Part shown: positions 1-64,000 of the stretch, in pieces
Layout of the letters: every line of letters starts with the position of its first letter
How positions within the stretch are numbered: the first letter of the stretch is position 1
Assembly (NCBI RefSeq): GCF_016907715.1
Contig: NZ_JAFBCM010000001.1
Coordinates: 1,116,001-1,180,000 of the forward strand
DNA: 64,000 nucleotides
From: Tenggerimyces flavus
Lineage (GTDB): Bacteria > Actinomycetota > Actinomycetes > Propionibacteriales > Actinopolymorphaceae
Reading direction: 5' to 3'
Notes under the pieces: generated by a model
Database searches by the model: none
What the model was told of the DNA's origin: nothing
What the model saw: only the letters and a program-made list of their open reading frames with translations
Translations under genes and position numbers: made by a program

Positions 1-172
1 TCACGGTGCCGTCGTCGAGGGTGTCGCCGAGGACATAACGGACAACCGCCTGCGGCGAGAGGCGCCAGTTCGGCGGCCGCGGCAGCACGTCGTTCTCGGC
101 GAGGGCGGCCAGCTCCTTCGCGTGCTCCACCTCGGCCGGCGGCCGCATCACTCCGGCGGTGTCGCTACTCAT
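1..172 (-). CDS. MoxR-type AAA ATPase, N-terminal fragment (cut by window edge)
   Basis: Only the first 57 codons are present; the gene continues beyond base 1. The protein begins MSSDTAGVMRPPAEVEHAK and continues with a PRPPNWRLSPQAVVRYVLG stretch. I recall this as the N-terminus of the MoxR-type AAA ATPases that follow SWIM and DUF5691 genes in actinomycetes. The ATP-binding motifs lie outside the window, so the ATPase call depends on this N-terminal resemblance and the gene order. The ATG overlaps the end of the DUF5691 gene by 8 bases, indicating translational coupling in one operon read leftwards. Confidence 0.6.
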   Translation of the reverse strand, partial: MSSDTAGVMRPPAEVEHAKELAALAENDVLPRPPNWRLSPQAVVRYVLGDTLDDGTV

Positions 173-1520
173 AGGCCCCATTCTGCGTGACGGCCACCGA
201 CCCGTAGAGGGTGCGGCGGAGGTTGAGGACGTACTCGTGGCGGCCGTGCTCGGGCCAGCGCTCGGCGAGGTGCGGCCAGTACTGGGTCAGCAGGTCCACC
301 GAGCCGCGCCGGATCAGCACGTCCGGCGGCCGGTTGGCCCGCCAGCGGGCGTCGGGGCTCTCGTAGAGGCGGCGGAGAACGGCGAGTGTCGTGTCCTCGG
401 ACCACGGGCCGGTGACGAGCTCGGCGGCGGACTCGAGCGCGCCGCGGTCGGGGTTGGCGGCGAGCGCAGCGAGAACGTGGGCGCCGGCGGCGGCCGGCAG
501 GGAGCGCAGGGCGGCGAGGACGTCGCTGTCGAGCAGGACGCCGACCAGCTCTGTCGCCCAGCGGGCCGGTTCGGCGGACTTGGGGAGGCCGAGCAGCATG
601 CCCGACGCCAACGGCACCGACCAGCGGCTGGCTCCCACCAGCTGGACCACCTCGTCGTCGGACCGGTCCAGCAGCTTGGCCCAGGCCTCGGGCGCGAGGC
701 AGGATGCGGCGCCGCGCAGGCGGGTGGCGATGCTGCCGACCGCCGTACGTTGGCCGCCAAGGTCGCGCGCCTCGTCGTTCGGTGTCTCGCGCCGCGCGTA
801 CGGGCCGCCCGGCAGCACCTCGAGCGCGCCGTCCATGACGGTCAGGCCCTCGCGCAGCCGGAGCCTTGTCCGCCGTTCCAACGCCGTCCCCGACAGCTGC
901 CGCAACAGCCGGAACGCCTCCCCGCGCACCTCGACCGCGCGGTCGTCCAACGCGTCCTCGAGAAACGACTCGTCCTCCTTGGTCACCGGCTCCAGCGCCG
1001 TCAACAGCGCCTTGCGGTCCGCCGAACGTCGTTCCTCCGCGAACTGTTCGGCGAGCCGGTCCCGGTCCGGGATCAGCGCGAGCTCCGCCTGCACCGCCGC
1101 CCACGACCACACCGGCCGTACCTTTGCCAGCCACACGCCACGCTCGCCGACGACCGCGCCGAGCACGTCGCGGAACGCCGGCCGCGCGTTCCCCACCGAC
1201 AGCAGGTCCGGCAGGTGCCGGGGCGCGGCCACCAGCCCGGCGGTGCGGACGACCGTGCACCACTCGTACAGCAGCCCCGCGTCCTCGGTCGCCAGCATCT
1301 CGTCCAGTAGCCGGGCCAGGTCAGCCGACACCACAGCGCCCGGGGCGGGTCCGGGCTCGATCGGTGTGGCATCCGACCGCGGCGCCAGCTGCGCACCCCG
1401 TCTTGCGACGCCCATGGCGGCCAGTTTGTCCAGCAGGGCATGCGATTCGACCCCAGCGCGGTCGGAGCCGAGTACGAGCTGCTGCACGGTGTCAACCCAC
1501 TCTTGACGCGACGCGTTCAT
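165..1520 (-). CDS. DUF5691 family protein
   Basis: 451-residue, mostly helical protein matching the DUF5691 family as I remember it. There is no signal peptide or membrane segment, so it should be cytosolic. The middle reads like a HEAT-like array (for example DDRAVEVRGEAFRLLRQLSG), which suggests a scaffold or adaptor, though no enzymatic motif is visible. The ATG at 1520 overlaps the stop of the SWIM gene in an ATGA arrangement, and the stop overlaps the start of the MoxR-like gene. In other actinomycetes this trio is usually followed by DUF5682 and VWA-domain genes. The molecular function is unknown. Confidence 0.75.
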   Translation of the reverse strand: MNASRQEWVDTVQQLVLGSDRAGVESHALLDKLAAMGVARRGAQLAPRSDATPIEPGPAPGAVVSADLARLLDEMLATEDAGLLYEWCTVVRTAGLVAAPRHLPDLLSVGNARPAFRDVLGAVVGERGVWLAKVRPVWSWAAVQAELALIPDRDRLAEQFAEERRSADRKALLTALEPVTKEDESFLEDALDDRAVEVRGEAFRLLRQLSGTALERRTRLRLREGLTVMDGALEVLPGGPYARRETPNDEARDLGGQRTAVGSIATRLRGAASCLAPEAWAKLLDRSDDEVVQLVGASRWSVPLASGMLLGLPKSAEPARWATELVGVLLDSDVLAALRSLPAAAGAHVLAALAANPDRGALESAAELVTGPWSEDTTLAVLRRLYESPDARWRANRPPDVLIRRGSVDLLTQYWPHLAERWPEHGRHEYVLNLRRTLYGSVAVTQNGAYE

Positions 1521-2812
1521 CCGACCAGCTCCGGCGTTCCGTCGAACGGCGTCGCAACGCCGAGCCGCAGCACGTTCCCGTCCCACAGGCAGATGGCGCC
1601 GAACGGCTTGCCGCCGCTGACCGCCAGCGCGCGGTCGAGACCGTCGTCGTCGCGTACCGGCAACCCGTGTCCCGCTTCGTCGAGCAGCACCCACGATGCG
1701 CCGGCGGCCGCGGGCCGGACGCCCTCGCAACCCAGCGGAAACTGCCGCTGCCACGGGTCGCTGGACAGCAGCGGCTCGAGCCCGGCCAACGCCTCGGCCC
1801 ACGTCGACGGCAACGGGATCGGCGCCGGCGGGCCGGTGACGTCGACGAGGCCGGGTAGCACCCGGCGCGGCGAGCCCGCCGGGTAGGGGTGCATCGTGCC
1901 GCGCAGTTCCACGCCCAGCGGCAGAAGCGGAGTCGCCGGCGCGTTCACCGCGTACGCGACCGCGATCACCCACTCCCGCCGCTCGCGCGCCCAGGCCCAC
2001 TGCTGCACGGTGTTGACCTGGCCGTCCTCGTCGTCGATCGCGTTCTGCAGAAGCACGACCCAGTCGTCCTCCCACGGCGGGTTCTCGCGGACGTCGCCTT
2101 GCCGCGTCCGGAACCCGACCCGCGACCGGACCACGTCCTCCAGCGCGGTCGCCGAGCCCGTCCGCGACGCGTGCGACGCGAGCTCGATCAGCAGGTGGAG
2201 CGCGCCGATCCGTTCGGCGGCCTCCTCGGTCCAGGTCGGCCGCCCGGACGCGACCACCCACGCGAGGTCGATCACCATGCCGGACAGCCCGGGCGCCTGC
2301 GCGTCGATCATCCGCACGATCGCCGGCGCGCACCACTCGCGGCCCTGGCTTGGCAGCCCGGCTATGCCGGCGCGGACGAGGTCGTCCAGCCACTCGCGCA
2401 GCGCCGCGATGCCCGACTGGACGGTGTCCTCGCGCGCCTCGGCAGTCCGCGCCCGCTGCTGCGCACGGCGTTCGACCGCCTCCGGGGAGTCGTCGAGCTC
2501 GCGCTGCCTGCCGGCGCCGCGCCAGTCCTTGACCCACTCGGGCCGGGGATCGGGCGGGACGAGCGAGGCGGCGTGCATGAGCTGCAGCGCGATCGCGTGC
2601 TTGCAGGGGACCTTGCGGGACGGGCAGGAGCAGGTCGCCGCGCGATCGTCGAGCGCGACGCGTACCTGGTACGGGTTCTGGCCGAGCCCGAACAGTCCCC
2701 AGAGGAAGTCGTCGTCGACGCCGTACGACCGCCAGGCGCTCGGCACGGCGAGCGGGCGCGCACTGGCCGCGACCTGCGCGTCCGGCGCCAACGCGAGGAC
2801 GTCGATGCTCAT
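1517..2812 (-). CDS. SWIM zinc-finger protein
   Basis: About 431 residues. The N-terminal quarter carries a SWIM zinc finger: CSCPSRKVPCKH fits the CxC...CxH pattern, a fold used for DNA or protein binding. The rest is an uncharacterised region typical of SWIM proteins next to DUF5691. I chose the ATG at 2812 (MSIDVLALAP) because a TATGCT hexamer ends 8 bases before it, fitting a leaderless transcript; an ATG at 2818 is also possible. The gene heads a leftward operon with DUF5691 and the MoxR-like gene and is divergent from the aldo-keto reductase gene, leaving only about 25 bases between the two starts. Confidence 0.78.
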   Translation of the reverse strand: MSIDVLALAPDAQVAASARPLAVPSAWRSYGVDDDFLWGLFGLGQNPYQVRVALDDRAATCSCPSRKVPCKHAIALQLMHAASLVPPDPRPEWVKDWRGAGRQRELDDSPEAVERRAQQRARTAEAREDTVQSGIAALREWLDDLVRAGIAGLPSQGREWCAPAIVRMIDAQAPGLSGMVIDLAWVVASGRPTWTEEAAERIGALHLLIELASHASRTGSATALEDVVRSRVGFRTRQGDVRENPPWEDDWVVLLQNAIDDEDGQVNTVQQWAWARERREWVIAVAYAVNAPATPLLPLGVELRGTMHPYPAGSPRRVLPGLVDVTGPPAPIPLPSTWAEALAGLEPLLSSDPWQRQFPLGCEGVRPAAAGASWVLLDEAGHGLPVRDDDGLDRALAVSGGKPFGAICLWDGNVLRLGVATPFDGTPELVG

Positions 2813-2837
2813 CGCCATCGAGCATAGGCTTACGCAC

Positions 2838-3881
2838 ATGGACTTTCGCCACCTCGGCAGCAGCGGTCTCTACGTCAGCGAAATCGCCTACGGGAACTGG
2901 CTCACCCACGGAGAGCAAATCGACCAGGACGCGGCGGAGGCGTGCGTGCACGCGGCGCTCGACGTCGGCATCACCACGTTCGACACCGCGGACGTGTACG
3001 CGCAGGGCCAGGCCGAGACGGTGCTCGGCCGCTCGCTGCGCGGCGTCCGGCGGGAATCGGTCGAGATCTGTACGAAGGTGCACGGCGCGATGGGCGACGG
3101 CCTGAACAACCGCGGCCTGTCCCGCAAGCACGTGATGGAGGCGTGCCACGCCTCGTTGAAGCGGCTCGACACCGAGTACGTCGACCTCTACCAGGCGCAC
3201 CGGTTCGACGGGAACGCGCCGCTGGAGGAGACGCTGATCGCGTTCGACGACCTCGTCCGGCAGGGCAAGGTGCTGTACCTCGGGGTGTCGGAATGGACCG
3301 CCTCGCAGATCGCCGACGCGCTCCGGATCGCGGGCGACCTTGGGCTGCGCAGCCGGATCGTCTCGAACCAGCCGCAGTACAACCTGCTGTGGCGCGTGAT
3401 CGAGGCCGAGGTGCTGCCGCTGTGTGAACGCGAGGGCATCGGGCAGGTCGTGTTCTCTCCGCTCGCGCAGGGCGTGCTGTCCGGGAAGTACCAGCCCGGA
3501 TCGCCGCCGCCTGAGGGGTCGCGGGCGGCCGCCGGTGGCCGGGGAACGAACTTCATCGGCCGGGTCCGTTCGGACGAGATCACCGGACGTGTCGCGCAGC
3601 TCGCCTCGGTGGCCGCGGACGCCGGGCTGACGATGGCGCAGCTCGCCGTCGCGTGGGTGCTGCAGAACCCGGGCGTCTCGGCCGCGATCATCGGCGCCTC
3701 TCGTCCCGAGCAGATCAAGGACAACGCGGGCGCGTCGGGAGTGAAGCTGGAGCCGGCGGTGTTGGAACGGATCGACGAGGTGCTCGGCGACGACCTCATT
3801 GAGCGCGATCCTTCGAAGACGGCGAAGCCGTTCGCGGTCAAGGACAGCTGGGCCCACCCGGACTGGAAGAGGCCTGGCTGA
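2838..3881 (+). CDS. Aldo/keto reductase
   Basis: 347-residue NADPH-dependent aldo/keto reductase of the potassium-channel beta-subunit-like group. The catalytic tetrad is visible: Asp and Tyr in FDTADVYAQG, Lys in EICTKVHG and His in LYQAHRFDG. A C-terminal GASRPEQIKDN stretch fits the cofactor phosphate-binding loop. The substrate cannot be told from sequence. The ATG at 2838 lies 7 bases after a TAGGCT hexamer, so the mRNA is probably leaderless. The stop overlaps the next start (TGATGG), coupling it to the LysE exporter gene. Confidence 0.9.
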   Translation: MDFRHLGSSGLYVSEIAYGNWLTHGEQIDQDAAEACVHAALDVGITTFDTADVYAQGQAETVLGRSLRGVRRESVEICTKVHGAMGDGLNNRGLSRKHVMEACHASLKRLDTEYVDLYQAHRFDGNAPLEETLIAFDDLVRQGKVLYLGVSEWTASQIADALRIAGDLGLRSRIVSNQPQYNLLWRVIEAEVLPLCEREGIGQVVFSPLAQGVLSGKYQPGSPPPEGSRAAAGGRGTNFIGRVRSDEITGRVAQLASVAADAGLTMAQLAVAWVLQNPGVSAAIIGASRPEQIKDNAGASGVKLEPAVLERIDEVLGDDLIERDPSKTAKPFAVKDSWAHPDWKRPG

Positions 3882-4525
3882 TGGACCTGACCCTGTTGGC
3901 GGCGTTCGCCGTCGCCTGTTTCGTGATCAGCGTCGTCCCCGGCCCGGACATGCTGAACATCGTCGCGAACGCGCTCGCGGGTGGCCGGCGAGCGGGGCTC
4001 GTCTCGGCGTTCGGCATGTCGACCGGACTCGCGATCCACACCGTGGCGGCGGCGTTCGGCCTCGGCGCGCTGATCCAGGCGGCGCCGATGGCGCTCGACA
4101 TCATCCGCATCTTCGGCGCGGTATTCCTGCTGTACCTGGCGGTGTCGACCTGGCTGGCGAGCCGGAAGGCGTCGGCGCTGCCGGACGCTGTGGCGGTCGC
4201 GCCGACGATGCGGCTGCGCAAGGTCTTCTTGATGGCAACGCTCACGAACCTCGCGAACCCGAAGGTGATTATCTTCTTCCTCGCGTTCTTCCCGCAGTTC
4301 CTGTCTCCGGGGGCGGGGATGCTGCCGGTGACGGCGCAGTTCCTGCTGCTGGGCGCGACGTTCATCGGGATCGGCATCTGCGTCGACGCGACAGTGGGGT
4401 TCCTCGCCGGGACGCTGTCGGAGCAGATCCTGCGGCGGCGTTCGTTCAAGCGCTGGCTGGAGCGGGTCTCCGCGGCGATCTTCGGCGGGCTCGCCGTGCG
4501 GCTCGTGCTCGACGCTCGTTCCTAG
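3881..4525 (+). CDS. LysE/RhtB-family amino-acid exporter
   Basis: 214-residue membrane protein with about six hydrophobic segments. The family signature PGPDMLNIVANALAGG sits near the N-terminus (residues ~20-36), followed by an AxG-rich second helix and a third segment ending YLAVSTWLASRK. Members export amino acids or small homoserine-like molecules; the substrate here is unknown. It overlaps the aldo-keto reductase stop by one base and is followed after 12 bases by an MBL hydrolase gene, so the three are probably co-transcribed. Confidence 0.88.
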   Translation: MDLTLLAAFAVACFVISVVPGPDMLNIVANALAGGRRAGLVSAFGMSTGLAIHTVAAAFGLGALIQAAPMALDIIRIFGAVFLLYLAVSTWLASRKASALPDAVAVAPTMRLRKVFLMATLTNLANPKVIIFFLAFFPQFLSPGAGMLPVTAQFLLLGATFIGIGICVDATVGFLAGTLSEQILRRRSFKRWLERVSAAIFGGLAVRLVLDARS

Positions 4526-4537
4526 GGAGGGCTTCTC

Positions 4538-5182
4538 ATGCGGCTGATCAAGTACACGCACGCGTGTGTGCGGCTCGAGGCGGCCAGCAGCGTGCTGGTG
4601 ATCGACCCCGGCGCCTGGTCGGAGCCGGCCGCGCTGGATGGCGCGAACGGGGTGCTGATCACACATGAGCACTTCGACCACGTCGACGTCGACCGCCTGC
4701 GCGCCGCCGTGGCTGCCGACCCTTCGCTCCGCGTGTGGGCGCCGACCGAGCTGGCCGCCCAGCTGTCGGACCTCGGCCCAGCGCTGACCGCCGTCCGCCC
4801 GGGCTCCCCGTTCTCGGCCTTCGAGTTCGCGGTCCGTACATTCGGCGAGCGGCACGCCGTCATCCACGCCGACGTCCCGCCGCCGCAGAACATCGGCTAC
4901 CTCGTGACAGCGCCGGAGGACGGCACGACGGTCTTCCACCCGGGCGACAGCTTCACCGTGCCCGAGGCCGAGGTCCACCACCTCCTCGTCCCCGCGTGCG
5001 CACCGTGGCTCAAGCTCGGCGAAACCGTCGACTGGGTCCGCGCCATCCGCCCGCGTCGCACGTACCCGATCCACGACGCGATGCTGAGCGAGATCGGCCT
5101 CCAAAGCGCCGACCGCTGGATCAGCGACCTCGGCGGCGCCGACCACCGGCGCCTCGGGATCGCCGAGCCGATCGACCTGTGA
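4538..5182 (+). CDS. MBL-fold metal-dependent hydrolase
   Basis: 214-residue metallo-beta-lactamase-fold protein of the UlaG-like type. The metal site is visible as THEHFDHVD (residues ~46-54), with further ligands in FHPGDSFT and in IHDAML near the C-terminus. The early HACVRLE stretch also fits UlaG-like hydrolases. No signal peptide is present, so it is cytosolic. The start is supported by a GGGAGG ribosome-binding site about 7 bases upstream. The substrate is unknown. It is the third gene of the aldo-keto reductase / LysE group. Confidence 0.87.
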   Translation: MRLIKYTHACVRLEAASSVLVIDPGAWSEPAALDGANGVLITHEHFDHVDVDRLRAAVAADPSLRVWAPTELAAQLSDLGPALTAVRPGSPFSAFEFAVRTFGERHAVIHADVPPPQNIGYLVTAPEDGTTVFHPGDSFTVPEAEVHHLLVPACAPWLKLGETVDWVRAIRPRRTYPIHDAMLSEIGLQSADRWISDLGGADHRRLGIAEPIDL

Positions 5183-5222
5183 CTGAGGAGCTGGATCTCG
5201 CGGAAGCCATGAATCTTCGGCT

Positions 5223-5274
5223 GAGATTCATAGGAACTCGGGGTTTCCTATGAATTCAACAACGAGATTCATAG
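5223..5274. repeat. Inverted and direct repeats before the Fic remnant
   Basis: ATTCATAGGAA at 5226-5236 is repeated in perfect inverted orientation as TTCCTATGAAT at 5245-5255, with an 8-base loop. GAGATTCATAG occurs directly at 5223-5233 and again at 5264-5274. The inverted repeat straddles the ATG at 5250. The block may be an operator, a translation-blocking hairpin, or part of the scar left by loss of the upstream part of a Fic gene. Confidence 0.6.
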
Positions 5275-5471
5275 CAAGATCGCCACAGAGTGAGGTCCGG
5301 GTGCGTGCCGCGGAGCATGGGTACTCCGTCACCTATCCGCCGGCGAAGGCGGCCATGAAGCGGCTGGAGTCGCTGGGCATTCTCAGGGAAGTCACGGGCG
5401 CCAGCTACGGGCGGATCTACCTCTGCGAGCGAGTCCTGCAGACCCTCGATCCCCCACCCCTCGACCTGTGA
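5250..5471 (+). pseudogene. C-terminal winged-helix remnant of a Fic-family protein
   Basis: Open frame of 73 residues. The segment YPPAKAAMKRLESLGILREV followed by TGASYGRIYL is very like the C-terminal winged helix of Fic-domain AMP transferases, which typically read TAKAAVERLEELGILREVTG. The Fic catalytic motif (HPFxDGNGR) is absent, so only the DNA-binding-like tail survives. It ends in a GTGA overlap with the GrpB gene and may still be translated as a small DNA-binding protein. The first ~15 residues overlap the repeat block. I read it as a decayed gene, but a domesticated small regulator is possible. Confidence 0.6.
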
Positions 5472-6007
5472 GGATCGAGATCGCGCCGTACTCGCCAGCT
5501 TGGGCGGTGCGGTTCGCTGAGCTGGGGTTGGCGTTCCGGGGCGCGCTCGGTGGGGTGGCGCTGCGGATCGACCACATCGGGTCGACGTCGGTGCCCGGGT
5601 TGGCGGCGAAGCCCATCGTGGACATCCAGATCTCCGTCGCCGCGCTGGAGCCGGTCGACCCGTTCCGCGTGCCGCTCGAAGGGCTCGGGTACGTCTATCG
5701 CGCCGACAACGGAGAGCGGACGAAGCGCTACTTCCGCGAGCCGCCCGGCACCCCACGTACGCACGTGCACGTGAGACGCGCTGGCAGCTTCTCCGAGCAG
5801 TTCGCTCTGCTGTTCCGCGACTACCTCCGCGCACACCAGCACGAAGCCGACGCGTACGCCGAGCTCAAGCGGCGCCTCGCGATCGAGCACGCCGAGGACA
5901 GGGCCGCGTACACCGACGCAAAGAACCCGTTCAGCTGGGACCTCATCCGGCGCGCAGACGCCTGGGCGCAAACCATCGGCTGGGAACCAAGCGCCACCGA
6001 CGCCTAG
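5468..6007 (+). CDS. GrpB family protein (UPF0157, nucleotidyltransferase fold)
   Basis: 179-residue GrpB-family protein. The hallmark IDHIGSTSVPGLAAKPIVDI (residues ~34-53) is the nucleotidyltransferase-fold GS...D motif of this family. Members are cytosolic and their reaction is generally unknown; some stand alone, others are fused to CoaE. The GTG start at 5468 overlaps the upstream stop by 4 bases. The C-terminus (FSWDLIRRADAWAQTIGW) fits the family's usual end. No regulatory feature is visible. Confidence 0.88.
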   Translation: MRIEIAPYSPAWAVRFAELGLAFRGALGGVALRIDHIGSTSVPGLAAKPIVDIQISVAALEPVDPFRVPLEGLGYVYRADNGERTKRYFREPPGTPRTHVHVRRAGSFSEQFALLFRDYLRAHQHEADAYAELKRRLAIEHAEDRAAYTDAKNPFSWDLIRRADAWAQTIGWEPSATDA

Positions 6008-6012
6008 ACAGA

Positions 6013-6043
6013 TACCTCTGCGGCAGAGGTAATATCAGAGGCG
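6013..6043. promoter_or_regulatory. MarR operator overlapping a leaderless promoter
   Basis: TACCTCTGC at 6013-6021 and GCAGAGGTA at 6023-6031 form a perfect 9-bp inverted repeat around one base. The repeat runs into TAATAT at 6030-6035, a good -10 hexamer, and the GTG start of the MarR gene lies 7 bases further on. Binding of the MarR dimer here would block RNA polymerase, so autorepression is the simplest reading. Confidence 0.75.
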
Positions 6044-6516
6044 TGACCACCGAGGAACTGGCTGAGGACACGCTCGCGCTGGCGGAGCAGCTGCTGCAGG
6101 GGCTGGGCGCGTTCCGGCGCGGCGTCCGACGTGGGACCGGCCCCGGGTCGCCGTTCGGCACGCTCACCGGTGCCCAGGCGGAGCTCGTGAGGCTGATCAG
6201 ACGGCAGCCCGGCATCTCCGTCGCCCAAGCCGCCGCCGATCTCCGCGTCGCCGCCAACACGGTCAGCACGCTGGTCAAGCAGCTCAACCAGGCCGGCCTC
6301 GTCGTCCGCGACGTCGACCCGGACGACCGCCGCGTCGCCAGGCTGCAGCTCACCGACGAGGCCCACGACCACATCAGCAGCTGGCGGGACAAACGCGCCC
6401 ACACCGTCGCGCAAGCCCTCAGCCAGCTCCCCACCCACCAACAGCAAGCCATCAAGAACGCGATCCCCGCGCTCGACCAGCTCACCGCCAAGCTCCTCGA
6501 CGAGGAGACCACATGA
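6043..6516 (+). CDS. MarR-family transcriptional regulator
   Basis: 157-residue MarR protein with a central winged helix: ISVAQAAADLRVAANTVSTL is the helix-turn-helix and DPDDRRVARLQLTDE the wing. It presumably binds the palindrome at 6013-6031 as a dimer. The GTG start sits 7 bases after a TAATAT -10 element, indicating a leaderless transcript. The stop overlaps the start of the ABC ATPase gene by 4 bases, so regulator and exporter form one operon. Such pairs commonly control drug or lipid efflux. The inducing ligand is unknown. Confidence 0.9.
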   Translation: MTTEELAEDTLALAEQLLQGLGAFRRGVRRGTGPGSPFGTLTGAQAELVRLIRRQPGISVAQAAADLRVAANTVSTLVKQLNQAGLVVRDVDPDDRRVARLQLTDEAHDHISSWRDKRAHTVAQALSQLPTHQQQAIKNAIPALDQLTAKLLDEETT

Positions 6517-7337
6517 ACGAGACACCACCCAACGGCCGCGCCAAAGCGGTCGAGATCAGCCACCTTTCGCACAGCTTCAAGGAACACAAGGCCGTCATCG
6601 ACCTCGACCTCGAGGTCTTCACCGGCGAGGTCTTCGGCCTGCTCGGCCCGAACGGCGCCGGCAAGACCACGACGATCCGCGGCCTCACCACGCTGCTGCC
6701 GATCCAGGAAGGCGACGTCCGGGTCTTCGGCCTCGACGTCAAGAAGCAGAAGATGGCCGTCCGACGCGCGATCGGGTACGTCCCCCAACAGCTCTCCGCC
6801 GACGCCGCGCTCACCGGCCGCGAGAACGTGATGCTGTTCGCCCGGCTCTTCGACGTTCCCCGCAAGGACCGCAAGGAGCAAGTCGACAACGCCCTCGAAG
6901 CCATGGGCATCGAAGACGCCGCCGACCGGCTCGCCTCCACCTACTCCGGCGGCATGATCCGCCGACTCGAGATGGCCCAGGCGCTCATCAACCGGCCAAG
7001 GCTGCTCGTCCTCGACGAGCCCACCATCGGCCTCGACCCCGTCGCCAGATCCAACGTGTGGGAACGCGTCAGCGAGCTCAAGGACAACACCGGCATGACC
7101 GTTCTCCTCACCACGCACTACATGGACGAGGCCGACCAGATGTGCGACCGCATCGCGCTCATGCACCTCGGCAAGCTCCGCGCGATCGGCGCCCCACAGG
7201 CGCTCAAGGACGAGCTCGGCGAGGACGCCACCCTCGAGGACGTCTTCCGACACCACTCGGGCGACTCGTTCGCCGACGAAGGAGGTGGCCTCCGCGATGT
7301 CCGCAGCACCCGTCGCACCGCCCGTCGACTCGGCTGA
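6513..7337 (+). CDS. ABC exporter ATP-binding protein (DrrA-like)
   Basis: 274-residue ATPase with Walker A GPNGAGKTTT (~residues 46-55), a Q-loop at YVPQQLS, signature TYSGGMIRRLEMAQAL and Walker B LLVLDEPTIGLD followed by the switch His in LLTTHYMDEAD. This matches DrrA-type ATPases that drive export of drugs or other hydrophobic compounds. It overlaps the MarR gene by 4 bases and the permease gene by about 41 bases. The last ~25 residues (from GGGLRDVRS) run over the permease start and look less conserved than the core. Confidence 0.93.
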   Translation: MNETPPNGRAKAVEISHLSHSFKEHKAVIDLDLEVFTGEVFGLLGPNGAGKTTTIRGLTTLLPIQEGDVRVFGLDVKKQKMAVRRAIGYVPQQLSADAALTGRENVMLFARLFDVPRKDRKEQVDNALEAMGIEDAADRLASTYSGGMIRRLEMAQALINRPRLLVLDEPTIGLDPVARSNVWERVSELKDNTGMTVLLTTHYMDEADQMCDRIALMHLGKLRAIGAPQALKDELGEDATLEDVFRHHSGDSFADEGGGLRDVRSTRRTARRLG

Positions 7338-8115
7338 GCGGACGGCCTCGGCGGGCTGGCGTTTCCCCAGCCGCGTCGCCACGCTCTGCCTGCTGGAGTT
7401 GCAGAAACTCCGCCACGACCGCACCGAGATGATCACCCGCATGGTCCAGCCAGCGCTCTGGCTGATCATCTTCGGTACGACGTTCAGCCAGATCCGCGCG
7501 ATCCCCACGGGCGGCGTCCCGTACATGGACTTCCTCGCGCCCGGCATCCTCGCCCAGTCGGCGCTGTTCATCGCGATCTTCTACGGCATCCAGGTGATCT
7601 GGGAACGCGACGCCGGCGTGCTCGCCAAGCTGCTCGTCACCCCGACGCCGCGCGTCGCTCTCGTTGCCGGCAAGGCGTTCGCGGCCGGCGTACGGGCGGC
7701 CGTCCAGGCCGTCGTCGTGATGATCCTCGCCGTGATCCTCGGCGTCGCGCTCACGTACAACCCGCTGAAGATCCTCGCCGCCCTGCTCGCGCTCGTGCTC
7801 GGCGCCGCGTTCTTCTCCTGCCTCTCGCTCACGATCGCCGGCCTCGTTCTCAGCCGCGACCGCGTGATGGGCATCGGGCAGGCAATCACGATGCCGTTGT
7901 TCTTCGCCTCGAACGCGCTCTACCCGACCGAGCTGATGCCGAGCTGGATCCGCTGGCTCGCCCACATCAACCCGTTGTCGTACGAGGTCGACGCGCTGCG
8001 CGGGCTGCTGATCGGCACGCCGTCCAACCTCGTGCTCGACTTCGTCGTGCTGACCGTCGCCGCGGCGGTGGGCATCACGACGGCGGCCGCGCTCATCGGC
8101 CGGCTCGCGCGTTAA
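7297..8115 (+). CDS. ABC exporter permease (ABC-2 type, DrrB-like)
   Basis: 272-residue integral membrane protein with about six hydrophobic segments and the ABC-2 features FLAPGILAQSALF and PLFFASNALYPTELMP. It should pair with the preceding ATPase as a homodimeric exporter. I chose the ATG at 7297 (MSAAPVAPP) because GGAGG at 7281-7285 lies 11 bases before it; a GTG at 7285 would have no free ribosome-binding site. The reading frame overlaps the ATPase gene by 41 bases. The substrate is unknown, and the MarR gene upstream suggests induction by the compound exported. Confidence 0.9.
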   Translation: MSAAPVAPPVDSAERTASAGWRFPSRVATLCLLELQKLRHDRTEMITRMVQPALWLIIFGTTFSQIRAIPTGGVPYMDFLAPGILAQSALFIAIFYGIQVIWERDAGVLAKLLVTPTPRVALVAGKAFAAGVRAAVQAVVVMILAVILGVALTYNPLKILAALLALVLGAAFFSCLSLTIAGLVLSRDRVMGIGQAITMPLFFASNALYPTELMPSWIRWLAHINPLSYEVDALRGLLIGTPSNLVLDFVVLTVAAAVGITTAAALIGRLAR

Positions 8116-8125
8116 GGTCGAACGA

Positions 8126-9409
8126 ATGAGCAGCCCGAACGTTGTCATGGTCCACTGGCACGATCTCGGCACCCACCTGGGCACGTACGGCGCAGACGGC
8201 GTCAGCAGCCCGGAGGTCGACCGGCTCGCCGGCGAAGGGGTGCGGTTCGACAGCGCGTTCTGCGCGACGCCGTTGTGTACGCCCGCGCGGAGCGCGCTGA
8301 TGACCGGCCGCTATCCGCACGACGTCGGCATCAACGGGCTGCAGCACCACGGCTGGGAGTACGCGCCCGACGTCCAGACGCTGCCGATGCTGCTGCGTAC
8401 GGCCGGCTATCGCAGCGCGAACTTCGGTATGCAGCACGAGTCGGCGGATCCCGCCCGGCTCGGCTACGACGAGGTCTACGACGCGCGCGACCCCACGACC
8501 GGCTGGCAGCGCGCGGACACCGTGGTGGACGAGGCGTCCGCGTGGCTGTCGGCGCCCGAGCGGCGGCAGGAGCCGTTCCTCGCCGTGGTCGGCTTCTTCG
8601 AGGTGCACCGGCCGTACCCGCCGGAGATCTACCCGCCGGACGATCCGGCGGGCGTGACCGTGCCGGCGTTCCTGCCGGACAACGCGTCGACCCGGGCGGA
8701 CCTGGCCGGGTTCCAGGGGTCGATCCGGATCGCGGACGCCGCGGTCGGGCGGCTGCTGGAGACGTTGCGCACGCAGCGCCTGCTCGAGAACACCTGGGTG
8801 ATCTTCACGACCGACCATGGGATGGCGTTCCCCGGCGGCAAGTCGACGCTGTACGACCCGGGCATCCGGATCTCGCTGATCGTGCGCCCGCCCGACGGCG
8901 CGGCGTACCGGCGCGGAACGGCGACCTCCCGACTCGCCGCGCACGTCGACGTCGTGCCGACGCTGCTCTCGCTCGCGGGCGCCTCGATCCCGGCCGAGGT
9001 GTCAGGGCTGAGCCACCTGGAGTGGCTGCGCGGCTCCGACCTCGCGATCCCGCGGGTGAACGTGTTCGCGGAGAAGACGTTCCACGACGCGTACGACCCG
9101 ATGCGCGCCGTGCGGACGGGACGCTGGAAGTACATCCGGAACTACGTTCCCGGCCCCCGGCTTGTGCTGCCGCTGGACATCGAGGCGAGCCAGACCCGCG
9201 CGGGTATGGGCGACGAGCACCTCACACCGCGCCCGGACGTCGAGCTGTACGACCTGGCCGACGACCCGGTGGAGCGGACGAACGTGGCCGGAAAGCCAGA
9301 ACTGGCTGAGATCGAGAACGATCTCAGCCAGCGCTTGGAGCAATGGCAGCGGGACACGCACGACCCGCTGCTCTCAGGGCCGATCCCCGCCCCTGCTGGC
9401 TTCAGCTGA
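8126..9409 (+). CDS. Type I sulfatase (formylglycine-dependent)
   Basis: 427-residue sulfatase-family hydrolase. The sulfatase signature CTPARSALMTGRYP puts the Cys converted to formylglycine at residue 51. Metal and substrate ligands appear in MVHWHDLG and in TTDHGMAFPGGKSTLYD. No signal peptide is evident, so it may be cytosolic. N-sulfoglucosamine sulfohydrolase-like enzymes share this layout, but the substrate is not determined. A TAAGGT hexamer overlapping the permease stop lies 7 bases before the ATG, suggesting its own leaderless promoter. A sulfatase-maturing enzyme is not in the window. Confidence 0.88.
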   Translation: MSSPNVVMVHWHDLGTHLGTYGADGVSSPEVDRLAGEGVRFDSAFCATPLCTPARSALMTGRYPHDVGINGLQHHGWEYAPDVQTLPMLLRTAGYRSANFGMQHESADPARLGYDEVYDARDPTTGWQRADTVVDEASAWLSAPERRQEPFLAVVGFFEVHRPYPPEIYPPDDPAGVTVPAFLPDNASTRADLAGFQGSIRIADAAVGRLLETLRTQRLLENTWVIFTTDHGMAFPGGKSTLYDPGIRISLIVRPPDGAAYRRGTATSRLAAHVDVVPTLLSLAGASIPAEVSGLSHLEWLRGSDLAIPRVNVFAEKTFHDAYDPMRAVRTGRWKYIRNYVPGPRLVLPLDIEASQTRAGMGDEHLTPRPDVELYDLADDPVERTNVAGKPELAEIENDLSQRLEQWQRDTHDPLLSGPIPAPAGFS

Positions 9410-9424
9410 GGCGGGAAAGAGCGC

Positions 9425-10282
9425 TCAGGTCCCGTCGTCGGTCGCGGTCCGCGTACGCGTGGTCCGCGGCCGGCTGTTCGCCGACTTGGCGGCCGACGTC
9501 TTCTTCGCCGCGGCCGGCTTGTCGGCGTCGCTCACCTTCTCCTCGGCCGCCGGAGCGTCCGGAGTGGTGGGCTTGTGTGGCTTGTCCGTACTGTCAGCGG
9601 CCGCCTCGTCCGGCGAGGCGCCGGCCTCGTCGTCGATCACGAGCTGGGAGTCGTCCGGCTTGTCCTCGACCTTGTCGGCCGGCTTGCTCTCCGTCACCGC
9701 GGTCGCGCTGGGCGGCGGCGTGTAGGCCGGCCGCGGCGGCGTCGTCGCGGGCATCGGCTGCCACTGCGAGTCCTGGCTGCTGCGCAGCGCCCGGTAGGCG
9801 GCCACCGCGCCGGCGGCCAGCGCACCGAAGACCAGCAGTCGCTTGAGCCAGCGCCCGCGCGGCTTCGCCGGTGCCTGCTCCAGCTCGCCCTTCAGCGCGG
9901 CGATCGCGGCCGTGCCGCGGCGCATCGCTTCCTCGCGGTACGGCTCGCTCGTCTCGACCGCGTCGTGCAGCCGGTCGCGAGCCCGATCGATCGCGGGCTC
10001 GAGGCGTTCCAGTGCCTCTTCCACGGCCGGAACGAGCCGGTCCATGGCGTCCTCGACCGCGGGCCCGATCCGGTCCCTGGCCTTGTCGACCGCGGGTCCG
10101 AGCCTGTCCTTGGCCTTGTCGACGGCTGGCTCGAGCCGTTCCCACGCCTTCTCCACCGCTGGCTCCAACCGATCCCATGCCTCTTCGACGATGGGGGTGG
10201 CCTTCTCCTGCGCGGACTCCGCGTAGGGCCGGACCTTCTCCGCCACCGTCGCCAGACCCGATCGCCTACTTCGGCGTCCCAT
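9425..10282 (-). CDS. DUF5324-like protein with 11-residue amphipathic repeats
   Basis: 285-residue protein. Residues ~33-110 hold about seven copies of an 11-residue repeat with consensus D/E-x-A-x-D/E-R-L-x-P-A-V (examples EKAWERLEPAV, DKARDRIGPAV). Such 11-mers form long amphipathic helices like those of apolipoproteins or LEA proteins. A single membrane segment follows (LLVFGALAAGAVAAYRAL, ~residues 150-167), then a long Pro/Ala/Lys/Asp-rich disordered tail. The layout and the position next to peptidyl-prolyl isomerase and CrgA match DUF5324 proteins of Streptomyces. A role at the membrane or cell envelope is likely; the function is unknown. Confidence 0.7.
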   Translation of the reverse strand: MGRRSRRSGLATVAEKVRPYAESAQEKATPIVEEAWDRLEPAVEKAWERLEPAVDKAKDRLGPAVDKARDRIGPAVEDAMDRLVPAVEEALERLEPAIDRARDRLHDAVETSEPYREEAMRRGTAAIAALKGELEQAPAKPRGRWLKRLLVFGALAAGAVAAYRALRSSQDSQWQPMPATTPPRPAYTPPPSATAVTESKPADKVEDKPDDSQLVIDDEAGASPDEAAADSTDKPHKPTTPDAPAAEEKVSDADKPAAAKKTSAAKSANSRPRTTRTRTATDDGT

Positions 10283-10458
10283 ATCTCACGCGCCTCCTCG
10301 TGCACTGTCCTTCGAACCGGCTGCGCACCGATGAGAAGAAACGGTACGCGCAACCGTTCAGGTTCTTCCTCTCGCCTTCCCCGTTCGCGCCCGATCATGC
10401 CCTGACGGGAATCTCACCGCATCTACCGAGCGTGATCGGACGTGCCCGAAGCGGGCTC

Positions 10459-10492
10459 CGGGGCGCCGCCGGGGCACCCCGGCGGCGCCCCG
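10459..10492. other. Very strong GC hairpin upstream of the isomerase gene
   Basis: GGGGCGCCGCCGGGG at 10460-10474 and its exact complement at 10477-10491 form a 15-bp stem that C10459-G10492 extends to 16 bp, with only two bases between the arms. It lies between two divergent genes, about 80 bases before the isomerase start, so it is not at a gene end. There is no T-tract on either side. It could be an insulator, an attenuator in a 5' leader, or simply GC-rich chance. Confidence 0.5.
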
Positions 10493-10569
10493 CTCGTTCG
10501 CGTGAAAGGATCGCGTCTTCAGTGTTTACTCACGGGTGGACAAGTCACGGGCGGAGAGAAGGGAGCCTG

Positions 10570-11100
10570 GTGAGCGAGGAAACCTACGCGACGTTCCGTA
10601 CGTCGCACGGCGACATTGTGGTGAAGCTGTTCTCGAACCACGCGCCGAAGACGGTACGCAACTTCGTCGAGCTGGCCGAGGGCAAGCGCGAGTGGATCGA
10701 CCCGGAGTCCGGGGAGAAGACCAACCGCCGGTTCTACGACGGCTTGACGTTCCACCGCGTGATCTCTGGGTTCATGATCCAGGGTGGCTGCCCGCTCGGT
10801 ACGGGCACGGGCGGTCCGGGGTACCGGTTCGAGGACGAGTTCCACCCCGAGCTGCGGTTCGACCGGCCGTACCTGTTCGCGATGGCGAACGCCGGGCCGA
10901 ACACGAACGGCTCGCAGTTCTTCATCACGGTCGGCCCACAGCCGCACCTGAACAACAAGCACTCGATCTTCGGCGAGGTCGTCGACCCCGCCGGGCAGAA
11001 GGTCGTCGACGAGATCAGCCAGGTTTCGACCGGCCAGATGGACCGGCCCAAGGAGCCCGTGATCGTCACGTCGGTCGACATCGAGCGCAAAGAGTCTTAG
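10570..11100 (+). CDS. ppiA: Cyclophilin-type peptidyl-prolyl cis-trans isomerase
   Basis: 176-residue single-domain cyclophilin. The active-site motifs are clear: FHRVISGFMIQGG (catalytic Arg), then GTGGPGYRFEDEF and ANAGPNTNGSQFFIT. No signal peptide, so it is a cytosolic folding catalyst for Xaa-Pro bonds. The GTG start at 10570 is preceded by GGGAG. It sits at the same near-origin position as ppiA of Mycobacterium and its Streptomyces counterpart, next to the rhomboid gene, 36 bases downstream. Confidence 0.93.
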   Translation: MSEETYATFRTSHGDIVVKLFSNHAPKTVRNFVELAEGKREWIDPESGEKTNRRFYDGLTFHRVISGFMIQGGCPLGTGTGGPGYRFEDEFHPELRFDRPYLFAMANAGPNTNGSQFFITVGPQPHLNNKHSIFGEVVDPAGQKVVDEISQVSTGQMDRPKEPVIVTSVDIERKES

Positions 11101-11136
11101 CAAGACCAGGCCGCACCGGGAGGGGTACGGGGACCG

Positions 11137-12045
11137 ATGACCGACGAGTCACGGCGCCCGGACGAGGGCGCGAACGTCGATCCTGCTGGCGTGCCCGCGG
11201 ACGAGGCCGTACCCACCTGCTACCGGCATCCGGACCGCGAGAGCTACATCCGCTGCCAGCGGTGTGATCGTTACATCTGTCCGGACTGCCAGCGGCAGGC
11301 CTCGGTCGGCTTCCAGTGCGTGGAGTGCGTACGGGAGGGCCAGCGCGACCAGCCGGCCGCCCGTACCCGCTTCGGCGGCGTCATCCGCGGCAACGACGGC
11401 GTGGTGACGAAGGTCATCCTCGGCATCAACATCGTGATCTTCGTGCTGGGCATGCTGAGCCCGGCGCTGATCCAGTGGATGCAGCTGGTGGGCCGGATCG
11501 GCTTCGCCGACCAGATCGGCGCCGCTGGCGGCGTTGCAGGAGGCGAGGTCTGGCGGCTGATCACCTCGGTGTTCGTGCACGTACAGATCTGGCACCTCGC
11601 GGTGAACATGTTCACGCTGTGGATCCTCGGTCCGCCGCTCGAGCGGCTGCTCGGCCGGGCCCGGTTCACCGCGCTGTACCTGGTGGCGGGCCTGACCGGC
11701 TCGGCGGTGGCGTACGCGTTCACCGATCCGCGGGTCGGCGTGGTCGGCGCCTCGGGCGCCCTGTTCGGTCTGTTCGGCGCGACCGTGATGCTGTCGCGCA
11801 AGATGAAGGCCGACATGAGCTGGTTCCTGGGGACGCTGGCGATCAACGTGGTGATCAACGTCCTGTTCGCCCGGTTCCTGTCCTGGCAGGGGCACCTGGG
11901 TGGCTTCATCGGCGGGCTCTTGCTCGGCGCCGCGTTGGCGTACGCACCCCGCGAGCGGCGGGACCTTTACCAGATCCTCGGCTTCGTCGGCGTCGGCTTA
12001 CTCGCCATCGGGCTGATCGTCTGGCGGACGGCCTCGCTGGTCTAG
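11137..12045 (+). CDS. Rhomboid family intramembrane serine protease with N-terminal zinc finger
   Basis: 302 residues. Residues ~28-65 hold a B-box-like zinc site: CYRHPDRESYIRCQRC followed by DRYICPDC and CVEC, commonly seen in actinobacterial rhomboids. The rhomboid core follows: a first membrane helix, then HLAVNMFTLWILG, the nucleophile motif GASGALFG, and the catalytic His in GHLGGFIGG. It should cleave membrane proteins within the bilayer; no substrate is known. It is co-oriented with the isomerase gene and converges on pabA/trpG. The position fits the conserved near-origin cluster. Confidence 0.93.
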   Translation: MTDESRRPDEGANVDPAGVPADEAVPTCYRHPDRESYIRCQRCDRYICPDCQRQASVGFQCVECVREGQRDQPAARTRFGGVIRGNDGVVTKVILGINIVIFVLGMLSPALIQWMQLVGRIGFADQIGAAGGVAGGEVWRLITSVFVHVQIWHLAVNMFTLWILGPPLERLLGRARFTALYLVAGLTGSAVAYAFTDPRVGVVGASGALFGLFGATVMLSRKMKADMSWFLGTLAINVVINVLFARFLSWQGHLGGFIGGLLLGAALAYAPRERRDLYQILGFVGVGLLAIGLIVWRTASLV

Positions 12046-12050
12046 CTGGT

Positions 12051-12677
12051 CTAGCTGGCCTTCACTACTGGGGCCAGTCCGACCGAACGTTCGACCGCGT
12101 CGGGCATTCCGCAGGTCAGCAGCCAGTTCGCGAGCATCCGGTGCCCGCCCTCGGTGAGCACCGACTCCGGGTGGAACTGCACGCCCTCCACCGCCACGTC
12201 CTTGTGCCGCAGCGCCATGATCACGTCGGACTCGGTGCGCGCGGTCACGGCGAACACGTCCGGCACCGTCTCCGGCTCGACCGCGAGCGAGTGGTACCTC
12301 GTCGCGGTGAACGGGTCCGGCAGCCCGGCCAGCACGCCCGCGCCGTCGTGGTGGACGAGGCTGGTCTTGCCGTGCAGCAGCTCCGGCGCGCGCGAGACCG
12401 TGCCGCCGTACGCGACCGCCATCGCCTGCAGGCCGAGACACACGCCGAACAGAGGGACCTTTCCGGCCATCTCCTGGACCAGCTCGACGCAGACCCCCGC
12501 GTTCTCCGGCGTCCCCGGGCCCGGTGACAGCAGCACACCGGCGTACCCCTCGGCCTCCTTGGGCTCGAGCGTGTCGTTGCGGCGGACGTCGCACTCGGCG
12601 CCGAGCTGGTAGAGGTACTGGACCAGGTTGAACACGAACGAGTCGTAGTTGTCCACGACGAGGATGCGGGTGGTCAC
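12051..12677 (-). CDS. pabA/trpG: Aminodeoxychorismate/anthranilate synthase glutamine amidotransferase subunit
   Basis: 208-residue class I glutamine amidotransferase. Features are LVVDNYDSFVFNLVQYL at the start, SPGPGTPENAG, the nucleophile motif GVCLGLQAM (catalytic Cys ~residue 79) and the His/Glu pair in VEGVQFHPESVL. It supplies ammonia to PabB or TrpE; neither partner gene is in the window, so folate versus tryptophan use cannot be decided. The gene is the Rv0013-type member of the near-origin block, immediately downstream of the DUF881 gene on the same strand. Confidence 0.93.
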   Translation of the reverse strand: MTTRILVVDNYDSFVFNLVQYLYQLGAECDVRRNDTLEPKEAEGYAGVLLSPGPGTPENAGVCVELVQEMAGKVPLFGVCLGLQAMAVAYGGTVSRAPELLHGKTSLVHHDGAGVLAGLPDPFTATRYHSLAVEPETVPDVFAVTARTESDVIMALRHKDVAVEGVQFHPESVLTEGGHRMLANWLLTCGMPDAVERSVGLAPVVKAS

Positions 12678-12681
12678 CCGC

Positions 12682-13575
12682 TCATTGTGCCGGCTTGCCC
12701 TCTTGGGCGAACGTGAGGTCGATCGACCCCTCGAACGCCGGCATCCGCAGCGACGGCGCGCGCTCGACGTCCCAGCCGAGCTGGAAGCGCTTGTTGTTGA
12801 CGTACTCGAGGTAGATCTTGACCTGCCGCGACTGGAACAGCGCGTCGCTCATCGCGTCGGCGTCACCGATCGCGGAGATCTTGTACGGCGGGGAGTACGG
12901 CACGCCGTGCAGCACCACGTTGTTGCCGACGCAGCGGATCGCCGAGGTCGAGATCACCCGCTGGCCCTGGATCGTCATCGCCTCGGCGCCGCCCGCCCAG
13001 AGCGCGTTGACCACCGCCTGGATGTCCTGCTGGTGGACGACGAACGCGTCGAGGTCGGTCGCGCCCTTGCTCACCCCGCGGGGCGCGTCGTCGAGCGTGA
13101 CCGTGAGGCCAGGCCCGGTGACGGAGGTGAGCCCGGCGGTCGGTGCGGACGCGTCGGCGAGCTCCTGCGCCTGCCGTACCTCGGTGTTGTTGACCTGCCG
13201 GCCGAGCGCGTCGGTCTCGGCTCTGATTAGTTGGCGTTCCTCGTTCAGCGCCTTGTTGCGCTGCGACTCGGCGCGGATGAGGTCGATCAGGTCGGTCTGC
13301 CGTTCGGCCCGCAGGTCCGTGCCCTGCGCGTTCACCGCGCTGGTGATGGCGAGGAACCCGGCGACGGCGAACGCCGCGCCGGCGAGAAGCTTCGGTATCA
13401 GCGGCTTGCGCGGGCTAGGCTGCTCATCGAGCTCGGGCCCGTCGCTGTCGGCGCCGTCCGGGCCGCCGTCATCGGAGCCGCGGTGGCCGTAGCGGGAACG
13501 AACGGCATCGAGCACGACGCGTAGCGCCGTCCGCGAGTCCACCCGTTCGCTCTTCACTCGCCCTCCGGTCCGCAC
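12682..13575 (-). CDS. DUF881 family membrane-anchored protein
   Basis: 297 residues. A basic and acidic cytosolic N-terminus is followed by one membrane helix (LLAGAAFAVAGFLAITSA, ~residues 63-80). A coiled segment (AERQTDLIDLIRAESQRNKA) and the DUF881 domain (SVTGPGLTVTLDD onwards) lie outside the membrane. This corresponds to Rv0012, always near crgA and trpG. A GTG at 13557 has a close GGAGGG site and may be the real start instead of the GTG at 13575. A link to division or the cell wall is suggested only by position. Confidence 0.85.
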   Translation of the reverse strand: MRTGGRVKSERVDSRTALRVVLDAVRSRYGHRGSDDGGPDGADSDGPELDEQPSPRKPLIPKLLAGAAFAVAGFLAITSAVNAQGTDLRAERQTDLIDLIRAESQRNKALNEERQLIRAETDALGRQVNNTEVRQAQELADASAPTAGLTSVTGPGLTVTLDDAPRGVSKGATDLDAFVVHQQDIQAVVNALWAGGAEAMTIQGQRVISTSAIRCVGNNVVLHGVPYSPPYKISAIGDADAMSDALFQSRQVKIYLEYVNNKRFQLGWDVERAPSLRMPAFEGSIDLTFAQEGKPAQ

Positions 13576-13679
13576 GCCCGAGACCCCGTTGACTACGCTA
13601 ACCGAGTCCAGAGCTGTTGGTACCCCCGGTCCGCCACAAGCCCGGGGCGGAAGCCTGCGAAATCCGGGAGGATGGCGAC

Positions 13680-13940
13680 GTGCCTGAGTCGAAGAACCGC
13701 AAGAAGGACGTCTTCACGCCGCCGCCGGAGAAGTCGACCACGAAGAAGGCCCGCCTCGGTGGCGGCCGCTGGGTCGCTCCGGTCATGGTGGCCTGTTTCG
13801 TGCTCGGCCTGATCTGGATCGTGACGTTCTACATCGCCGGGAAGCAGATTCCGGTGATGAGCGACCTGAACAACTGGAACATCCTGATCGGCATGGGTCT
13901 GATCGCCGTGGGCTTCGTCGTCTCCACGCAGTGGAAGTAG
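13680..13940 (+). CDS. crgA: Cell division protein CrgA
   Basis: 86-residue CrgA. The N-terminus is charged and contains PESKNRKKDVFTPP; two membrane helices follow (WVAPVMVACFVLGLIWIVTFY and WNILIGMGLIAVGFVVS) separated by YIAGKQIPVMSDLNN, which matches the family closely. CrgA binds FtsZ, FtsQ and penicillin-binding proteins and tunes septation in actinobacteria. The GTG at 13680 is preceded by GGGAGGATGGCGAC. The gene points towards pknB; the intervening 307 bases contain DnaA-box-like repeats and a terminator. Confidence 0.95.
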   Translation: MPESKNRKKDVFTPPPEKSTTKKARLGGGRWVAPVMVACFVLGLIWIVTFYIAGKQIPVMSDLNNWNILIGMGLIAVGFVVSTQWK

Positions 13941-13978
13941 CCCTGAGTGATGTCAGCGGTGTGATTACACCGATGTAG

Positions 13979-14114
13979 TTCTCCACACTGGTGGATAAGC
14001 CTGTGGATAACTCGGATCTCGGTGTGAGCCACGCCTAGGACCGAAGATCGCTGTGGACGTCTGCCAGCCCTGAGAGCAACCGAACCCACCCCCTGTGGGC
14101 AGCCCTGTGGATGA
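13979..14114. promoter_or_regulatory. Cluster of DnaA-box-like sites
   Basis: A perfect TTATCCACA box lies on the minus strand at 14002-14010 (TGTGGATAA on the plus strand). One-mismatch copies are TTCTCCACA at 13979-13987, TTATCCACC on the minus strand at 13990-13998 and TCATCCACA on the minus strand at 14106-14114. A weaker copy (TGTGGACGT) is at 14052-14060. Three lie within 32 bases in a high-GC genome. dnaA and dnaN are not in this window, so this is not the classical oriC position; titration or replication control is an inference. Confidence 0.55.
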
Positions 14115-14197
14115 AGCGGGGCACGCCTGAGGCGGGTGGGTTCACTCTTCGTGGTCGACCGCCGCACATGCCGTGCTCAGCCGGCGCCCAGAAACGA

Positions 14198-14234
14198 CGA
14201 GGCCGGCCACACCATCACGGTGTGGCCGGCCTCG
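14198..14234 (-). terminator. Intrinsic terminator of the pknB operon
   Basis: CGAGGCCGGCCACACC and its exact complement form a 16-bp stem around a 5-base loop. It lies just after the pknB stop in the direction of transcription and is followed by a T-rich TCGTTTCT. It may also stop crgA transcripts from the other side. Confidence 0.85.
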
Positions 14235-14247
14235 ATCCGTTCTCTGT

Positions 14248-16122
14248 CTAGCCGAAGACTGTCCGCCAGAACGACGACCAGCCGGCGAAGACGCCTTGGC
14301 CCTCGTTCGACCCGGAGCGGCCAGGCAGCTCCAAGCCGCCGCCCTCTTCTTCCTCGGTCTGCGTCGGGTCGGGGCTCGGGCTCTCCGACGCGGTCTCCGA
14401 CGGTGACGGGTCCGGGGAGTCCGACGGCGACGGTTCCACGTCCGGCTCGGTCGCGACGATGATCGTCACGGTCGAGTTCACCTTGCGGCGCTCGCCCTCG
14501 CCCGGGATCTGCTCGAGGACCGTCCCCGGCTCCTCCGAGGTAGACGTCTCGTACTCCGGCGTCACCTTGAAGCCCGCGTCCCGCAACATCGCTGTCGCGC
14601 GCTGCTCGGTCTCGCCGACGACGTCCGGCACCTCGACCAGGCCGGCGGAGTACGTCAGCGTGATCACCGTGTTCGGCGGCTGCTGCGTGCCCTCGGCCGG
14701 GTCGGCGCTGAGGACCTCGCCCGCCTCCGCTTCCGACGTCTCGTCTTCCTTCTCCGAGACCTGGAAGCCCGCGTCCTCGAGCTTCTTCCGCGCCGCGTCG
14801 AGCTTCAGCCCGACCACCGGCGGTACGGCGGTCAGCTGCTGCCCGGACGACACCGTCAGCTCGACCTCGGTGTTCGGCGCGACGGGCGCACCGGCGGCCG
14901 GGTTCGTGCTGATGATCTGCCCCTTGGGCACCTCGTCGTTTGCGACGTTCTTGATCGCCCCGACCCGAAGTCCCTGCGCCTGCAGGTCCGCGGTGGCCTG
15001 CTCGACGTTCTTCCCGATCATGGTCGGAACGAGCACGTTCTTCGGCTCGTCGTCCCCACTCATCATCTCGGTCAGGATGAACGCCGCGACGCCGAGGACG
15101 AAGACGACCGCGATCGTGAGCAGGATGTACGCCAACCGCCGGTTGCGCTTCTCCTTCTCGGTCATGTCGTCCGCGCCGGGCTGCTCGCCGGTGTAGTCCG
15201 ACGCCGGGTACGGCGACGGCACCTCGTCCGGCGGCATGAAGCGCGCGGTCGCGTCGATCGGTACGACCGGCGCCACGACCCGCTGACCGGCCAGCGCGCG
15301 GTCGATGTCGGCCCGCATCTCCGCCGCCGACTGGTACCGGTCGTACGGCTTCTTCTGCAGCGCCTTCAGCGTGATCGCGTCGCCCTCCGGCGGCACCTCC
15401 GGGTCGACCATCGACGGCGGCCGCGGCTCTTCCCGCACGTGCTGGTACGCCACCGACACCGGCGAGTCGCCCACGAACGGCGGCCGCGAGGTCAGCAGCT
15501 CGTACAGCAGGCAGCCCGTGGAGTAGATGTCGGACCGCGCGTCCACCGACTCGCCGCGCGCCTGCTCCGGGGAGAGGTACTGCGCGGTGCCGATCACGGC
15601 GGCGGTCTGCGTCATCGTCGCGGACGCGTCCGCCACCGCACGCGCGATGCCGAAGTCCATGACCTTGACGTCGCCGGACGGCGTGAGCATGACGTTCGCC
15701 GGCTTGATGTCGCGGTGCACGATGCCGGCGCGGTGGCTGTACTCCAGCGCCTCGAGGATGTCGCCGGTGATCTCCATCGCCCGCTCGGGCAGGATTCGCC
15801 GGCCCTCGCGCAGCACGTCGCGCAGCGTGCGGCCCTGGACGTACTCCATCACGATGTACGGGACGGAGACCTCGCCGACCTTCTCCTCGCCGGTGTCGTA
15901 CACGGCGACGATCGACGGGTGGTTGAGGCCCGCTGCGGACTGTGCCTCGCGCCGGAAGCGCGCCTGGAACGTCGGGTCGGTGGCGAGGTCGACGCGCAGC
16001 GTCTTGACCGCGACCGTCCGGCCGAGCCGGCGGTCGATGCCGATCCGGACCTCGGCCATGCCGCCGTGTCCGATCACGTCGCCCAGCTCGTACCGGCCGC
16101 CGAGGTATCGCGGCTCAGTCAT
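14248..16122 (-). CDS. pknB: Serine/threonine protein kinase PknB with PASTA repeats
   Basis: 624 residues. The N-terminal kinase domain has GHGGMAEV, Lys40 in VAVKTL, HRDIKPANV (136-144) and DFG (156-158). A Ser/Thr-containing activation segment follows (ATMTQTAAVIGTAQYLSPEQ). One membrane helix (~residues 330-350) precedes three PASTA repeats outside the cell, which sense muropeptides, lipid II or peptidoglycan. A ~60-residue acidic Pro/Ser tail ends FAGWSSFWRTVFG. Mycobacterial PknB has four PASTA repeats. The ATG at 16122 is chosen for its GGAG site; an ATG at 16137 has none. It is the last gene of the FhaA-to-PknB operon. Confidence 0.95.
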   Translation of the reverse strand: MTEPRYLGGRYELGDVIGHGGMAEVRIGIDRRLGRTVAVKTLRVDLATDPTFQARFRREAQSAAGLNHPSIVAVYDTGEEKVGEVSVPYIVMEYVQGRTLRDVLREGRRILPERAMEITGDILEALEYSHRAGIVHRDIKPANVMLTPSGDVKVMDFGIARAVADASATMTQTAAVIGTAQYLSPEQARGESVDARSDIYSTGCLLYELLTSRPPFVGDSPVSVAYQHVREEPRPPSMVDPEVPPEGDAITLKALQKKPYDRYQSAAEMRADIDRALAGQRVVAPVVPIDATARFMPPDEVPSPYPASDYTGEQPGADDMTEKEKRNRRLAYILLTIAVVFVLGVAAFILTEMMSGDDEPKNVLVPTMIGKNVEQATADLQAQGLRVGAIKNVANDEVPKGQIISTNPAAGAPVAPNTEVELTVSSGQQLTAVPPVVGLKLDAARKKLEDAGFQVSEKEDETSEAEAGEVLSADPAEGTQQPPNTVITLTYSAGLVEVPDVVGETEQRATAMLRDAGFKVTPEYETSTSEEPGTVLEQIPGEGERRKVNSTVTIIVATEPDVEPSPSDSPDPSPSETASESPSPDPTQTEEEEGGGLELPGRSGSNEGQGVFAGWSSFWRTVFG

Positions 16123-16147
16123 GCGCTCACTCTCCATGTGCAGCGGG

Positions 16148-17602
16148 TCATCGCCCGATCACTTCTTCCATGAGGGCCTTCGCGATCGGAGCCGCGAGCT
16201 TGCCACCCGAAATGTCGTCGGGTGCCACGTTCGCCTCCTCGATCACCACCGCGACCGCCACCTTGGGATCGTCCGCCGGTGCGAACGATACGAACCATGC
16301 GAACGGCGGCCGATCTGGGGTCGTCTGTGCAGTACCCGTCTTGCCGCCCACCGAGACACCGTCGATCCGCGCGGGTTTGCCAGTGCCGTTGTCCACCACG
16401 TTGACCATCATCTGTTTCAGCTGATCGGCGACCTCTGGTGTGACGGCCTGTCCGAGCTCGGTCGGCTCGGTCGTCTCCAACGGCAGCGTGTCGGGGCCGC
16501 GCACCTGGTCGATGAGGTACGGCTTCATCACCTTGCCGCGGTTGGCGATCGCCCCGGTCACCATCGCCATCTGCAGCGGGGTCGCGGCGACGTCGTACTG
16601 GCCGATCGAGCTCATCGCGGTCTGCGGCTTGTCGATCTTCCCCGCTGCCGGGAACGCGCTCGAGGCGCCGTCCAGCTCGGGGAACATCCGGGTGCCGAAG
16701 CCGAACTTCTCCGCCTGCTCGCGCAGCGCGTCCGCGCCGAGGGTGAGGCCGACGTTCGCGAACGCGGTGTTGCAGGAGATCTCCAACGCCTCTTGGAGCG
16801 TGACCTGACCGTCCTTGCAGGCGCGGTTGTCGTGGTTGGTGATGTTGCGGGAGGTCTGCGGCAGGTCCAGCACGGCCGGGCCGGGGATCTGCGTCTCGAG
16901 GTTGTACTTGCGGGACGTGAGCGCGGCCGCCGCGGTGACGAGCTTGAACGTCGAGCCGGGCGGGTAGCGGCGCTGGATCGCGCGGTTCTCCATCGGCTTG
17001 GTCTTGTCCGCGAGCAGCTCTTTCCAGTTCGCGGTGATCTCCTTCGCGCTGTGCGAGGAGAGCTTGTTCGGGTCCCAGGTCGGGTGGGACACCATCGCGA
17101 GGACCTTGCCGGTGGTCGGCTCGTACGCGACGACCGAGCCCTTCTTGTCCCCCAGCTCGCGGTGCGCGATCTCCTGCAGGCGCGGGTTGATCGTCAGCGA
17201 CACGTCGCCGGACTGCGCCGGGCGGTTGGTGAGCATGTCGACGAGCCGGCGGACGAAGAACCGGTTGTCGGTGCCCGCGAGCACGGAGTTCTCGACCTTC
17301 TCGACGCCGCTCCGGCCGTAGATGAACGAGTAGTAGCCGGTGAGGTGCCCGTACAGGTCGGGGCTCGCGTACTTGCGCAGGTAGACGAGGTCGTCGTCGG
17401 TCGCGACGGACGACGCGACCGGGCGGCCGCCGACGAGGATCGGCCCGCGCTGGCGGGCGTACTCGTCGAGCAGCACGCGGCGGTTGTCCGAACGCGCGTT
17501 GAGGTCGGGCGCCTGGATCACCTGGATGTAGTTGATGTTGACGAGCAGCACCAGGAACAGCACCACGAAGGCGATGGCGATGCGCCGGATCGGACGGTTC
17601 AT
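16148..17602 (-). CDS. pbpA: Class B penicillin-binding protein PbpA
   Basis: 484-residue membrane-anchored transpeptidase. An N-terminal membrane helix (IAIAFVVLFLVLLVNI) is followed by the dimerisation region, then the penicillin-binding motifs STFK (catalytic Ser217), SCN (276-278) and KTGTAQ (from 421). It crosslinks peptidoglycan, pairing with the RodA/FtsW-type polymerase encoded just upstream; their genes overlap by 4 bases (ATGA). In Mycobacterium PknB acts on this protein, and the shared operon supports the same wiring here. Confidence 0.95.
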   Translation of the reverse strand: MNRPIRRIAIAFVVLFLVLLVNINYIQVIQAPDLNARSDNRRVLLDEYARQRGPILVGGRPVASSVATDDDLVYLRKYASPDLYGHLTGYYSFIYGRSGVEKVENSVLAGTDNRFFVRRLVDMLTNRPAQSGDVSLTINPRLQEIAHRELGDKKGSVVAYEPTTGKVLAMVSHPTWDPNKLSSHSAKEITANWKELLADKTKPMENRAIQRRYPPGSTFKLVTAAAALTSRKYNLETQIPGPAVLDLPQTSRNITNHDNRACKDGQVTLQEALEISCNTAFANVGLTLGADALREQAEKFGFGTRMFPELDGASSAFPAAGKIDKPQTAMSSIGQYDVAATPLQMAMVTGAIANRGKVMKPYLIDQVRGPDTLPLETTEPTELGQAVTPEVADQLKQMMVNVVDNGTGKPARIDGVSVGGKTGTAQTTPDRPPFAWFVSFAPADDPKVAVAVVIEEANVAPDDISGGKLAAPIAKALMEEVIGR

Positions 17603-19005
17603 CGGCGTACCACCACCTGGGTCTGCGCGTCCTCGACGATCGCGGTCGGCTCCATCGGCGGGCGGCGCGCGTAGTCGCTGATCCGCATCAGCAACGCGAC
17701 CAGCGCCCAGTTCGCCACGAGGGAAGAGCCACCGTAGGAGAGGAACGGCGTGGTCAGACCGGTGAGCGGGATGAGCTTGGTGACGCCGCCGAGGACGACG
17801 AACACCTGCAGGCCGATGATCGCGGCGAAGCCGGTGGCGAGCAGCTTGCCGAAGTGGTCGCGGCAGATCAGCGCGGTGCGCAGACCTCGTTCGACGAGGA
17901 TGCCGTACAGCACGATCACGGCCATCAGGCCGGTCAGACCGAGCTCCTCGCCGAGCGCGGCGGCGATGAAGTCGCTCTTCGCCAGCGGGACGAGCTCCGG
18001 CCGGCCCTCGCCGAGGCCCTTGCCGAGGATGCCGCCGTACGCGAGCCCGTAGAGCGACTGGATGATCTGGTACGCCCCGTCGGGATGGGCGAACGGGTCG
18101 AGCCAGGCGTTCACCCGGTTGGCGATGTGGGAGAACTGGCGGATGTCGAGCACGGTCGCGGCGAAGTACGCGAAGTAGCAGCCACCGACGAACAGGGCGG
18201 TGCCGATGACCGCCCAGCCTGGTCGTTCGGTCGAGACGTACAGCAGGATCACGAACGTCCCGAAGAACAGCAGCGCGGTGCCGAGGTCGCGCTGGAAGAC
18301 CAGGATGCCGAGGCTGATCACCCAGGCCAGCAGGATCGGGCCGAGGTCACGTCCGCGCGGCAGGTCGATGCCGAGGAACCGCCGTCCGGCGAGTGCTAAC
18401 GCGTCGCGCTTGACGACGAGGTAGCCGGCGAAGAACACGATCATGCAGAACTTCGCGACCTCGCCGGGCTGGAAGTTCAGCCCGCCGACGCGGATCCAGA
18501 TCTGCGCGCCCTGGACCTCGCGGCCGATGCCGGGGACGAGCGGCAGGATCAGCAGCGCGATGCCGGCGAGACCGGCGGTGTACGTGATGCGCTGCAGTCG
18601 CCTGTGGTCCTGAATCAGCAACAGGGTAAGGACGAACAGCACCACGCCGACCGCTGTCCACATCAGCTGGCGCGACGCGTCGGCCACGCTGCCGGGATCC
18701 TTCGCGAGGTCGAGCCGGTGGATCAGCGCGAGCCCGAGCCCGTTCAGCAGCACGACGCACGGCAGCAGGATCGGGTCGGACCACGGCGCACGCCAGCGGA
18801 CGACGCCGTGCGCGAGGCCGACGAGCAGCGTCATGCCGGCGGCGTACGTCCACAGGTTGTCGGAGAACTTGCCCTCGACCGCGAGGCCGACGAGCGCGTA
18901 CGCGCCGATCGCCGCGCCGAGCGCGAGGATCAGCAACAGCAGCTCGGCACCTCGCCGCTTGCGTTGCAGAACGATCACGCCGGTCGCGGCGCGTTGATCG
19001 CTCAT
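17599..19005 (-). CDS. rodA: SEDS peptidoglycan polymerase (RodA/FtsW family)
   Basis: 468-residue polytopic membrane protein with about ten to twelve helices. Family motifs include FQPGEVAKFCMIVFFAGYL, FQRDLGTALLFFGTFVILLY and, near the end, GVTKLIPLTGLTTPFLSYGG. SEDS proteins polymerise glycan strands from lipid II and work with class B PBPs such as the product of the next gene. The start overlaps the PP2C gene stop by 4 bases. Homologues are called rodA in Mycobacterium and ftsW-like in Streptomyces; the name is positional. Confidence 0.93.
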   Translation of the reverse strand: MSDQRAATGVIVLQRKRRGAELLLLILALGAAIGAYALVGLAVEGKFSDNLWTYAAGMTLLVGLAHGVVRWRAPWSDPILLPCVVLLNGLGLALIHRLDLAKDPGSVADASRQLMWTAVGVVLFVLTLLLIQDHRRLQRITYTAGLAGIALLILPLVPGIGREVQGAQIWIRVGGLNFQPGEVAKFCMIVFFAGYLVVKRDALALAGRRFLGIDLPRGRDLGPILLAWVISLGILVFQRDLGTALLFFGTFVILLYVSTERPGWAVIGTALFVGGCYFAYFAATVLDIRQFSHIANRVNAWLDPFAHPDGAYQIIQSLYGLAYGGILGKGLGEGRPELVPLAKSDFIAAALGEELGLTGLMAVIVLYGILVERGLRTALICRDHFGKLLATGFAAIIGLQVFVVLGGVTKLIPLTGLTTPFLSYGGSSLVANWALVALLMRISDYARRPPMEPTAIVEDAQTQVVVRR

Positions 19006-20474
19006 CGCGTCGCCCCCGGGTCGGGCGACGAAGTCACCTCGCCGGCGCAGTCCGGAGGAAGCTCGGTCGCGCCGTTGCGGAGGCCGCCGTTGAGTGACGC
19101 GTTCGGCTGGGCAGTGCCGGACGGCGTCGCGGGGCGGAGGGTGTTCGTGGGCCTCGGGCTCGTCGTCCCGCCGGCTTGCGGGGAGGTCGACGCGCTGGGC
19201 GTGGTGGAGGGTGAGGTGGTGCGGGGCGGGGTCGTCGGCGCGCAGCGCTGGGCGATCTGGTTGAGCTCCTTGACGATCGCCTGGGCGCCGGCGAGGTCGT
19301 CGACGGAGATCGTCTGCTCGACTTTCTCCCGGTGGTACGGCGGCAGCGCGTCGGTCTGCAGCTCCTGCACCTCGTACACCTTGGTCAGCTGCAGGCCGGG
19401 AACGTGTTGCGCGATGCCCTTGAAGATCGCGACGTGGGTCTCGCTCGGCGCGGTCGTCGAGTCGGGCTCGGTGTAGGCGCCGACGTAGAACTGCCGCTGG
19501 CTCCAGCCGTACGCGTTCCAGCCGACGAAGCCGATCAGGGTGAGGACGACGAGGGCGACGATCGTTCGGAGGACCCAGCGAAACCTGCCAGGCTCACGAG
19601 GGCGGTACCGAAGCTCCTCGTCCTCGTCGGGGTCGGGGTGCGGGATCGTCGTGGGTTCCTGGCTGGCGGTGATCTCGGCCGGGCCCTCGAGCTGGTCGGC
19701 GGCCGCGGCTGCGCCGACGAAGATCGCGCCGGACTGGCCGGCGGCTTGCGGGTCGTCGCTCTCGACGACGTCGGCGACGACGCAGGTGACGTTGTCCGGG
19801 GCGCCGACCTCGAGCGTCATCCGGATGAGCTCGTTCGCGACGTCGTCCGGCTCGCCGGCGTTGATCAGCGCGTGCGCGATCTCGCTGTCCTCGACGAAGT
19901 CGGTGAGGCCGTCGCTGCAGATCAGCAGCCGGTCGCCGAGCTGGAGGTCGAGGTAGGCGAGGTCGGGCTCGGCGTCCTCGTGGCCCTGGAGCACGCGCAT
20001 GATCAGGTTGCGATGCGGGTGCTGGCGGGCCTCGGCCTCGGTCAGCCTGCCCTCGTCGACGAGGGTGCGGACGAACGTGTGGTCGTGGCTCAGCTGCCTC
20101 AGCGTCTCGTCGCGGAGCAGGTAGGCGCGGGAGTCGCCGATGTGGGCGAGGCCGAACCGCTGGCCGTCGAACAGGATCGCGGTGAGCGTGGTGCCCATGC
20201 CCTCGAGCTCGGGCGTGGCCTCGATCCGTTCGGCCATCTTCGTGTTGGCCTGGAGGACGGACTCGCCGAGGGCGGGGAGGAGGTCGTCGATCTTGTCGTT
20301 GTCGAGTGAGTAGACCGTGGAGATCGTGATCGCACTGGCGACGTCGCCACCGACCGCTCCGCCCATGCCGTCGGCGAGGGCAAGCAGGTGTGGACCGACG
20401 TACGCGGAGTCGTCGTTCTTGGTCCGAACGAGTCCGACGTCGGTCTGCACGGCGTAACGGAGCGCGAGCGTCAT
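19002..20474 (-). CDS. pstP: PP2C-type serine/threonine phosphatase (PstP)
   Basis: 490-residue phosphatase. The PP2C domain fills residues ~1-240: NDDSAYVG, ALADGMGGAVGGDVAS (metal-binding Asp), IGDSRAYLLRD, CSDGLTDF and GAPDNVTCVVADV. A single membrane helix (VLRTIVALVVLTLIGFVGW, ~residues 305-323) leads to an extracellular part ending in a Thr/Ser/Pro-rich tail. It reverses phosphorylation by PknB and is co-encoded with it. The longer Pro/Thr tail differs from the short mycobacterial one but is common in other actinomycetes. Confidence 0.95.
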   Translation of the reverse strand: MTLALRYAVQTDVGLVRTKNDDSAYVGPHLLALADGMGGAVGGDVASAITISTVYSLDNDKIDDLLPALGESVLQANTKMAERIEATPELEGMGTTLTAILFDGQRFGLAHIGDSRAYLLRDETLRQLSHDHTFVRTLVDEGRLTEAEARQHPHRNLIMRVLQGHEDAEPDLAYLDLQLGDRLLICSDGLTDFVEDSEIAHALINAGEPDDVANELIRMTLEVGAPDNVTCVVADVVESDDPQAAGQSGAIFVGAAAAADQLEGPAEITASQEPTTIPHPDPDEDEELRYRPREPGRFRWVLRTIVALVVLTLIGFVGWNAYGWSQRQFYVGAYTEPDSTTAPSETHVAIFKGIAQHVPGLQLTKVYEVQELQTDALPPYHREKVEQTISVDDLAGAQAIVKELNQIAQRCAPTTPPRTTSPSTTPSASTSPQAGGTTSPRPTNTLRPATPSGTAQPNASLNGGLRNGATELPPDCAGEVTSSPDPGATR

Positions 20475-20499
20475 CCTGCCTTCTTTGAGTAGATCCGCT

Positions 20500-20976
20500 C
20501 TACTTCTGCAGTTCGAGGATCGTCTTACCTATCCGGACCGGTGTCCCCGGCCCCACCGCGGTCGGCTTGTGAACGCGTACCTCCCCGACGAACGTGCCGT
20601 TCGTCGAACCGAGGTCCTCTACGTACCACTGGCCGCCCTGCGGTCGCAGGACGGCATGCCGGGTCGAAACGTACTCGTCGTCGATGCGGAGCTCACACTC
20701 GGCTCCGCGACCGATCACGATCGGTGTGTCACCGAGCGGCGCGGACATGCCGACGCTGGTGCCCTCGACGACGATCGCGGAGGCGGGCTCGCCGCGGCGG
20801 CGCCTGGGCGGCTTGGGCACCTTCGGCTGCTTGACCTTGGACTTCGGCTCGGCCTTGGCCTGGGTGACGCGCGTGCCGAACAGGTCGGTACGGATCACCG
20901 AGACCGCGGACAGCACGAACAGCCAGAGCACCGCGAGGAAACCCAACTTGATGATGGTGAGGGTGAGCTCAGACAC
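20500..20976 (-). CDS. fhaB: FHA-domain protein FhaB (FipA-like)
   Basis: 158 residues. An N-terminal membrane helix (IIKLGFLAVLWLFVLSAVSVI) and a basic linker are followed by a C-terminal FHA domain with GRGAECELRIDDEYVSTRHA and DLGSTNGTFVG. FHA domains bind phosphothreonine. In Mycobacterium FhaB/FipA links PknA phosphorylation to FtsZ and FtsQ. It lies between fhaA and pstP on the same strand, directly abutting fhaA. Confidence 0.94.
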   Translation of the reverse strand: MSELTLTIIKLGFLAVLWLFVLSAVSVIRTDLFGTRVTQAKAEPKSKVKQPKVPKPPRRRRGEPASAIVVEGTSVGMSAPLGDTPIVIGRGAECELRIDDEYVSTRHAVLRPQGGQWYVEDLGSTNGTFVGEVRVHKPTAVGPGTPVRIGKTILELQK

Positions 20977-21927
20977 CTAGCGCCGCACCTCCGGGCCACC
21001 GGTCGCGCCTGGTTTGCGCAGGACGAGCAGGGTGTTGCCGAGCAGGACCTGACTGCCGTCCTCGAGGATGGCCTGCTCGGTGCGCTGGCCGTTGACGACG
21101 ATGCCGTTGGTGGAGCCGAGATCGTGGACGCTCACCAGGTACTGACCCTCGCGGAGCTGGACGCGGATCTCGGCGTGTCGGCGGGACACGCCGGGGTCGG
21201 TGATGCGCAGGTCGGCCTCGGTGCCGCGGCCGAGCACGATGCCGGGCGGCTCGAGCTGGTGCTGGAGACCGTTCACGTCCAGGTACGGCGGGACCGCGGG
21301 CGGGGCCGGCGGGCGGATGGGCCTGGTGCGGTCCTCGTCCTGCGGCTGCGGCTGTGGCGGCCTGGAGTACGGCGACGGCTGCTGGCCCTGGGGCGGCGGT
21401 CCTTGCGGCGGTCCCTGCGGGGGCTGCTGTGGCTGGGGCTGTGGCGGCTGGGGTTGCGGCTGCTGTTGTGGCTGGGGTGGCTGCGGCATCGGCTGACGGT
21501 CCCGCGGCGGGGTGCGGCGTTCGGCGTTCGTCCCCATCCGGCGCGCCGGAGTGACCTGCGCGACGGCGCTGCTGCGGACCTTGAACCGGCCGGTGGACAG
21601 GTTGTCGATGCGTTCGAACGAGACCGTGACCGGGCCGGTGAACGCGTAGCTCTGCGTGCCGGCGTGTCGGCTCACGACCTCGGAGAGCTCCTTGCTCAGG
21701 GTCTGCGAGTACGGGGCGAGCCGGTCGTAGTCGCTCGCCGAGAGCTGCACCGAGAAGTCGTTCGGCACCAGGCTCGCGTTGCGCGACAGGATCTGCGCGG
21801 AGTTGTCGAGCTCCCGCTGTAGCGCGGCAGCGATCTCCACCGGCTGCACGGCCGAGCGGAAGATGCGCGCGAAGGCGCCAGTCACCATGCCTTCGAGTCG
21901 TTTCTCGAAGCGCTGGAACACTCCCAC
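20977..21927 (-). CDS. fhaA: FHA-domain protein FhaA (DUF3662 + FHA)
   Basis: 316 residues from the GTG at 21927. The N-terminal DUF3662 domain begins GVFQRFEKRLEGMVTGAFAR. A ~90-residue Pro/Gln-rich linker (roughly 21310-21530) joins it to a C-terminal FHA domain with GRGTEADLRITDPGVSRRHA and DLGSTNGIVVN. In Mycobacterium FhaA binds phosphorylated MviN/MurJ and controls lipid II flipping. The GTG has an excellent GGGGAGGAGG site. The frame continues upstream to an ATG at 22128 with an even better site, so an N-terminal extension is possible. It is the first gene of the leftward operon. Confidence 0.93.
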   Translation of the reverse strand: MGVFQRFEKRLEGMVTGAFARIFRSAVQPVEIAAALQRELDNSAQILSRNASLVPNDFSVQLSASDYDRLAPYSQTLSKELSEVVSRHAGTQSYAFTGPVTVSFERIDNLSTGRFKVRSSAVAQVTPARRMGTNAERRTPPRDRQPMPQPPQPQQQPQPQPPQPQPQQPPQGPPQGPPPQGQQPSPYSRPPQPQPQDEDRTRPIRPPAPPAVPPYLDVNGLQHQLEPPGIVLGRGTEADLRITDPGVSRRHAEIRVQLREGQYLVSVHDLGSTNGIVVNGQRTEQAILEDGSQVLLGNTLLVLRKPGATGGPEVRR

Positions 21928-22252
21928 GGGCACCTCCTCCCCGTGTCCATGCCGAAAGGGCACACCGACCCCAACGGCCGCGAGCGGCCGGACATCGGCG
22001 CGGTCTTCGTCCGGGACACGCTCGCAGCTTCTCTTCTCGCGCCGTTCGGGACCGATCGTAACCGCCGACCCACCCCACGGCCGATTTCGCGCGGTGGGTA
22101 TCAGCATGTATGCGTTCCGTAATCCCATCCGCGCCTCCTTACCCATACAGATGCAAGCTCCGACACGCCGGTTGTGGTGTCCCTCATCACGTCGCGCGGG
22201 ACCTCGCAGACGCCAAAGCCCCCGGGCTGCTTCCTCCGGGGGCCTTCTCGGG
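21928..22252. other. Gap between fhaA and tRNA-Leu, probable operon promoter region
   Basis: 325 bases. The minus strand stays open in the fhaA frame throughout. An AAGGAGG site at 22134-22140 precedes an ATG at 22128 by 5 bases. A terminator hairpin for the tRNA lies at 22218-22243. No separate gene is convincing. The promoter of the fhaA-pknB operon should lie between the terminator and the start. Confidence 0.55.
22218..22243 (-). terminator. Terminator after tRNA-Leu
   Basis: GCCCCCGG at 22218-22225 pairs exactly with CCGGGGGC at 22236-22243. In the direction of tRNA transcription the stem is followed by TTTGGC. It lies 10 bases beyond the tRNA 3' end. Confidence 0.75.
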
Positions 22253-22335
22253 TGCGCGAGGGGGGAGTTGAACCCCCACGCCCTTGCGGGCACTGGAACC
22301 TGAATCCAGCGCGTCTGCCATTCCGCCACTCGCGC
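22253..22335 (-). tRNA. tRNA-Leu (CAG)
   Basis: The 83-base gene folds as a class II tRNA. The acceptor stem is GCGCGAG paired with CTCGCGC. The anticodon stem CTGGA/TCCAG encloses TTCAGGT, giving anticodon CAG. The long variable arm GTGCCCGCAAGGGCGT and T-loop GGTTCAACTCC are typical of tRNA-Leu. The discriminator base is A and the CCA end is not encoded. The location beside fhaA matches leuT of Mycobacterium. Confidence 0.95.
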
Positions 22336-22425
22336 GCGCTCCTGAGCGGATACGAGGCTAACACGCAGGCCGGGCCGGGTTCCTCCGGGTTACCTCTCCC
22401 GTTGGGCTTCGAGGATGATCAGGGG

Positions 22426-22773
22426 ATGGCCATCGAGACCGTCCAGCTGTGGCGACCCACCGGCCCAGAGGAGCTCCAGCTGGTGGAAGCCTCCGCCTGG
22501 CGCCGCTGGCCGCCCCGGCTCCCGGATCAGCCGATCTTCTACCCGGTGCTCAACGAGGACTACGCGACCAAGATCGCCCGCGACTGGAACGTCCCCGCCT
22601 CTGGCGTCGGCCACGTGACCCGCTTCGCGGTGCGCAAGTCGTTCCTGGATCGTTACGAGGTCCGCCAGGTCGGCGGCCAGACCATCCTGGAGTACTGGAT
22701 CCCGGCCGAGGACCTCGAGGAGTTCAACGACAACCTCGTCGGCCCCATCGAGCTCGTCGCCACGTACCGCTAG
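22426..22773 (+). CDS. Conserved small protein of unknown function
   Basis: 115 residues, cytosolic. The sequence (LWRPTGPEELQLVEASAW, DQPIFYPVLNEDYATKIARD, EYWIPAEDLEEFNDNLVG) matches a short protein widespread in actinomycetes. I recall it being labelled ADP-ribosylation/crystallin J1 in some annotations, but no catalytic motif for ADP-ribose chemistry is visible, so I do not transfer that function. The ATG at 22426 is preceded by AGGGG. It lies between the tRNA and the accessory island and points into the island. Confidence 0.75.
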   Translation: MAIETVQLWRPTGPEELQLVEASAWRRWPPRLPDQPIFYPVLNEDYATKIARDWNVPASGVGHVTRFAVRKSFLDRYEVRQVGGQTILEYWIPAEDLEEFNDNLVGPIELVATYR

Positions 22774-22797
22774 CCGACCTCGTGGCCGCGCTCCATC

Positions 22798-22852
22798 GAG
22801 AGTTTCAGGAGAGTTTCTAGGCGGAGTGAGCACCCACTTGTCCTAGAAACTC
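22798..22852. repeat. Inverted repeat with tandem copy at the island boundary
   Basis: GAGTTTCTAGG at 22811-22821 and CCTAGAAACTC at 22842-22852 form a perfect 11-bp inverted repeat with a 20-base spacer. GAGAGTTTC also occurs directly at 22798-22806 and 22809-22817. The block lies 25 bases after the stop of the small conserved gene and 76 bases before the TGT-like gene. It could be a terminator for the former, an operator for the latter, or an old insertion boundary. Confidence 0.6.
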
Positions 22853-22927
22853 GGTCCCCAGCGAGGAACGCGTTGACCGTCGTGCTCTGACCTGTACGCA
22901 CGTTGCAGTCCGGGCGACACTGGAGTG

Positions 22928-24040
22928 ATGGCACCGGAACTGACGTCGCCGCGGGCTGAGCCGCTGGAGGGGCTTGGGACGGCGCTGTTCTTGCAGACGG
23001 TGCACAGGGCGGATGGCAGGCATCCGCAGGGTGGGGTGGCGGGCGTGAGGGAGCTGCTCAAAGCCGATGGGATCGGGGTTGTCTACGTTCTCCCCCGCAA
23101 GGATCGGCTGAGGACGGCCACCGAGGTCGTGCACCAGACACGCCTCAAGGCGCCGCGGGCACAGATCATGCTCGACGCGAGTCACTACTCGGGCAAACAG
23201 AGGAAGCTCGGCACCGCCGGTGTGGACGACGGCTGGATCAAGCGCCAGCACAACGACGGGGTCCGGTACGCGCTCACGGACTCCGGTTACGTTCCCGCTC
23301 AGGACACCGCCAGCCTGCACCGCATCCTGCACCAGGCCGCCAACATCAACGACAAGCTCCGACGCGGCAAGGGCGTCGTCGCCGCCCTCCCCATCGCGGT
23401 CGAGTGGCTCACGCTGGACGCCGACCAGCTCCAGAAGGCGATCACGGACCATGGCACCCCTGTCGCTCTCATGATCGAGCACGACAAGGACCCGCTCGCG
23501 CTCAAGAACGCGGTCCAGGGGCTCGCCCACGTCCTCCAAGCCCCAACAACAGTCGGCCTCCTGAGATGCGACGTCTCCGTCCTCGGCGCCCTCGCGTACG
23601 GAGCCGCGATGGTCGCGGTCGGCGACAGCTCCGCGCTCAGGCACTTCTTCCCCAAGAAGGGCGGCGGAGGCGGCTACATCCCCGGCACGTCCATCCTCGT
23701 CCCCCGCATGCTCGGCTTCTACCGCCAGGACAAGCTCGCCAACGCCATCGAGGACAACCCCGACGACAACGCCTGGAAGTGCGACTGCCGCGTCTGCCAG
23801 GGCCGCAACCTCAGGTGGATCGCCGAGTCCAGCAACCCGCACCAGAACGCCTTCAACCACGGCACGGCCGCCATCTCCGCGATGGCCCAGGACCTGTTCG
23901 TCAACCGCGGCGACTCCGCCGCTCGCCACGCCGCCTGGCACGAGGCGGTCACAGCCGCAGAGGAAGCACACCAAACCGCAGCAGGCTGGAAGCCGACACC
24001 GGCGCTCAGGAGGTGGCAGGAGCTCTACGAGACCTCGTGA
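22928..24040 (+). CDS. TIM-barrel protein resembling tRNA-guanine transglycosylase (orphan)
   Basis: 370 residues, cytosolic. The best clue is WKCDCRVCQG with Cys285, Cys287, Cys290 and a following His311, which reproduces the CxCxxC...H zinc site near the C-terminus of tRNA-guanine transglycosylases and DpdA. Alternating strands and helices fit a TIM barrel; Asp83 (MLDASHYSG) and Asp233 (VGDSSALRH) are plausible but unproven active-site residues. The usual bacterial TGT motifs are not obvious, and no queuosine or dpd genes are nearby. It could be an unrelated zinc-containing barrel. The ATG at 22928 follows a GTG in frame. An 82-base gap separates it from the next cassette. Confidence 0.45.
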   Translation: MAPELTSPRAEPLEGLGTALFLQTVHRADGRHPQGGVAGVRELLKADGIGVVYVLPRKDRLRTATEVVHQTRLKAPRAQIMLDASHYSGKQRKLGTAGVDDGWIKRQHNDGVRYALTDSGYVPAQDTASLHRILHQAANINDKLRRGKGVVAALPIAVEWLTLDADQLQKAITDHGTPVALMIEHDKDPLALKNAVQGLAHVLQAPTTVGLLRCDVSVLGALAYGAAMVAVGDSSALRHFFPKKGGGGGYIPGTSILVPRMLGFYRQDKLANAIEDNPDDNAWKCDCRVCQGRNLRWIAESSNPHQNAFNHGTAAISAMAQDLFVNRGDSAARHAAWHEAVTAAEEAHQTAAGWKPTPALRRWQELYETS

Positions 24041-24122
24041 CGATGCGGTGACGCTCACGAACACGAGACAGCACACGGCGCAGACCTACCGTCGGGCGAC
24101 AACCGTTCAATGGAGGTCTCCC

Positions 24123-26225
24123 ATGAGCCAGTCGCCGTTCGCGGGCATGGGCTATGTCGATGGCGCGCCGACCGCCACGCTGCAGCGCGAGGTCCCGATG
24201 CCAGGGCTCCGGTCGCCGTTCGCCGAAGCCCTCATGGAGACGCGCGACGACAACGAGCAGGCGTACGAGAGCCTGCTGAACGAGCTGCAGAACGAGACGT
24301 TCGACGAAGCCGTCGAAGCACTCGTCGACGAGGCCGCAGCCCTCGATCTCGTCTCGCCCTGGAACGAGCAAGGCCCCACCCACCTGAACGCCTGGGCAGC
24401 AAGAGTCACCGCGGACACGAACCACTTCCTCGAGCACCTCGAGCACACGTTCCAGGACAGAACGCTCGAGTCCATCACCGAGGAAGAGATCGACCGAGCC
24501 GCCGCGAACTTCGCCACCGCCCCGTTCAGCCCCGCCGTCGAGCAGCTCTTCGGCGGCATCCTCAAGAAGCTCAAGAGCGGCGTCACCAGCCTCGCCAAGA
24601 AGGGCCTCGCCGTCGTCGCCAAGTTCACCGGGATCGCCAAGCTCACCGGCATCCTCGGCAAGCTGGCCGAACCCCTCGTCAAGCGCGTCGTCAACCTCGT
24701 GGTCAACCGCCTCCCCGCCAGCCTCAAAGGCCCCGCGACCGAGCTCGCGCGGAAGCTCACCGGAAAGGTCGCCACCACCGCCAAGGACCTCGCCGCCGAC
24801 TTCGACCAGCGCGCCGCCGGCGCCCTGACCGCGACGAACGACGCCGCCCTCGACACGGCCCTCGCCGACGCCGACGCCGCGGCCGCGCAGGGAACCGAGA
24901 GTGAGCTCGACGACGCCCGGGCGAAGCTCGCCGACGAGTTCCTGTCCGCCCCACCGAACGAGCCGCCCACGGTCCAGATCGAGCAGTTCATCCCCGCCGT
25001 CATGGCCGCGATGCCGCTGATCAAGACCGCCGCCAAGCTGATCGGGCAAGACCGCATCAGACGACTCGTCGCCGGCCCGGTCGCCACGTTCGTCGCCCGG
25101 TTCGTCGGCCAGGAGAAGGCCAAGGCCCTCGCGCCACACATCGCCGCGCAGGGCCTCAAGCTGCTGGGCCTGGAGTACGACGACCGCCCGCTCGTCGGCG
25201 CCGAAGCGCTGGTGACGACGATCGAGGAGACCGTACGAGACGTCCTCACCCTCCCCGCTGAGGCGCTCGCGGACGACCTGCGCGTCGCCGCCGAGGTGCA
25301 GGAGGCGTTCGCCGAAGCCGCCGCCCGAAACCTCCCCGCGAACCTCCTCCGCACAGACCTCGAGTCAGCCGACGAGGAAGCGGAAGCCGGCCGCTGGGTG
25401 CTGATGCCGCGCAAGGCCCGGCCCCGGTACCGCTACCGCACCTACAGCCACCCGCTCGTCGTCAGGGTCAGCCGCCCCACAGCGAGGCTGATCGTGTTCG
25501 CCGACGGCGAGACGCTCGAGGACAGGCTGCTCGACGAGGGCACGACGAGCTGGCCCACCGAGGCCGAGATCCGCGTGTACGAGACCATCCCCGGCACCCA
25601 GCTGGGCCACCTCGCCGCCGAGAGCGAGGAGACGCTGTCGACGTACGAGTTCGGCGAGCTCACGCCCACCACAGCCGGCCTGCTGCTGAACAACCCACGC
25701 CTCGGCCGGCTCCCCGGCCCCGGCGGGGTCGGCAGAAGGCTGTTCCGGCTCGCCGGCCCCTGGCACCGCCCGCGCAGGCGCCGCCGCCGGATCGGCCTGA
25801 GGCTCGTCCTCGACGCGGCACAGCCCGTCCTGCGCGTCCACCTGCGGATCGGCGAACGAGCCGCGCACGCCATCGCCGGCCAGCTCGAGCAGAACGCGCA
25901 CGCCCAGGTGGTCGCGACCGTACGGCAGCTCCTCGGCCCGAACGCCCGCAAGTCGCTCGCCGAACGACTCGCCCGGCCGACCGCCCTGAGGCAGAGCACG
26001 CCCGACCAGCGCAAGGCGATGGCCGACGCCGTGGCCGAGGCGATGCTCGCCGCGCTCGCCAAGGAGCTTCCGCAGGCCGGTGCGACCCTCGCCCAGGCCG
26101 CGAAGGACCCGGCGTCCGGCATCACGATCACGTTCGCCGTCCCGTTCGCCGACCAGGCCGCGCTGCAAGCCGCGACCCCCGGCACCCCGACCGTGACGAT
26201 CCGACCGGGACACCACAGTGACTGA
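24123..26225 (+). CDS. Uncharacterised 700-residue protein with N-terminal SPF motifs
   Basis: I do not recognise the family. The N-terminus carries two SPF motifs (SPFAGMG at 4-10, SPFAEAL at 31-37) linked by VPMPGLR, then an acidic helical segment. Residues ~140-230 are Lys/Ala/Leu-rich amphipathic helices (LKKLKSGVTSLAKKGLAVVA) that look membrane-active or oligomerising. The C-terminal half has a beta-rich part around VVRVSRPTARLIVFADGETL, an Arg-rich stretch (HRPRRRRRRIGLRL) and Ala-rich helices. There is no signal peptide. A GGAGG site precedes the ATG. The end overlaps the metallopeptidase gene by 8 bases. Confidence 0.6.
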   Translation: MSQSPFAGMGYVDGAPTATLQREVPMPGLRSPFAEALMETRDDNEQAYESLLNELQNETFDEAVEALVDEAAALDLVSPWNEQGPTHLNAWAARVTADTNHFLEHLEHTFQDRTLESITEEEIDRAAANFATAPFSPAVEQLFGGILKKLKSGVTSLAKKGLAVVAKFTGIAKLTGILGKLAEPLVKRVVNLVVNRLPASLKGPATELARKLTGKVATTAKDLAADFDQRAAGALTATNDAALDTALADADAAAAQGTESELDDARAKLADEFLSAPPNEPPTVQIEQFIPAVMAAMPLIKTAAKLIGQDRIRRLVAGPVATFVARFVGQEKAKALAPHIAAQGLKLLGLEYDDRPLVGAEALVTTIEETVRDVLTLPAEALADDLRVAAEVQEAFAEAAARNLPANLLRTDLESADEEAEAGRWVLMPRKARPRYRYRTYSHPLVVRVSRPTARLIVFADGETLEDRLLDEGTTSWPTEAEIRVYETIPGTQLGHLAAESEETLSTYEFGELTPTTAGLLLNNPRLGRLPGPGGVGRRLFRLAGPWHRPRRRRRRIGLRLVLDAAQPVLRVHLRIGERAAHAIAGQLEQNAHAQVVATVRQLLGPNARKSLAERLARPTALRQSTPDQRKAMADAVAEAMLAALAKELPQAGATLAQAAKDPASGITITFAVPFADQAALQAATPGTPTVTIRPGHHSD

Positions 26226-27453
26226 GCAGCTGGCGGCGGAGCTCGCGCACTGGCGGGCTGCGGCCGAGGCGCTCGCCGACCTCGACGCGATCGCCTCCCC
26301 CGCCGCCTGGGCGAGCCTCGAGGACTACCTGCGCCTGCGGGTACGGCAACGCCTCACCGCCACCGTCGCCGACCTCACCCAGGAAGCGGCCGCCGCCGCA
26401 CGATCCCTCGCCACCGGCGCCAACGAGCACGACGTCCGCGCACGAATGCTCAAGCTGAGAAGGAGATACCTCCAGGTCGAGACCATCCTCGACTTCTACG
26501 GCGACGCCGTCGCCTCGCGGACCAACCCCGCCCTCGCAGCCGTCCTCAGAGGCCTCGACGTCATCGCCGGCGACAGCCTCGACCTGATCCTGCGCGGCCT
26601 CGGCATCGCCACACCGCCAGCGGTCGTCTACCTCGACAAGGGACTCGGCGCCGCGATCCTGCGCGCCGACGTACGTCTCTGGGACGGAACGAGCCCCTCA
26701 CCCGTCGCAGCAGTCAAGATCACCCGGCACAACCTCAGCCATCCGACCGCGCTGTTGCACGAGACCGGCCACCAGGTCGCCCACCTCACCGGCTGGACCC
26801 CGGAGCTCAAGGACGCACTGGGACAGGGACTGAAGAAGCACTCGACCGAGCTCGCCGCGATGTGGCGCGACTGGGCGAGCGAGGTCGCGGCCGACGTGCA
26901 CGCGTTCGCCCAAGCCGGCTTCGCACCTCTGCCAGCGTTGGCGAACGTCGTCGACGGCGCGACCTCCGCGGTCTTCCGACTCGTCCCCGGCGACCCGCAC
27001 CCGCCACCCTGGATCCGGGTGATGTTCAACGTCGCGCTCTGCCGCAGCTGGTACGGCCCCGGCCCGTGGGACGCGATCGCGGAAGCGTGGCAGCACCGCC
27101 ACCCCGTCGACGTACGCACCGACGCCGGCGCCCTCGCGCACCGAAGTGCACAAGCGATGAGCGACATCGTCGACCTCTGCACCCGCCAACCCATGGCGGC
27201 GTTCCGCGGCCGACCGCTCGCAGCACTGGCCGACCCGAACCGCGTCTCCCCCACAGCGCTCGATGCGCTCGCGAGACGTGCGGGCGGCTCGTTGCTCACC
27301 TCGCAGTACCTCGCCCGCCGCGAGCCGCTCGCGATCCTCGCGTGGCTCACCTCGCGCCCGACGTTCGAACCAGCGCAGGCCGCCGCTCACCGACAGGCGC
27401 TCCAAGGCTGGCTGGCCAGCCTGTCGCCTGAGCGAGTTCCCAAGGTGGCTTGA
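26218..27453 (+). CDS. HExxH zinc metallopeptidase-like protein
   Basis: 411 residues. HETGHQVAHL places zinc ligands at His181 and His185 with catalytic Glu182. A Glu in ASEVAADVHAF (~222) is a good third ligand, giving a gluzincin arrangement. The first 100 residues are helical and charged (KLRRRYLQVET). There is no signal peptide or membrane helix. It is the second gene of the overlapping cassette, starting at a GTG inside the end of the previous gene. The substrate is unknown; processing a cassette partner or acting as an effector are both possible. Confidence 0.7.
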   Translation: MTEQLAAELAHWRAAAEALADLDAIASPAAWASLEDYLRLRVRQRLTATVADLTQEAAAAARSLATGANEHDVRARMLKLRRRYLQVETILDFYGDAVASRTNPALAAVLRGLDVIAGDSLDLILRGLGIATPPAVVYLDKGLGAAILRADVRLWDGTSPSPVAAVKITRHNLSHPTALLHETGHQVAHLTGWTPELKDALGQGLKKHSTELAAMWRDWASEVAADVHAFAQAGFAPLPALANVVDGATSAVFRLVPGDPHPPPWIRVMFNVALCRSWYGPGPWDAIAEAWQHRHPVDVRTDAGALAHRSAQAMSDIVDLCTRQPMAAFRGRPLAALADPNRVSPTALDALARRAGGSLLTSQYLARREPLAILAWLTSRPTFEPAQAAAHRQALQGWLASLSPERVPKVA

Positions 27454-27479
27454 CACCCATGCCCGAGGAGGAAAGTCCC

Positions 27480-28043
27480 ATGCCCACCACCGAAACCAAC
27501 CGGTCGAGCCAGCCGACGGACGCGACGATGAAGCAGTTCGTCTCCGCGCTGAACGACATCGCCACGGCCCTCGCCCGGAACACCGAACAGCTCCAGTCCG
27601 TCCAGCGGTCGAGCACGAACGCGGGCATCCCTGGCGGCGGACCCGGCGACCGGAGCGCCTCGATCGAGCAGGCCAGGACGACGCTCGACTACCAGGTCCT
27701 CAGCCAGCTGATGGGCCGGCGTGGCTTCACCGGCTTCACGGTCCGCGCGCAGCTCCAGCTCAGGGGCAACGACGTTCTGCTCAAGGTGTTCGACCTCCCG
27801 CCCGAGGCGGACAAGGTCGCCGTCCACGTCGACGGCGTCGGTGCGCCGGAGGTGATCGAGTTCGACGACGGCCCGGTCGTCGACGTCGCTCCCGGAGGCG
27901 GCTCGACGCCGGTCACCGAGCAGACGGTCGTGCTCAACGCGTCGGCCCGCAAGACCCTCAGCCGCATCGAGATCCAGAACGTCCTCGGCGTCCCGATCCG
28001 GCTCGGCCCCCGGCTCACCTTCGACTCCGCCGTCCCCGTCTAG
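27480..28043 (+). CDS. Uncharacterised 187-residue cassette protein
   Basis: No family recognised. The first ~60 residues are polar and Ser/Thr/Asn-rich with a short amphipathic helix (FVSALNDIATALARNTEQL). A compact beta-rich domain follows (GFTVRAQLQLRGNDVLLKVF through RIEIQNVLGVPIRLG). No catalytic motif is visible. I chose the ATG at 27480 for its GAGGAGG site 7 bases upstream; an ATG at 27459 is weaker. It lies 26 bases after the metallopeptidase gene and 20 bases before the next gene, so it belongs to the same operon. Confidence 0.55.
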   Translation: MPTTETNRSSQPTDATMKQFVSALNDIATALARNTEQLQSVQRSSTNAGIPGGGPGDRSASIEQARTTLDYQVLSQLMGRRGFTGFTVRAQLQLRGNDVLLKVFDLPPEADKVAVHVDGVGAPEVIEFDDGPVVDVAPGGGSTPVTEQTVVLNASARKTLSRIEIQNVLGVPIRLGPRLTFDSAVPV

Positions 28044-28063
28044 GCCATCCACAGGAGTGCTCG

Positions 28064-29341
28064 ATGTTCAGAAACCTTGCCCAGCTCCTGGCCAACGCGG
28101 GTCGGGATCGCAACGACGTCTTCCTCGTCCATCCGCTGCAGCTGAGCCGCTGGCTCGACGAGGCCTGGACCAGCGCCGCGACCGTTCCGGCACTCGGTCA
28201 GCCCACCCAGTTGGACCCGTTCCTCGGCAACGTCGACATCATCACCACGTTCGACCTGCCCAAGCCGGCAGCGCAGAACGGCCAGGAGATCGCCCCGTCC
28301 GGCATCGTCGCCACCAACCCGGACGTGTTCAACAACCAGGTGTTCGCGATCACCGCGCCCGGCCTGATCTGGGACCACCTCTCCTACGCGTACGTGATCG
28401 AGTCGACCGGCGCGTTCGAGGTCTTCGCCGAGGTCATCCGCCGGCTCGTCATCGGCGAGACACTCGACACGCTGTCCAAGGACGGGCTGCGGTGGGTACG
28501 CGCGACCGAGGAGCTGTTCTTCCGCGACCCGCCGCTGTTCTCGATCGGCGGCGTGGTCAGCGACGTACGTCCGGACGACCGCGTCAACCGGCGGAACTGC
28601 AGCTGGCGGATGTTCGGCATGGACCTGCCGCACCCCATCCCCGCTCGCTGGGCCGGGACGGCTGGCGCCGCGGAGAGCGCGTGGAAGACCGACATCGGCA
28701 GCGGCGTCAACGCCGACTTCCGCACGAAGTGGACCGAGCTGCTCCGCCAGGTCTGGCTCGGCATCGAGAACGCGCGCAACGAGACCGGCCCGAACGCCAC
28801 CGACCGCGAGTACGTCGCGTTCCTCGCCACCGCGATCAAGGACATGTTGAACAACCGGCGCCGCGGCGGACAGCTCGCGCGCGAGGAGTTCGTGCACGTC
28901 TCGACGATGGCTTGGTTCCACCTCACGCTGGAGAGCGACACCCCGATCGTGCGCGACCTCAAGGCCGAGGCGACGAGCGCCGCCGACCGGCTGGCCCGGA
29001 TCGCGCAGCGCGTCGGAATGCAGCCTGCGGCCCGTGCGCGCGAGTTGTTCGAGCTCGCCGAGCTGATGTCGGCGTTGCTGCGGGCGATCGAGCTCGGCAC
29101 GTTCGACACCGGTGAGGAAGCCGAAACGCTCTACATCCCGCTCGCGAACGGCACGAACGCGCAGCTGATCCGCGACATGAACCGCATCATCGACCTCTGG
29201 CAGTCGGCCACCGGCGACCGGGTGAAGGACCGTCCGGTCGGCAACGTGGCCGGCGCGTTGAGCGCTCAGCCGCTGCGCCTGCCGACGCCCAGCGCAGCGG
29301 CGCCGGCTCTCGAAACGGTGAGCGCCAATGGCCACAGCTGA
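28064..29341 (+). CDS. Uncharacterised 425-residue cassette protein
   Basis: No family recognised. It starts MFRNLAQLLANAGRDRNDVF after a CAGGAG site. The first half is mixed strand and helix (LDPFLGNVDIITTFDLPKP, FAITAPGLIWDHLSYAYV). The middle has a WRMFGMDLPHPIPARW stretch, and the C-terminal half is helical (EATSAADRLARIAQRVG). No signal peptide, membrane helix or enzymatic motif is visible. The end overlaps the M15-fusion gene by 14 bases. A structural or chaperone role in the cassette is only a guess. Confidence 0.55.
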   Translation: MFRNLAQLLANAGRDRNDVFLVHPLQLSRWLDEAWTSAATVPALGQPTQLDPFLGNVDIITTFDLPKPAAQNGQEIAPSGIVATNPDVFNNQVFAITAPGLIWDHLSYAYVIESTGAFEVFAEVIRRLVIGETLDTLSKDGLRWVRATEELFFRDPPLFSIGGVVSDVRPDDRVNRRNCSWRMFGMDLPHPIPARWAGTAGAAESAWKTDIGSGVNADFRTKWTELLRQVWLGIENARNETGPNATDREYVAFLATAIKDMLNNRRRGGQLAREEFVHVSTMAWFHLTLESDTPIVRDLKAEATSAADRLARIAQRVGMQPAARARELFELAELMSALLRAIELGTFDTGEEAETLYIPLANGTNAQLIRDMNRIIDLWQSATGDRVKDRPVGNVAGALSAQPLRLPTPSAAAPALETVSANGHS

Positions 29342-31352
29342 GATCCTCAGCCCGTTCTCCGAAGCCGAAGCCGACGAGCTGGAACTGGACGACGAGGAGT
29401 ACGCGGACCTTGAGGAGTTCGGGACGTACGGTGCGTTCGAAGAGGAGGACGAGCTCCCCGAGGACCACCTGCTCGAGGTGGCGTTGGAGGACGAGCATCC
29501 GCTGGCCGCGGTGTTCGACCTCCCCCGCCTCGCCTTCGACGCCATGGCCAAGGGCGGCTGGACCACCGCGATCGCGATGGCGATCGGCGCCGGCGTACGG
29601 GACGTCAACAAGCTGACGAACCTGGTCTTCTGGTTCCGCCACCCGTCGCTGATCGGGCAGAAGCTCCGCGCCGACCAACGGGACCTGACCAGCGAGTGGC
29701 TGCGGATCCGCGACCAGATCGTGCGCCCGGCCCTCGCCGGCCAGACGCCGACCCCGATCCCAGCACCGGGCGGCGGGCGTACGTCGATGCCCGCGGCCAA
29801 CCTGCGCTGGTTCGGCCCCGCGAGTGAGGAGACGCCGGAGCTCATGGCGTTCCTGCGCAACGTCTACGAACGCCACGTCCGTTGGCACATCTCGCGCGGG
29901 GACAGCTTCGTCGACACCCTGCCGGAGCAGAGCCTGGGCACGATCGAAGGCGGGCACAAGGCACGCGCCGACGCCGCCGCGAAGGCGATCGAGCTGCTGG
30001 CCGCCGCGCGAGCCGCGCTCGCGACCACGGCCCACGCCGGCAAGATCAGGATCGGCATCACCAGCGCGTACCGCTCGGCCGACCAGCAATGGGGCATCTG
30101 GCAGGGGCAGTTCCTCAAGGGCAAGGGCGGGTTCCCGCACTACTACCAGCAGACGAGGCGCGCCCGGCAGGGCATGAGCGGCGGCGAGCACGGTGAGCAG
30201 GCGGCCGCGTACCTCGCGAGCTACCTGGCCCAGTACGTCGCCGCGCCCGGCTACAGCAACCACCAGGACGGGCTCGCGCTCGACCTCGGCACCGGCCCGG
30301 TGAAGGGCCACCTCGGCAAGCTCGGCACGAAGGCCTGGTTCCACACCTGGCTGACGGAGAACGCGGGCCGCTTCCACTTCCAGCCCTATAAGAAGGAGGC
30401 CTGGCACTGGACGTATCGTCCGCCCGCTGGCGCGTCCGAAGCGTGGGAGGCCGAGACGGCGACGCCCATCGAAGCGGGCCGGCTCGAGGTCGCCAGCATC
30501 CCTTTGCTTCGGAGCCATCGCGGGCAGGCGCCCGACCTGGTCCTCGGTTGGAACGCGATGTCCAGCATGCCGGCTGAGCTCGATGTGGTCGTGCACCTGC
30601 ACGGCTACTCGTTCGCGCGCATGACCCTGCCCAAGAACATGGAGGTCTGGGCCGGCCTCGACCTCGCCCCGGTCGACGGCGCCAGCGGTACGGGACGGAC
30701 GCGGCCCACGCTGACGGTCCTCCCGCGCGGGCACTTCACCGGCGTCCAGGTCGGGAAGATCTACCGCTACACGTTCCCCGCGCTGGTCACCAAGGACGGG
30801 CTGACGACGCTCGTACGGGAAGCGCTGCAACGGTTCGCCGAACGGGTCGGCGGCATTGCCCCGACCATGGGCCGGCTGATCGTGACCGCGCACTCCGGCG
30901 GCGGCGCGCCGCTGATGCAGATCCTCCGCCACCACGATCCGCAGGAGGTGCACGTCTTCGACGGGCTCTACCAGGACGTGAGCGCGCTGGCGACCTGGGC
31001 GCGGCGGCACCTCCAGGCGGACCGGGAGGCCGGCGAGCCGACCGGAGCGATGCGCGTCTTCTACGGTCGCAGCACCAAGGGCTACAGCCTGCAGCTGCAC
31101 AAGGCGCTCGCGGCCGGCCTGCGGGGCGCACCCGAGTCCGTGCTCAACCGGTACCGGGTCGAGGCGAGCAGCCTCGGGCACTGGCAGATTGCGCGGCAGT
31201 ACGGCTGGCGGATGCTCGCCGATCCCGCGGCCGACGTACCGAACGCCAGCCGACCGACGGCGGCGCAGGCCCACGAGGTCGATCCCGGCGAGATGCCGTT
31301 CGAGACCGAGCTCGACGAGTACGAGTGCGGTGGCTCCGACGAGGCGCCGTGA
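29328..31352 (+). CDS. M15-type D,D-peptidase fused to an alpha/beta-hydrolase-like domain, with N-terminal SPF motif
   Basis: 674 residues. The N-terminus has LSPFSEAEADELELDDEEY, an SPF motif at 8-10 followed by a very acidic segment. Residues ~235-365 form a VanY/M15-like peptidase: SAYRSADQQWG, the metal motif SNHQDGLALD (His312, Asp319) and EAWHW with His360. Residues ~385-620 resemble an alpha/beta hydrolase: DVVVHLHGYS, then TAHSGGG with candidate nucleophile Ser523. This pairing of a peptidoglycan peptidase with a hydrolase suggests a cell-wall- or envelope-acting protein, yet there is no signal peptide. It is the last cassette gene and its stop lies within the 25-bp inverted repeat. 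Confidence 0.72.
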   Translation: MATAEILSPFSEAEADELELDDEEYADLEEFGTYGAFEEEDELPEDHLLEVALEDEHPLAAVFDLPRLAFDAMAKGGWTTAIAMAIGAGVRDVNKLTNLVFWFRHPSLIGQKLRADQRDLTSEWLRIRDQIVRPALAGQTPTPIPAPGGGRTSMPAANLRWFGPASEETPELMAFLRNVYERHVRWHISRGDSFVDTLPEQSLGTIEGGHKARADAAAKAIELLAAARAALATTAHAGKIRIGITSAYRSADQQWGIWQGQFLKGKGGFPHYYQQTRRARQGMSGGEHGEQAAAYLASYLAQYVAAPGYSNHQDGLALDLGTGPVKGHLGKLGTKAWFHTWLTENAGRFHFQPYKKEAWHWTYRPPAGASEAWEAETATPIEAGRLEVASIPLLRSHRGQAPDLVLGWNAMSSMPAELDVVVHLHGYSFARMTLPKNMEVWAGLDLAPVDGASGTGRTRPTLTVLPRGHFTGVQVGKIYRYTFPALVTKDGLTTLVREALQRFAERVGGIAPTMGRLIVTAHSGGGAPLMQILRHHDPQEVHVFDGLYQDVSALATWARRHLQADREAGEPTGAMRVFYGRSTKGYSLQLHKALAAGLRGAPESVLNRYRVEASSLGHWQIARQYGWRMLADPAADVPNASRPTAAQAHEVDPGEMPFETELDEYECGGSDEAP

Positions 31353-31423
31353 TCATGTACGTGATCATGAAGCGAAACCGGTGTATATGACTGCTCCGGC
31401 TTCATGATCACGTACATGATCAC
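31349..31423. terminator. Perfect 25-bp inverted repeat between convergent genes
   Basis: The left arm at 31349-31373 and right arm at 31399-31423 are exact complements, separated by 25 bases. Each arm contains GTGATCATG and GTAC palindromes, so the arms are internally symmetrical too. It starts inside the stop of the M15-fusion gene and ends just before the stop of the convergent SARP gene. A two-way terminator is likely, although no T-tract follows. AT content is higher than its surroundings. It shares the TGATCATG core with the repeat at 55344-55375. Confidence 0.75.
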
Positions 31424-31427
31424 CGGG

Positions 31428-32123
31428 TCAGGCGGCCTCGAGGAGCAGTGACTCGAGCCGTTCCGATGGCGCGAGACCGAGCTCCTCGGCGAGCAGGCGA
31501 CGGAACTGGGCGAGCTGGCGTACGGCCTCGACCCGGTTCCCCTCCGCCAGATGCGCGCGGATGAGCGCGGCATGCGCTGACTCGCGGAGCGGCTCGGCGG
31601 CGATCGCGCGGTACGCGACGTCGATGGCCGCCGCGTACGCCCCGGTGGAACGCAGCTGGTCGCTCAGCGCCTCCAGCGCATGGATCCGCAGCTGGTGATG
31701 GCGCTCGCGTTCGAGCTGCAGCCAGTCCTCGCTCCACCCCGGCAACAGGTCGGAGGTGAACAGGTCCGGCGAGTACGTCTCACCGCCAACCGGCACCCGA
31801 GCGAGCACCGACAGCGCCAACGACGTCGACTCGACGAAGTCCACCCGGACGAGCGGCCCGATCGACACCTCGTCGCGGTCGACGCGGAGCAGTCCCGGCG
31901 CAACCGTACGGATCCGCCACAACGCCGTACGCAACGTCGCCCGCGCCTGCGCGTCGGACGTCCATCCCCACAACCTGCCGGCCAACGCGTACCGCCGCTG
32001 CGGACCGTGGACGGCGAGATATCCCACCAACCGTTGCCCGTTCGGCGCCAGTGCGACCGGCTTTCCCCCGATGAGAAGCTCGAAGCTCCCCATGACCTGC
32101 AATGCGTGACCTTGGCACAACAT
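31428..32123 (-). CDS. SARP-type transcriptional activator (OmpR-like winged helix + BTAD)
   Basis: 231 residues. The N-terminal winged helix (GSFELLIGGKPVALAPNGQR, then ALWRIRTVAPGLLRVDRDEV) is followed by the helical BTAD region (ALIRAHLAEGNRVEAVRQLA, LLAEELGLAPSERL). This is the short SARP layout known from antibiotic-pathway activators such as ActII-ORF4 and AfsR. An ATG at 32123 follows a G-rich stretch; an ATG at 32093 is an alternative. No biosynthetic cluster is nearby, so the target may be the upstream-facing SPF cassette or distant genes. It converges on the cassette. Confidence 0.85.
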   Translation of the reverse strand: MLCQGHALQVMGSFELLIGGKPVALAPNGQRLVGYLAVHGPQRRYALAGRLWGWTSDAQARATLRTALWRIRTVAPGLLRVDRDEVSIGPLVRVDFVESTSLALSVLARVPVGGETYSPDLFTSDLLPGWSEDWLQLERERHHQLRIHALEALSDQLRSTGAYAAAIDVAYRAIAAEPLRESAHAALIRAHLAEGNRVEAVRQLAQFRRLLAEELGLAPSERLESLLLEAA

Positions 32124-32210
32124 GAGCCCCCCAGCTCATCGGACCGAACCCCTGTCGCCCGACATGGTGGGCCTTCGCGCTGGGAAGCCGCTGGGCAAAC
32201 GCCAGGAGAC

Positions 32211-32456
32211 CTACTGCAGGTAGCCCTCGACCTCGCCGGTGGGGCGGACCTTGGCCTGGTCGGGATCGCCCTTCGTCTCGCGCAGAGCGCGGCGTTGGCG
32301 GAGCAGGTCCCAGCACTGGTCCAGCGTCGTCTCCAGCTCGCGCAGGCGCGCGTTCTCCTCCTCGACGCTGATCTCGCCAGCGACGACGCGAGCCCGAAGT
32401 CCGTGTTCCTCGTCGACCAGTTGCCGAACCTGGCCGAGGATCTCCTTGTCATCCAC
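32211..32456 (-). CDS. DUF2630 family protein
   Basis: 81 residues from the GTG at 32456. VDDKEILGQVRQLVDEEHGL at the start and the helical ENARLRELETTLDQCWDLLR that follows match the DUF2630 family, a small helical actinobacterial protein of unknown role. The frame runs open upstream to 32486, but family members begin at this (M/V)DDKEI position. It is on the same strand as the DprA-like gene, 42 bases downstream of it. Confidence 0.8.
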   Translation of the reverse strand: MDDKEILGQVRQLVDEEHGLRARVVAGEISVEEENARLRELETTLDQCWDLLRQRRALRETKGDPDQAKVRPTGEVEGYLQ

Positions 32457-32498
32457 GAACCCATCATGCCTCGCATGCCGTTGCATGAAGGGTACGAG

Positions 32499-33356
32499 TC
32501 AGATCAGTCGTAGCTGCGCGCTTGTCGCCGGCGTGGACAGGCTGGTGAGAACGGCAGCGAGCTCGGACCTGGAACCGATGACCTTGGCGCCACGCTGGGT
32601 CAACAGCGCGCTGCCGAGAGAGTCGCCCCCTACCCCCAAGTCCAGGGCGAAGACATCGCGTCCCAGAGCTAGCCCCCGCAGGCCAGCGTTGAACGTGCCC
32701 CCGCGCTCGCGCGCCTCAACCACGACCATCGCTCGGCTTAGCCCGACGATGGTGTCGTTACGGATCATCGCCGCATCCGCGCGCCAGGCCTGGGAAGGAG
32801 CGAACTGCGACACGACCACAGCCCGATCGTGATCCCAGCTTCGCGAAAGGGCAGCCTTGTGCTTGAAACACTGAATGCCCTCCGCGAGGACGATCACCGT
32901 GTTTCCACCGCGCTCCAGCGCGCCGAGGTGGGCTGCGGTGTCAACGCCGCGCGCATAGCCCGATACCACGGTCAGACCCCGGGCCACTGCTACTTGCGCG
33001 CAAGCGCCCGCGGCAGCCAGACCGTGCGAGCTGGCCTGCCGTGATCCACAGACTCCAATCCCCGGTTGTCCGAGAAGAGTTCGTGGGCCGCGGTAGAACA
33101 AGGCTGGAGGCGCGGTTGGCGACTCAGCGAGCAGTGCTGGGTAGCCCGGATCGCCGAGAAGGACGGCCTTCACGTCCATGGTGAGTAGGCGCTCGGCTTC
33201 CTCGGTCATTACGCGGAGTGGAACATTGCTGTGATCTTGATGCGCGGTCAGCCCGTCACGCCCGTGACGCCTGAGGAGGGCGGCCATCCGCCGAGGACTC
33301 AGTCCCGGCCCCGTCGCGACGATCGCGCAACGAAGGTCCTCAAGCACGCCAGTCAT
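32499..33356 (-). CDS. DprA/SMF-like Rossmann-fold protein (divergent)
   Basis: 285 residues. The DprA nucleotide-binding core is recognisable: GVCGSRQASSHGL, VVSGYARGVDTAAHLGAL and ARERGGTFNAGLRG. Key positions differ from housekeeping DprA: the RNRIISGL motif reads RNDTIVGL. The protein ends soon after the core (SELAAVLTSL), so no C-terminal winged helix remains. The N-terminal ~65 residues may be a small helical domain (LSPRRMAALLRRHG). The ATG has a GGGA site. It faces a phosphoribosyltransferase gene across a LexA box. This context argues for a specialised role, perhaps nucleotide or ssDNA sensing, rather than transformation. Confidence 0.85.
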   Translation of the reverse strand: MTGVLEDLRCAIVATGPGLSPRRMAALLRRHGRDGLTAHQDHSNVPLRVMTEEAERLLTMDVKAVLLGDPGYPALLAESPTAPPALFYRGPRTLLGQPGIGVCGSRQASSHGLAAAGACAQVAVARGLTVVSGYARGVDTAAHLGALERGGNTVIVLAEGIQCFKHKAALSRSWDHDRAVVVSQFAPSQAWRADAAMIRNDTIVGLSRAMVVVEARERGGTFNAGLRGLALGRDVFALDLGVGGDSLGSALLTQRGAKVIGSRSELAAVLTSLSTPATSAQLRLI

Positions 33357-33425
33357 GGCTTCCCTAACTCGGTCGCGGTGCGGGGCGTTACGCCCTCGAT
33401 CCGCACAATGGAGCGACCATTACCA

Positions 33426-33441
33426 TCGAACATACGTTCGA
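33426..33441. promoter_or_regulatory. LexA/SOS box between divergent dprA-like and PRTase genes
   Basis: TCGAACATACGTTCGA is a perfect match to the mycobacterial SOS box TCGAAC-N4-GTTCGA. GATAAT at 33444-33449 is a candidate -10 for the rightward gene, only 3 bases away. The box is 70 bases upstream of the dprA-like start and 65 bases upstream of the GTG chosen for the rightward gene. LexA bound here could repress both directions. Confidence 0.85.
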
Positions 33442-33505
33442 AGGATAATGGCACGGTCAACACCCTACGGTCAAGGAGCTGACCTTTCGGCGTGTCGCCA
33501 CGCCC

Positions 33506-34378
33506 GTGAGGTCGTCGGCAGAGACGATGGTGCGGGCCCCACTCCTCCTCTTTCGGCTGCCCATGATTCCCTTTGCTCATGATCCTCGAGGCAACCGCCT
33601 CGAGGCGTACGACGTTCGCCACGACGCGGGTGGCCACGAGCTCCTGCTCCGAGGCCCGCGAGAGGTGGCCGGTCAGCTGTGTGCCTGCGTCGCCGCGTAC
33701 CGCGGGAAGTCCGTCCGTTCGGAAGACCAAGGCAGGTGGAACCTCCGACTGGCCGGCCCGGGAGAGGTCAGACCTGACACCTTGGCCCTGCTCGAACTCT
33801 TCCAAGACGTGCTCGTCATGGCTCCGCCCAAGGGAATGTCCGCGGTCCTCGCTCTCGACTTCTACAAGGAGCCGCTCGATGGGCTCCCTGCAGACCAATG
33901 GCCCTACACCGGTGCTGGCCAACTCGTCTACGACGGCAAGTACGCGTCAAGGAGCGATCCCGAGGCCATGCGTCACCCAGGTCAGATGCTTGTCGGAGCA
34001 ATGCTCACGGTCGTCGAGAGACATCCCGCTTACACCGCCGCAACGGTAGTAGTTGGAGTTCCCGGTCACGATCAACTTCGGGTGAGCTTTGGCCAGCGCG
34101 TGGCGGACAGTCTCGCGCAAGCAGCTGCCAGGCAGGGTGTTCAGGCCCGGGCCAAGAGGGAGTTCCGAACCGCTGCGAAGGCACTGCCACAGGAGCGACG
34201 AATGGCCGCTCTCCGGAACGAGTTCACCGTCGACGTGGACCTTCGCAACCGAACCGTCCTCGTGGTCGATGACGTCATCCACACTGGAGCGACTTTGACG
34301 GAGATGACGCGAGCTGCCCGCGCGGCGGGCGCCTCAAAGGTGCTGGGGTTGGTGGCTGCGCGGACTCTCCGACGTTAG
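33506..34378 (+). CDS. Phosphoribosyltransferase-domain protein (ComF-like PRTase without zinc finger)
   Basis: 290 residues from the GTG at 33506; ATGs at 33527 and 33563 (MIPFAHDPRGNRLEAYD) are alternatives, and the last fits the domain start best. The C-terminal half is a type I PRTase: VVVGVPGHDQLRVSFGQRV resembles ComF, and VLVVDDVIHTGATLTEM is the PRPP-binding loop. The N-terminal ~110 residues are unrecognised. The zinc ribbon of true ComF proteins is missing. An AAGGAG at 33473-33478 has no start codon at the right distance. Divergent from the dprA-like gene across a LexA box, so probably DNA-damage induced. Confidence 0.8.
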   Translation: MRSSAETMVRAPLLLFRLPMIPFAHDPRGNRLEAYDVRHDAGGHELLLRGPREVAGQLCACVAAYRGKSVRSEDQGRWNLRLAGPGEVRPDTLALLELFQDVLVMAPPKGMSAVLALDFYKEPLDGLPADQWPYTGAGQLVYDGKYASRSDPEAMRHPGQMLVGAMLTVVERHPAYTAATVVVGVPGHDQLRVSFGQRVADSLAQAAARQGVQARAKREFRTAAKALPQERRMAALRNEFTVDVDLRNRTVLVVDDVIHTGATLTEMTRAARAAGASKVLGLVAARTLRR

Positions 34379-34391
34379 GTCCTGTCGATAG

Positions 34392-34709
34392 TCAGAACGC
34401 CCAGTCATCGTCCTCAGGGTGAGGTACGCCTGACGGTCGGGTAACCACGACCAGGTGACGAAGTCGAAGGGCGGTCCGCTCGACCAGCTCCGGACTCGTT
34501 TCGATCTCTCCAGCGGCAAGCATGCGCAGCTCTGTGGCCGTTTCCGCCTCGGGTGGCGTGTCGATGTCCGACGATTGCCGGGTGAGTACCTCTGCGGCCT
34601 GAAGCAGGAGCGATTGCCAGTCGCTCAAGAGCACAGCCGAGTCACGGTACGTCTCGACGACGTCTCGGGCGTCGAGTACGGCCTCAGCAAGGGTCGTACC
34701 AGCAGACAT
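34392..34709 (-). CDS. Small helical protein of unknown function
   Basis: 105 residues, cytosolic, predicted helical (TLAEAVLDARDVVETYRDS, LLSDWQSLLLQAAEVL). No family recognised. The ATG at 34709 has an excellent AGGAGGTG site. The frame is open upstream to 34778, but that would cross the operator repeats. It converges on the PRTase gene (14 bases between stops) and is divergent from the winged-helix gene. The N-terminus resembles small partners in toxin-antitoxin modules only in size and context. Confidence 0.65.
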   Translation of the reverse strand: MSAGTTLAEAVLDARDVVETYRDSAVLLSDWQSLLLQAAEVLTRQSSDIDTPPEAETATELRMLAAGEIETSPELVERTALRLRHLVVVTRPSGVPHPEDDDWAF

Positions 34710-34744
34710 TTCGCACCTCCTGCGCTTGGCTTCATCCATTGTAT

Positions 34745-34775
34745 GCGTTACGCGTACCGCGTTTCGCGTTATCCT
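34745..34775. promoter_or_regulatory. Tandem operator repeats and leaderless promoter
   Basis: GCGTTACGCG at 34745-34754 and GCGTTTCGCG at 34759-34768 are near-identical, 14 bases apart, each nearly palindromic. TATCCT at 34770-34775 fits a -10 element and the GTG of the winged-helix gene lies 5 bases later. The repeats cover the -35 and spacer region and also lie upstream of the leftward gene at 34709. Autoregulation by the winged-helix protein is the simplest model. Confidence 0.6.
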
Positions 34776-34780
34776 CAAGT

Positions 34781-35098
34781 GTGACGCCCGAGTACCGAGA
34801 TCGTCTGCGCCCGTTGAGCAAGGTGGTGTTCGGTCAGGAGCTCCGGTTGGCCGTCATGCTTGTCATCGCTCGGAGCGACGGCTTGGTCAACCCGGGTGAC
34901 ATCGCGTGGGAGTTAGGCCTGCGGGCGCAGAGCAGCATTCAGGATCCACTTCGTGACTTGCAGGCAGCCGGACTGGTAAGCCGCGCTCCGCGAATGGGCG
35001 GCAAGCGCTACTACCGCCGCAATCCCAGCTTGGGGTGGGCGTGGGCAGAGGAACTGGCTCGGATGGCGGTCGAGTACGAGGTAGTCGACGCCGAGTAG
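34781..35098 (+). CDS. Winged-helix transcriptional regulator (ArsR-like)
   Basis: 105 residues from the GTG at 34781. ELRLAVMLVIARSDGLVNPG then DIAWELGLRAQSSIQDPLRD and LVSRAPRMGGKRYYRR form a winged helix, with the last part as the wing. No metal-binding cysteines are present. A TATCCT hexamer 5 bases before the start suggests a leaderless mRNA. It probably binds the tandem repeats just upstream and so controls itself and the divergent 105-residue protein. It ends 11 bases before the cobalamin operon; co-transcription is possible but unrelated in function. Confidence 0.75.
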   Translation: MTPEYRDRLRPLSKVVFGQELRLAVMLVIARSDGLVNPGDIAWELGLRAQSSIQDPLRDLQAAGLVSRAPRMGGKRYYRRNPSLGWAWAEELARMAVEYEVVDAE

Positions 35099-35109
35099 CG
35101 TCGGACCCC

Positions 35110-36696
35110 ATGGGCCTGCTCGACGACACTCTTGCGGCGATCGAGCCGCTCGACCGCGACGCGATGCGGCAGGCGCGGGAACGGCACGACCAGCTGGTCA
35201 AGCCGCGGGGGTCGTTGGGGCAGCTCGAGGACCTCGCCGAGCAGCTTGCCGGCCTCGCGCGTACGTCTCCGCCGCCGATCCCGGAACGAGCGGCCGTCGT
35301 GATCTTCGCCGGCGACCACGGCGTGCACCGGCACGGCGTGAGCCCGTGGCCGCAGGAGATCACCGCGGCGATGGTCGGCACGTTCCTGAACGGGCGCGCG
35401 GTCATCAACGCGATCGCGAAGCAGACCGGCGCCACAGTTCGCGTCGTCGACGTGGGTGTCGCCACCGACCTGCCCGACCATCCGCGACTCCGCAAGGAAC
35501 GGGTCCGGCCGGGCACGGACGACCTGGCCACGGCGCCCGCGATGACGCGAGCCGAGGCGGTCCAGGCCGTCGAGGTCGGCATCCGAACGGCGTCCGAGCT
35601 CGTCGCTGCCGGCCACAGCTGCCTGCTCACCGGCGACATGGGCATCGCCAACACCACGCCGGCCGCCGCGCTCGTCGCCGCCTTCACCGGCGCCAGTCCT
35701 GAAGACGCGACCGGCCGCGGGACGGGCATCGACGACCCGACCTGGACCACGAAGGTCGCGGTCGTACGCCAGGCCCTCGACCTTCATCGACTCGATCTCG
35801 CCGATCCTCTTGGCGTGCTCGCAGCCCTCGGCGGGCTCGAGCACGCCGCGACCGTCGGCTACCTGCTCGGGGCCGCCGCTCTCCGTACGCCCGTCATCCT
35901 CGACGGCGTTGCCGCCGCGGCCGCAGCGATCGTCGCCGCCGCGCTCGCGCCGGACGCCACGGGCGCGTTCATCGCCGGCCATCTCTCGCAGGAGCCGGCC
36001 GCCCAGCTCGCGCTGGACAAGCTGGCGCTCCGCCCGTTGCTCGACCTGCGGATGCGGCTCGGCGAGGGAACGGGAGCGTCGCTCGCGCTGCCGATCGTGC
36101 AGTCCGCCGCCCGCGTCTTGCACGAGGTCGCCACGCTGGACGAGCTCGCCAACCCCACGCCACAAGGCAGACGCGTGCTCATCCTGGGCGGCGCGCGCTC
36201 GGGCAAGTCCGTCACCGCCGAGCGCTTCTTAGAGGACGAGCCGTCCGTCACCTACGTCGCCACGGGCGCTGTCCCCGACCTGGACGACCCGGAGTGGGCC
36301 GAACGCGTCGCCGTTCACCGCGCCCGCCGACCAACGACCTGGCAGACGCACGAGACCCGCGACGTCGCGGCGCTGCTGACCCAGCCGGCCGCCGAACCGC
36401 TGCTGATCGACTGCTTCACGACCTGGCTCGCCGGCGAGCTGGACGCGGCCGGCAGCTGGACCGACCACCCCGACGACGACGCATTGCAAGCCCGCGTCGA
36501 CAGCGCGATCTCCGCCTGGACCGGGACAACCCGGTACGTCGTCGCGGTCAGCAACGAGGTCGGCTCCGGCATCGTCCCGGCCACCCCGTCGGGGCGGCGG
36601 TTCCGCGACGAGCTCGGCGCGCTCAACGCCCGGCTCGCCGCGGCGGCGGACGAGGTGTGGTTCGTCACCGCCGGCATCCCGCAGAGGTTGCGATGA
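35110..36696 (+). CDS. cobTU: CobT-CobU fusion: DMB phosphoribosyltransferase and adenosylcobinamide kinase/guanylyltransferase
   Basis: 528 residues with two enzymes. Residues ~1-345 are CobT, making alpha-ribazole phosphate: KPRGSLGQLEDLA, FAGDHGVHRHGVSPWPQE, LLTGDMGIANTTPAAAL and the catalytic Glu in RLGEGTGASLAL. Residues ~355-528 are CobU, which phosphorylates and guanylylates cobinamide: P-loop LGGARSGKSVTAE, LLIDCFTTWLAGEL and VSNEVGSGIVPATPSGRRFR. The ATGA overlap with cobS and the shared pathway show one operon. Fusing these two is unusual; the enzymes are commonly encoded separately. No cobalamin riboswitch was recognised upstream. Confidence 0.92.
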   Translation: MGLLDDTLAAIEPLDRDAMRQARERHDQLVKPRGSLGQLEDLAEQLAGLARTSPPPIPERAAVVIFAGDHGVHRHGVSPWPQEITAAMVGTFLNGRAVINAIAKQTGATVRVVDVGVATDLPDHPRLRKERVRPGTDDLATAPAMTRAEAVQAVEVGIRTASELVAAGHSCLLTGDMGIANTTPAAALVAAFTGASPEDATGRGTGIDDPTWTTKVAVVRQALDLHRLDLADPLGVLAALGGLEHAATVGYLLGAAALRTPVILDGVAAAAAAIVAAALAPDATGAFIAGHLSQEPAAQLALDKLALRPLLDLRMRLGEGTGASLALPIVQSAARVLHEVATLDELANPTPQGRRVLILGGARSGKSVTAERFLEDEPSVTYVATGAVPDLDDPEWAERVAVHRARRPTTWQTHETRDVAALLTQPAAEPLLIDCFTTWLAGELDAAGSWTDHPDDDALQARVDSAISAWTGTTRYVVAVSNEVGSGIVPATPSGRRFRDELGALNARLAAAADEVWFVTAGIPQRLR

Positions 36697-37472
36697 GGCT
36701 CGCGCTCGCGATGTTCACGGTGTTCCCCGTGCCCGGCGCGGAGTCGTACGTCGTCGACCGCACGACCGCCCGGCGCGCTGTCCTCTGGCTGCCGCTCGTT
36801 GGCGCCGCGCTCGGAGCGGTTGCCGCCTTGCCCGCTTGGGGAATCGCGACGGCGGTCGACAACGCGCTCGGCTCCCTCCTCGGCGCGGCGGTCGCGGTCA
36901 CCGTTCTCGCGCTCGCGACCCGCGGCCTGCACCTGGACGGGCTCGCCGACACCGCGGACGGCCTCGGCAGCCACGCCGAACCCGAACGTGCGCTCACGAT
37001 CATGCGCCAACCCGACATCGGCGCGTTCGGCGTCGCCGCGATCGCGTTCACCCTGCTGCTGCAGACCACCGCGCTCGCCGCGCTGCTGCACGCCAGCCCG
37101 CTCCTCGGTGGTGTCGCGCTCGTCTGCGCCGCGTTCACCGGACGACTCGCCGTCGTCCTCGCCGCGGGCCGAGACGTCAAGCCCGCAAGGCCGGACGGCT
37201 TCGGCGCGCTCGTCGCCGGCAGCCTCGGCCCGCGACTGCAGACCGGCTACCTCCTCGCCGCCGTGGTGATCTGGGTCCTTCCCGCGCTCGACGGGCGCAA
37301 CGAGCTCGCGCTCGGGCTCACCGGCGCCGTCGTCGCGGGGCTGCTCGTCACCGACCTGTTCCGCCGTCACGCCGTACGCCGGATCGGCGGGATCACCGGC
37401 GACGTGTTCGGCGCCCTCATCGAGCTGGGCACCACCGCCGCCCTGCTCACGATCGCCTTGGTGGTGGGCTGA
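36693..37472 (+). CDS. cobS: Cobalamin synthase CobS (adenosylcobinamide-GDP ribazoletransferase)
   Basis: 259-residue membrane enzyme with about six hydrophobic segments. The family motif GLHLDGLADTADGLGSHAEP lies at ~residues 78-97, then MRQPDIGAFGVAAI. It joins adenosylcobinamide-GDP and alpha-ribazole phosphate, the products of the CobU and CobT halves of the preceding gene, giving adenosylcobalamin phosphate. Start and stop overlap both neighbours (ATGA and TGATG). The rest of the corrin pathway is not in this window, so this locus covers only nucleotide-loop assembly. Confidence 0.93.
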   Translation: MRLALAMFTVFPVPGAESYVVDRTTARRAVLWLPLVGAALGAVAALPAWGIATAVDNALGSLLGAAVAVTVLALATRGLHLDGLADTADGLGSHAEPERALTIMRQPDIGAFGVAAIAFTLLLQTTALAALLHASPLLGGVALVCAAFTGRLAVVLAAGRDVKPARPDGFGALVAGSLGPRLQTGYLLAAVVIWVLPALDGRNELALGLTGAVVAGLLVTDLFRRHAVRRIGGITGDVFGALIELGTTAALLTIALVVG

Positions 37473-38641
37473 TGGACATCGACGAGCTATGTTCCCGGAT
37501 CGATACGGTCGACGCGGATCTGCACGCGTTCGTCGCCGAGCCGGGCCGGCGGGATCGGCTGCTTCGGGAGATGGGTGAGCATCCACTGCCGATCGGGGTC
37601 AAGGACGTCATCCACGTCGCGGGCCTCCCCACCGCTGCCGGCTCGAACCTTCCGCCCGACGTGCTCACCGGCGACGAGGCGCCCGTCGTCACCCGGCTCA
37701 AGGAGCACGGCGCGCTGGTGGTCGGGAAGACCGTTACCGCCGAGTTCGCGTTCCAGGCGCCGGGCGAAACCCGCAACCCCCACAACCGAAACCACACGCC
37801 GGGCGGCTCGAGCAGCGGGTCCGCGGCGGCCGTCGCCGCTGGTCTCGTCCCCGCCGCGCTCGGTACCCAGACCGTCGGCTCGGTGATCCGGCCGGCAGCG
37901 TTCTGCGGCATCGTCGGGTTCAAGCCGACGTACGGGCGGATCAGCACCGAGGGCGTGATCGCGAACGCGCCCTCGTTCGACACCGTCGGCGTGCTCGCCG
38001 CCTCCGTCGGCTGGGTGGAGCGGGTCGCGGCGATCGCCTGTGCTGGTTGGACGCCTGCTGCTGCTGAGGGCCGTCCCGTGCTCGCCGTACCGATCGGTGC
38101 GTACCTCGACCAGACCGAGCCCGAGGCCCGCGTGGCGTTCTTCGAGCAGGTGAACGCCCTGCGGGACAAGGGATTCGAGGTCCGCGAGGTGCCAGCGCTG
38201 GACGACATCGAGGTGGTCGCCGCGCGCAACCGGACGATCAACCTGTACGAGCTGGCCCGCGTGCACGAGCGCTGGTTCGACTCGTTCGCGTCCCTGTACG
38301 AGGCACGCACGGCCACCGGCGTCCGCGAGGGGCGGAAGATCGCGACGGACGAGTACGAGGCGGCGCTGCGCGATCGCGAGCGCTACGCCGAGGAACTGGT
38401 CGCGGGCATGGACGCGTTCGACGTCTGGGTCGCGCCGTCGGCACCCGGCCCCGCGCCGGACAGCCTGGCCACGACCGGGAACGCCACGATGAACCTGCCC
38501 TGGACGCAGGCACGGCTGCCGGTCGTCGGGCTGCCGGCGGGGAAGCTGGACGGCCTGCCACTCGGGCTGCAGTTCGTCGCGAGGCCGCACCACGACGAGC
38601 AGCTCGTCGCGTGGGCGGCTGAGCTCAGTCGGAGTCTTTGA
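37472..38641 (+). CDS. Amidase signature enzyme
   Basis: 389 residues. The amidase triad is present: Lys in PIGVKDVIHV (~45), cis-Ser in PGGSSSGSAAAVAAG (~118) and the nucleophile Ser in TQTVGSVIRPAAFCG (~142). The length is shorter than GatA (about 490), so a stand-alone amidase is likelier than the amidotransferase subunit. The ATG overlaps the cobS stop by one base, but a role in cobalamin metabolism is not implied. Its last 17 bases overlap the convergent MarR gene. Confidence 0.9.
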   Translation: MDIDELCSRIDTVDADLHAFVAEPGRRDRLLREMGEHPLPIGVKDVIHVAGLPTAAGSNLPPDVLTGDEAPVVTRLKEHGALVVGKTVTAEFAFQAPGETRNPHNRNHTPGGSSSGSAAAVAAGLVPAALGTQTVGSVIRPAAFCGIVGFKPTYGRISTEGVIANAPSFDTVGVLAASVGWVERVAAIACAGWTPAAAEGRPVLAVPIGAYLDQTEPEARVAFFEQVNALRDKGFEVREVPALDDIEVVAARNRTINLYELARVHERWFDSFASLYEARTATGVREGRKIATDEYEAALRDRERYAEELVAGMDAFDVWVAPSAPGPAPDSLATTGNATMNLPWTQARLPVVGLPAGKLDGLPLGLQFVARPHHDEQLVAWAAELSRSL

Positions 38642-39074
38642 GCAGGTTCTCGCGGATCTGGGTGAGCGTCTTGATCAGCTCGCCGCGTTGCTCGTCGGAG
38701 AGTCCCGCGAGCGCTCGTTCGGACAGCACGGCCATCTCGGCGTCGAGGATCTTCTCCAGCGACTTGCCGTGCGTGGTGAGAAAGAGCCGGACCAGGCGGC
38801 GGTCGCGGGCATCGGGCTTGCGGGTGAGGATGCCGGCGGCCTCCATGCGGGTCGCCGCCTTCGTGACCGTCGGGGTCGCGAGCCCGAGCCGGCGGGCCAG
38901 ATCCCCGGGCGTGAGGCCGTCCTCTTCCCACAACAACTTGAGGATGAACTGCTGCCCCTCGCGCACCCCATGCTTGCGATTGGCGGCGTCGGAGGCTTCC
39001 CACATGGCGCGCTTGGTCGACCAGAAGACCGTCTGGAACTGCTCAGTCGGCGCAGCCTCGGGTGTCTCGCTCAC
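38625..39074 (-). CDS. MarR-family transcriptional regulator
   Basis: 149 residues from the GTG at 39074. The winged helix is LTPGDLARRLGLATPTVTKA with wing KPDARDRRLVRLFLTTHG. A frame-open extension to 39134 exists, but GAGGA sits 5 bases before the GTG. It is divergent from the first DUF4328 gene (123 bases apart) and overlaps the amidase gene tail-to-tail. No clear palindrome was seen in the divergent gap, and the regulated gene is unknown. Confidence 0.87.
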   Translation of the reverse strand: MSETPEAAPTEQFQTVFWSTKRAMWEASDAANRKHGVREGQQFILKLLWEEDGLTPGDLARRLGLATPTVTKAATRMEAAGILTRKPDARDRRLVRLFLTTHGKSLEKILDAEMAVLSERALAGLSDEQRGELIKTLTQIRENLLKDSD

Positions 39075-39197
39075 GACGTCCTCATCATTCGAAGGTAGCA
39101 GGGCGTCACCCAGGGGCCGGGGCACTTTGGTCAAACCGGCCCCGTCCGGAACGGCAGCGGTCTACCTTGGCGGACACCGTTTCAGCAGGGGGATGCC

Positions 39198-39947
39198 ATG
39201 TCCGACCAGCCACCGCCGTACGTCCATCCGCAGCCGCAGCCCACCCCGTGGGCGAGCCCGGCCGCGCCTCTCGCACCACCCGTGCCGCCGAAGCCAATCC
39301 GCCCGATCAACGGTCTCGCGGTCCTGGCCGTAGCCGGGCTCGTGGTGTGGTTCCTCACCAACCTCGCCGCGGTCGTCGTGAGCGTGCTGCGCTACTTCCT
39401 GATCGAGCAGTTCATCGTGGACCAGAACGCGGTGCCGATCGCCGACCTCGAGGCGAGCGACGCGGCGTACCAGCTCACCGGCGTCCTCGAGCTCGCCGGT
39501 TACGTGGTCGCCGGGGTGCTGTTCATCGTGTGGCTGTTCCGTGCCCGCGCCAACGCGGAGGCGATCCTCCCGTTCCAGCACCGGCTCGCCAAGCCGTGGC
39601 TGGTGTTCGGCTGGATCGTGCCGATCATCGCCTGGTGGTTCCCCAAGAACATCGTCGACGACATCTGGAAGACCAGCGACCCCGCCATGACCCAGCGCAA
39701 TCCCAAGGCCGGCGGTGGTGGGCCGAAGATCGTGCTCGTCTGGTGGCTGGTCTTCTTGCTGGGCACGTGGGTCGGCAACGCGGTCATGCGGTCGATCGTC
39801 GGCGCGGAGACGCTCGAGGACATCCAGGTGGCGGCGGGTGCCGAGGTGGTCCTCGCCCCGGTCAGCTGGGCGGGCGCGATCCTCGCCGTCGTGGTGATCG
39901 CCCGGCTCAGCAAGCTGCAGGAGAGCCAGCGCCTCGGGCGGGCGTGA
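39198..39947 (+). CDS. DUF4328 domain membrane protein (first copy)
   Basis: 249 residues. A Pro-rich cytosolic N-terminus (YVHPQPQPTPWASPAAP) is followed by four hydrophobic segments. The hallmark stretch WLFRARANAEAI, then WFPKNIVDDIWKTSDP between helices, identifies DUF4328. Function unknown. The ATG at 39198 follows GGGGG. A second DUF4328 gene lies at 42041-42907 with the same WFPKxIVDDIWxTSDP core, on the opposite strand, bracketing a MocR regulator and a GNAT gene. Confidence 0.88.
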   Translation: MSDQPPPYVHPQPQPTPWASPAAPLAPPVPPKPIRPINGLAVLAVAGLVVWFLTNLAAVVVSVLRYFLIEQFIVDQNAVPIADLEASDAAYQLTGVLELAGYVVAGVLFIVWLFRARANAEAILPFQHRLAKPWLVFGWIVPIIAWWFPKNIVDDIWKTSDPAMTQRNPKAGGGGPKIVLVWWLVFLLGTWVGNAVMRSIVGAETLEDIQVAAGAEVVLAPVSWAGAILAVVVIARLSKLQESQRLGRA

Positions 39948-39967
39948 CCACCGTACGATCAGCAACT

Positions 39968-41377
39968 GTGGCGACCGCTCGGACCAACCTGGCCTGGGAC
40001 ACGCTGCTCGATCTCGGCGACGCGCGTACCGGGCCACTGCACGACCGGCTGACCCGGGCACTCCGCTCGGCCATCCGGTCGGGTCGGATCGCGCCCGGCA
40101 GCGCGCTGCCCCCGAGCCGCACGCTCGCCACCAGCCTCGGTTGCTCCCGCTGGGTCGTGACCCAGGCGTACGAGCAACTCGTCGCCGAGGGCTACCTCAC
40201 CGCCCGCACCGGCAGCGCCACCCGCGTCGCCGAGGTCGGCGCGGCGCCGGACGACCGGTCGCCGATCCAGCGGCAGCCGCGCGTCCCCGCCTCGACGCAG
40301 TACGATCTCGCGCCCGGTCTGCCCGATCTGCGCGAGTTCCCCCGCCAGCGCTGGGCGGAGGCCGTACGCACCCAGCTCACCACGGTCCCGTACGCCGACC
40401 TCGGCTATCCCGAGCCGGGCGGCTCGCAGCGGCTGCGCGAGATGCTCACCGAGTACCTCCAGCGCGTGCGCGGCGCCGTCCTCGCCGCGTCCGACATCAC
40501 GATCTGTACGAGCGTCACCGACGGCGTCGCCCGGCTGTGCCGCGCGCTGCTCGCCGCGGGGCACACCCACCTCGCGGTCGAGGACCCCGGCTGGACCCGG
40601 CTGCGGCAGACCGTCGAACGGGTCGGGCTCACCACTGTCGGGATCCGGGTCGACGACCTCGGCTTCCGCGTCGAGGACCTCGCCTCGCAGCCGTCCGTAC
40701 GCGCCGCGCTGCTCACGCCCGCGCACCAGTTCCCCACCGGGGTCGTCCTCGCTCCGGCCCGCCGCGCCGCGCTGCTCGAGTGGGCCCGCAGGGTCGACGG
40801 GATCGTGCTCGAGGACGACTACGACGCTGAGTTCCGGTACGACCGCCGGCCGGTCGGCGCGCTGCAGGGTGCCGAGCCGTCGCGGGTCGCGCTGTTCGGC
40901 TCGCTGTCGAAGACGCTGTCGCCCGCGCTCGGCCTCGGCTGGATGGTGACGCCGGCGCGCTGGTCCGAGGCGATGCGCTCACCGGAACTCGGCGGGCCGT
41001 CGCCCTCGGCGCTGGACCAGCTGGCGTTCGCGGCGTTCGTCGAGTCCGGCGGGTACGACCGCTTCCTCCGCGCGTCCCGGACGCGGTACCGCAAGCGGCG
41101 CGACGTGCTGGTCGAGGCTCTCGCCGCCAAGCTGCCCGACTGCGAGCTGTCCGGCGTCGCCGCGGGTCTGCATCTCGTTCTGCGCCTCGACCCCGCCCGC
41201 ACCGTCGCGGCCAAGGTCGTCCGTCGCGCCGCTCACGCAGGCGTCCACGTCGTCGACCTGGACGCGTACCGCCTGGAGCCCGACCCCGAGTCGCCCGGCC
41301 TCGTGCTCGGGTACGGCAACCTCCCGGACAGCGCCATCGAGCCCGCCGTCGACCGCCTCGCCGCCGCGATCGACTAG
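39968..41377 (+). CDS. MocR/GntR-family regulator with aminotransferase domain
   Basis: 469 residues. The N-terminal GntR winged helix has LRSAIRSGRIAPGSALPPSR and LGCSRWVVTQAYEQLVAEGY. The C-terminal PLP-dependent aminotransferase-like domain includes DLGYPEPGGSQRLREMLTEY, LEDDYDAEFRYDRRPVGALQ and the lysine motif FGSLSKTLSPALGLGWM. PdxR-type members of this family control vitamin B6 genes, but no pdx gene is adjacent. A TACGAT hexamer lies 8 bases before the GTG start, suggesting a leaderless transcript. The GNAT gene begins 7 bases after it. Confidence 0.92.
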   Translation: MATARTNLAWDTLLDLGDARTGPLHDRLTRALRSAIRSGRIAPGSALPPSRTLATSLGCSRWVVTQAYEQLVAEGYLTARTGSATRVAEVGAAPDDRSPIQRQPRVPASTQYDLAPGLPDLREFPRQRWAEAVRTQLTTVPYADLGYPEPGGSQRLREMLTEYLQRVRGAVLAASDITICTSVTDGVARLCRALLAAGHTHLAVEDPGWTRLRQTVERVGLTTVGIRVDDLGFRVEDLASQPSVRAALLTPAHQFPTGVVLAPARRAALLEWARRVDGIVLEDDYDAEFRYDRRPVGALQGAEPSRVALFGSLSKTLSPALGLGWMVTPARWSEAMRSPELGGPSPSALDQLAFAAFVESGGYDRFLRASRTRYRKRRDVLVEALAAKLPDCELSGVAAGLHLVLRLDPARTVAAKVVRRAAHAGVHVVDLDAYRLEPDPESPGLVLGYGNLPDSAIEPAVDRLAAAID

Positions 41378-41384
41378 GGCTGCC

Positions 41385-41957
41385 ATGACTGAGCCGTACA
41401 CCGTCCGCGCGCTCGACGCGTCGACCTGGGACGCCTTCGCGGAGCTGGTCGAGCGCAACGGCGGCGTCATGGGTGGCTGTTGGTGCCAGAACAACCACCG
41501 CCAACCCGGCCTCGACTCACCCGAGGCCAAGCGCGCGGCCAAGCAGGAACGGGTCCGCACCGACCGCGCCCACGCCGCGCTGGTCTTCGACGCGGACGGC
41601 CTCGCGCAGGGCTGGGCGCAGTACGGCAGCCCCGAGGAGCTCCCCGGGATGACCCACCGGCACGCGTACGAGCAGGACCCGCCGCCTCGAGCGGACTGGC
41701 GCATCATCTGTGTCTTCGTGGACAAGAAGCACCGCAGGCAGGGCATCGCGCGTGCCGCGGTCGAAGGGGCGGTGGAGCTGATCGCCGCGGCAGGTGGCGG
41801 CAGGATCGAGGCGATCTCGCAGGCGACGGCCGGGCGAGGCAGGGCGCCGTTCCTGTTCTCCGCGACGGTGGAGGTGTTCGAGCAGAACGGGTTCGAGCGC
41901 GTACGCCAGGTCGGCAAGCACTCCTGGATCCTCAGCCGGGTGCTCGACCCCGCCTGA
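41385..41957 (+). CDS. GNAT-family N-acetyltransferase (first paralogue)
   Basis: 190 residues. The acetyl-CoA motif is HRRQGIARAAVEGAVELI (~115-132). The N-terminus contains ASTWDAFAELVERNGGVMGG followed by CWC. It is clearly paralogous to the product of 54700-55269: the two share the ASTWDAFAELVERNGG and CWC motifs and the ending VRQVGKHxWIxSRVxDP. The substrate is unknown. It is 7 bases downstream of the MocR regulator and probably co-transcribed with it. Confidence 0.9.
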   Translation: MTEPYTVRALDASTWDAFAELVERNGGVMGGCWCQNNHRQPGLDSPEAKRAAKQERVRTDRAHAALVFDADGLAQGWAQYGSPEELPGMTHRHAYEQDPPPRADWRIICVFVDKKHRRQGIARAAVEGAVELIAAAGGGRIEAISQATAGRGRAPFLFSATVEVFEQNGFERVRQVGKHSWILSRVLDPA

Positions 41958-42040
41958 GCTCCTCCTGCATCGACGCGATCCGCCACCCAGTCGCGATCGC
42001 GAGACCGGCGGCCACGAGGGCGTCCAGCGTGAGCACGACG

Positions 42041-42907
42041 TCATTCGACCGGCACCTCCTGCCGCTGCCGCTCCTGCAGCGCGGTGATCCGCCAGACGAT
42101 CACGACCCACACGATCGCGCCGAGAACGAACAGCCCGACGAGCCCGTCCTGCAACGGCACGGTCAGCTCCGGGCTCGACGCCATCCCGGCCACCAGACCG
42201 ATGAGCGTGTAGCTCGACAGCACGACCAGCCACCAGACGTTGACGATCACCTTCGAACGCGTGCGCACCATCGGGTCCCGGCTGGTGCTCTTCGGGTCGC
42301 TGGTCTGCCAGATGTCGTCGACGATCTGCTTCGGGAACCACAGAAACACCGGCGGCACGATCCAGCCGAGGATGATCCACAGCTTGTGCCGGCGGTGGTC
42401 GTACGGCGCGAGCGCCTCAGCGTTCGACCGCGCCCGGAACGTCCACAGCCAGCTGATGACGGTGAGGACGGTGCTGAGCAGCATGGTGGCCAGAGCGGCG
42501 GTGAACAGCGAGCGGTTGGCGGCGACGAACGCCTCGGAGTCGAACGTCTCCATCAGCTTCGGGTCCGCGATCAATGGCTCGATCGTGGCCTGGAGCTCGG
42601 GCATCCGCTCGCGCGCCATCAGGAACGTCACCACGATGGTCGCGAGGTACAGCAGCGTGAACGCGATCACCGCGCTGCGCAGCCCGGCGATCGGGCGGAC
42701 CTGCCGCCACTCCGGCGGCGGCTGGTACAGGTGGTACGCCGGGATGCCGATCGGGACGACGATCCGCTCGGGAAGGGGAACCGGTGCCGGCGGTGGTGCC
42801 ATCGTCGCGACCGTGCGCTGCGGGGAGGGTGCGGGCGCGTGGATCGGCTCCTCGCAGGTCTCGCAGACGGCAGGCGGCAGCGGGTGACCGCAGTGCGGGC
42901 AGTTCAT
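42041..42907 (-). CDS. DUF4328 domain membrane protein with zinc ribbon (second copy)
   Basis: 288 residues from the ATG at 42907, which has a GGGGGAG site. A short zinc ribbon opens the protein (CPHCGHPLPPAVCETC), then a Pro-rich linker and about five hydrophobic segments. WFPKQIVDDIWQTSDP and FRARSNAEALAPY are the same core motifs as in the 39198-39947 protein. The zinc ribbon distinguishes it. Function unknown. It lies downstream of the FAD oxidoreductase gene on the same strand (49 bases). Confidence 0.87.
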   Translation of the reverse strand: MNCPHCGHPLPPAVCETCEEPIHAPAPSPQRTVATMAPPPAPVPLPERIVVPIGIPAYHLYQPPPEWRQVRPIAGLRSAVIAFTLLYLATIVVTFLMARERMPELQATIEPLIADPKLMETFDSEAFVAANRSLFTAALATMLLSTVLTVISWLWTFRARSNAEALAPYDHRRHKLWIILGWIVPPVFLWFPKQIVDDIWQTSDPKSTSRDPMVRTRSKVIVNVWWLVVLSSYTLIGLVAGMASSPELTVPLQDGLVGLFVLGAIVWVVIVWRITALQERQRQEVPVE

Positions 42908-42956
42908 GTGCTCCCCCAGGTGGGCGCGCCCCCTCCCGGGCGACGCCCGACCTAAG

Positions 42957-46413
<3,457 letters not shown>

Positions 46414-46572
46414 CCCGGGACATCGCGGGTAGACAAGGCGGGTCCGCCAGGAGGTGGAAGCTCCCAACGGACCCTCGACCGGACCTTCCGGTGAAAGGAC
46501 CGACCGTGGCAGACATCTTGCACTCCCACGCGCCGGAGCGCATCAGCGCCCTGCTCGTCACGAGGTGCGAGC

Positions 46573-46998
46573 TCAGCTCGACAGGTAGGGCGTCTCGAGC
46601 GGCGTCACGTGGTTGACCTGGATCGCCACGTTCATGGCCACCAGCTGGATCCGCACGGAGCCGCCGCGGTCGGTGTCGGCGAACTCGAACTGAATCGCGT
46701 CCTCGTAGCCGTCCTGGTTCTCCAGCAGCCAGACCCACCGGGCGTGCTTGCCCAGTGCCGCGGCCCACGGGAAGTGCGTGGACACGTTCGCCGACTCGTA
46801 GGTCTCGACCACGGCCGAGACCGGCCCGATCTCGAGCGTCGAGTCGTCCTCGTTGACCCGGATCAGCCACTCGCCGCCGGTGAAGCCGAGCCGGATCGCG
46901 GAGATCTCCTTCGGCGCCACCTTGTCGAACAGGTACGTCACGACCTGGAGGTCGCCGCCCTCCTCGGACATGCGTTCGAACTCGTCGGCCTGGCTCAT
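46573..46998 (-). CDS. Uncharacterised 141-residue protein
   Basis: Acidic cytosolic protein (MSQADEFERMSEEGGDLQVV, then IRLGFTGGEWLIRVNEDDST, VWLLENQDGYEDAIQFEF). It appears beta-rich with no catalytic motif. I do not recognise the family with confidence. The ATG at 46998 is preceded by AAGGGTAAC. It converges on the amylase gene across 159 bases and is divergent from the ECF41 gene. Confidence 0.7.
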   Translation of the reverse strand: MSQADEFERMSEEGGDLQVVTYLFDKVAPKEISAIRLGFTGGEWLIRVNEDDSTLEIGPVSAVVETYESANVSTHFPWAAALGKHARWVWLLENQDGYEDAIQFEFADTDRGGSVRIQLVAMNVAIQVNHVTPLETPYLSS

Positions 46999-47357
46999 CG
47001 TTACCCTTCTGAACGGTCACACTCGGCGCACGGAGCCTACTTGCCGCGGTACTTCTGCGCCGTCGGTCGCCGCCGATCTCGCCCTCAACCCATCGCCGGG
47101 CTGAGCAGCAGACCGTACGCACCGTGCCAACGGCGCGACGAGCCGTGAGCGGTTTCTCCACAGCGACCCCCCGTTCCGGTGGCGACCGAGCCGCGGATCC
47201 GGCATCCTCGTCTGAATGACCGGGCGAGGCCACCCTCGCCGACGCACTGCCCCCACGGGTCGAGTAGGGACAGCGCGAGGCGAGGGAAGGCCACCCGGGA
47301 GATGTCACGCCACGCCGCGCTACCCCGTCGTACGGCCGAAGGCCGATCCGGGAGACG
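46999..47357. other. 359-base gap before the ECF41 gene
   Basis: Divergent region. The right end contains an ECF41-type promoter (47303-47329). The remainder shows no convincing gene, repeat or RNA. Confidence 0.6.
47303..47329 (+). promoter_or_regulatory. ECF41-type promoter
   Basis: TGTCACG at 47303-47309 and CGTC at 47326-47329 are separated by 16 bases. As I recall it, the promoter motif described for ECF41 sigma factors is TGTCACA with a CGTC -10 at this kind of spacing. It lies 28 bases upstream of the sigma gene, so it is probably autoregulated. Confidence 0.65.
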
Positions 47358-48302
47358 ATGGCAGCGATGACCGAACCCGCCACCGCCGCGTTCGAGCAGC
47401 AGCGTGACCTGCTGCTCGGCGTCGCCTATCGCGTCCTCGGCCGATGGTCCGACGCCGAGGACGTCGTCCAGGACGCCTGGCTGCGGTGGAGCACGGTCGA
47501 CCACGACGAGGTGCAGGACGCCCGCGCGTTCCTGGTCCGCGTCACGACCAGGCTCGCGCTCGACCGGCTGAAGAGCGCGCAGGCGAGGCGCGAGGCGTAC
47601 GTCGGTCCCTGGCTGCCCGAGCCGATCCTCACCACGCCCGACGTCGCCGACGACATCGCGCTCGCGGACTCGGTGAAGTTCGCGATGCTCGTCGTGCTCG
47701 AGACGCTGTCGCCGCTGGAGCGGGCGGTGTTCGTCCTCCGCGAGGCGTTCGCGTTCTCCTACGCCGAGATCGCCGAGACGCTCGACCGCAACGAGGATGC
47801 CGTACGCCAGTTGGCCAAACGCGCCCGCGAGCACGTCCGGGCACGCCGCCCGCGGTACGAGACCGACAAGGCCACCCAGCGCCGCGTCACCGACGGCTTC
47901 CTCACCGCCACGATGAACGGCGACCTCGCCGCGCTCATGAAGCTGCTCGCCCCCGACGTGGTGCTCAACTCCGACGGCGGCGGCATCGTCCGCGCGGCGC
48001 TGCGCCCGATCGAGGGTGCGGACAAGGTCGGCCGGTTCATGGTCGGTGTGCACAAGAACGCGCCCGCCGACGCGCATGCCTACCTCGCGCACGTGAACGG
48101 CGAGCCCGCCTTGGTGGTCACTTCGGCGGGCGCGCCGTTCGCCGTGGTCTCCTTCGACATCGACGGCGATCAGATCGCCGCCCTGCACTTCGTGGTCAAC
48201 CCAGAGAAGCTGGGAGCCATCGCCGGCATCGAGCAGGTCGGCGAGGAGATCTTCTTCGAGGTCGTGTCGCGCGCCAGGCGATCTTTGCCAGACACGGCCT
48301 AA
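47358..48302 (+). CDS. ECF41-group RNA polymerase sigma factor with SnoaL-like C-terminal domain
   Basis: 314 residues. Sigma region 2 is GVAYRVLGRWSDAEDVVQDA and region 4 is LSPLERAVFVLREAFAFSYA with EIAETLDRNEDAVRQLAKRA. The linker contains WLPEP. The ~110-residue C-terminal SnoaL_2-like domain has DGGG and NPEKL, hallmarks of ECF41, where the extension replaces an anti-sigma factor. The usual partner (a carboxymuconolactone decarboxylase, oxidoreductase or epimerase gene) is not adjacent. An ATG at 47367 is an alternative start. It overlaps the convergent protease gene by 4 bases. Confidence 0.92.
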   Translation: MAAMTEPATAAFEQQRDLLLGVAYRVLGRWSDAEDVVQDAWLRWSTVDHDEVQDARAFLVRVTTRLALDRLKSAQARREAYVGPWLPEPILTTPDVADDIALADSVKFAMLVVLETLSPLERAVFVLREAFAFSYAEIAETLDRNEDAVRQLAKRAREHVRARRPRYETDKATQRRVTDGFLTATMNGDLAALMKLLAPDVVLNSDGGGIVRAALRPIEGADKVGRFMVGVHKNAPADAHAYLAHVNGEPALVVTSAGAPFAVVSFDIDGDQIAALHFVVNPEKLGAIAGIEQVGEEIFFEVVSRARRSLPDTA

Positions 48303-51300
48303 CGCAGGGCGTACGCGCGGATCACGGTCTGGTCCACGCCCGTCCCGGAACGGTCGTGCGCCTTCACCCGCACCGACACGAAGCCGCCGCTCGACGGGTG
48401 CCTGACATCCGCGGTCCACCGGTTCTTCCCGGCGCTCCGCACCTTCGCCGACGTCCAGGTCGCGCCGTCGTCGTACGACAACTGCAGCGTCACCGTCGAC
48501 AGCCACGGCAGCCCGCCCGTCTTGATGATCCGCGCGTCGTCAGCGACGAGCTCGAGTCGGAACGGCTTGCCCGCAGGCGCCGTGTTCCGCAGGTCGAACG
48601 CGCCGGACACCCGCATCGTCACCAGCGGCGGCGCCGTGTCGTCGGCCAGCGCGTACGGGAACGTCCACGTCGCCTCCTCGCGGAGCCCGTGCCGCGTCCC
48701 CGGCTCCCGCGTGGTGACGGCGTGGAACGCGTACCGCTCCTCCGTCGCCGGCATCGGGAAGCAGCTGGCGACGTCGTCGGCCTCGCCGATCAGCTCGCCG
48801 TTCTGGTGCAACGTCACCCGCGTCGTGTCCCCGGGCAGCTGCCAGAGCGCGTTCGCCGGCGCCATCGGGTACGTGACGAGGAACATGTGTCCCGACCCGA
48901 CCCCGCACTTCGGCCCGAAGGCGTCCACGACGGGCCCGATCGCCCCGGCGTTGAACGCGAAGCTCGACCGCCGTCCCGCGCGCAGCGGCGGATCCATGGC
49001 GTTCTCGGTGAAGTCCGGAGCGTCCATCCACCGCATCATCGGCTGCTCGCCCGGCTTACCGACCACCGAGTAGAGCTCCAGCCTCTTGCCCGGCAGCGCG
49101 ATCGGGTACGAGCCACCGCCGCTGGGGAAGCCTTCGCCGGCCAGGCCGACGACGGTGAACCGGCTTCCCTCCACGTCGCCGGAGTTGTAGTGGTAGCTGG
49201 TCTCGAGCGCGGCCAGCCGCCGGTCGTACACGCGGTACGTCGGTTGCTCGGGGATGCGCCCGTTCGTCAACAGAGCAAGGTGATACGCCTTCGGCGCCGC
49301 GCGGGCGCCGAGTGGTTCGGCGCGGATCGTCCGGTAGTAGAACGCGTACGAGCGACCACGCACGCGCTCGGTCGGCAGCGCGTACAGCCCGACGCTCGGG
49401 TCGTCCGAGCCCGTCCCGGAGATGACCTGGTGCTCCCCGATCTTCTCGGTCGTCCCGATGAGGTCGAAGCCGAACTTCTCCGCCTTCGGGCTGTCGACCG
49501 TCGTCGCGCTCACCCGCTCGGCACGCCGGGCGTCGGCGACGAGCGAGACGTCGCCGTTCACGCTGACGGTCGGGTACGAGAGGTACGTCGCGTCGGCGTA
49601 GGTTCCGTCGGCCTGCAGCGTGTCCACGTACACCTGCACGGTGTAGCGGCCGGCCGGCACGCGCGCCTTGATCTTGCCCTGGCTGACGTGGATCGGGACG
49701 TACTCGCCGGTCTCCAGGTCGATCACGTCGACCCAGTGCAGGTTCTCGATCGACGTGCCGGTCGGCTTGCCCGCCCGGTCGATGCCGGCGACGGAGATCG
49801 TGTGCAGCTTCGGCTCGCGGACCAGGCCGATCGGTACGCCGACACCGACGCCGTCGGCCGTACGCGCCTCGAGCCTGGCGCCGAACCGGCCGAGCTCGGT
49901 CTTGGTCGGGTCGAGCCGTACGGCCACCTCCGCCGTGCCGTTCGCCGGCACCGCGACGGACGACTTGTCGAGACCGAACGCGCCAGTCGGCGCCGCGGTC
50001 GTCAGCGTCAAGGCGAGGTTGACAGCAGCGGATCCGTCGTTGCGGAACGTCACCGTACGCGTCGTCGCCGCGTCGCTCAGCAGTGCGGACACGCTGCCCG
50101 GCGAGGCCGAGATCGTCGTGTCGCCTGCCTGGGGAACGTTCACCAACCCCGCGCCCTGGTGGAAGACGGGGTCGTTCGCGTTCGGCACCGCAGTATTGAC
50201 GAGCGCGGCCTTGAGCCGCGGCCCGGACCACGCCGGGTGCTGCTGCGCGAGGATCGCGGCCGCGCCGGCGACGTGCGGCGAGGCCATCGACGTACCCGAG
50301 GCGCGTACGTAGTGCTCGCCCACGAGCTCGCCGATCTGCGTGTCCGCCGCGCGCGCCGCCGCGATGTCCACGCCGGGCGCGGTGAGGTCGGGCTTGATCG
50401 CACCGTCGCCGACCCGCGGACCCTTGCTGGAGAAGTCGGCGACCGCACCCTCGCGGTCGATCGCGCCGACGGTGAGGGCGGCCTCGGCCACGCCGGGGAT
50501 CGTCACCGACTCGTCGTGCGCGCCGAACTCGTCGAAGCCGTTGTTGCCGGCCGCGACGACGAACAGCGTGCCGGTCCGCTCGGAGATCTCGTCCAACGCC
50601 AGCGAGACCGGGTCGGTGCCGTCGCTCGGGATCCCGCCGCCGACGCTCATATTGACGACCTTGGCGTGCTGCGACACCCACTCCATGCCGGCGATCAGCC
50701 AGGAGAACTGACCCTGGCCGGAGTCGTCGAGGACCTTGCCGATGACGAGCTTCGCGTCCGGCGCCACTCCCTTGTACTTGCCGTCGGACGCGGTGCCGTC
50801 GCCGGTGATGATCGACGCGACGTGCGTACCGTGCCCGGCCTTGTCGACCACGCCGCTCTCACTGCTGGAGAAGTCCTTCGACGCGACGACCGAGCCAGCG
50901 AGGTCGGGGTGGGTCTCGTCGATGCCGGTGTCCAGTACGCCGACTGAGATGCCCCTGCCCGTAAGGCCTTTCGCCCACATCGCGGGTGCGCCGATCTGCT
51001 GCACGCTCTGGTCGAGGTGCGCCTTGACCTTGCCGTCGAGCCAGATCTTGTCGGCGTCGGCACGGTCCGCCCAGAAGTCGTCGGCCCGGTCCTTGCGCGC
51101 GGTCAGCGCGGCGCCGCCGATCGAGGTCAGCGGCCGGGAGACCGTCGTTCCGTCGAGCGTGGTGGCTCGTTGGCCGCGGTACCGCACGATCAGCGGCAAC
51201 GTCGTCCGCGTGGCGTCGCCGTACCCGTCCCGCAGCAGCCCGGTGATGTCGAACAGCCGCGCGTCCAGCTTGCCGGACGCCACGAGCGGCGCCGCGTCGG

Positions 51301-51559
51301 CGGGCAGGATCGACAGCTGGTCGCCGCGGGAGCGGTGGATGAACGGAACCCGTTCGCGACCCTCGCCCGGCTCGACGGTCGCCGTCCGGCGACCCTCGCG
51401 GTCGGTTCGTACCCGGACGACGTCGCCGGTGACCAGCGTGATCGCCTGCCCGGCCGAGGGAGTGGAAGGTGGTGGCGCCGACTGCGCCGGACTGCCGATC
51501 GTCGTGGCGAGCAGCGCGGCCACCGTGACCGCGCCGACGCCGAGAATGCCCCGCTGCAT
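48299..51559 (-). CDS. Secreted subtilisin-like (S8) serine protease, large
   Basis: 1,086 residues. The signal peptide is MQRGILGVGAVTVAALLATT. A propeptide-like region (~30-200) leads to the catalytic domain with Asp in GVLDTGIDETHPDL, His in GHGTHVAS and Ser in GTSMASPHVAGA. The C-terminal ~550 residues are beta-rich, Fn3-like and uncharacterised. A broad extracellular protease is likely. The start at 51559 is in frame with the signal peptide and has a GGGAG site. A further in-frame extension to 51631 lacks signal features. Confidence 0.92.
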   Translation of the reverse strand: MQRGILGVGAVTVAALLATTIGSPAQSAPPPSTPSAGQAITLVTGDVVRVRTDREGRRTATVEPGEGRERVPFIHRSRGDQLSILPADAAPLVASGKLDARLFDITGLLRDGYGDATRTTLPLIVRYRGQRATTLDGTTVSRPLTSIGGAALTARKDRADDFWADRADADKIWLDGKVKAHLDQSVQQIGAPAMWAKGLTGRGISVGVLDTGIDETHPDLAGSVVASKDFSSSESGVVDKAGHGTHVASIITGDGTASDGKYKGVAPDAKLVIGKVLDDSGQGQFSWLIAGMEWVSQHAKVVNMSVGGGIPSDGTDPVSLALDEISERTGTLFVVAAGNNGFDEFGAHDESVTIPGVAEAALTVGAIDREGAVADFSSKGPRVGDGAIKPDLTAPGVDIAAARAADTQIGELVGEHYVRASGTSMASPHVAGAAAILAQQHPAWSGPRLKAALVNTAVPNANDPVFHQGAGLVNVPQAGDTTISASPGSVSALLSDAATTRTVTFRNDGSAAVNLALTLTTAAPTGAFGLDKSSVAVPANGTAEVAVRLDPTKTELGRFGARLEARTADGVGVGVPIGLVREPKLHTISVAGIDRAGKPTGTSIENLHWVDVIDLETGEYVPIHVSQGKIKARVPAGRYTVQVYVDTLQADGTYADATYLSYPTVSVNGDVSLVADARRAERVSATTVDSPKAEKFGFDLIGTTEKIGEHQVISGTGSDDPSVGLYALPTERVRGRSYAFYYRTIRAEPLGARAAPKAYHLALLTNGRIPEQPTYRVYDRRLAALETSYHYNSGDVEGSRFTVVGLAGEGFPSGGGSYPIALPGKRLELYSVVGKPGEQPMMRWMDAPDFTENAMDPPLRAGRRSSFAFNAGAIGPVVDAFGPKCGVGSGHMFLVTYPMAPANALWQLPGDTTRVTLHQNGELIGEADDVASCFPMPATEERYAFHAVTTREPGTRHGLREEATWTFPYALADDTAPPLVTMRVSGAFDLRNTAPAGKPFRLELVADDARIIKTGGLPWLSTVTLQLSYDDGATWTSAKVRSAGKNRWTADVRHPSSGGFVSVRVKAHDRSGTGVDQTVIRAYALR

Positions 51560-51782
51560 GCATGCTCCCGAGTAAGAGGAAGTGCTGCCCGTCGGCAGTA
51601 CTTGCTCAGATCGGGGCAACCCCTTCTCCACCCATGGTCGCCTCGGTCGGTGGCCTTAGGCGTCGCCATCTCGACGGATGGCATCGACGGCGCGAGATCC
51701 GCATGACGATGCCACTCGCCAACCGGTGCCGTCGATGCAAAGCGGGGTCGAGATAGCAACGCCGCCACCGACACTTTGGCGA

Positions 51783-52241
51783 CTAGGAACGCTTGGTGAA
51801 GTCCGCCACCCAGTTCGGCTTCCACGTCTTGCCGCCGTCCAACGAGAACGCCTGCTCCCACCGGGCGGTCGTCTCGGTGATGCCCGACCACTGGTAGCGG
51901 CAGATGATGTCGTGGCCCTCCCACTGTTCCTCGCTGTAGAAGTTGCCGACGCCGTCCGGGCCGAACTTGCCGACCACCGGCGGCAGGCCGAGCTGCCCGT
52001 TCCGGCTGCTCGCCCAGTAGATCGACCACTCCTCGCGGGCCGGGTCGAAGAGCCGGATGGTCAGGCCGGCCGTGCCGACCGCGGGGAACTCCACCTCGTC
52101 GAAGTGCGCCCACCCGTCCTTGAGCAGCCGGAAGTTCGAGACGCCCTCGAACTCCTCCCACTCGTCGCCGTTGAGGTAGTCCTTGAGTCGCCGTTGCACC
52201 GAGTCCCAGGTGCCGACCAGAAGGTCGAAGTCTTTCGCCAT
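51783..52241 (-). CDS. Small beta-barrel protein regulated with YafY (DUF1579-like)
   Basis: 152 residues (MAKDFDLLVGTWDSVQRRLK, then WSIYWASSRNGQLGLP and WEQAFSLDGGKTWKPNW). The pattern resembles small lipocalin-like DUF1579 proteins; the ligand is unknown. An ATG at 52241 lies 7 bases after a TAACGT hexamer on the minus strand, giving a leaderless mRNA. The YafY-type operator at 52266-52282 covers the -35 region, so this gene is the likely target of the divergent regulator. Confidence 0.72.
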   Translation of the reverse strand: MAKDFDLLVGTWDSVQRRLKDYLNGDEWEEFEGVSNFRLLKDGWAHFDEVEFPAVGTAGLTIRLFDPAREEWSIYWASSRNGQLGLPPVVGKFGPDGVGNFYSEEQWEGHDIICRYQWSGITETTARWEQAFSLDGGKTWKPNWVADFTKRS

Positions 52242-52265
52242 GTCCGGGACGTTAGGACCGTTCCA

Positions 52266-52282
52266 CTGACACCTTCTGTCAG
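52266..52282. promoter_or_regulatory. YafY/WYL regulator operator
   Basis: CTGACA at 52266-52271 and TGTCAG at 52277-52282 form a perfect 6-bp inverted repeat with a 5-base spacer. It lies between the divergent regulator gene and the DUF1579-like gene, upstream of the latter's -10 at 52249-52254. Confidence 0.72.
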
Positions 52283-52304
52283 CGGAAAGCGGCAGACTGG
52301 GAAC

Positions 52305-53315
52305 GTGCGCGCCAGCCGGTTGGTCTCGATCCTGCTGCTCCTGCAGAGCAGGGGCCGGATGACCGCGCGCCAGCTCGCCGACGAGCTCGAGGTCAGCGTG
52401 CGCACGATCTACCGCGACGTGGAGTCGCTGCACGGCGCGGGCGTCCCGCTGTACGGCGACGCCGGGCACGAGGGCGGCTACCAGCTGCTCGACGGCTACC
52501 GGACCAGGCTCACCGGGCTCACCGCCGACGAGGCCGAGGCGCTGTTCCTCACCGGACTGCCCGGTCCCGCCGCCGAGCTCGGCCTCGGCACCGTCGTCGC
52601 GGCGGCCCAGCTCAAGCTGCAGGCAGCGCTGTCGCCCGAGCTGCGCGACCGGTCCGGGAGGATCCAGGAACGGTTCCTGCTCGACGCGCCCGGCTGGTAC
52701 CACGACGGCGACGACGTCCCGCATCTCGCCGCCGTCGCGGACGCGGTCTGGAACACCCGGGCGCTGCAGCTGCGCTACCGCCGGTGGCGCGAACCGACCG
52801 AGGTCACGCGCCGGATCGAGCCGTACGGCGTCGTGCTCAAGGCCGGCAAGTGGTACGTGATCGGCCGCACCGACGGCGACTTCCGTACGTACCGCGTCAA
52901 CCAGATCCTGTCGCTGGAGCAGCTCGACGAGCGCTTCGCACGCGAGTCCTTCGACCTGGCGACGTTCTGGCGTACCCATCTCACCGACTTCAGGTCCCAG
53001 CTCATCAAGGGCGAGGCGCTCGTCCGGCTGTCCCCGACCGCGGTGGAACGGATCCCGCACCTGATGTCCCAGCAGGTCGTCGACGCGGTCGCGGCCGGCC
53101 GCGCGGACGGCGACGGCTGGGTGCGCGCGACCGTACCGATCGAGTCGCTCGTCCACGCGCAGACGGAGTTCCTCAAGCTCGGTGCCGAGGTCGAGGTGCT
53201 CGAGCCCGCTGAGCTGCGCGAACGCCTGGCGCGTACGGTGAGCGACCTGGCCGAGATGTACCTCACGGCCCCAGCCGGAATTCGCGAGCGGTCAGGAGAG
53301 GTTGACTCACCATGA
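52305..53315 (+). CDS. YafY-type transcriptional regulator (HTH + WYL)
   Basis: 336 residues. The N-terminal helix-turn-helix is MTARQLADELEVSVRTIYRD. The WYL domain covers ~150-230: LRYRRWREPTEVTRRIEPYG and KAGKWYVIGRTDGDFRTYRV, then a C-terminal WCX-like extension. WYL domains sense ligands or nucleic acid. The GTG start at 52305 lies 23 bases after the operator, so autoregulation and control of the divergent gene are likely. The end overlaps the glutathione peroxidase gene by 4 bases (ATGA). Confidence 0.9.
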   Translation: MRASRLVSILLLLQSRGRMTARQLADELEVSVRTIYRDVESLHGAGVPLYGDAGHEGGYQLLDGYRTRLTGLTADEAEALFLTGLPGPAAELGLGTVVAAAQLKLQAALSPELRDRSGRIQERFLLDAPGWYHDGDDVPHLAAVADAVWNTRALQLRYRRWREPTEVTRRIEPYGVVLKAGKWYVIGRTDGDFRTYRVNQILSLEQLDERFARESFDLATFWRTHLTDFRSQLIKGEALVRLSPTAVERIPHLMSQQVVDAVAAGRADGDGWVRATVPIESLVHAQTEFLKLGAEVEVLEPAELRERLARTVSDLAEMYLTAPAGIRERSGEVDSP

Positions 53316-53800
53316 GCATCTACGACGTCCCGTTGAAGACCCTGACCGGCGAACCCACCTCCCTCGGCGACTACCAGGGCAAGACCCTGCTCGTCGTCAA
53401 CGTCGCCTCGAAGTGTGGCCTGACGCCTCAGTACGAAGGCCTCGAGCGGCTGCAGGAGCAGTACGCCACGCGCGGGTTCTCCGTGATCGGGTTCCCGAGC
53501 AACCAGTTCGGCGGGCAGGAGCCCGGGTCGGCGGAGGAGATCCAGGAGTTCTGCTCGACGACGTACGGCGTCTCGTTCCCGATGATCGAGAAGACCGACG
53601 TCAACGGGCCGGAGGCCAACGCGGTCTACCAGGAGCTCACCCAGGTCGCGGACACCGAGGGCAAGGCCGGTGACGTCGCCTGGAACTTCGAGAAGTTCCT
53701 GATCGACCCGAGCGGCAAGGTGGTCGGGCGCTACCGGCCGCAGACCGTTCCGGAAGACCCCACCCTGGTCGCCGCCATCGAGGCGACCCTCCCCCAGTAG
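53312..53800 (+). CDS. Glutathione peroxidase-family thiol peroxidase
   Basis: 162 residues. The peroxidatic Cys is in VNVASKCGLTPQYEGL (~36), with GFPSNQFGGQEPGS and the catalytic WNFEKFLID. A second Cys (EFCSTTYGVSFPM) fits a thioredoxin-dependent two-Cys enzyme. Bacteria of this group lack selenocysteine and usually glutathione, so mycothiol or thioredoxin is the likely reductant. It is coupled to the YafY gene by a 4-base overlap and followed by an LLM oxidoreductase gene. Confidence 0.93.
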   Translation: MSIYDVPLKTLTGEPTSLGDYQGKTLLVVNVASKCGLTPQYEGLERLQEQYATRGFSVIGFPSNQFGGQEPGSAEEIQEFCSTTYGVSFPMIEKTDVNGPEANAVYQELTQVADTEGKAGDVAWNFEKFLIDPSGKVVGRYRPQTVPEDPTLVAAIEATLPQ

Positions 53801-53824
53801 GTCCACAGTAAGAAGGCGATCACC

Positions 53825-54703
53825 GTGGCTGACTACGGCCGCGACCTCTCGTTCGGCTACTTCCTGATCCCCAACGCCGACGACCCGCTGCTCGACACGG
53901 CGCGATCGTTGGAGGCGTTGGGGTTCGAGTACCTCGGCATCCAGGACCACCCGTACCAACGCAGGTACGTCGACACCTGGACGCTGCTCAGCTACCTCGC
54001 GGGCGCGACGTCGCGGATCCGGCTGTTCCCCGACGTCAGCAACCTCGCGCTGCGGCCGCCAGCCGTGCTCGCCAAGGCCGCGGCCAGCCTCGACCTGCTC
54101 AGCGGCGGCCGGTTCGACCTCGGCCTGGGTGCAGGCGGTTTCAACGAGGCCGTCCAGGCGTACGGCGGTCCGGCCCGGTCGCCGCGGGAGTCGTACGAGG
54201 CGCTCGAGGAAGCGATCAAGGTCATCCGGCTGATCTGGAGCGGCGAGCGCAACCTCCGCTTCGCCGGCAAGCACTACTCGCTGGCCGGCGCGATGTCCGG
54301 CCCCGTTCCGACCCGTCCGATCGGCATCTGGCTCGGCGTGTACGGGCCACGAGCGGTCCGGTTGGCCGGCCGCGTTGCCGACGGCTGGGTGCCCTCGCTG
54401 CAGCGGAACGCCGAGAAGCTGGCGGGCCTCGCCACGATCCTCGACGAGTCGGCGGTGGAGGCCGGCCGTTCGCCCCGCGACATCCGCCGGGTGTTGAACG
54501 TGAACGGCCAGATCACCTCGGGCAAGTCCGACGGCCTGCTGCACGGCCCGGTGAGCCAGTGGGTCGACGAGCTGACCGACCTCGCGGTCGGCCTCGGCTT
54601 CGACACGTTCCTGCTCTGGGCCGACGGCGAAGGCCAACCCCAACGCTTCGTCGACGAGATCATCCCCGCCGTCCGCGACCAGGTCGCGAAAGAGCGCTCC
54701 TAG
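53825..54703 (+). CDS. LLM-class flavin-dependent oxidoreductase
   Basis: 292 residues, luciferase-like TIM barrel. Features are GFEYLGIQDHPYQRRYVDTW, SGGRFDLGLGAGGFNEAV and RPIGIWLGVYGPRAVRLAGR. F420- or FMN-dependent enzymes both look like this, so the cofactor is undecided. The GTG at 53825 is chosen because it opens the domain and has an AAGAAGG site. It ends by overlapping the convergent GNAT gene by 4 bases and is probably in the YafY-peroxidase operon. Confidence 0.9.
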   Translation: MADYGRDLSFGYFLIPNADDPLLDTARSLEALGFEYLGIQDHPYQRRYVDTWTLLSYLAGATSRIRLFPDVSNLALRPPAVLAKAAASLDLLSGGRFDLGLGAGGFNEAVQAYGGPARSPRESYEALEEAIKVIRLIWSGERNLRFAGKHYSLAGAMSGPVPTRPIGIWLGVYGPRAVRLAGRVADGWVPSLQRNAEKLAGLATILDESAVEAGRSPRDIRRVLNVNGQITSGKSDGLLHGPVSQWVDELTDLAVGLGFDTFLLWADGEGQPQRFVDEIIPAVRDQVAKERS

Positions 54704-55269
54704 CTGTACGGATCCACGACACGGCTGACGATCCAGGCGTGCTTGCCGACCTGGCGGACCCGTTCGAAGCCGAAGTCCTCGAACAGCTCGACCGTCGCCG
54801 AGAAGAGGAACCGGCCCTGCGCCGAGCGGCCGGCGGTCACCTCGGGGATGGACTCGACCAGGCCTCCGCCCGCTTCCGCGATCTGGTCCAGAGCTCCCTC
54901 GAGGGCGGCCCGGGCGATGCCCTGCTTACGGTGGCGCTTGTCGACGTAGAAGCACCCGATCCGCCAGTCCGGCACCGGCGGCGGGTCCTCTTCGTACGCC
55001 CGGCGGTGACCGACGGACGCCTGTTCCTCCAGGTTCCCGTACCGAGCCCACCCCTGCGCGACCCCGTCGGAATCGAAGACGAGCGCGGCATGGGCGCGAC
55101 CCGAACGGACCCGCGCCTCTTTCGCGGCACGCTTGTCCAGTCCGGGGACCCAGGCCTCCGGATGGCCGCTCATGCACCAGCAGCCACCGAAGATGCCGCC
55201 GTTGCGCTCGACCAACTCGGCGAACGCGTCCCACGTCGACGCGTCGAGCGGGCGAACCGTGTAGGTCAT
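54700..55269 (-). CDS. GNAT-family N-acetyltransferase (second paralogue)
   Basis: 189 residues from the ATG at 55269, which has a GGGAGGAC site; the upstream open frame is probably not translated. The acetyl-CoA motif is HRKQGIARAALEGALDQI. The protein shares its N-terminus (VRPLDASTWDAFAELVERNG), the CWC motif and its C-terminus (VRQVGKHAWIVSRVVDP) with the 41385-41957 protein. The substrate is unknown. Both copies sit in unrelated neighbourhoods, so duplication is likely. Confidence 0.9.
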   Translation of the reverse strand: MTYTVRPLDASTWDAFAELVERNGGIFGGCWCMSGHPEAWVPGLDKRAAKEARVRSGRAHAALVFDSDGVAQGWARYGNLEEQASVGHRRAYEEDPPPVPDWRIGCFYVDKRHRKQGIARAALEGALDQIAEAGGGLVESIPEVTAGRSAQGRFLFSATVELFEDFGFERVRQVGKHAWIVSRVVDPYS

Positions 55270-55343
55270 GTCGTCCTCCCTCGGCCTAGCCTCGATCTTT
55301 CGTCCGGCGGTGGGTTCGACCGGCCCGTCCCCGCCCGCCCTGG

Positions 55344-55375
55344 GGCCAATGATCATGTTTGCATGATCATTGGCC
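55344..55375. repeat. 14-bp perfect inverted repeat with TGATCATG core
   Basis: GGCCAATGATCATG at 55344-55357 and its exact complement at 55362-55375 flank a 4-base loop. It lies upstream of the GNAT gene and downstream of the GntR gene, so it could terminate the latter's transcripts, although no T-tract follows in that direction. The AT-rich ATGATCATG core is also in the repeat at 31349-31423. Confidence 0.7.
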
Positions 55376-55563
55376 GCTTTACGTGGGGTGGACGCCAGGT
55401 AGAGCGGTCACTGGCCGGGTAAGGCGACCACGACGCGCTTCACCTATGGAGTGCCTTCCCGCTCGGATCACTCGAGACGTCGCCATCCCAAGGTTCCCCA
55501 GCAGGACAGGCACGTCCGTCCTTCAAAGGCCAATACCGCCCACCAACACCTGAAGTCCCGAGG

Positions 55564-56289
55564 CTAGTCCGCGGATCCGTGCGTCCGGCCGAGCATGTCG
55601 GCGCGGAAGTAGAACAGGTGGTGGCGCCAGACGTGGGCGGCTTCGGCGGGCTTGCCCTGTCCGATGAACTTGACCACCTCGTGCAGGTCCTGCGAGTGCG
55701 AGGCCCGCGCCTCCTGGGTCGCGAACGCGCGGGCTCGCAGCGCCATCCACAGGGGGCTCTGGGTGTGCAGCAGTGCGTCTTCCAGCGCCCGTTCCAGGAT
55801 CGGGTTGCGCGCCGCCCGCGCGATCGCGCGGTGAATCGGCAGGTCGGACGGGTACTCGCCGGTCGTCTGGAACACCTTCTCGTGGTCGGCAAGCGCTTGC
55901 TGCAAGTACGCCAGGTCCACCGGATAGTGCTTCCGCGCCGCCAGCGCCGCCAGCTGGGGCTCGATCGCCAGCCGCGCCTCGAAGACCTGCGGCGGGAAGA
56001 TCTCCACACCCCAGGTCGCCACCTGCGACGGCGTGCCGACGACGATCGTCCCGCGGCCCCGGTACGAGCGCACCACGCCCGCGAGCTCCAGCGCAGCCAG
56101 GGCCTCGCGCACCGTCGGCCGACTCACCTTGAACCGCGTCGCGAGGTCCCGTTCCGACGGCAGCTTGTCGTCCGGCTTCAGCTTCTCCTCGCGCACCAAC
56201 AGCACCAGGCCGTCGGCCACCTGGGCGGCGGCACTCCGAACAACCACCGGGGCGATGTCCGCCAACGGGTCGTTCCCCGGCTCCGGCAT
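55564..56289 (-). CDS. GntR/FadR-type regulator with FCD domain
   Basis: 241 residues from the ATG at 56289, which has a GAGGGG site. The winged helix is KLPSERDLATRFKVSRPTVR with EALAALELAGVVRSYRGRG. The C-terminal FCD domain has helices with candidate metal-binding residues in FQTTGEYPSDLPIHRAIARA and VWRHHLFYFR. FCD regulators respond to small organic acids. No catabolic operon is adjacent, so the target is unknown. It lies 73 bases downstream of the hydrolase gene on the same strand. Confidence 0.88.
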   Translation of the reverse strand: MPEPGNDPLADIAPVVVRSAAAQVADGLVLLVREEKLKPDDKLPSERDLATRFKVSRPTVREALAALELAGVVRSYRGRGTIVVGTPSQVATWGVEIFPPQVFEARLAIEPQLAALAARKHYPVDLAYLQQALADHEKVFQTTGEYPSDLPIHRAIARAARNPILERALEDALLHTQSPLWMALRARAFATQEARASHSQDLHEVVKFIGQGKPAEAAHVWRHHLFYFRADMLGRTHGSAD

Positions 56290-56362
56290 GCGCGGCCCCT
56301 CGTTCCTGACGTGGCTGACTGGCGCGGCCAGCCTACGGAACATCCGCGCCGGTCAGGAAGCG

Positions 56363-57742
56363 TCAGCCACGATCCAGGAACGCCTCCACTGCCTTCCGCC
56401 CGCGGTCGTCGGTCGTCCGCGACTGCACCGAGTGCCCGAATCCCTCGAGCACGACCAGCTCTCCACGCGGCGTCCGCGACAGCTGCCAGCGTGCCCATTC
56501 CACCGGGGTGGACAGGTCCCGCGTCCCCGCCAGCAGCAACGCCGGGACCGGCGGCAGCTTGTACGGCTGCGCGACCGGCCGCACCGCGGTCCGCGGGTAC
56601 GGCAGGCAGAGGTGCATGATCCCGTGATTCTTTGCCGTCTCTTGGTCGAACGGCCACAGCTTCTCCGGCGCGAGCCGCCGTGACGCGGCGTCCAGCAGCG
56701 GCTGCCGCAGGAACTCCGGTGTCGCGGAGTTGCCCCACGGGAAGCGCTCCTCGGCGCACAAAGTGCTCAGCATCAGGCCCTGGCTGTGGTCGTCGGCCGG
56801 CCCCCGCGTCGCCTGGAAGACGCCGTCGATCAACCCCTGGATCGGCGCCAGGTTCCCGGCCCGGGCCGCCGCGAGCATCTGCGGCAAGCCTGAGTAGTTC
56901 GGGTCGACGATCCCGTACACGCTGATCGTGTTCAGCAGCTGCGGTCCGAGATCGGTCGCGCGGACGACCGCCGCGAGGTCCGCTGCCGGGTCGGTCGTGC
57001 AGCCCGTCGCCGCGCAGGCTTCGCGCAGCACGCGGGCGTTCGCGTGCAGCATCTCCGGCACGAACGCGTCGAGGTTGGTGTGCGGGACGACCGAGTCGAG
57101 CACCAGCTTCTTCACCCGGGACGGGTGCTTGATCGCGTACCGCGAGGCGACGTACGTTCCGTACGAAATGCCGTCGATCGTCCACTTCTTCGCGCCCAGA
57201 GCGCGGCGAAGCAGCTCGAGGTCATCGACCGTGTCGGCGGTCGCGAAGAACTGCCGCTTCGAGCCGACCGACCGAGCGCACTCCCGGACGGCGGCGGGCG
57301 TGGGAACGTCGTAGTCGAGGATGCCCCGCTCAGCCTGCAGCTGTGGACAGTCCAGCGCCCCCTCGACGCCGGTCCCGCGCTGGTCGATCATCACCAGTTG
57401 GTGGTCGTCGAGCACAGGCGCGAGCGCGCGCTTGAACGTGTCGAACCGCAGCCCCGCCTGCCCCGGCCCGCCGGCGAGCGCGAGCAGCACGCCGCGCTTG
57501 GCGTTCGCGTTGTCCGCGTACGCGACCCGCAGCTCCAACCGCCCAGGCGTCCGGCCACGGTGATCCAGCGGCACCGTCAACGTGGCGCAGGTGAACCCGG
57601 GCTGCCCGTCGCAGGGCTTGGCGTCGGAGAGCCGCGGCCCATGGTCGGCGGCCGCGGCGGCCGCGACCGGGGATTGCAGCATGGTCACGGTCAATGCCGC
57701 GCAGGCGACAGCGGCCAGGGTTCGTCGCATCATGAGCCTCAC
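56363..57742 (-). CDS. Secreted alpha/beta hydrolase, tripeptidyl-aminopeptidase-like
   Basis: 459 residues. The signal peptide is MMRRTLAAVACAALTVTMLQ, ending near AAAAA. The oxyanion region GGPGQAG, nucleophile Ser in IDGISYGTYVASRYA, acid Asp in LAGTRDLSTPVEWAR and the His in EGFGHSVQ complete the triad. The C-terminal part matches the TAP-like domain of Streptomyces tripeptidyl aminopeptidases. The GTG start at 57742 is 50 bases from the divergent regulator start. Extracellular peptide degradation is the likely role. Confidence 0.9.
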   Translation of the reverse strand: MRLMMRRTLAAVACAALTVTMLQSPVAAAAAADHGPRLSDAKPCDGQPGFTCATLTVPLDHRGRTPGRLELRVAYADNANAKRGVLLALAGGPGQAGLRFDTFKRALAPVLDDHQLVMIDQRGTGVEGALDCPQLQAERGILDYDVPTPAAVRECARSVGSKRQFFATADTVDDLELLRRALGAKKWTIDGISYGTYVASRYAIKHPSRVKKLVLDSVVPHTNLDAFVPEMLHANARVLREACAATGCTTDPAADLAAVVRATDLGPQLLNTISVYGIVDPNYSGLPQMLAAARAGNLAPIQGLIDGVFQATRGPADDHSQGLMLSTLCAEERFPWGNSATPEFLRQPLLDAASRRLAPEKLWPFDQETAKNHGIMHLCLPYPRTAVRPVAQPYKLPPVPALLLAGTRDLSTPVEWARWQLSRTPRGELVVLEGFGHSVQSRTTDDRGRKAVEAFLDRG

Positions 57743-57792
57743 CCTTGGTTCGCGCCGCGTACGGCGGCAAACGATGCGAAGGATTTCGAAGC

Positions 57793-58833
57793 GTGTTCCG
57801 GATCCGGCTCGACGCCGAACAGCTGACGAGGACGCGGTTCGCCGTGTCCCCGCTGGTGCACGCGATGTCGAGCCTGATGGCGGTCGTCGTCCCTTCGCGC
57901 CTCCCGGACGCGGGACCGTGGGTCCGTACGGCGCGGCAACGGCTCGCCAAGGTCGACCTCGGCGACGACTTCACCCTCCTGCGGGAGCTGGTCGACCGGA
58001 AGTCCTGGTACATCCCGGACTTCCTGTACCCGATCCCCGCGACCGCCGCCCCGACCATCGACGAGGAACTCGCCACCGTCGCCACGGCCTGCCCCGAACG
58101 GATCGCGTTCGAGCTCAACCTCGCGTTCGACGGCGACCCGGTACGGACGAGGGCCATCGCCACCGAAGCCGTCGACAAGCTGCGCCGCCCGATGCCCGAG
58201 CCGATCGCGAAGGCACTGCGCGACGGCGAGGCCGCGTTCGCCGAGCGGCTTGCCGCGGTGCTCGAGCAGTACTGGACGATCGCGCTCGCGCCGGACTGGC
58301 AACTGATCAAGACCGTGCTCGAAGAGGACCTGCTCGTCCGCGGCCGCAGCCTCGCCACCGAGGGAGCGGCCAAGCTCTTCGCCGACCTCCACCAAGCGCT
58401 GCGCTGGGACGGCGAGGTGCTCACACTCGAGTCGCCGCACGAGGTCGACCTCACCGCGAACGCGAACGGCCTCGTGCTCGCGCCCTGCGTGTTCACCGAG
58501 GCGCGACCGTTCTGCCTGATCGAGTCGCTGGACCGGGTGATGCTCGGCTACCGCGCCCGTGGCAGCGCGAAGGTCTGGAACGCCGAAACGCCAACAGAAC
58601 AACCGAAAACGAGCCTGATCGGCGGCAGGCGCACCCAGCTCCTCGAGGATCTCGACGTGCCCCGCGCCGCAAGCCATCTCGCCGCGAGACAGCTCCTCGC
58701 GCCACCCACCGTCTCGTACCACCTCGGCCTCCTCCACCGCGCTGGCCTGGTACGTCGCCGACGTGTGGGTAAGCAGATCTTCTACGAGCGAACCCCAGCC
58801 GCCGAAACGCTGTTGGGCCTCGCCGGAATCTGA
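57793..58833 (+). CDS. ArsR-family regulator with N-terminal DUF5937 domain
   Basis: 346 residues from the GTG at 57793 (VFRIRLDAEQLTRTRFAVSP), where family members begin; the frame is open to 57745. The C-terminal winged helix is AARQLLAPPTVSYHLGLLHR followed by AGLVRRRRVGKQIFYERTP. The N-terminal ~250 residues are the DUF5937-type domain seen in actinobacterial ArsR proteins. It is divergent from the aminopeptidase gene and may control it. No operator was identified in the 50-base gap. Confidence 0.87.
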   Translation: MFRIRLDAEQLTRTRFAVSPLVHAMSSLMAVVVPSRLPDAGPWVRTARQRLAKVDLGDDFTLLRELVDRKSWYIPDFLYPIPATAAPTIDEELATVATACPERIAFELNLAFDGDPVRTRAIATEAVDKLRRPMPEPIAKALRDGEAAFAERLAAVLEQYWTIALAPDWQLIKTVLEEDLLVRGRSLATEGAAKLFADLHQALRWDGEVLTLESPHEVDLTANANGLVLAPCVFTEARPFCLIESLDRVMLGYRARGSAKVWNAETPTEQPKTSLIGGRRTQLLEDLDVPRAASHLAARQLLAPPTVSYHLGLLHRAGLVRRRRVGKQIFYERTPAAETLLGLAGI

Positions 58834-58907
58834 CCCCAACCACTTCGCGCGAACCCCCGACCACGCGCGCGCCGATCTGCTATTCCTGTTCGGCAGAGGG
58901 GGATCGC

Positions 58908-61900
58908 ATGAGTCTTTGGGACGATCTGCCTTCGTCGCTCAAGCAGGGTGGAACTCTCGACAACCTCGAGCCCGTGCTCGACAGCGTCGACACCCCCACC
59001 GAGGAGACGCGGACAGAAGACGACGGATTCACCTGGCGTGTCTGGAAGACCCGAGCAGGTGGGGACAAACCGCTCAGCGTCGACCTCGGCAGCGGCAAGA
59101 CCAGCCGCTCGGACAGCCTCAACACCGGCACGCCGTTGGTGTTTCCCCAACCGGACATAGACATCGAGCTCGGTCTGCGGCTCACCGGTCCGGGCGGCGA
59201 TCCGGACGGCACCGTACGGCTGGTCCTCGACACCCCTAACGCGATCGTCCGGCTCCCCTTCCTGCGCGGCGCGAAGCTCGACGCGCAGGGGCAGCTCAGA
59301 CCAGATCCGAACAACGTGAACGTCCGGTTCCATCTCCCCGCGATCAAGCTCCAGCTGCTGCGACCGGCGGCAGGCGGGTTCGAGCCCAAACTGCTCAGCA
59401 GCACGCTCGACAACCATCCGCCGCAGGACCAGATCTTCGACTTCATCCGGATGGAGCCGCCGCACGCGATCATCGGTCCCGGGAACGTCGTCGGCTTCGC
59501 GTTCCGCAGCGCCACGCTCGACCTGACCGGCGACGCCGGACCCGCCGGGGTTCCGGCGAACGCACGGACCCAACCCGACGCCTGGCAGGGCTTCTACCTG
59601 CCCGAGGTCCGGCTGTTCGTCGCACCCGAAGGCCTCGAAGGACTCGCCGCCAGCGCCGGGGTAAGAGACCTGTGGGTCGGCATCGGCCAGCACGAGGGCG
59701 TCACCGGACTCTTCGAGGCCGAGGTCGTCAACCGCGGCACGAACCCGACGGTGCGGCTCGCGTTCCAGGGACCCGCCGGCGAGTGGTACCCGGTCGCGGA
59801 CAACGCCAACACGAACGCCGTCGTCGAGCTCCCGGACAGCGCGACGCTCTACATCACGGCAGGCGGTGGCCTCGCGCCGTACACGTACCGCGTACTGGTG
59901 AACAACGCCGACCCGACGACGCTCGACCGGCGCACGATCCTCGTCCCCGATACCGGCGAGCTGACGCTGAGCATCGAGGTCACCGACGCCGGCCTGCACA
60001 CCCAGCCGCGCGGCATCAAGGTCAAGAAGCGCGCCAGCACCGGAGGTACGCCCACCCCGCCCGGCGAGAACGAGGTCAAGCCGCGGACCACGAGCACCAC
60101 CGGCCACCGGGTCGTCGTCTCGGCACCGGTCGGCCTCACCGTCACGGTGTCGCTCACCCCGGACGACGGCGGCGACCTCGCCTGGTCCTGGCCGGGCGGC
60201 TCGGCCACCGGCAAGACCGCGCAGATCCCGGTCGCCGCCGGCGCGACCGTGCAGGTGACAGCCACGCGGACGGTCACGCCCGCGGCGGTCGAGCCGTTCA
60301 GCCTCTACACGCTGTTCGAACGTCCCAAGGCCTCGGAGTTCCAGCCCGGCGGACCTACCGCCTGGGCGGACAACCTGACGAACCACGCGACAGTGCAGGC
60401 GTCGTCGAAGACCGGCTGGGGCAGCGCCGAACGGTTCCTCAGCGACGAGTCGAAGGCCCGGCTCGCCCAGCTCCCCGCGGCCACGCCGCTCACCGTCGAG
60501 GGCTTCGCGTCGTACGAGAACAAGAACGACGAAGGGACGATCGCGTACAACCTCGCCCTCAGTGAGCGCCGCCGCGACGTCCTCGTCTACCTGTTGAAGG
60601 AGACGTTCGGCTTCACGAACGTCACCCCCGGCACCGCGCACGGACATGGGCCCGCCCGTGCCGGCGGCACCGGCGTGCCAGCAGCCACCTCGCCGAAGTG
60701 GTGGCGCGCGACCGCCACCCCCGGACTCGCGAACCCGATCACCGAGACGATCACCGCCGAGCTGACGAGACCGCCCGCGACCTCGACCGAGGTCGACCCG
60801 GAGCCCACCCGCCCGCTCGTCCCGGACTGCTTCCGCAAGCTCGGCGTAAGAGTCGAGCTGATCCGCGGCACGTTCGTCCGCGCCGAGGTGTACGGCGAGT
60901 TCGACGTACGTACGGCCGCCGAGGCACGCCTGGACAAGCTCACCAACGACGAGCTCCCCGCGCGGACGAACCCCAGCGACGGCATCTGCACGTTCCTCGT
61001 CCGCTTCCGCATCGCCGAGGACCGCTCGTCCTGGCTGACCTCGGCGGAGTTCCGCGCGATCGAAGGCGACCTGGACGGCCTCGCCAAGGTCGAGTCGTCG
61101 ACCGGCAGCACCGCGCTCGACATCCTCGGCGCGGTCACCGCGCTCGCACCGCTGCTCGCCGCCTCCGCGCCACCGAGCCCGACCGCCGGCGAGCTCGTCC
61201 CGCTCGCGCTCGTCGGCGCCAGCGCGATCGCGCTCGGTGCCAGTGACAAGTTCACGACCAAGCACGTCATCCTGCGCGGCGGCGAGCTGGTCGTCAGCGA
61301 CGGCATCGTCGACCCGGTCACCGGCAGCGGACCGACGACGACGCGGGTCAGCATCCTGCTCGATCTGGAGACCGCGTTCTCGTTCGACCTCGGCATCATC
61401 AAGGTCGACCCCGCACACCCGATCCTCACGCGCTACAAGGCCGTAGGCATCCGGAGCACCTGGGACGCCGAGCCCGATCCGGGCGGTGAGCTGGAGTACA
61501 TCCCGCTGCCGGTCTTCGACCCCAGCCGCGGGTACACGCTCGACATCCCCGCCGGGTCGCTGCTCGCCGCGCCGCCGCTCGACTCGTTCCTGCGCGTGCT
61601 CGGCATCAAGGCGAGCCGGCTCAACCCCGCGTTCCTGGAGGTCGAGGTCGGTCTCGGCGTCGACCTCGGCGTCGTCACCGTCGACACCGCGCGGGTACGG
61701 TTCCGCCTCGACCCGCCGCCGAACAGCCTCGAGCTCACCAAGCTCAGCGCCACCCTCGACATCCCCGGCGCGATCCACGGCACCGGCTACCTGGAGATCA
61801 CCGACCTCGGTTTCAAGGGCGCGTTCGACATCACGCTCCCGTCGGTCGGCATCCGCGCGTACGCGACGCTCGCGCTGGAACAGCAGAACGGGACGACCGG

Positions 61901-64000
61901 ACTGCTCGTCGGTGCCGGTGTCGAGTTCCCCGTTCCGCTGCCGCTCGGCAACTCCGGGCTCGGCATCTTCGGCTTCCTCGGCGGCGTCGGCACCAACTAC
62001 AGAAGGAACGAGCCGACTGGCGTGCAGGCGCCCGCGCTGAAGTGGCTCGAGTCGCAGATGACGCCCGAGCGCGGGTTCAACGTCATGCACCCCGCCGGCT
62101 GGCAGCTCGAGCCCGGCAGCTTCGCGATCGCCGCCGGCCTGCTGCTCGGCACCGCCGAGGGCGGGTTCCTCCTGCACCTGAAGGGGATCGTGCTCGTCGA
62201 GCTGCCCGGACCTCGGCTGATGCTGATGATGAAGGCCGACGTGCTGAAGCTGCCGCCGGTGCTCGAGTCGCAGAGCAGCGCGACGTTCCTCGCCGTGCTC
62301 GACCTCGACTTCGGCCGCGGCACGATCACGATCGGCATCGTCGCCGAGTACAACGTCGTGGACTTGCTGAAGATCCGCGTGCCGGTGACCGCGTTCTTCG
62401 ACCTGAACCAGTCGCGGAACTGGTTCATCGACCTCGGCACGTACACCGAGCCCGTCACGGTCTCGGTGCTGGACGTCTTCCGCGGCACCGGCTACCTGAT
62501 GATCCACGGCGACGGCACGACGCTCTCGATCCCCGGGCTGCCGATCGCGACGAACGGGCTCGCGATCGCCGTCGGCTTCCACCTGCAGGCCGTGCTGATG
62601 GGCAGCAAGTCCATCGGCCTGTACTTCGAGGTCGCGGCCGGGTTCGACGCGCTGGTGTCGTTCGACCCGTACGCGATCGGCGGGCGGATCTACGCCCGAG
62701 GCGAGCTGCGGCTCTGGGTGGTCAGCGTCTCGGCGAGCGCGGAGCTCACCGTCCTGGTCGGCCGGCAGCTCGAGCCGGACGGCACGGTCGTGGACAAGAC
62801 GTACATCCACGGCGAGGTGTGCGGCAGCGTCGACCTGTTCTTCTTCGAGATCGAGGGCTGCATCGAGCTGACGATCGGGGAGAGCGAGCCGCCCGATCCC
62901 GTCGCGCCGGACCTGGTCGCCGGGGTGAAGCTGGTGAGCCGTTCGCCCGCGCTGGTCGAGGGCAGCGCGACCGACCGTGCCGTGGACGGCACGCTCGCCG
63001 ACGCCGTCGCGCAGGGATCGAGCGAGGCCCCGCCGACCGTTCCGCTGGACGCGGTGCCCGTCGTCATGTTCGAGGTGCCGCCGATGGTCCAGGCGGGCAA
63101 CATCGTGCTCGGTGGCGAGGCCCGAGGCACGTCCGGCGTCGGCGCCGACCCGTGGGTACGGCAGGGCGACAAGTGGTGGCGGTATCAGGTCACCAAGGTC
63201 GAGCTCGTCGGCGACCTGCAGCCGCCACCGCCCACCGGGAAGACGCCCGCGACCTGGTGGCCGCGGAACGCGCCGGGCCAGTCCCAGCTCGGTCCCGCGC
63301 TCGCGTTGCTGTCCTGGCTCCCGACACCGACGCCGCGCGCGGTCCCGTACGGAGAGAGCCTCACCACCACCGTGCACGAGCAGTGGGGACACATCTGCGG
63401 ACCGGTCGCGCCTGCCGCGTACGTGCTGTGGACGTTCGACGACAAGCCCACCGGACCGAGCCGGATCGGCTGGACCCTCGCCGGCGTGCCCTGGCCAGAC
63501 GGCCCCGGAGACTTCCGGAGTACGCCGGTCGACGCGAAGCTCGTCGTCACTGAACCCTGGCGGACCGGCAACGCGCTCGCCGACGCCTTGCAGGGGACCG
63601 ATCCCGCCATCGTGGTCGGCGACGCGGTGCGTTGCCCGGACGGCGAGATCACCCACGTCGACTCGTTGCAGGAGTGGGCGAACGGCAACCCCACCTCGTT
63701 CAGCAACGCCGCGATGCCGACCAGCGGTGGCGCTTTGCAGGATGTGGTCGACCTGCTGGCCACCGGGACCTCGCTCGCCGACGTCGCGTCGGAGTGGGTC
63801 GACACGGCGTGGGATCCCGACCTGTCCAACCTGCCGCTGAGCTGTCAGGGCCGGATCCTGCGTTCCCCGACGGGCGATCTGCCCGAGCCCGCACCCGACG
63901 CTCCCGAGGAAGAACGCGAGATCGTCAAGCAGGTCTGGGACAAGACCGGCTTCAAGCCCGCCGAGCTCGGCAACGCCGTACGCCTGGACCTCGACGGTGG
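58908..64000 (+). CDS. Giant protein with OmpA-like domain, 3' end beyond window
   Basis: 1,697 codons are in the window and the frame is still open at the edge. The protein starts MSLWDDLPSSLKQGGTLDNL after an AGAGGGGG site and has no signal peptide. Residues ~1-480 are beta-rich, with a part around FEAEVVNRGTNPTVRLAFQG resembling immunoglobulin-like folds. Residues ~490-605 look like an OmpA-type peptidoglycan-binding domain (VEGFASYENKN, YNLALSERRRDVLVYLL). A long repetitive beta region follows (DIPGAIHGTGYLEITDLGFK, GLGIFGFLGGVGTNY), possibly DUF6603-like; this assignment is weak. It may be a surface or filament protein. Confidence 0.7.
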   Translation, partial: MSLWDDLPSSLKQGGTLDNLEPVLDSVDTPTEETRTEDDGFTWRVWKTRAGGDKPLSVDLGSGKTSRSDSLNTGTPLVFPQPDIDIELGLRLTGPGGDPDGTVRLVLDTPNAIVRLPFLRGAKLDAQGQLRPDPNNVNVRFHLPAIKLQLLRPAAGGFEPKLLSSTLDNHPPQDQIFDFIRMEPPHAIIGPGNVVGFAFRSATLDLTGDAGPAGVPANARTQPDAWQGFYLPEVRLFVAPEGLEGLAASAGVRDLWVGIGQHEGVTGLFEAEVVNRGTNPTVRLAFQGPAGEWYPVADNANTNAVVELPDSATLYITAGGGLAPYTYRVLVNNADPTTLDRRTILVPDTGELTLSIEVTDAGLHTQPRGIKVKKRASTGGTPTPPGENEVKPRTTSTTGHRVVVSAPVGLTVTVSLTPDDGGDLAWSWPGGSATGKTAQIPVAAGATVQVTATRTVTPAAVEPFSLYTLFERPKASEFQPGGPTAWADNLTNHATVQASSKTGWGSAERFLSDESKARLAQLPAATPLTVEGFASYENKNDEGTIAYNLALSERRRDVLVYLLKETFGFTNVTPGTAHGHGPARAGGTGVPAATSPKWWRATATPGLANPITETITAELTRPPATSTEVDPEPTRPLVPDCFRKLGVRVELIRGTFVRAEVYGEFDVRTAAEARLDKLTNDELPARTNPSDGICTFLVRFRIAEDRSSWLTSAEFRAIEGDLDGLAKVESSTGSTALDILGAVTALAPLLAASAPPSPTAGELVPLALVGASAIALGASDKFTTKHVILRGGELVVSDGIVDPVTGSGPTTTRVSILLDLETAFSFDLGIIKVDPAHPILTRYKAVGIRSTWDAEPDPGGELEYIPLPVFDPSRGYTLDIPAGSLLAAPPLDSFLRVLGIKASRLNPAFLEVEVGLGVDLGVVTVDTARVRFRLDPPPNSLELTKLSATLDIPGAIHGTGYLEITDLGFKGAFDITLPSVGIRAYATLALEQQNGTTGLLVGAGVEFPVPLPLGNSGLGIFGFLGGVGTNYRRNEPTGVQAPALKWLESQMTPERGFNVMHPAGWQLEPGSFAIAAGLLLGTAEGGFLLHLKGIVLVELPGPRLMLMMKADVLKLPPVLESQSSATFLAVLDLDFGRGTITIGIVAEYNVVDLLKIRVPVTAFFDLNQSRNWFIDLGTYTEPVTVSVLDVFRGTGYLMIHGDGTTLSIPGLPIATNGLAIAVGFHLQAVLMGSKSIGLYFEVAAGFDALVSFDPYAIGGRIYARGELRLWVVSVSASAELTVLVGRQLEPDGTVVDKTYIHGEVCGSVDLFFFEIEGCIELTIGESEPPDPVAPDLVAGVKLVSRSPALVEGSATDRAVDGTLADAVAQGSSEAPPTVPLDAVPVVMFEVPPMVQAGNIVLGGEARGTSGVGADPWVRQGDKWWRYQVTKVELVGDLQPPPPTGKTPATWWPRNAPGQSQLGPALALLSWLPTPTPRAVPYGESLTTTVHEQWGHICGPVAPAAYVLWTFDDKPTGPSRIGWTLAGVPWPDGPGDFRSTPVDAKLVVTEPWRTGNALADALQGTDPAIVVGDAVRCPDGEITHVDSLQEWANGNPTSFSNAAMPTSGGALQDVVDLLATGTSLADVASEWVDTAWDPDLSNLPLSCQGRILRSPTGDLPEPAPDAPEEEREIVKQVWDKTGFKPAELGNAVRLDLDG

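Follow-up and report, generated by a model that had tools for sequence, protein, structure and literature searches.

A mobile two-gene cassette encoding a giant DUF6603 protein with an internal OmpA-like domain in Tenggerimyces flavus and scattered other bacteria

Results

A giant gene and its overlapping partner

The window, a stretch of 64,000 nucleotides, comprises bases 1,116,001–1,180,000 of the 8.52 Mb single-contig genome of Tenggerimyces flavus. Gene 1 starts on the plus strand at an ATG at position 58908, directly downstream of a purine-rich stretch, and its frame holds no stop codon up to the window end at 64000. A preliminary description made from the window had reported a giant open-ended reading frame of at least 1,697 residues, possibly tied to a larger system beyond the window. 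In the genome, the frame ends at window-equivalent position 65693 and encodes 2,261 aa, and the suspected larger system turned out to be a conserved two-gene pair. Gene 2 (window-equivalent 65693–69280, plus strand, outside the window) encodes 1,195 aa, and its start overlaps the gene 1 stop by one base (TGATG), a junction that is again preceded by a purine-rich stretch. A terminator-like hairpin, defined by consensus match only, follows gene 2 at about 69344–69361 (one found versus 0.1 expected), and the gene 3′ of gene 2 was judged by eye to encode an iron-siderophore permease. Upstream of gene 1, the stretch 57745–58833 gave DUF5937 and helix-turn-helix matches, all under the Pfam cut-offs. 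Gene models for sequences without public annotation were produced by a codon-bias script written for this analysis.

Gene 1 is under purifying selection, with dN/dS values of 0.10–0.36 (6 of the 10 possible pairs among five genomes); gene 2 gave 0.11–0.36 (6 pairs, five genomes). The GC fractions at codon positions 1, 2 and 3 of gene 1 in the plus frame are 0.68, 0.51 and 0.92. A minus-strand reading frame at 58782–63656 (1,624–1,738 aa) was rejected as a gene and is regarded as a shadow of gene 1, because its GC at the three codon positions is the mirror image of that in the plus frame. Elsewhere in the window, two acetyltransferase-like paralogues (recognised by eye) at 41385–41957 (plus strand) and 54700–55356 (minus strand), 13 kb apart, are identical at 129 of 189 residues. 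At another place in the same genome, L063 (G000:C1 7,014,000–7,033,900), a sheath gene and its neighbours form a likely contractile injection locus.

Distribution of the pair

Besides the window genome, full-length pairs were found in Jiangella ureilytica, three Kribbella genomes (G447, G471 and G477, which are taken to be the genomes of loci L006–L008 and were counted once), Rhizobium tropici and Paracoccus aminophilus. Genes 1 and 2 were adjacent in all seven loci with a full-length large protein, and a check of the neighbours common to the homologues thus identified gene 2 as the constant partner of gene 1. The stop-start overlap was present in six of the seven pairs, as TGATG in the five actinobacteria and TAATG in Rhizobium, with a 1-base gap instead in Paracoccus. 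Identities to Jiangella ureilytica and the three Kribbella were about 73% for gene 1 and about 67–68% for gene 2. The Rhizobium tropici pair resides on a plasmid, shows 29% identity over 95% of gene 1, and has a further gene behind it that encodes 1,087 aa. In Paracoccus aminophilus the pair is also plasmid-borne; its gene 1 product has 2,554 aa and carries the annotation 'outer membrane protein', and its gene 2 product has 1,114 aa.

Within the order, the gene 1 core was present in 5 of 245 genomes, namely the window genome, the three Kribbella and a distant relative in G622. In the family of the window genome, gene 1 occurred in one of eight genomes, and in the genus set of 38 Kribbella genomes, apparently all within the 245, three carried the core. 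Gene 2 was likewise found in 5 of the 245, comprising four pairs and G618. In the last genome, L062:9122–9748 (minus strand) is a C-terminal gene 2 remnant whose match is interrupted by an internal stop, and gene 1 left no trace within 20 kb. A scan of 396 genomes of the phylum, with at most two candidates scored in each genome listed, matched the family core only in the window genome, and distant relatives may be missed by it. Gene 1 matches occurred in 2 of 72,556 plasmid records. An origin from a phage or prophage was rejected, since no homologue was found in 50,697 phage records, none was confirmed in three scans of viral contigs, and residues 1–1697 had no match in PHROGs.

Gene 2 had no match in Pfam or the PDB. 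PDB searches with profiles A2, A6 and A8 detected no relatives of gene 2, DUF6603 or its usual partners, and profile A7 returned just four weak, unrelated matches (E 0.18–0.78). An impression of fibronectin-like repeats, gained from the letters, found no support in Pfam and was dropped. The neighbour gene in G622 showed no detectable gene 2 homology; the comparison of gene 2 with the L048 neighbour gene reached just E 0.032 at 1.6% probability, with no detectable homology.

Presence and absence at one chromosomal site

The flanking permease and dehydrogenase matches were 10.9 kb apart in the three occupied Kribbella genomes, and about 0.38 kb apart at the empty sites of their near relatives G483, G456 and G433. 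Alignment placed the insert edges about 60–80 bases before the gene 1 ATG and no more than about 30 bases from the gene 2 stop; the insert is essentially genes 1 and 2 alone, and no integrase gene was found in it. A target-site duplication was sought and rejected, with no common word of 6–12 bases between the stretches compared. The flanks of the pair differ among Kribbella, Jiangella and the window genome. The pair is a cleanly bounded mobile cassette, and its presence in 3 of 38 Kribbella genomes, a count made without a tree, favours gain in the three over loss in the others. In G465 (L061), a different insert occupies the same Kribbella intergenic site with a flank gap of 4.4 kb, and the site may therefore be a small hot spot.

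A divergent OmpA-like domain within gene 1

An OmpA-like domain lies at residues about 460–620 of gene 1 (60285–60767, plus strand), identified by PDB profile searches and suggested by Foldseek with a low-confidence model. The Pfam OmpA family (PF00691) had no match in the gene 1 protein alone (E ≤ 10 for residues 1–1697, E ≤ 5 for the whole protein), and its matches were below the cut-off of 27.2 bits in the homologues from Rhizobium (18.8 bits, E 0.002) and, more weakly, Paracoccus (13.8 bits, E 0.079). Once homologues were included, the segment passed the profile search. With a whole-family profile of seven homologues, 14 of the 15 PDB matches at E ≤ 1 were OmpA-type and fell within residues 515–606, the best being OprF (E 1.3e-4). 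A seven-homologue profile of the segment yielded 23 OmpA-type matches out of 28 (best E 1.1e-4), counting chains 9v99 and 9v9b, which are named only outer membrane beta-barrel protein; the remaining five were four cephalosporin acylases and one translation protein. A small AlphaFold model of the segment (mean pLDDT 49) contained helices, a strand, a long helix and a strand. Among its best 50 Foldseek rows, the first 33 were OmpA-class, none at E ≤ 0.001, and included OmpA, OprF, Pal, PorE, YfiB, FopA, TssL/TagL and MotB; we take PorE to be OmpA-type and rows 19 and 22 ('bacterial signalling protein') to be OmpA-class. The domain, which the preliminary description had placed at residues ~490–605, is real but divergent, and none of the homologues found has a known function. 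The view that such a domain is unusual in Gram-positive bacteria did not hold, as the same genome has another one well above the Pfam cut-off, and 5 of 14 control genomes, Bacillus subtilis among them, contain Pfam OmpA domains.

In Acinetobacter OmpA, Asp271 and Arg286 are reported to be involved in binding DAP-peptidoglycan (PMC7901484). The candidate aspartate of gene 1, D541 (60528–60530, plus strand), is invariant in the five actinobacterial proteins and aligned with the canonical Asp in the HMMER alignment, a placement that depends on how the loop insertion is aligned. The Paracoccus homologue has an Asp in the matching loop, and the Rhizobium homologue has none there. The candidate arginine, R555 (60570–60572, plus strand), is invariant in all seven proteins and corresponds to Arg286 in each of them.

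The DUF6603 domain and its relatives

A DUF6603 domain, absent from the preliminary description, spans residues about 899–1330 (61602–62900, plus strand) and was found by both Pfam and profile-profile comparison. It is the sole family above the Pfam cut-off in gene 1; a sub-threshold DUF5979 match lies at residues 378–457 (E 0.17). The Pfam match (PF20248) at residues 899–1135 scored 48.4 bits against a curated cut-off of 27, its best stretch covering 14–247 of 502 model positions. A comparison by hhalign of the seven-homologue profile with nine ordinary DUF6603 domains matched residues about 942–1328 (E 2.3e-14) to columns 69–451 of 560, which is most of the domain. The DUF6603 domain of gene 1 is divergent. 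An AlphaFold model of residues 485–1345 reached a mean pLDDT of only 31, and a fold for the DUF6603 part was dropped.

The Pfam model detected DUF6603 in 12 of the 396 genomes of the phylum sample and in 19 plasmid records, with hosts including Streptomyces, Embleya, Nocardia, Paenibacillus, Rhizobium, Paraburkholderia and haloarchaea. Fourteen of the 19 plasmid records were opened, and all ten that were annotated in the stretch had further same-strand genes after DUF6603, the next gene encoding 357–1,709 aa. BLAST grouping of nine chromosomal DUF6603 loci revealed recurring second proteins, one type in five loci and another in three, and a recurring third protein in four. Gene 2 had no match to the profiles of these usual second and third proteins and was rejected as their relative.

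The distant relative in L048 (1,831 aa) lacks the OmpA domain; in its place, a gene close by encodes a PG_binding_1 domain. This domain was located in a panel of ten of the 12 DUF6603 genomes (without G351 and G369) plus G622 and G447, for which some genome sizes were rounded and some drafts had contigs ending near the gene. Three of the 12 genomes (G622, G295 and G268) had PG_binding_1 no more than 15 kb from the DUF6603-type gene, a distance picked after looking, where uniform placement predicts 0.43 (P 0.008); at 25 kb, with G200 added, four of 12 would have it, against 0.70 predicted (P 0.004). All three PG_binding_1 domains of G622 adjoin the DUF6603-type gene. In the other nine genomes, including the window genome and Kribbella G447, none was present within 15 kb. 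Two of the ten annotated plasmid records had a PG_binding_1 gene near DUF6603.

Two proteins near DUF6603-type genes of two genomes, L048:2406–3275 (minus strand) and L054:1282–2163 (plus strand), are homologous at 53% identity. Both have a C-terminal PG_binding_1-type part, matched by Pfam in the L048 protein, and an N-terminal part that looks by eye like a phage-type lysozyme. At L048:12914–13912 (minus strand), upstream of the gene 1 relative and on the same strand, an MvdD pre-ATP-grasp domain scored 28.5 bits against a Pfam cut-off of 27.

Export signals and hydrophobic stretches

A crude hydropathy test found no N-terminal hydrophobic signal in the gene 1 protein or its six homologues, which bears out the earlier remark on a missing signal peptide. 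The best 19-residue mean for starts at residues 1–25 was −0.17 in gene 1 and at most 0.26 in the homologues, the Rhizobium start being simply that of the longest reading frame. Ten DUF6603 proteins of other clusters also had no obvious export signal in this test (highest N-terminal value, 1.65). Neither a sortase-type motif nor a strong membrane segment was found that would place the gene 1 protein at the surface. Two hydrophobic stretches within residues 736–778 (61113–61241, plus strand; hydropathy peaks of 1.75 and 1.67) keep their position in the five actinobacterial proteins. The long beta-rich regions proposed earlier are plausible, and the gene 1 product may, as the same description suggested, be a structural or surface protein rather than an enzyme.

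Discussion

The best explanation, offered tentatively, is an assembly of two subunits that spreads by horizontal exchange and attaches to peptidoglycan. Genes 1 and 2 would encode two giant subunits that bind each other in one assembly and are co-made by translational coupling. The DUF6603 core and the long flanking regions of gene 1 would form the assembly body, and the internal OmpA-like domain would bind DAP-type peptidoglycan as a docking module. The cassette would be an accessory unit, exchanged horizontally as two genes. The complex would leave the cytoplasm through lysis or along a non-Sec route, which is proposed because neither protein shows a Sec signal, and would so reach the wall of its own cell or, once released, that of a neighbour. 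This explanation is favoured by the constant adjacency of the genes, the stop-start overlap in six of seven pairs, the OmpA domain found by profile searches and suggested by the fold search, the Arg kept throughout, the Asp of the five actinobacteria and Paracoccus, the PG_binding_1 genes near relatives and the empty sites. It is disfavoured by the failure of gene 2 to match Pfam or the PDB and by an L048 neighbour that is not detectably homologous to it. Against docking in particular stand the Rhizobium protein without the DAP-site Asp, the OmpA score under the Pfam cut-off, the nine of 12 genomes without PG_binding_1 within 15 kb and the DUF6603 clusters of haloarchaea. Haloarchaea are not known to have murein, and the DUF6603 family as a whole therefore cannot be directed at peptidoglycan. 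The main weakness of the explanation is the lack of an export signal.

That lack, common to the gene 1 proteins of all seven homologues and, by the same crude test, to the ten DUF6603 proteins of other clusters, would be accounted for by an intracellular assembly, such as a large scaffold or enclosure, in which the OmpA-like domain is now a protein-protein contact module. The divergence of the domain, its sub-threshold score and the missing Asp in Rhizobium fit this alternative too. However, the Arg is kept in seven of seven proteins and an Asp is present in six of seven, and some relatives have PG_binding_1 genes near the DUF6603-type gene; we consider the intracellular assembly rather unlikely.

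An unlikely alternative, ranked below it, is a factor that is either set free by lysis or injected into competing cells, whose peptidoglycan the OmpA domain would target. The patchy, mobile distribution is consistent with such a factor. According to PMC3482391, polymorphic and PVC-type (contractile-system) toxins can carry OmpA, PGB1 and LysM domains, and the Tenggerimyces flavus genome encodes a phage-type sheath whose neighbours look by eye like tube, PAAR and baseplate genes. Nevertheless, contig coordinates put the sheath gene 5.8 Mb from the pair, Pfam recognises no toxin domain, and the HExxH motif of the PVC metallopeptidase is absent from genes 1 and 2 and from gene 1 of the six homologues. 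Moreover, the OmpA domain is reported to be always C-terminal in those toxins, whereas here it occupies residues about 460–620 of 2,261. A very improbable alternative is a defence or other conflict island, with presence and absence set by phage or plasmid selection. It would suit the rare, patchy and cleanly gained or lost pair and the DUF6603 genes on plasmids, but Pfam detects no effector domain of the nuclease or kinase type or the like. Known anti-phage defence was rejected, as PADLOC had no match for P0001, P0002 or three proteins of other DUF6603 loci.

Beyond the peptidoglycan-docking assembly itself, a wider and doubtful conjecture is that DUF6603 clusters are a hitherto undescribed kind of machine, built of giant proteins without export signals, present in bacteria and haloarchaea and often located on plasmids; the pair of the window would then be a minimal form of it, with just two genes that move cleanly and bring their own peptidoglycan anchor. 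Proteins with DUF6603 come from actinobacteria, a Paenibacillus, proteobacteria and haloarchaea, yet no paper in the literature collection searched mentions DUF6603, PF20248 or a presumed InterPro number of the family. The two-gene relative, present or absent at one chromosomal site in close genomes, is a simple form for deletion and assay, and its embedded OmpA-like domain provides a testable first guess at the target.

Comparison with known systems

The OmpA-tipped PVC-type toxins, as described in PMC3482391, share with gene 1 an OmpA domain in a large protein and depend for delivery on a contractile system, not on Sec, so an OmpA domain need not mean Sec export; gene 1 differs in the non-C-terminal position of the domain, the absence of HExxH and the distance to injection genes. 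Compared with PF00691 proteins (Pal, OprF and OmpA), the segment is matched by profile search and tentatively by fold search and keeps the Arg of the DAP pair, but it scores under the Pfam cut-off, has extra residues in the Asp loop and is internal to a giant protein without a signal peptide. With ordinary DUF6603 clusters, the pair shares the core domain, further same-strand genes after it and the lack of an obvious export signal. In contrast to them, it consists of two genes only and lacks the giant proteins that usually come second and third, and its divergent DUF6603 domain has an OmpA-like domain fused into the same protein.
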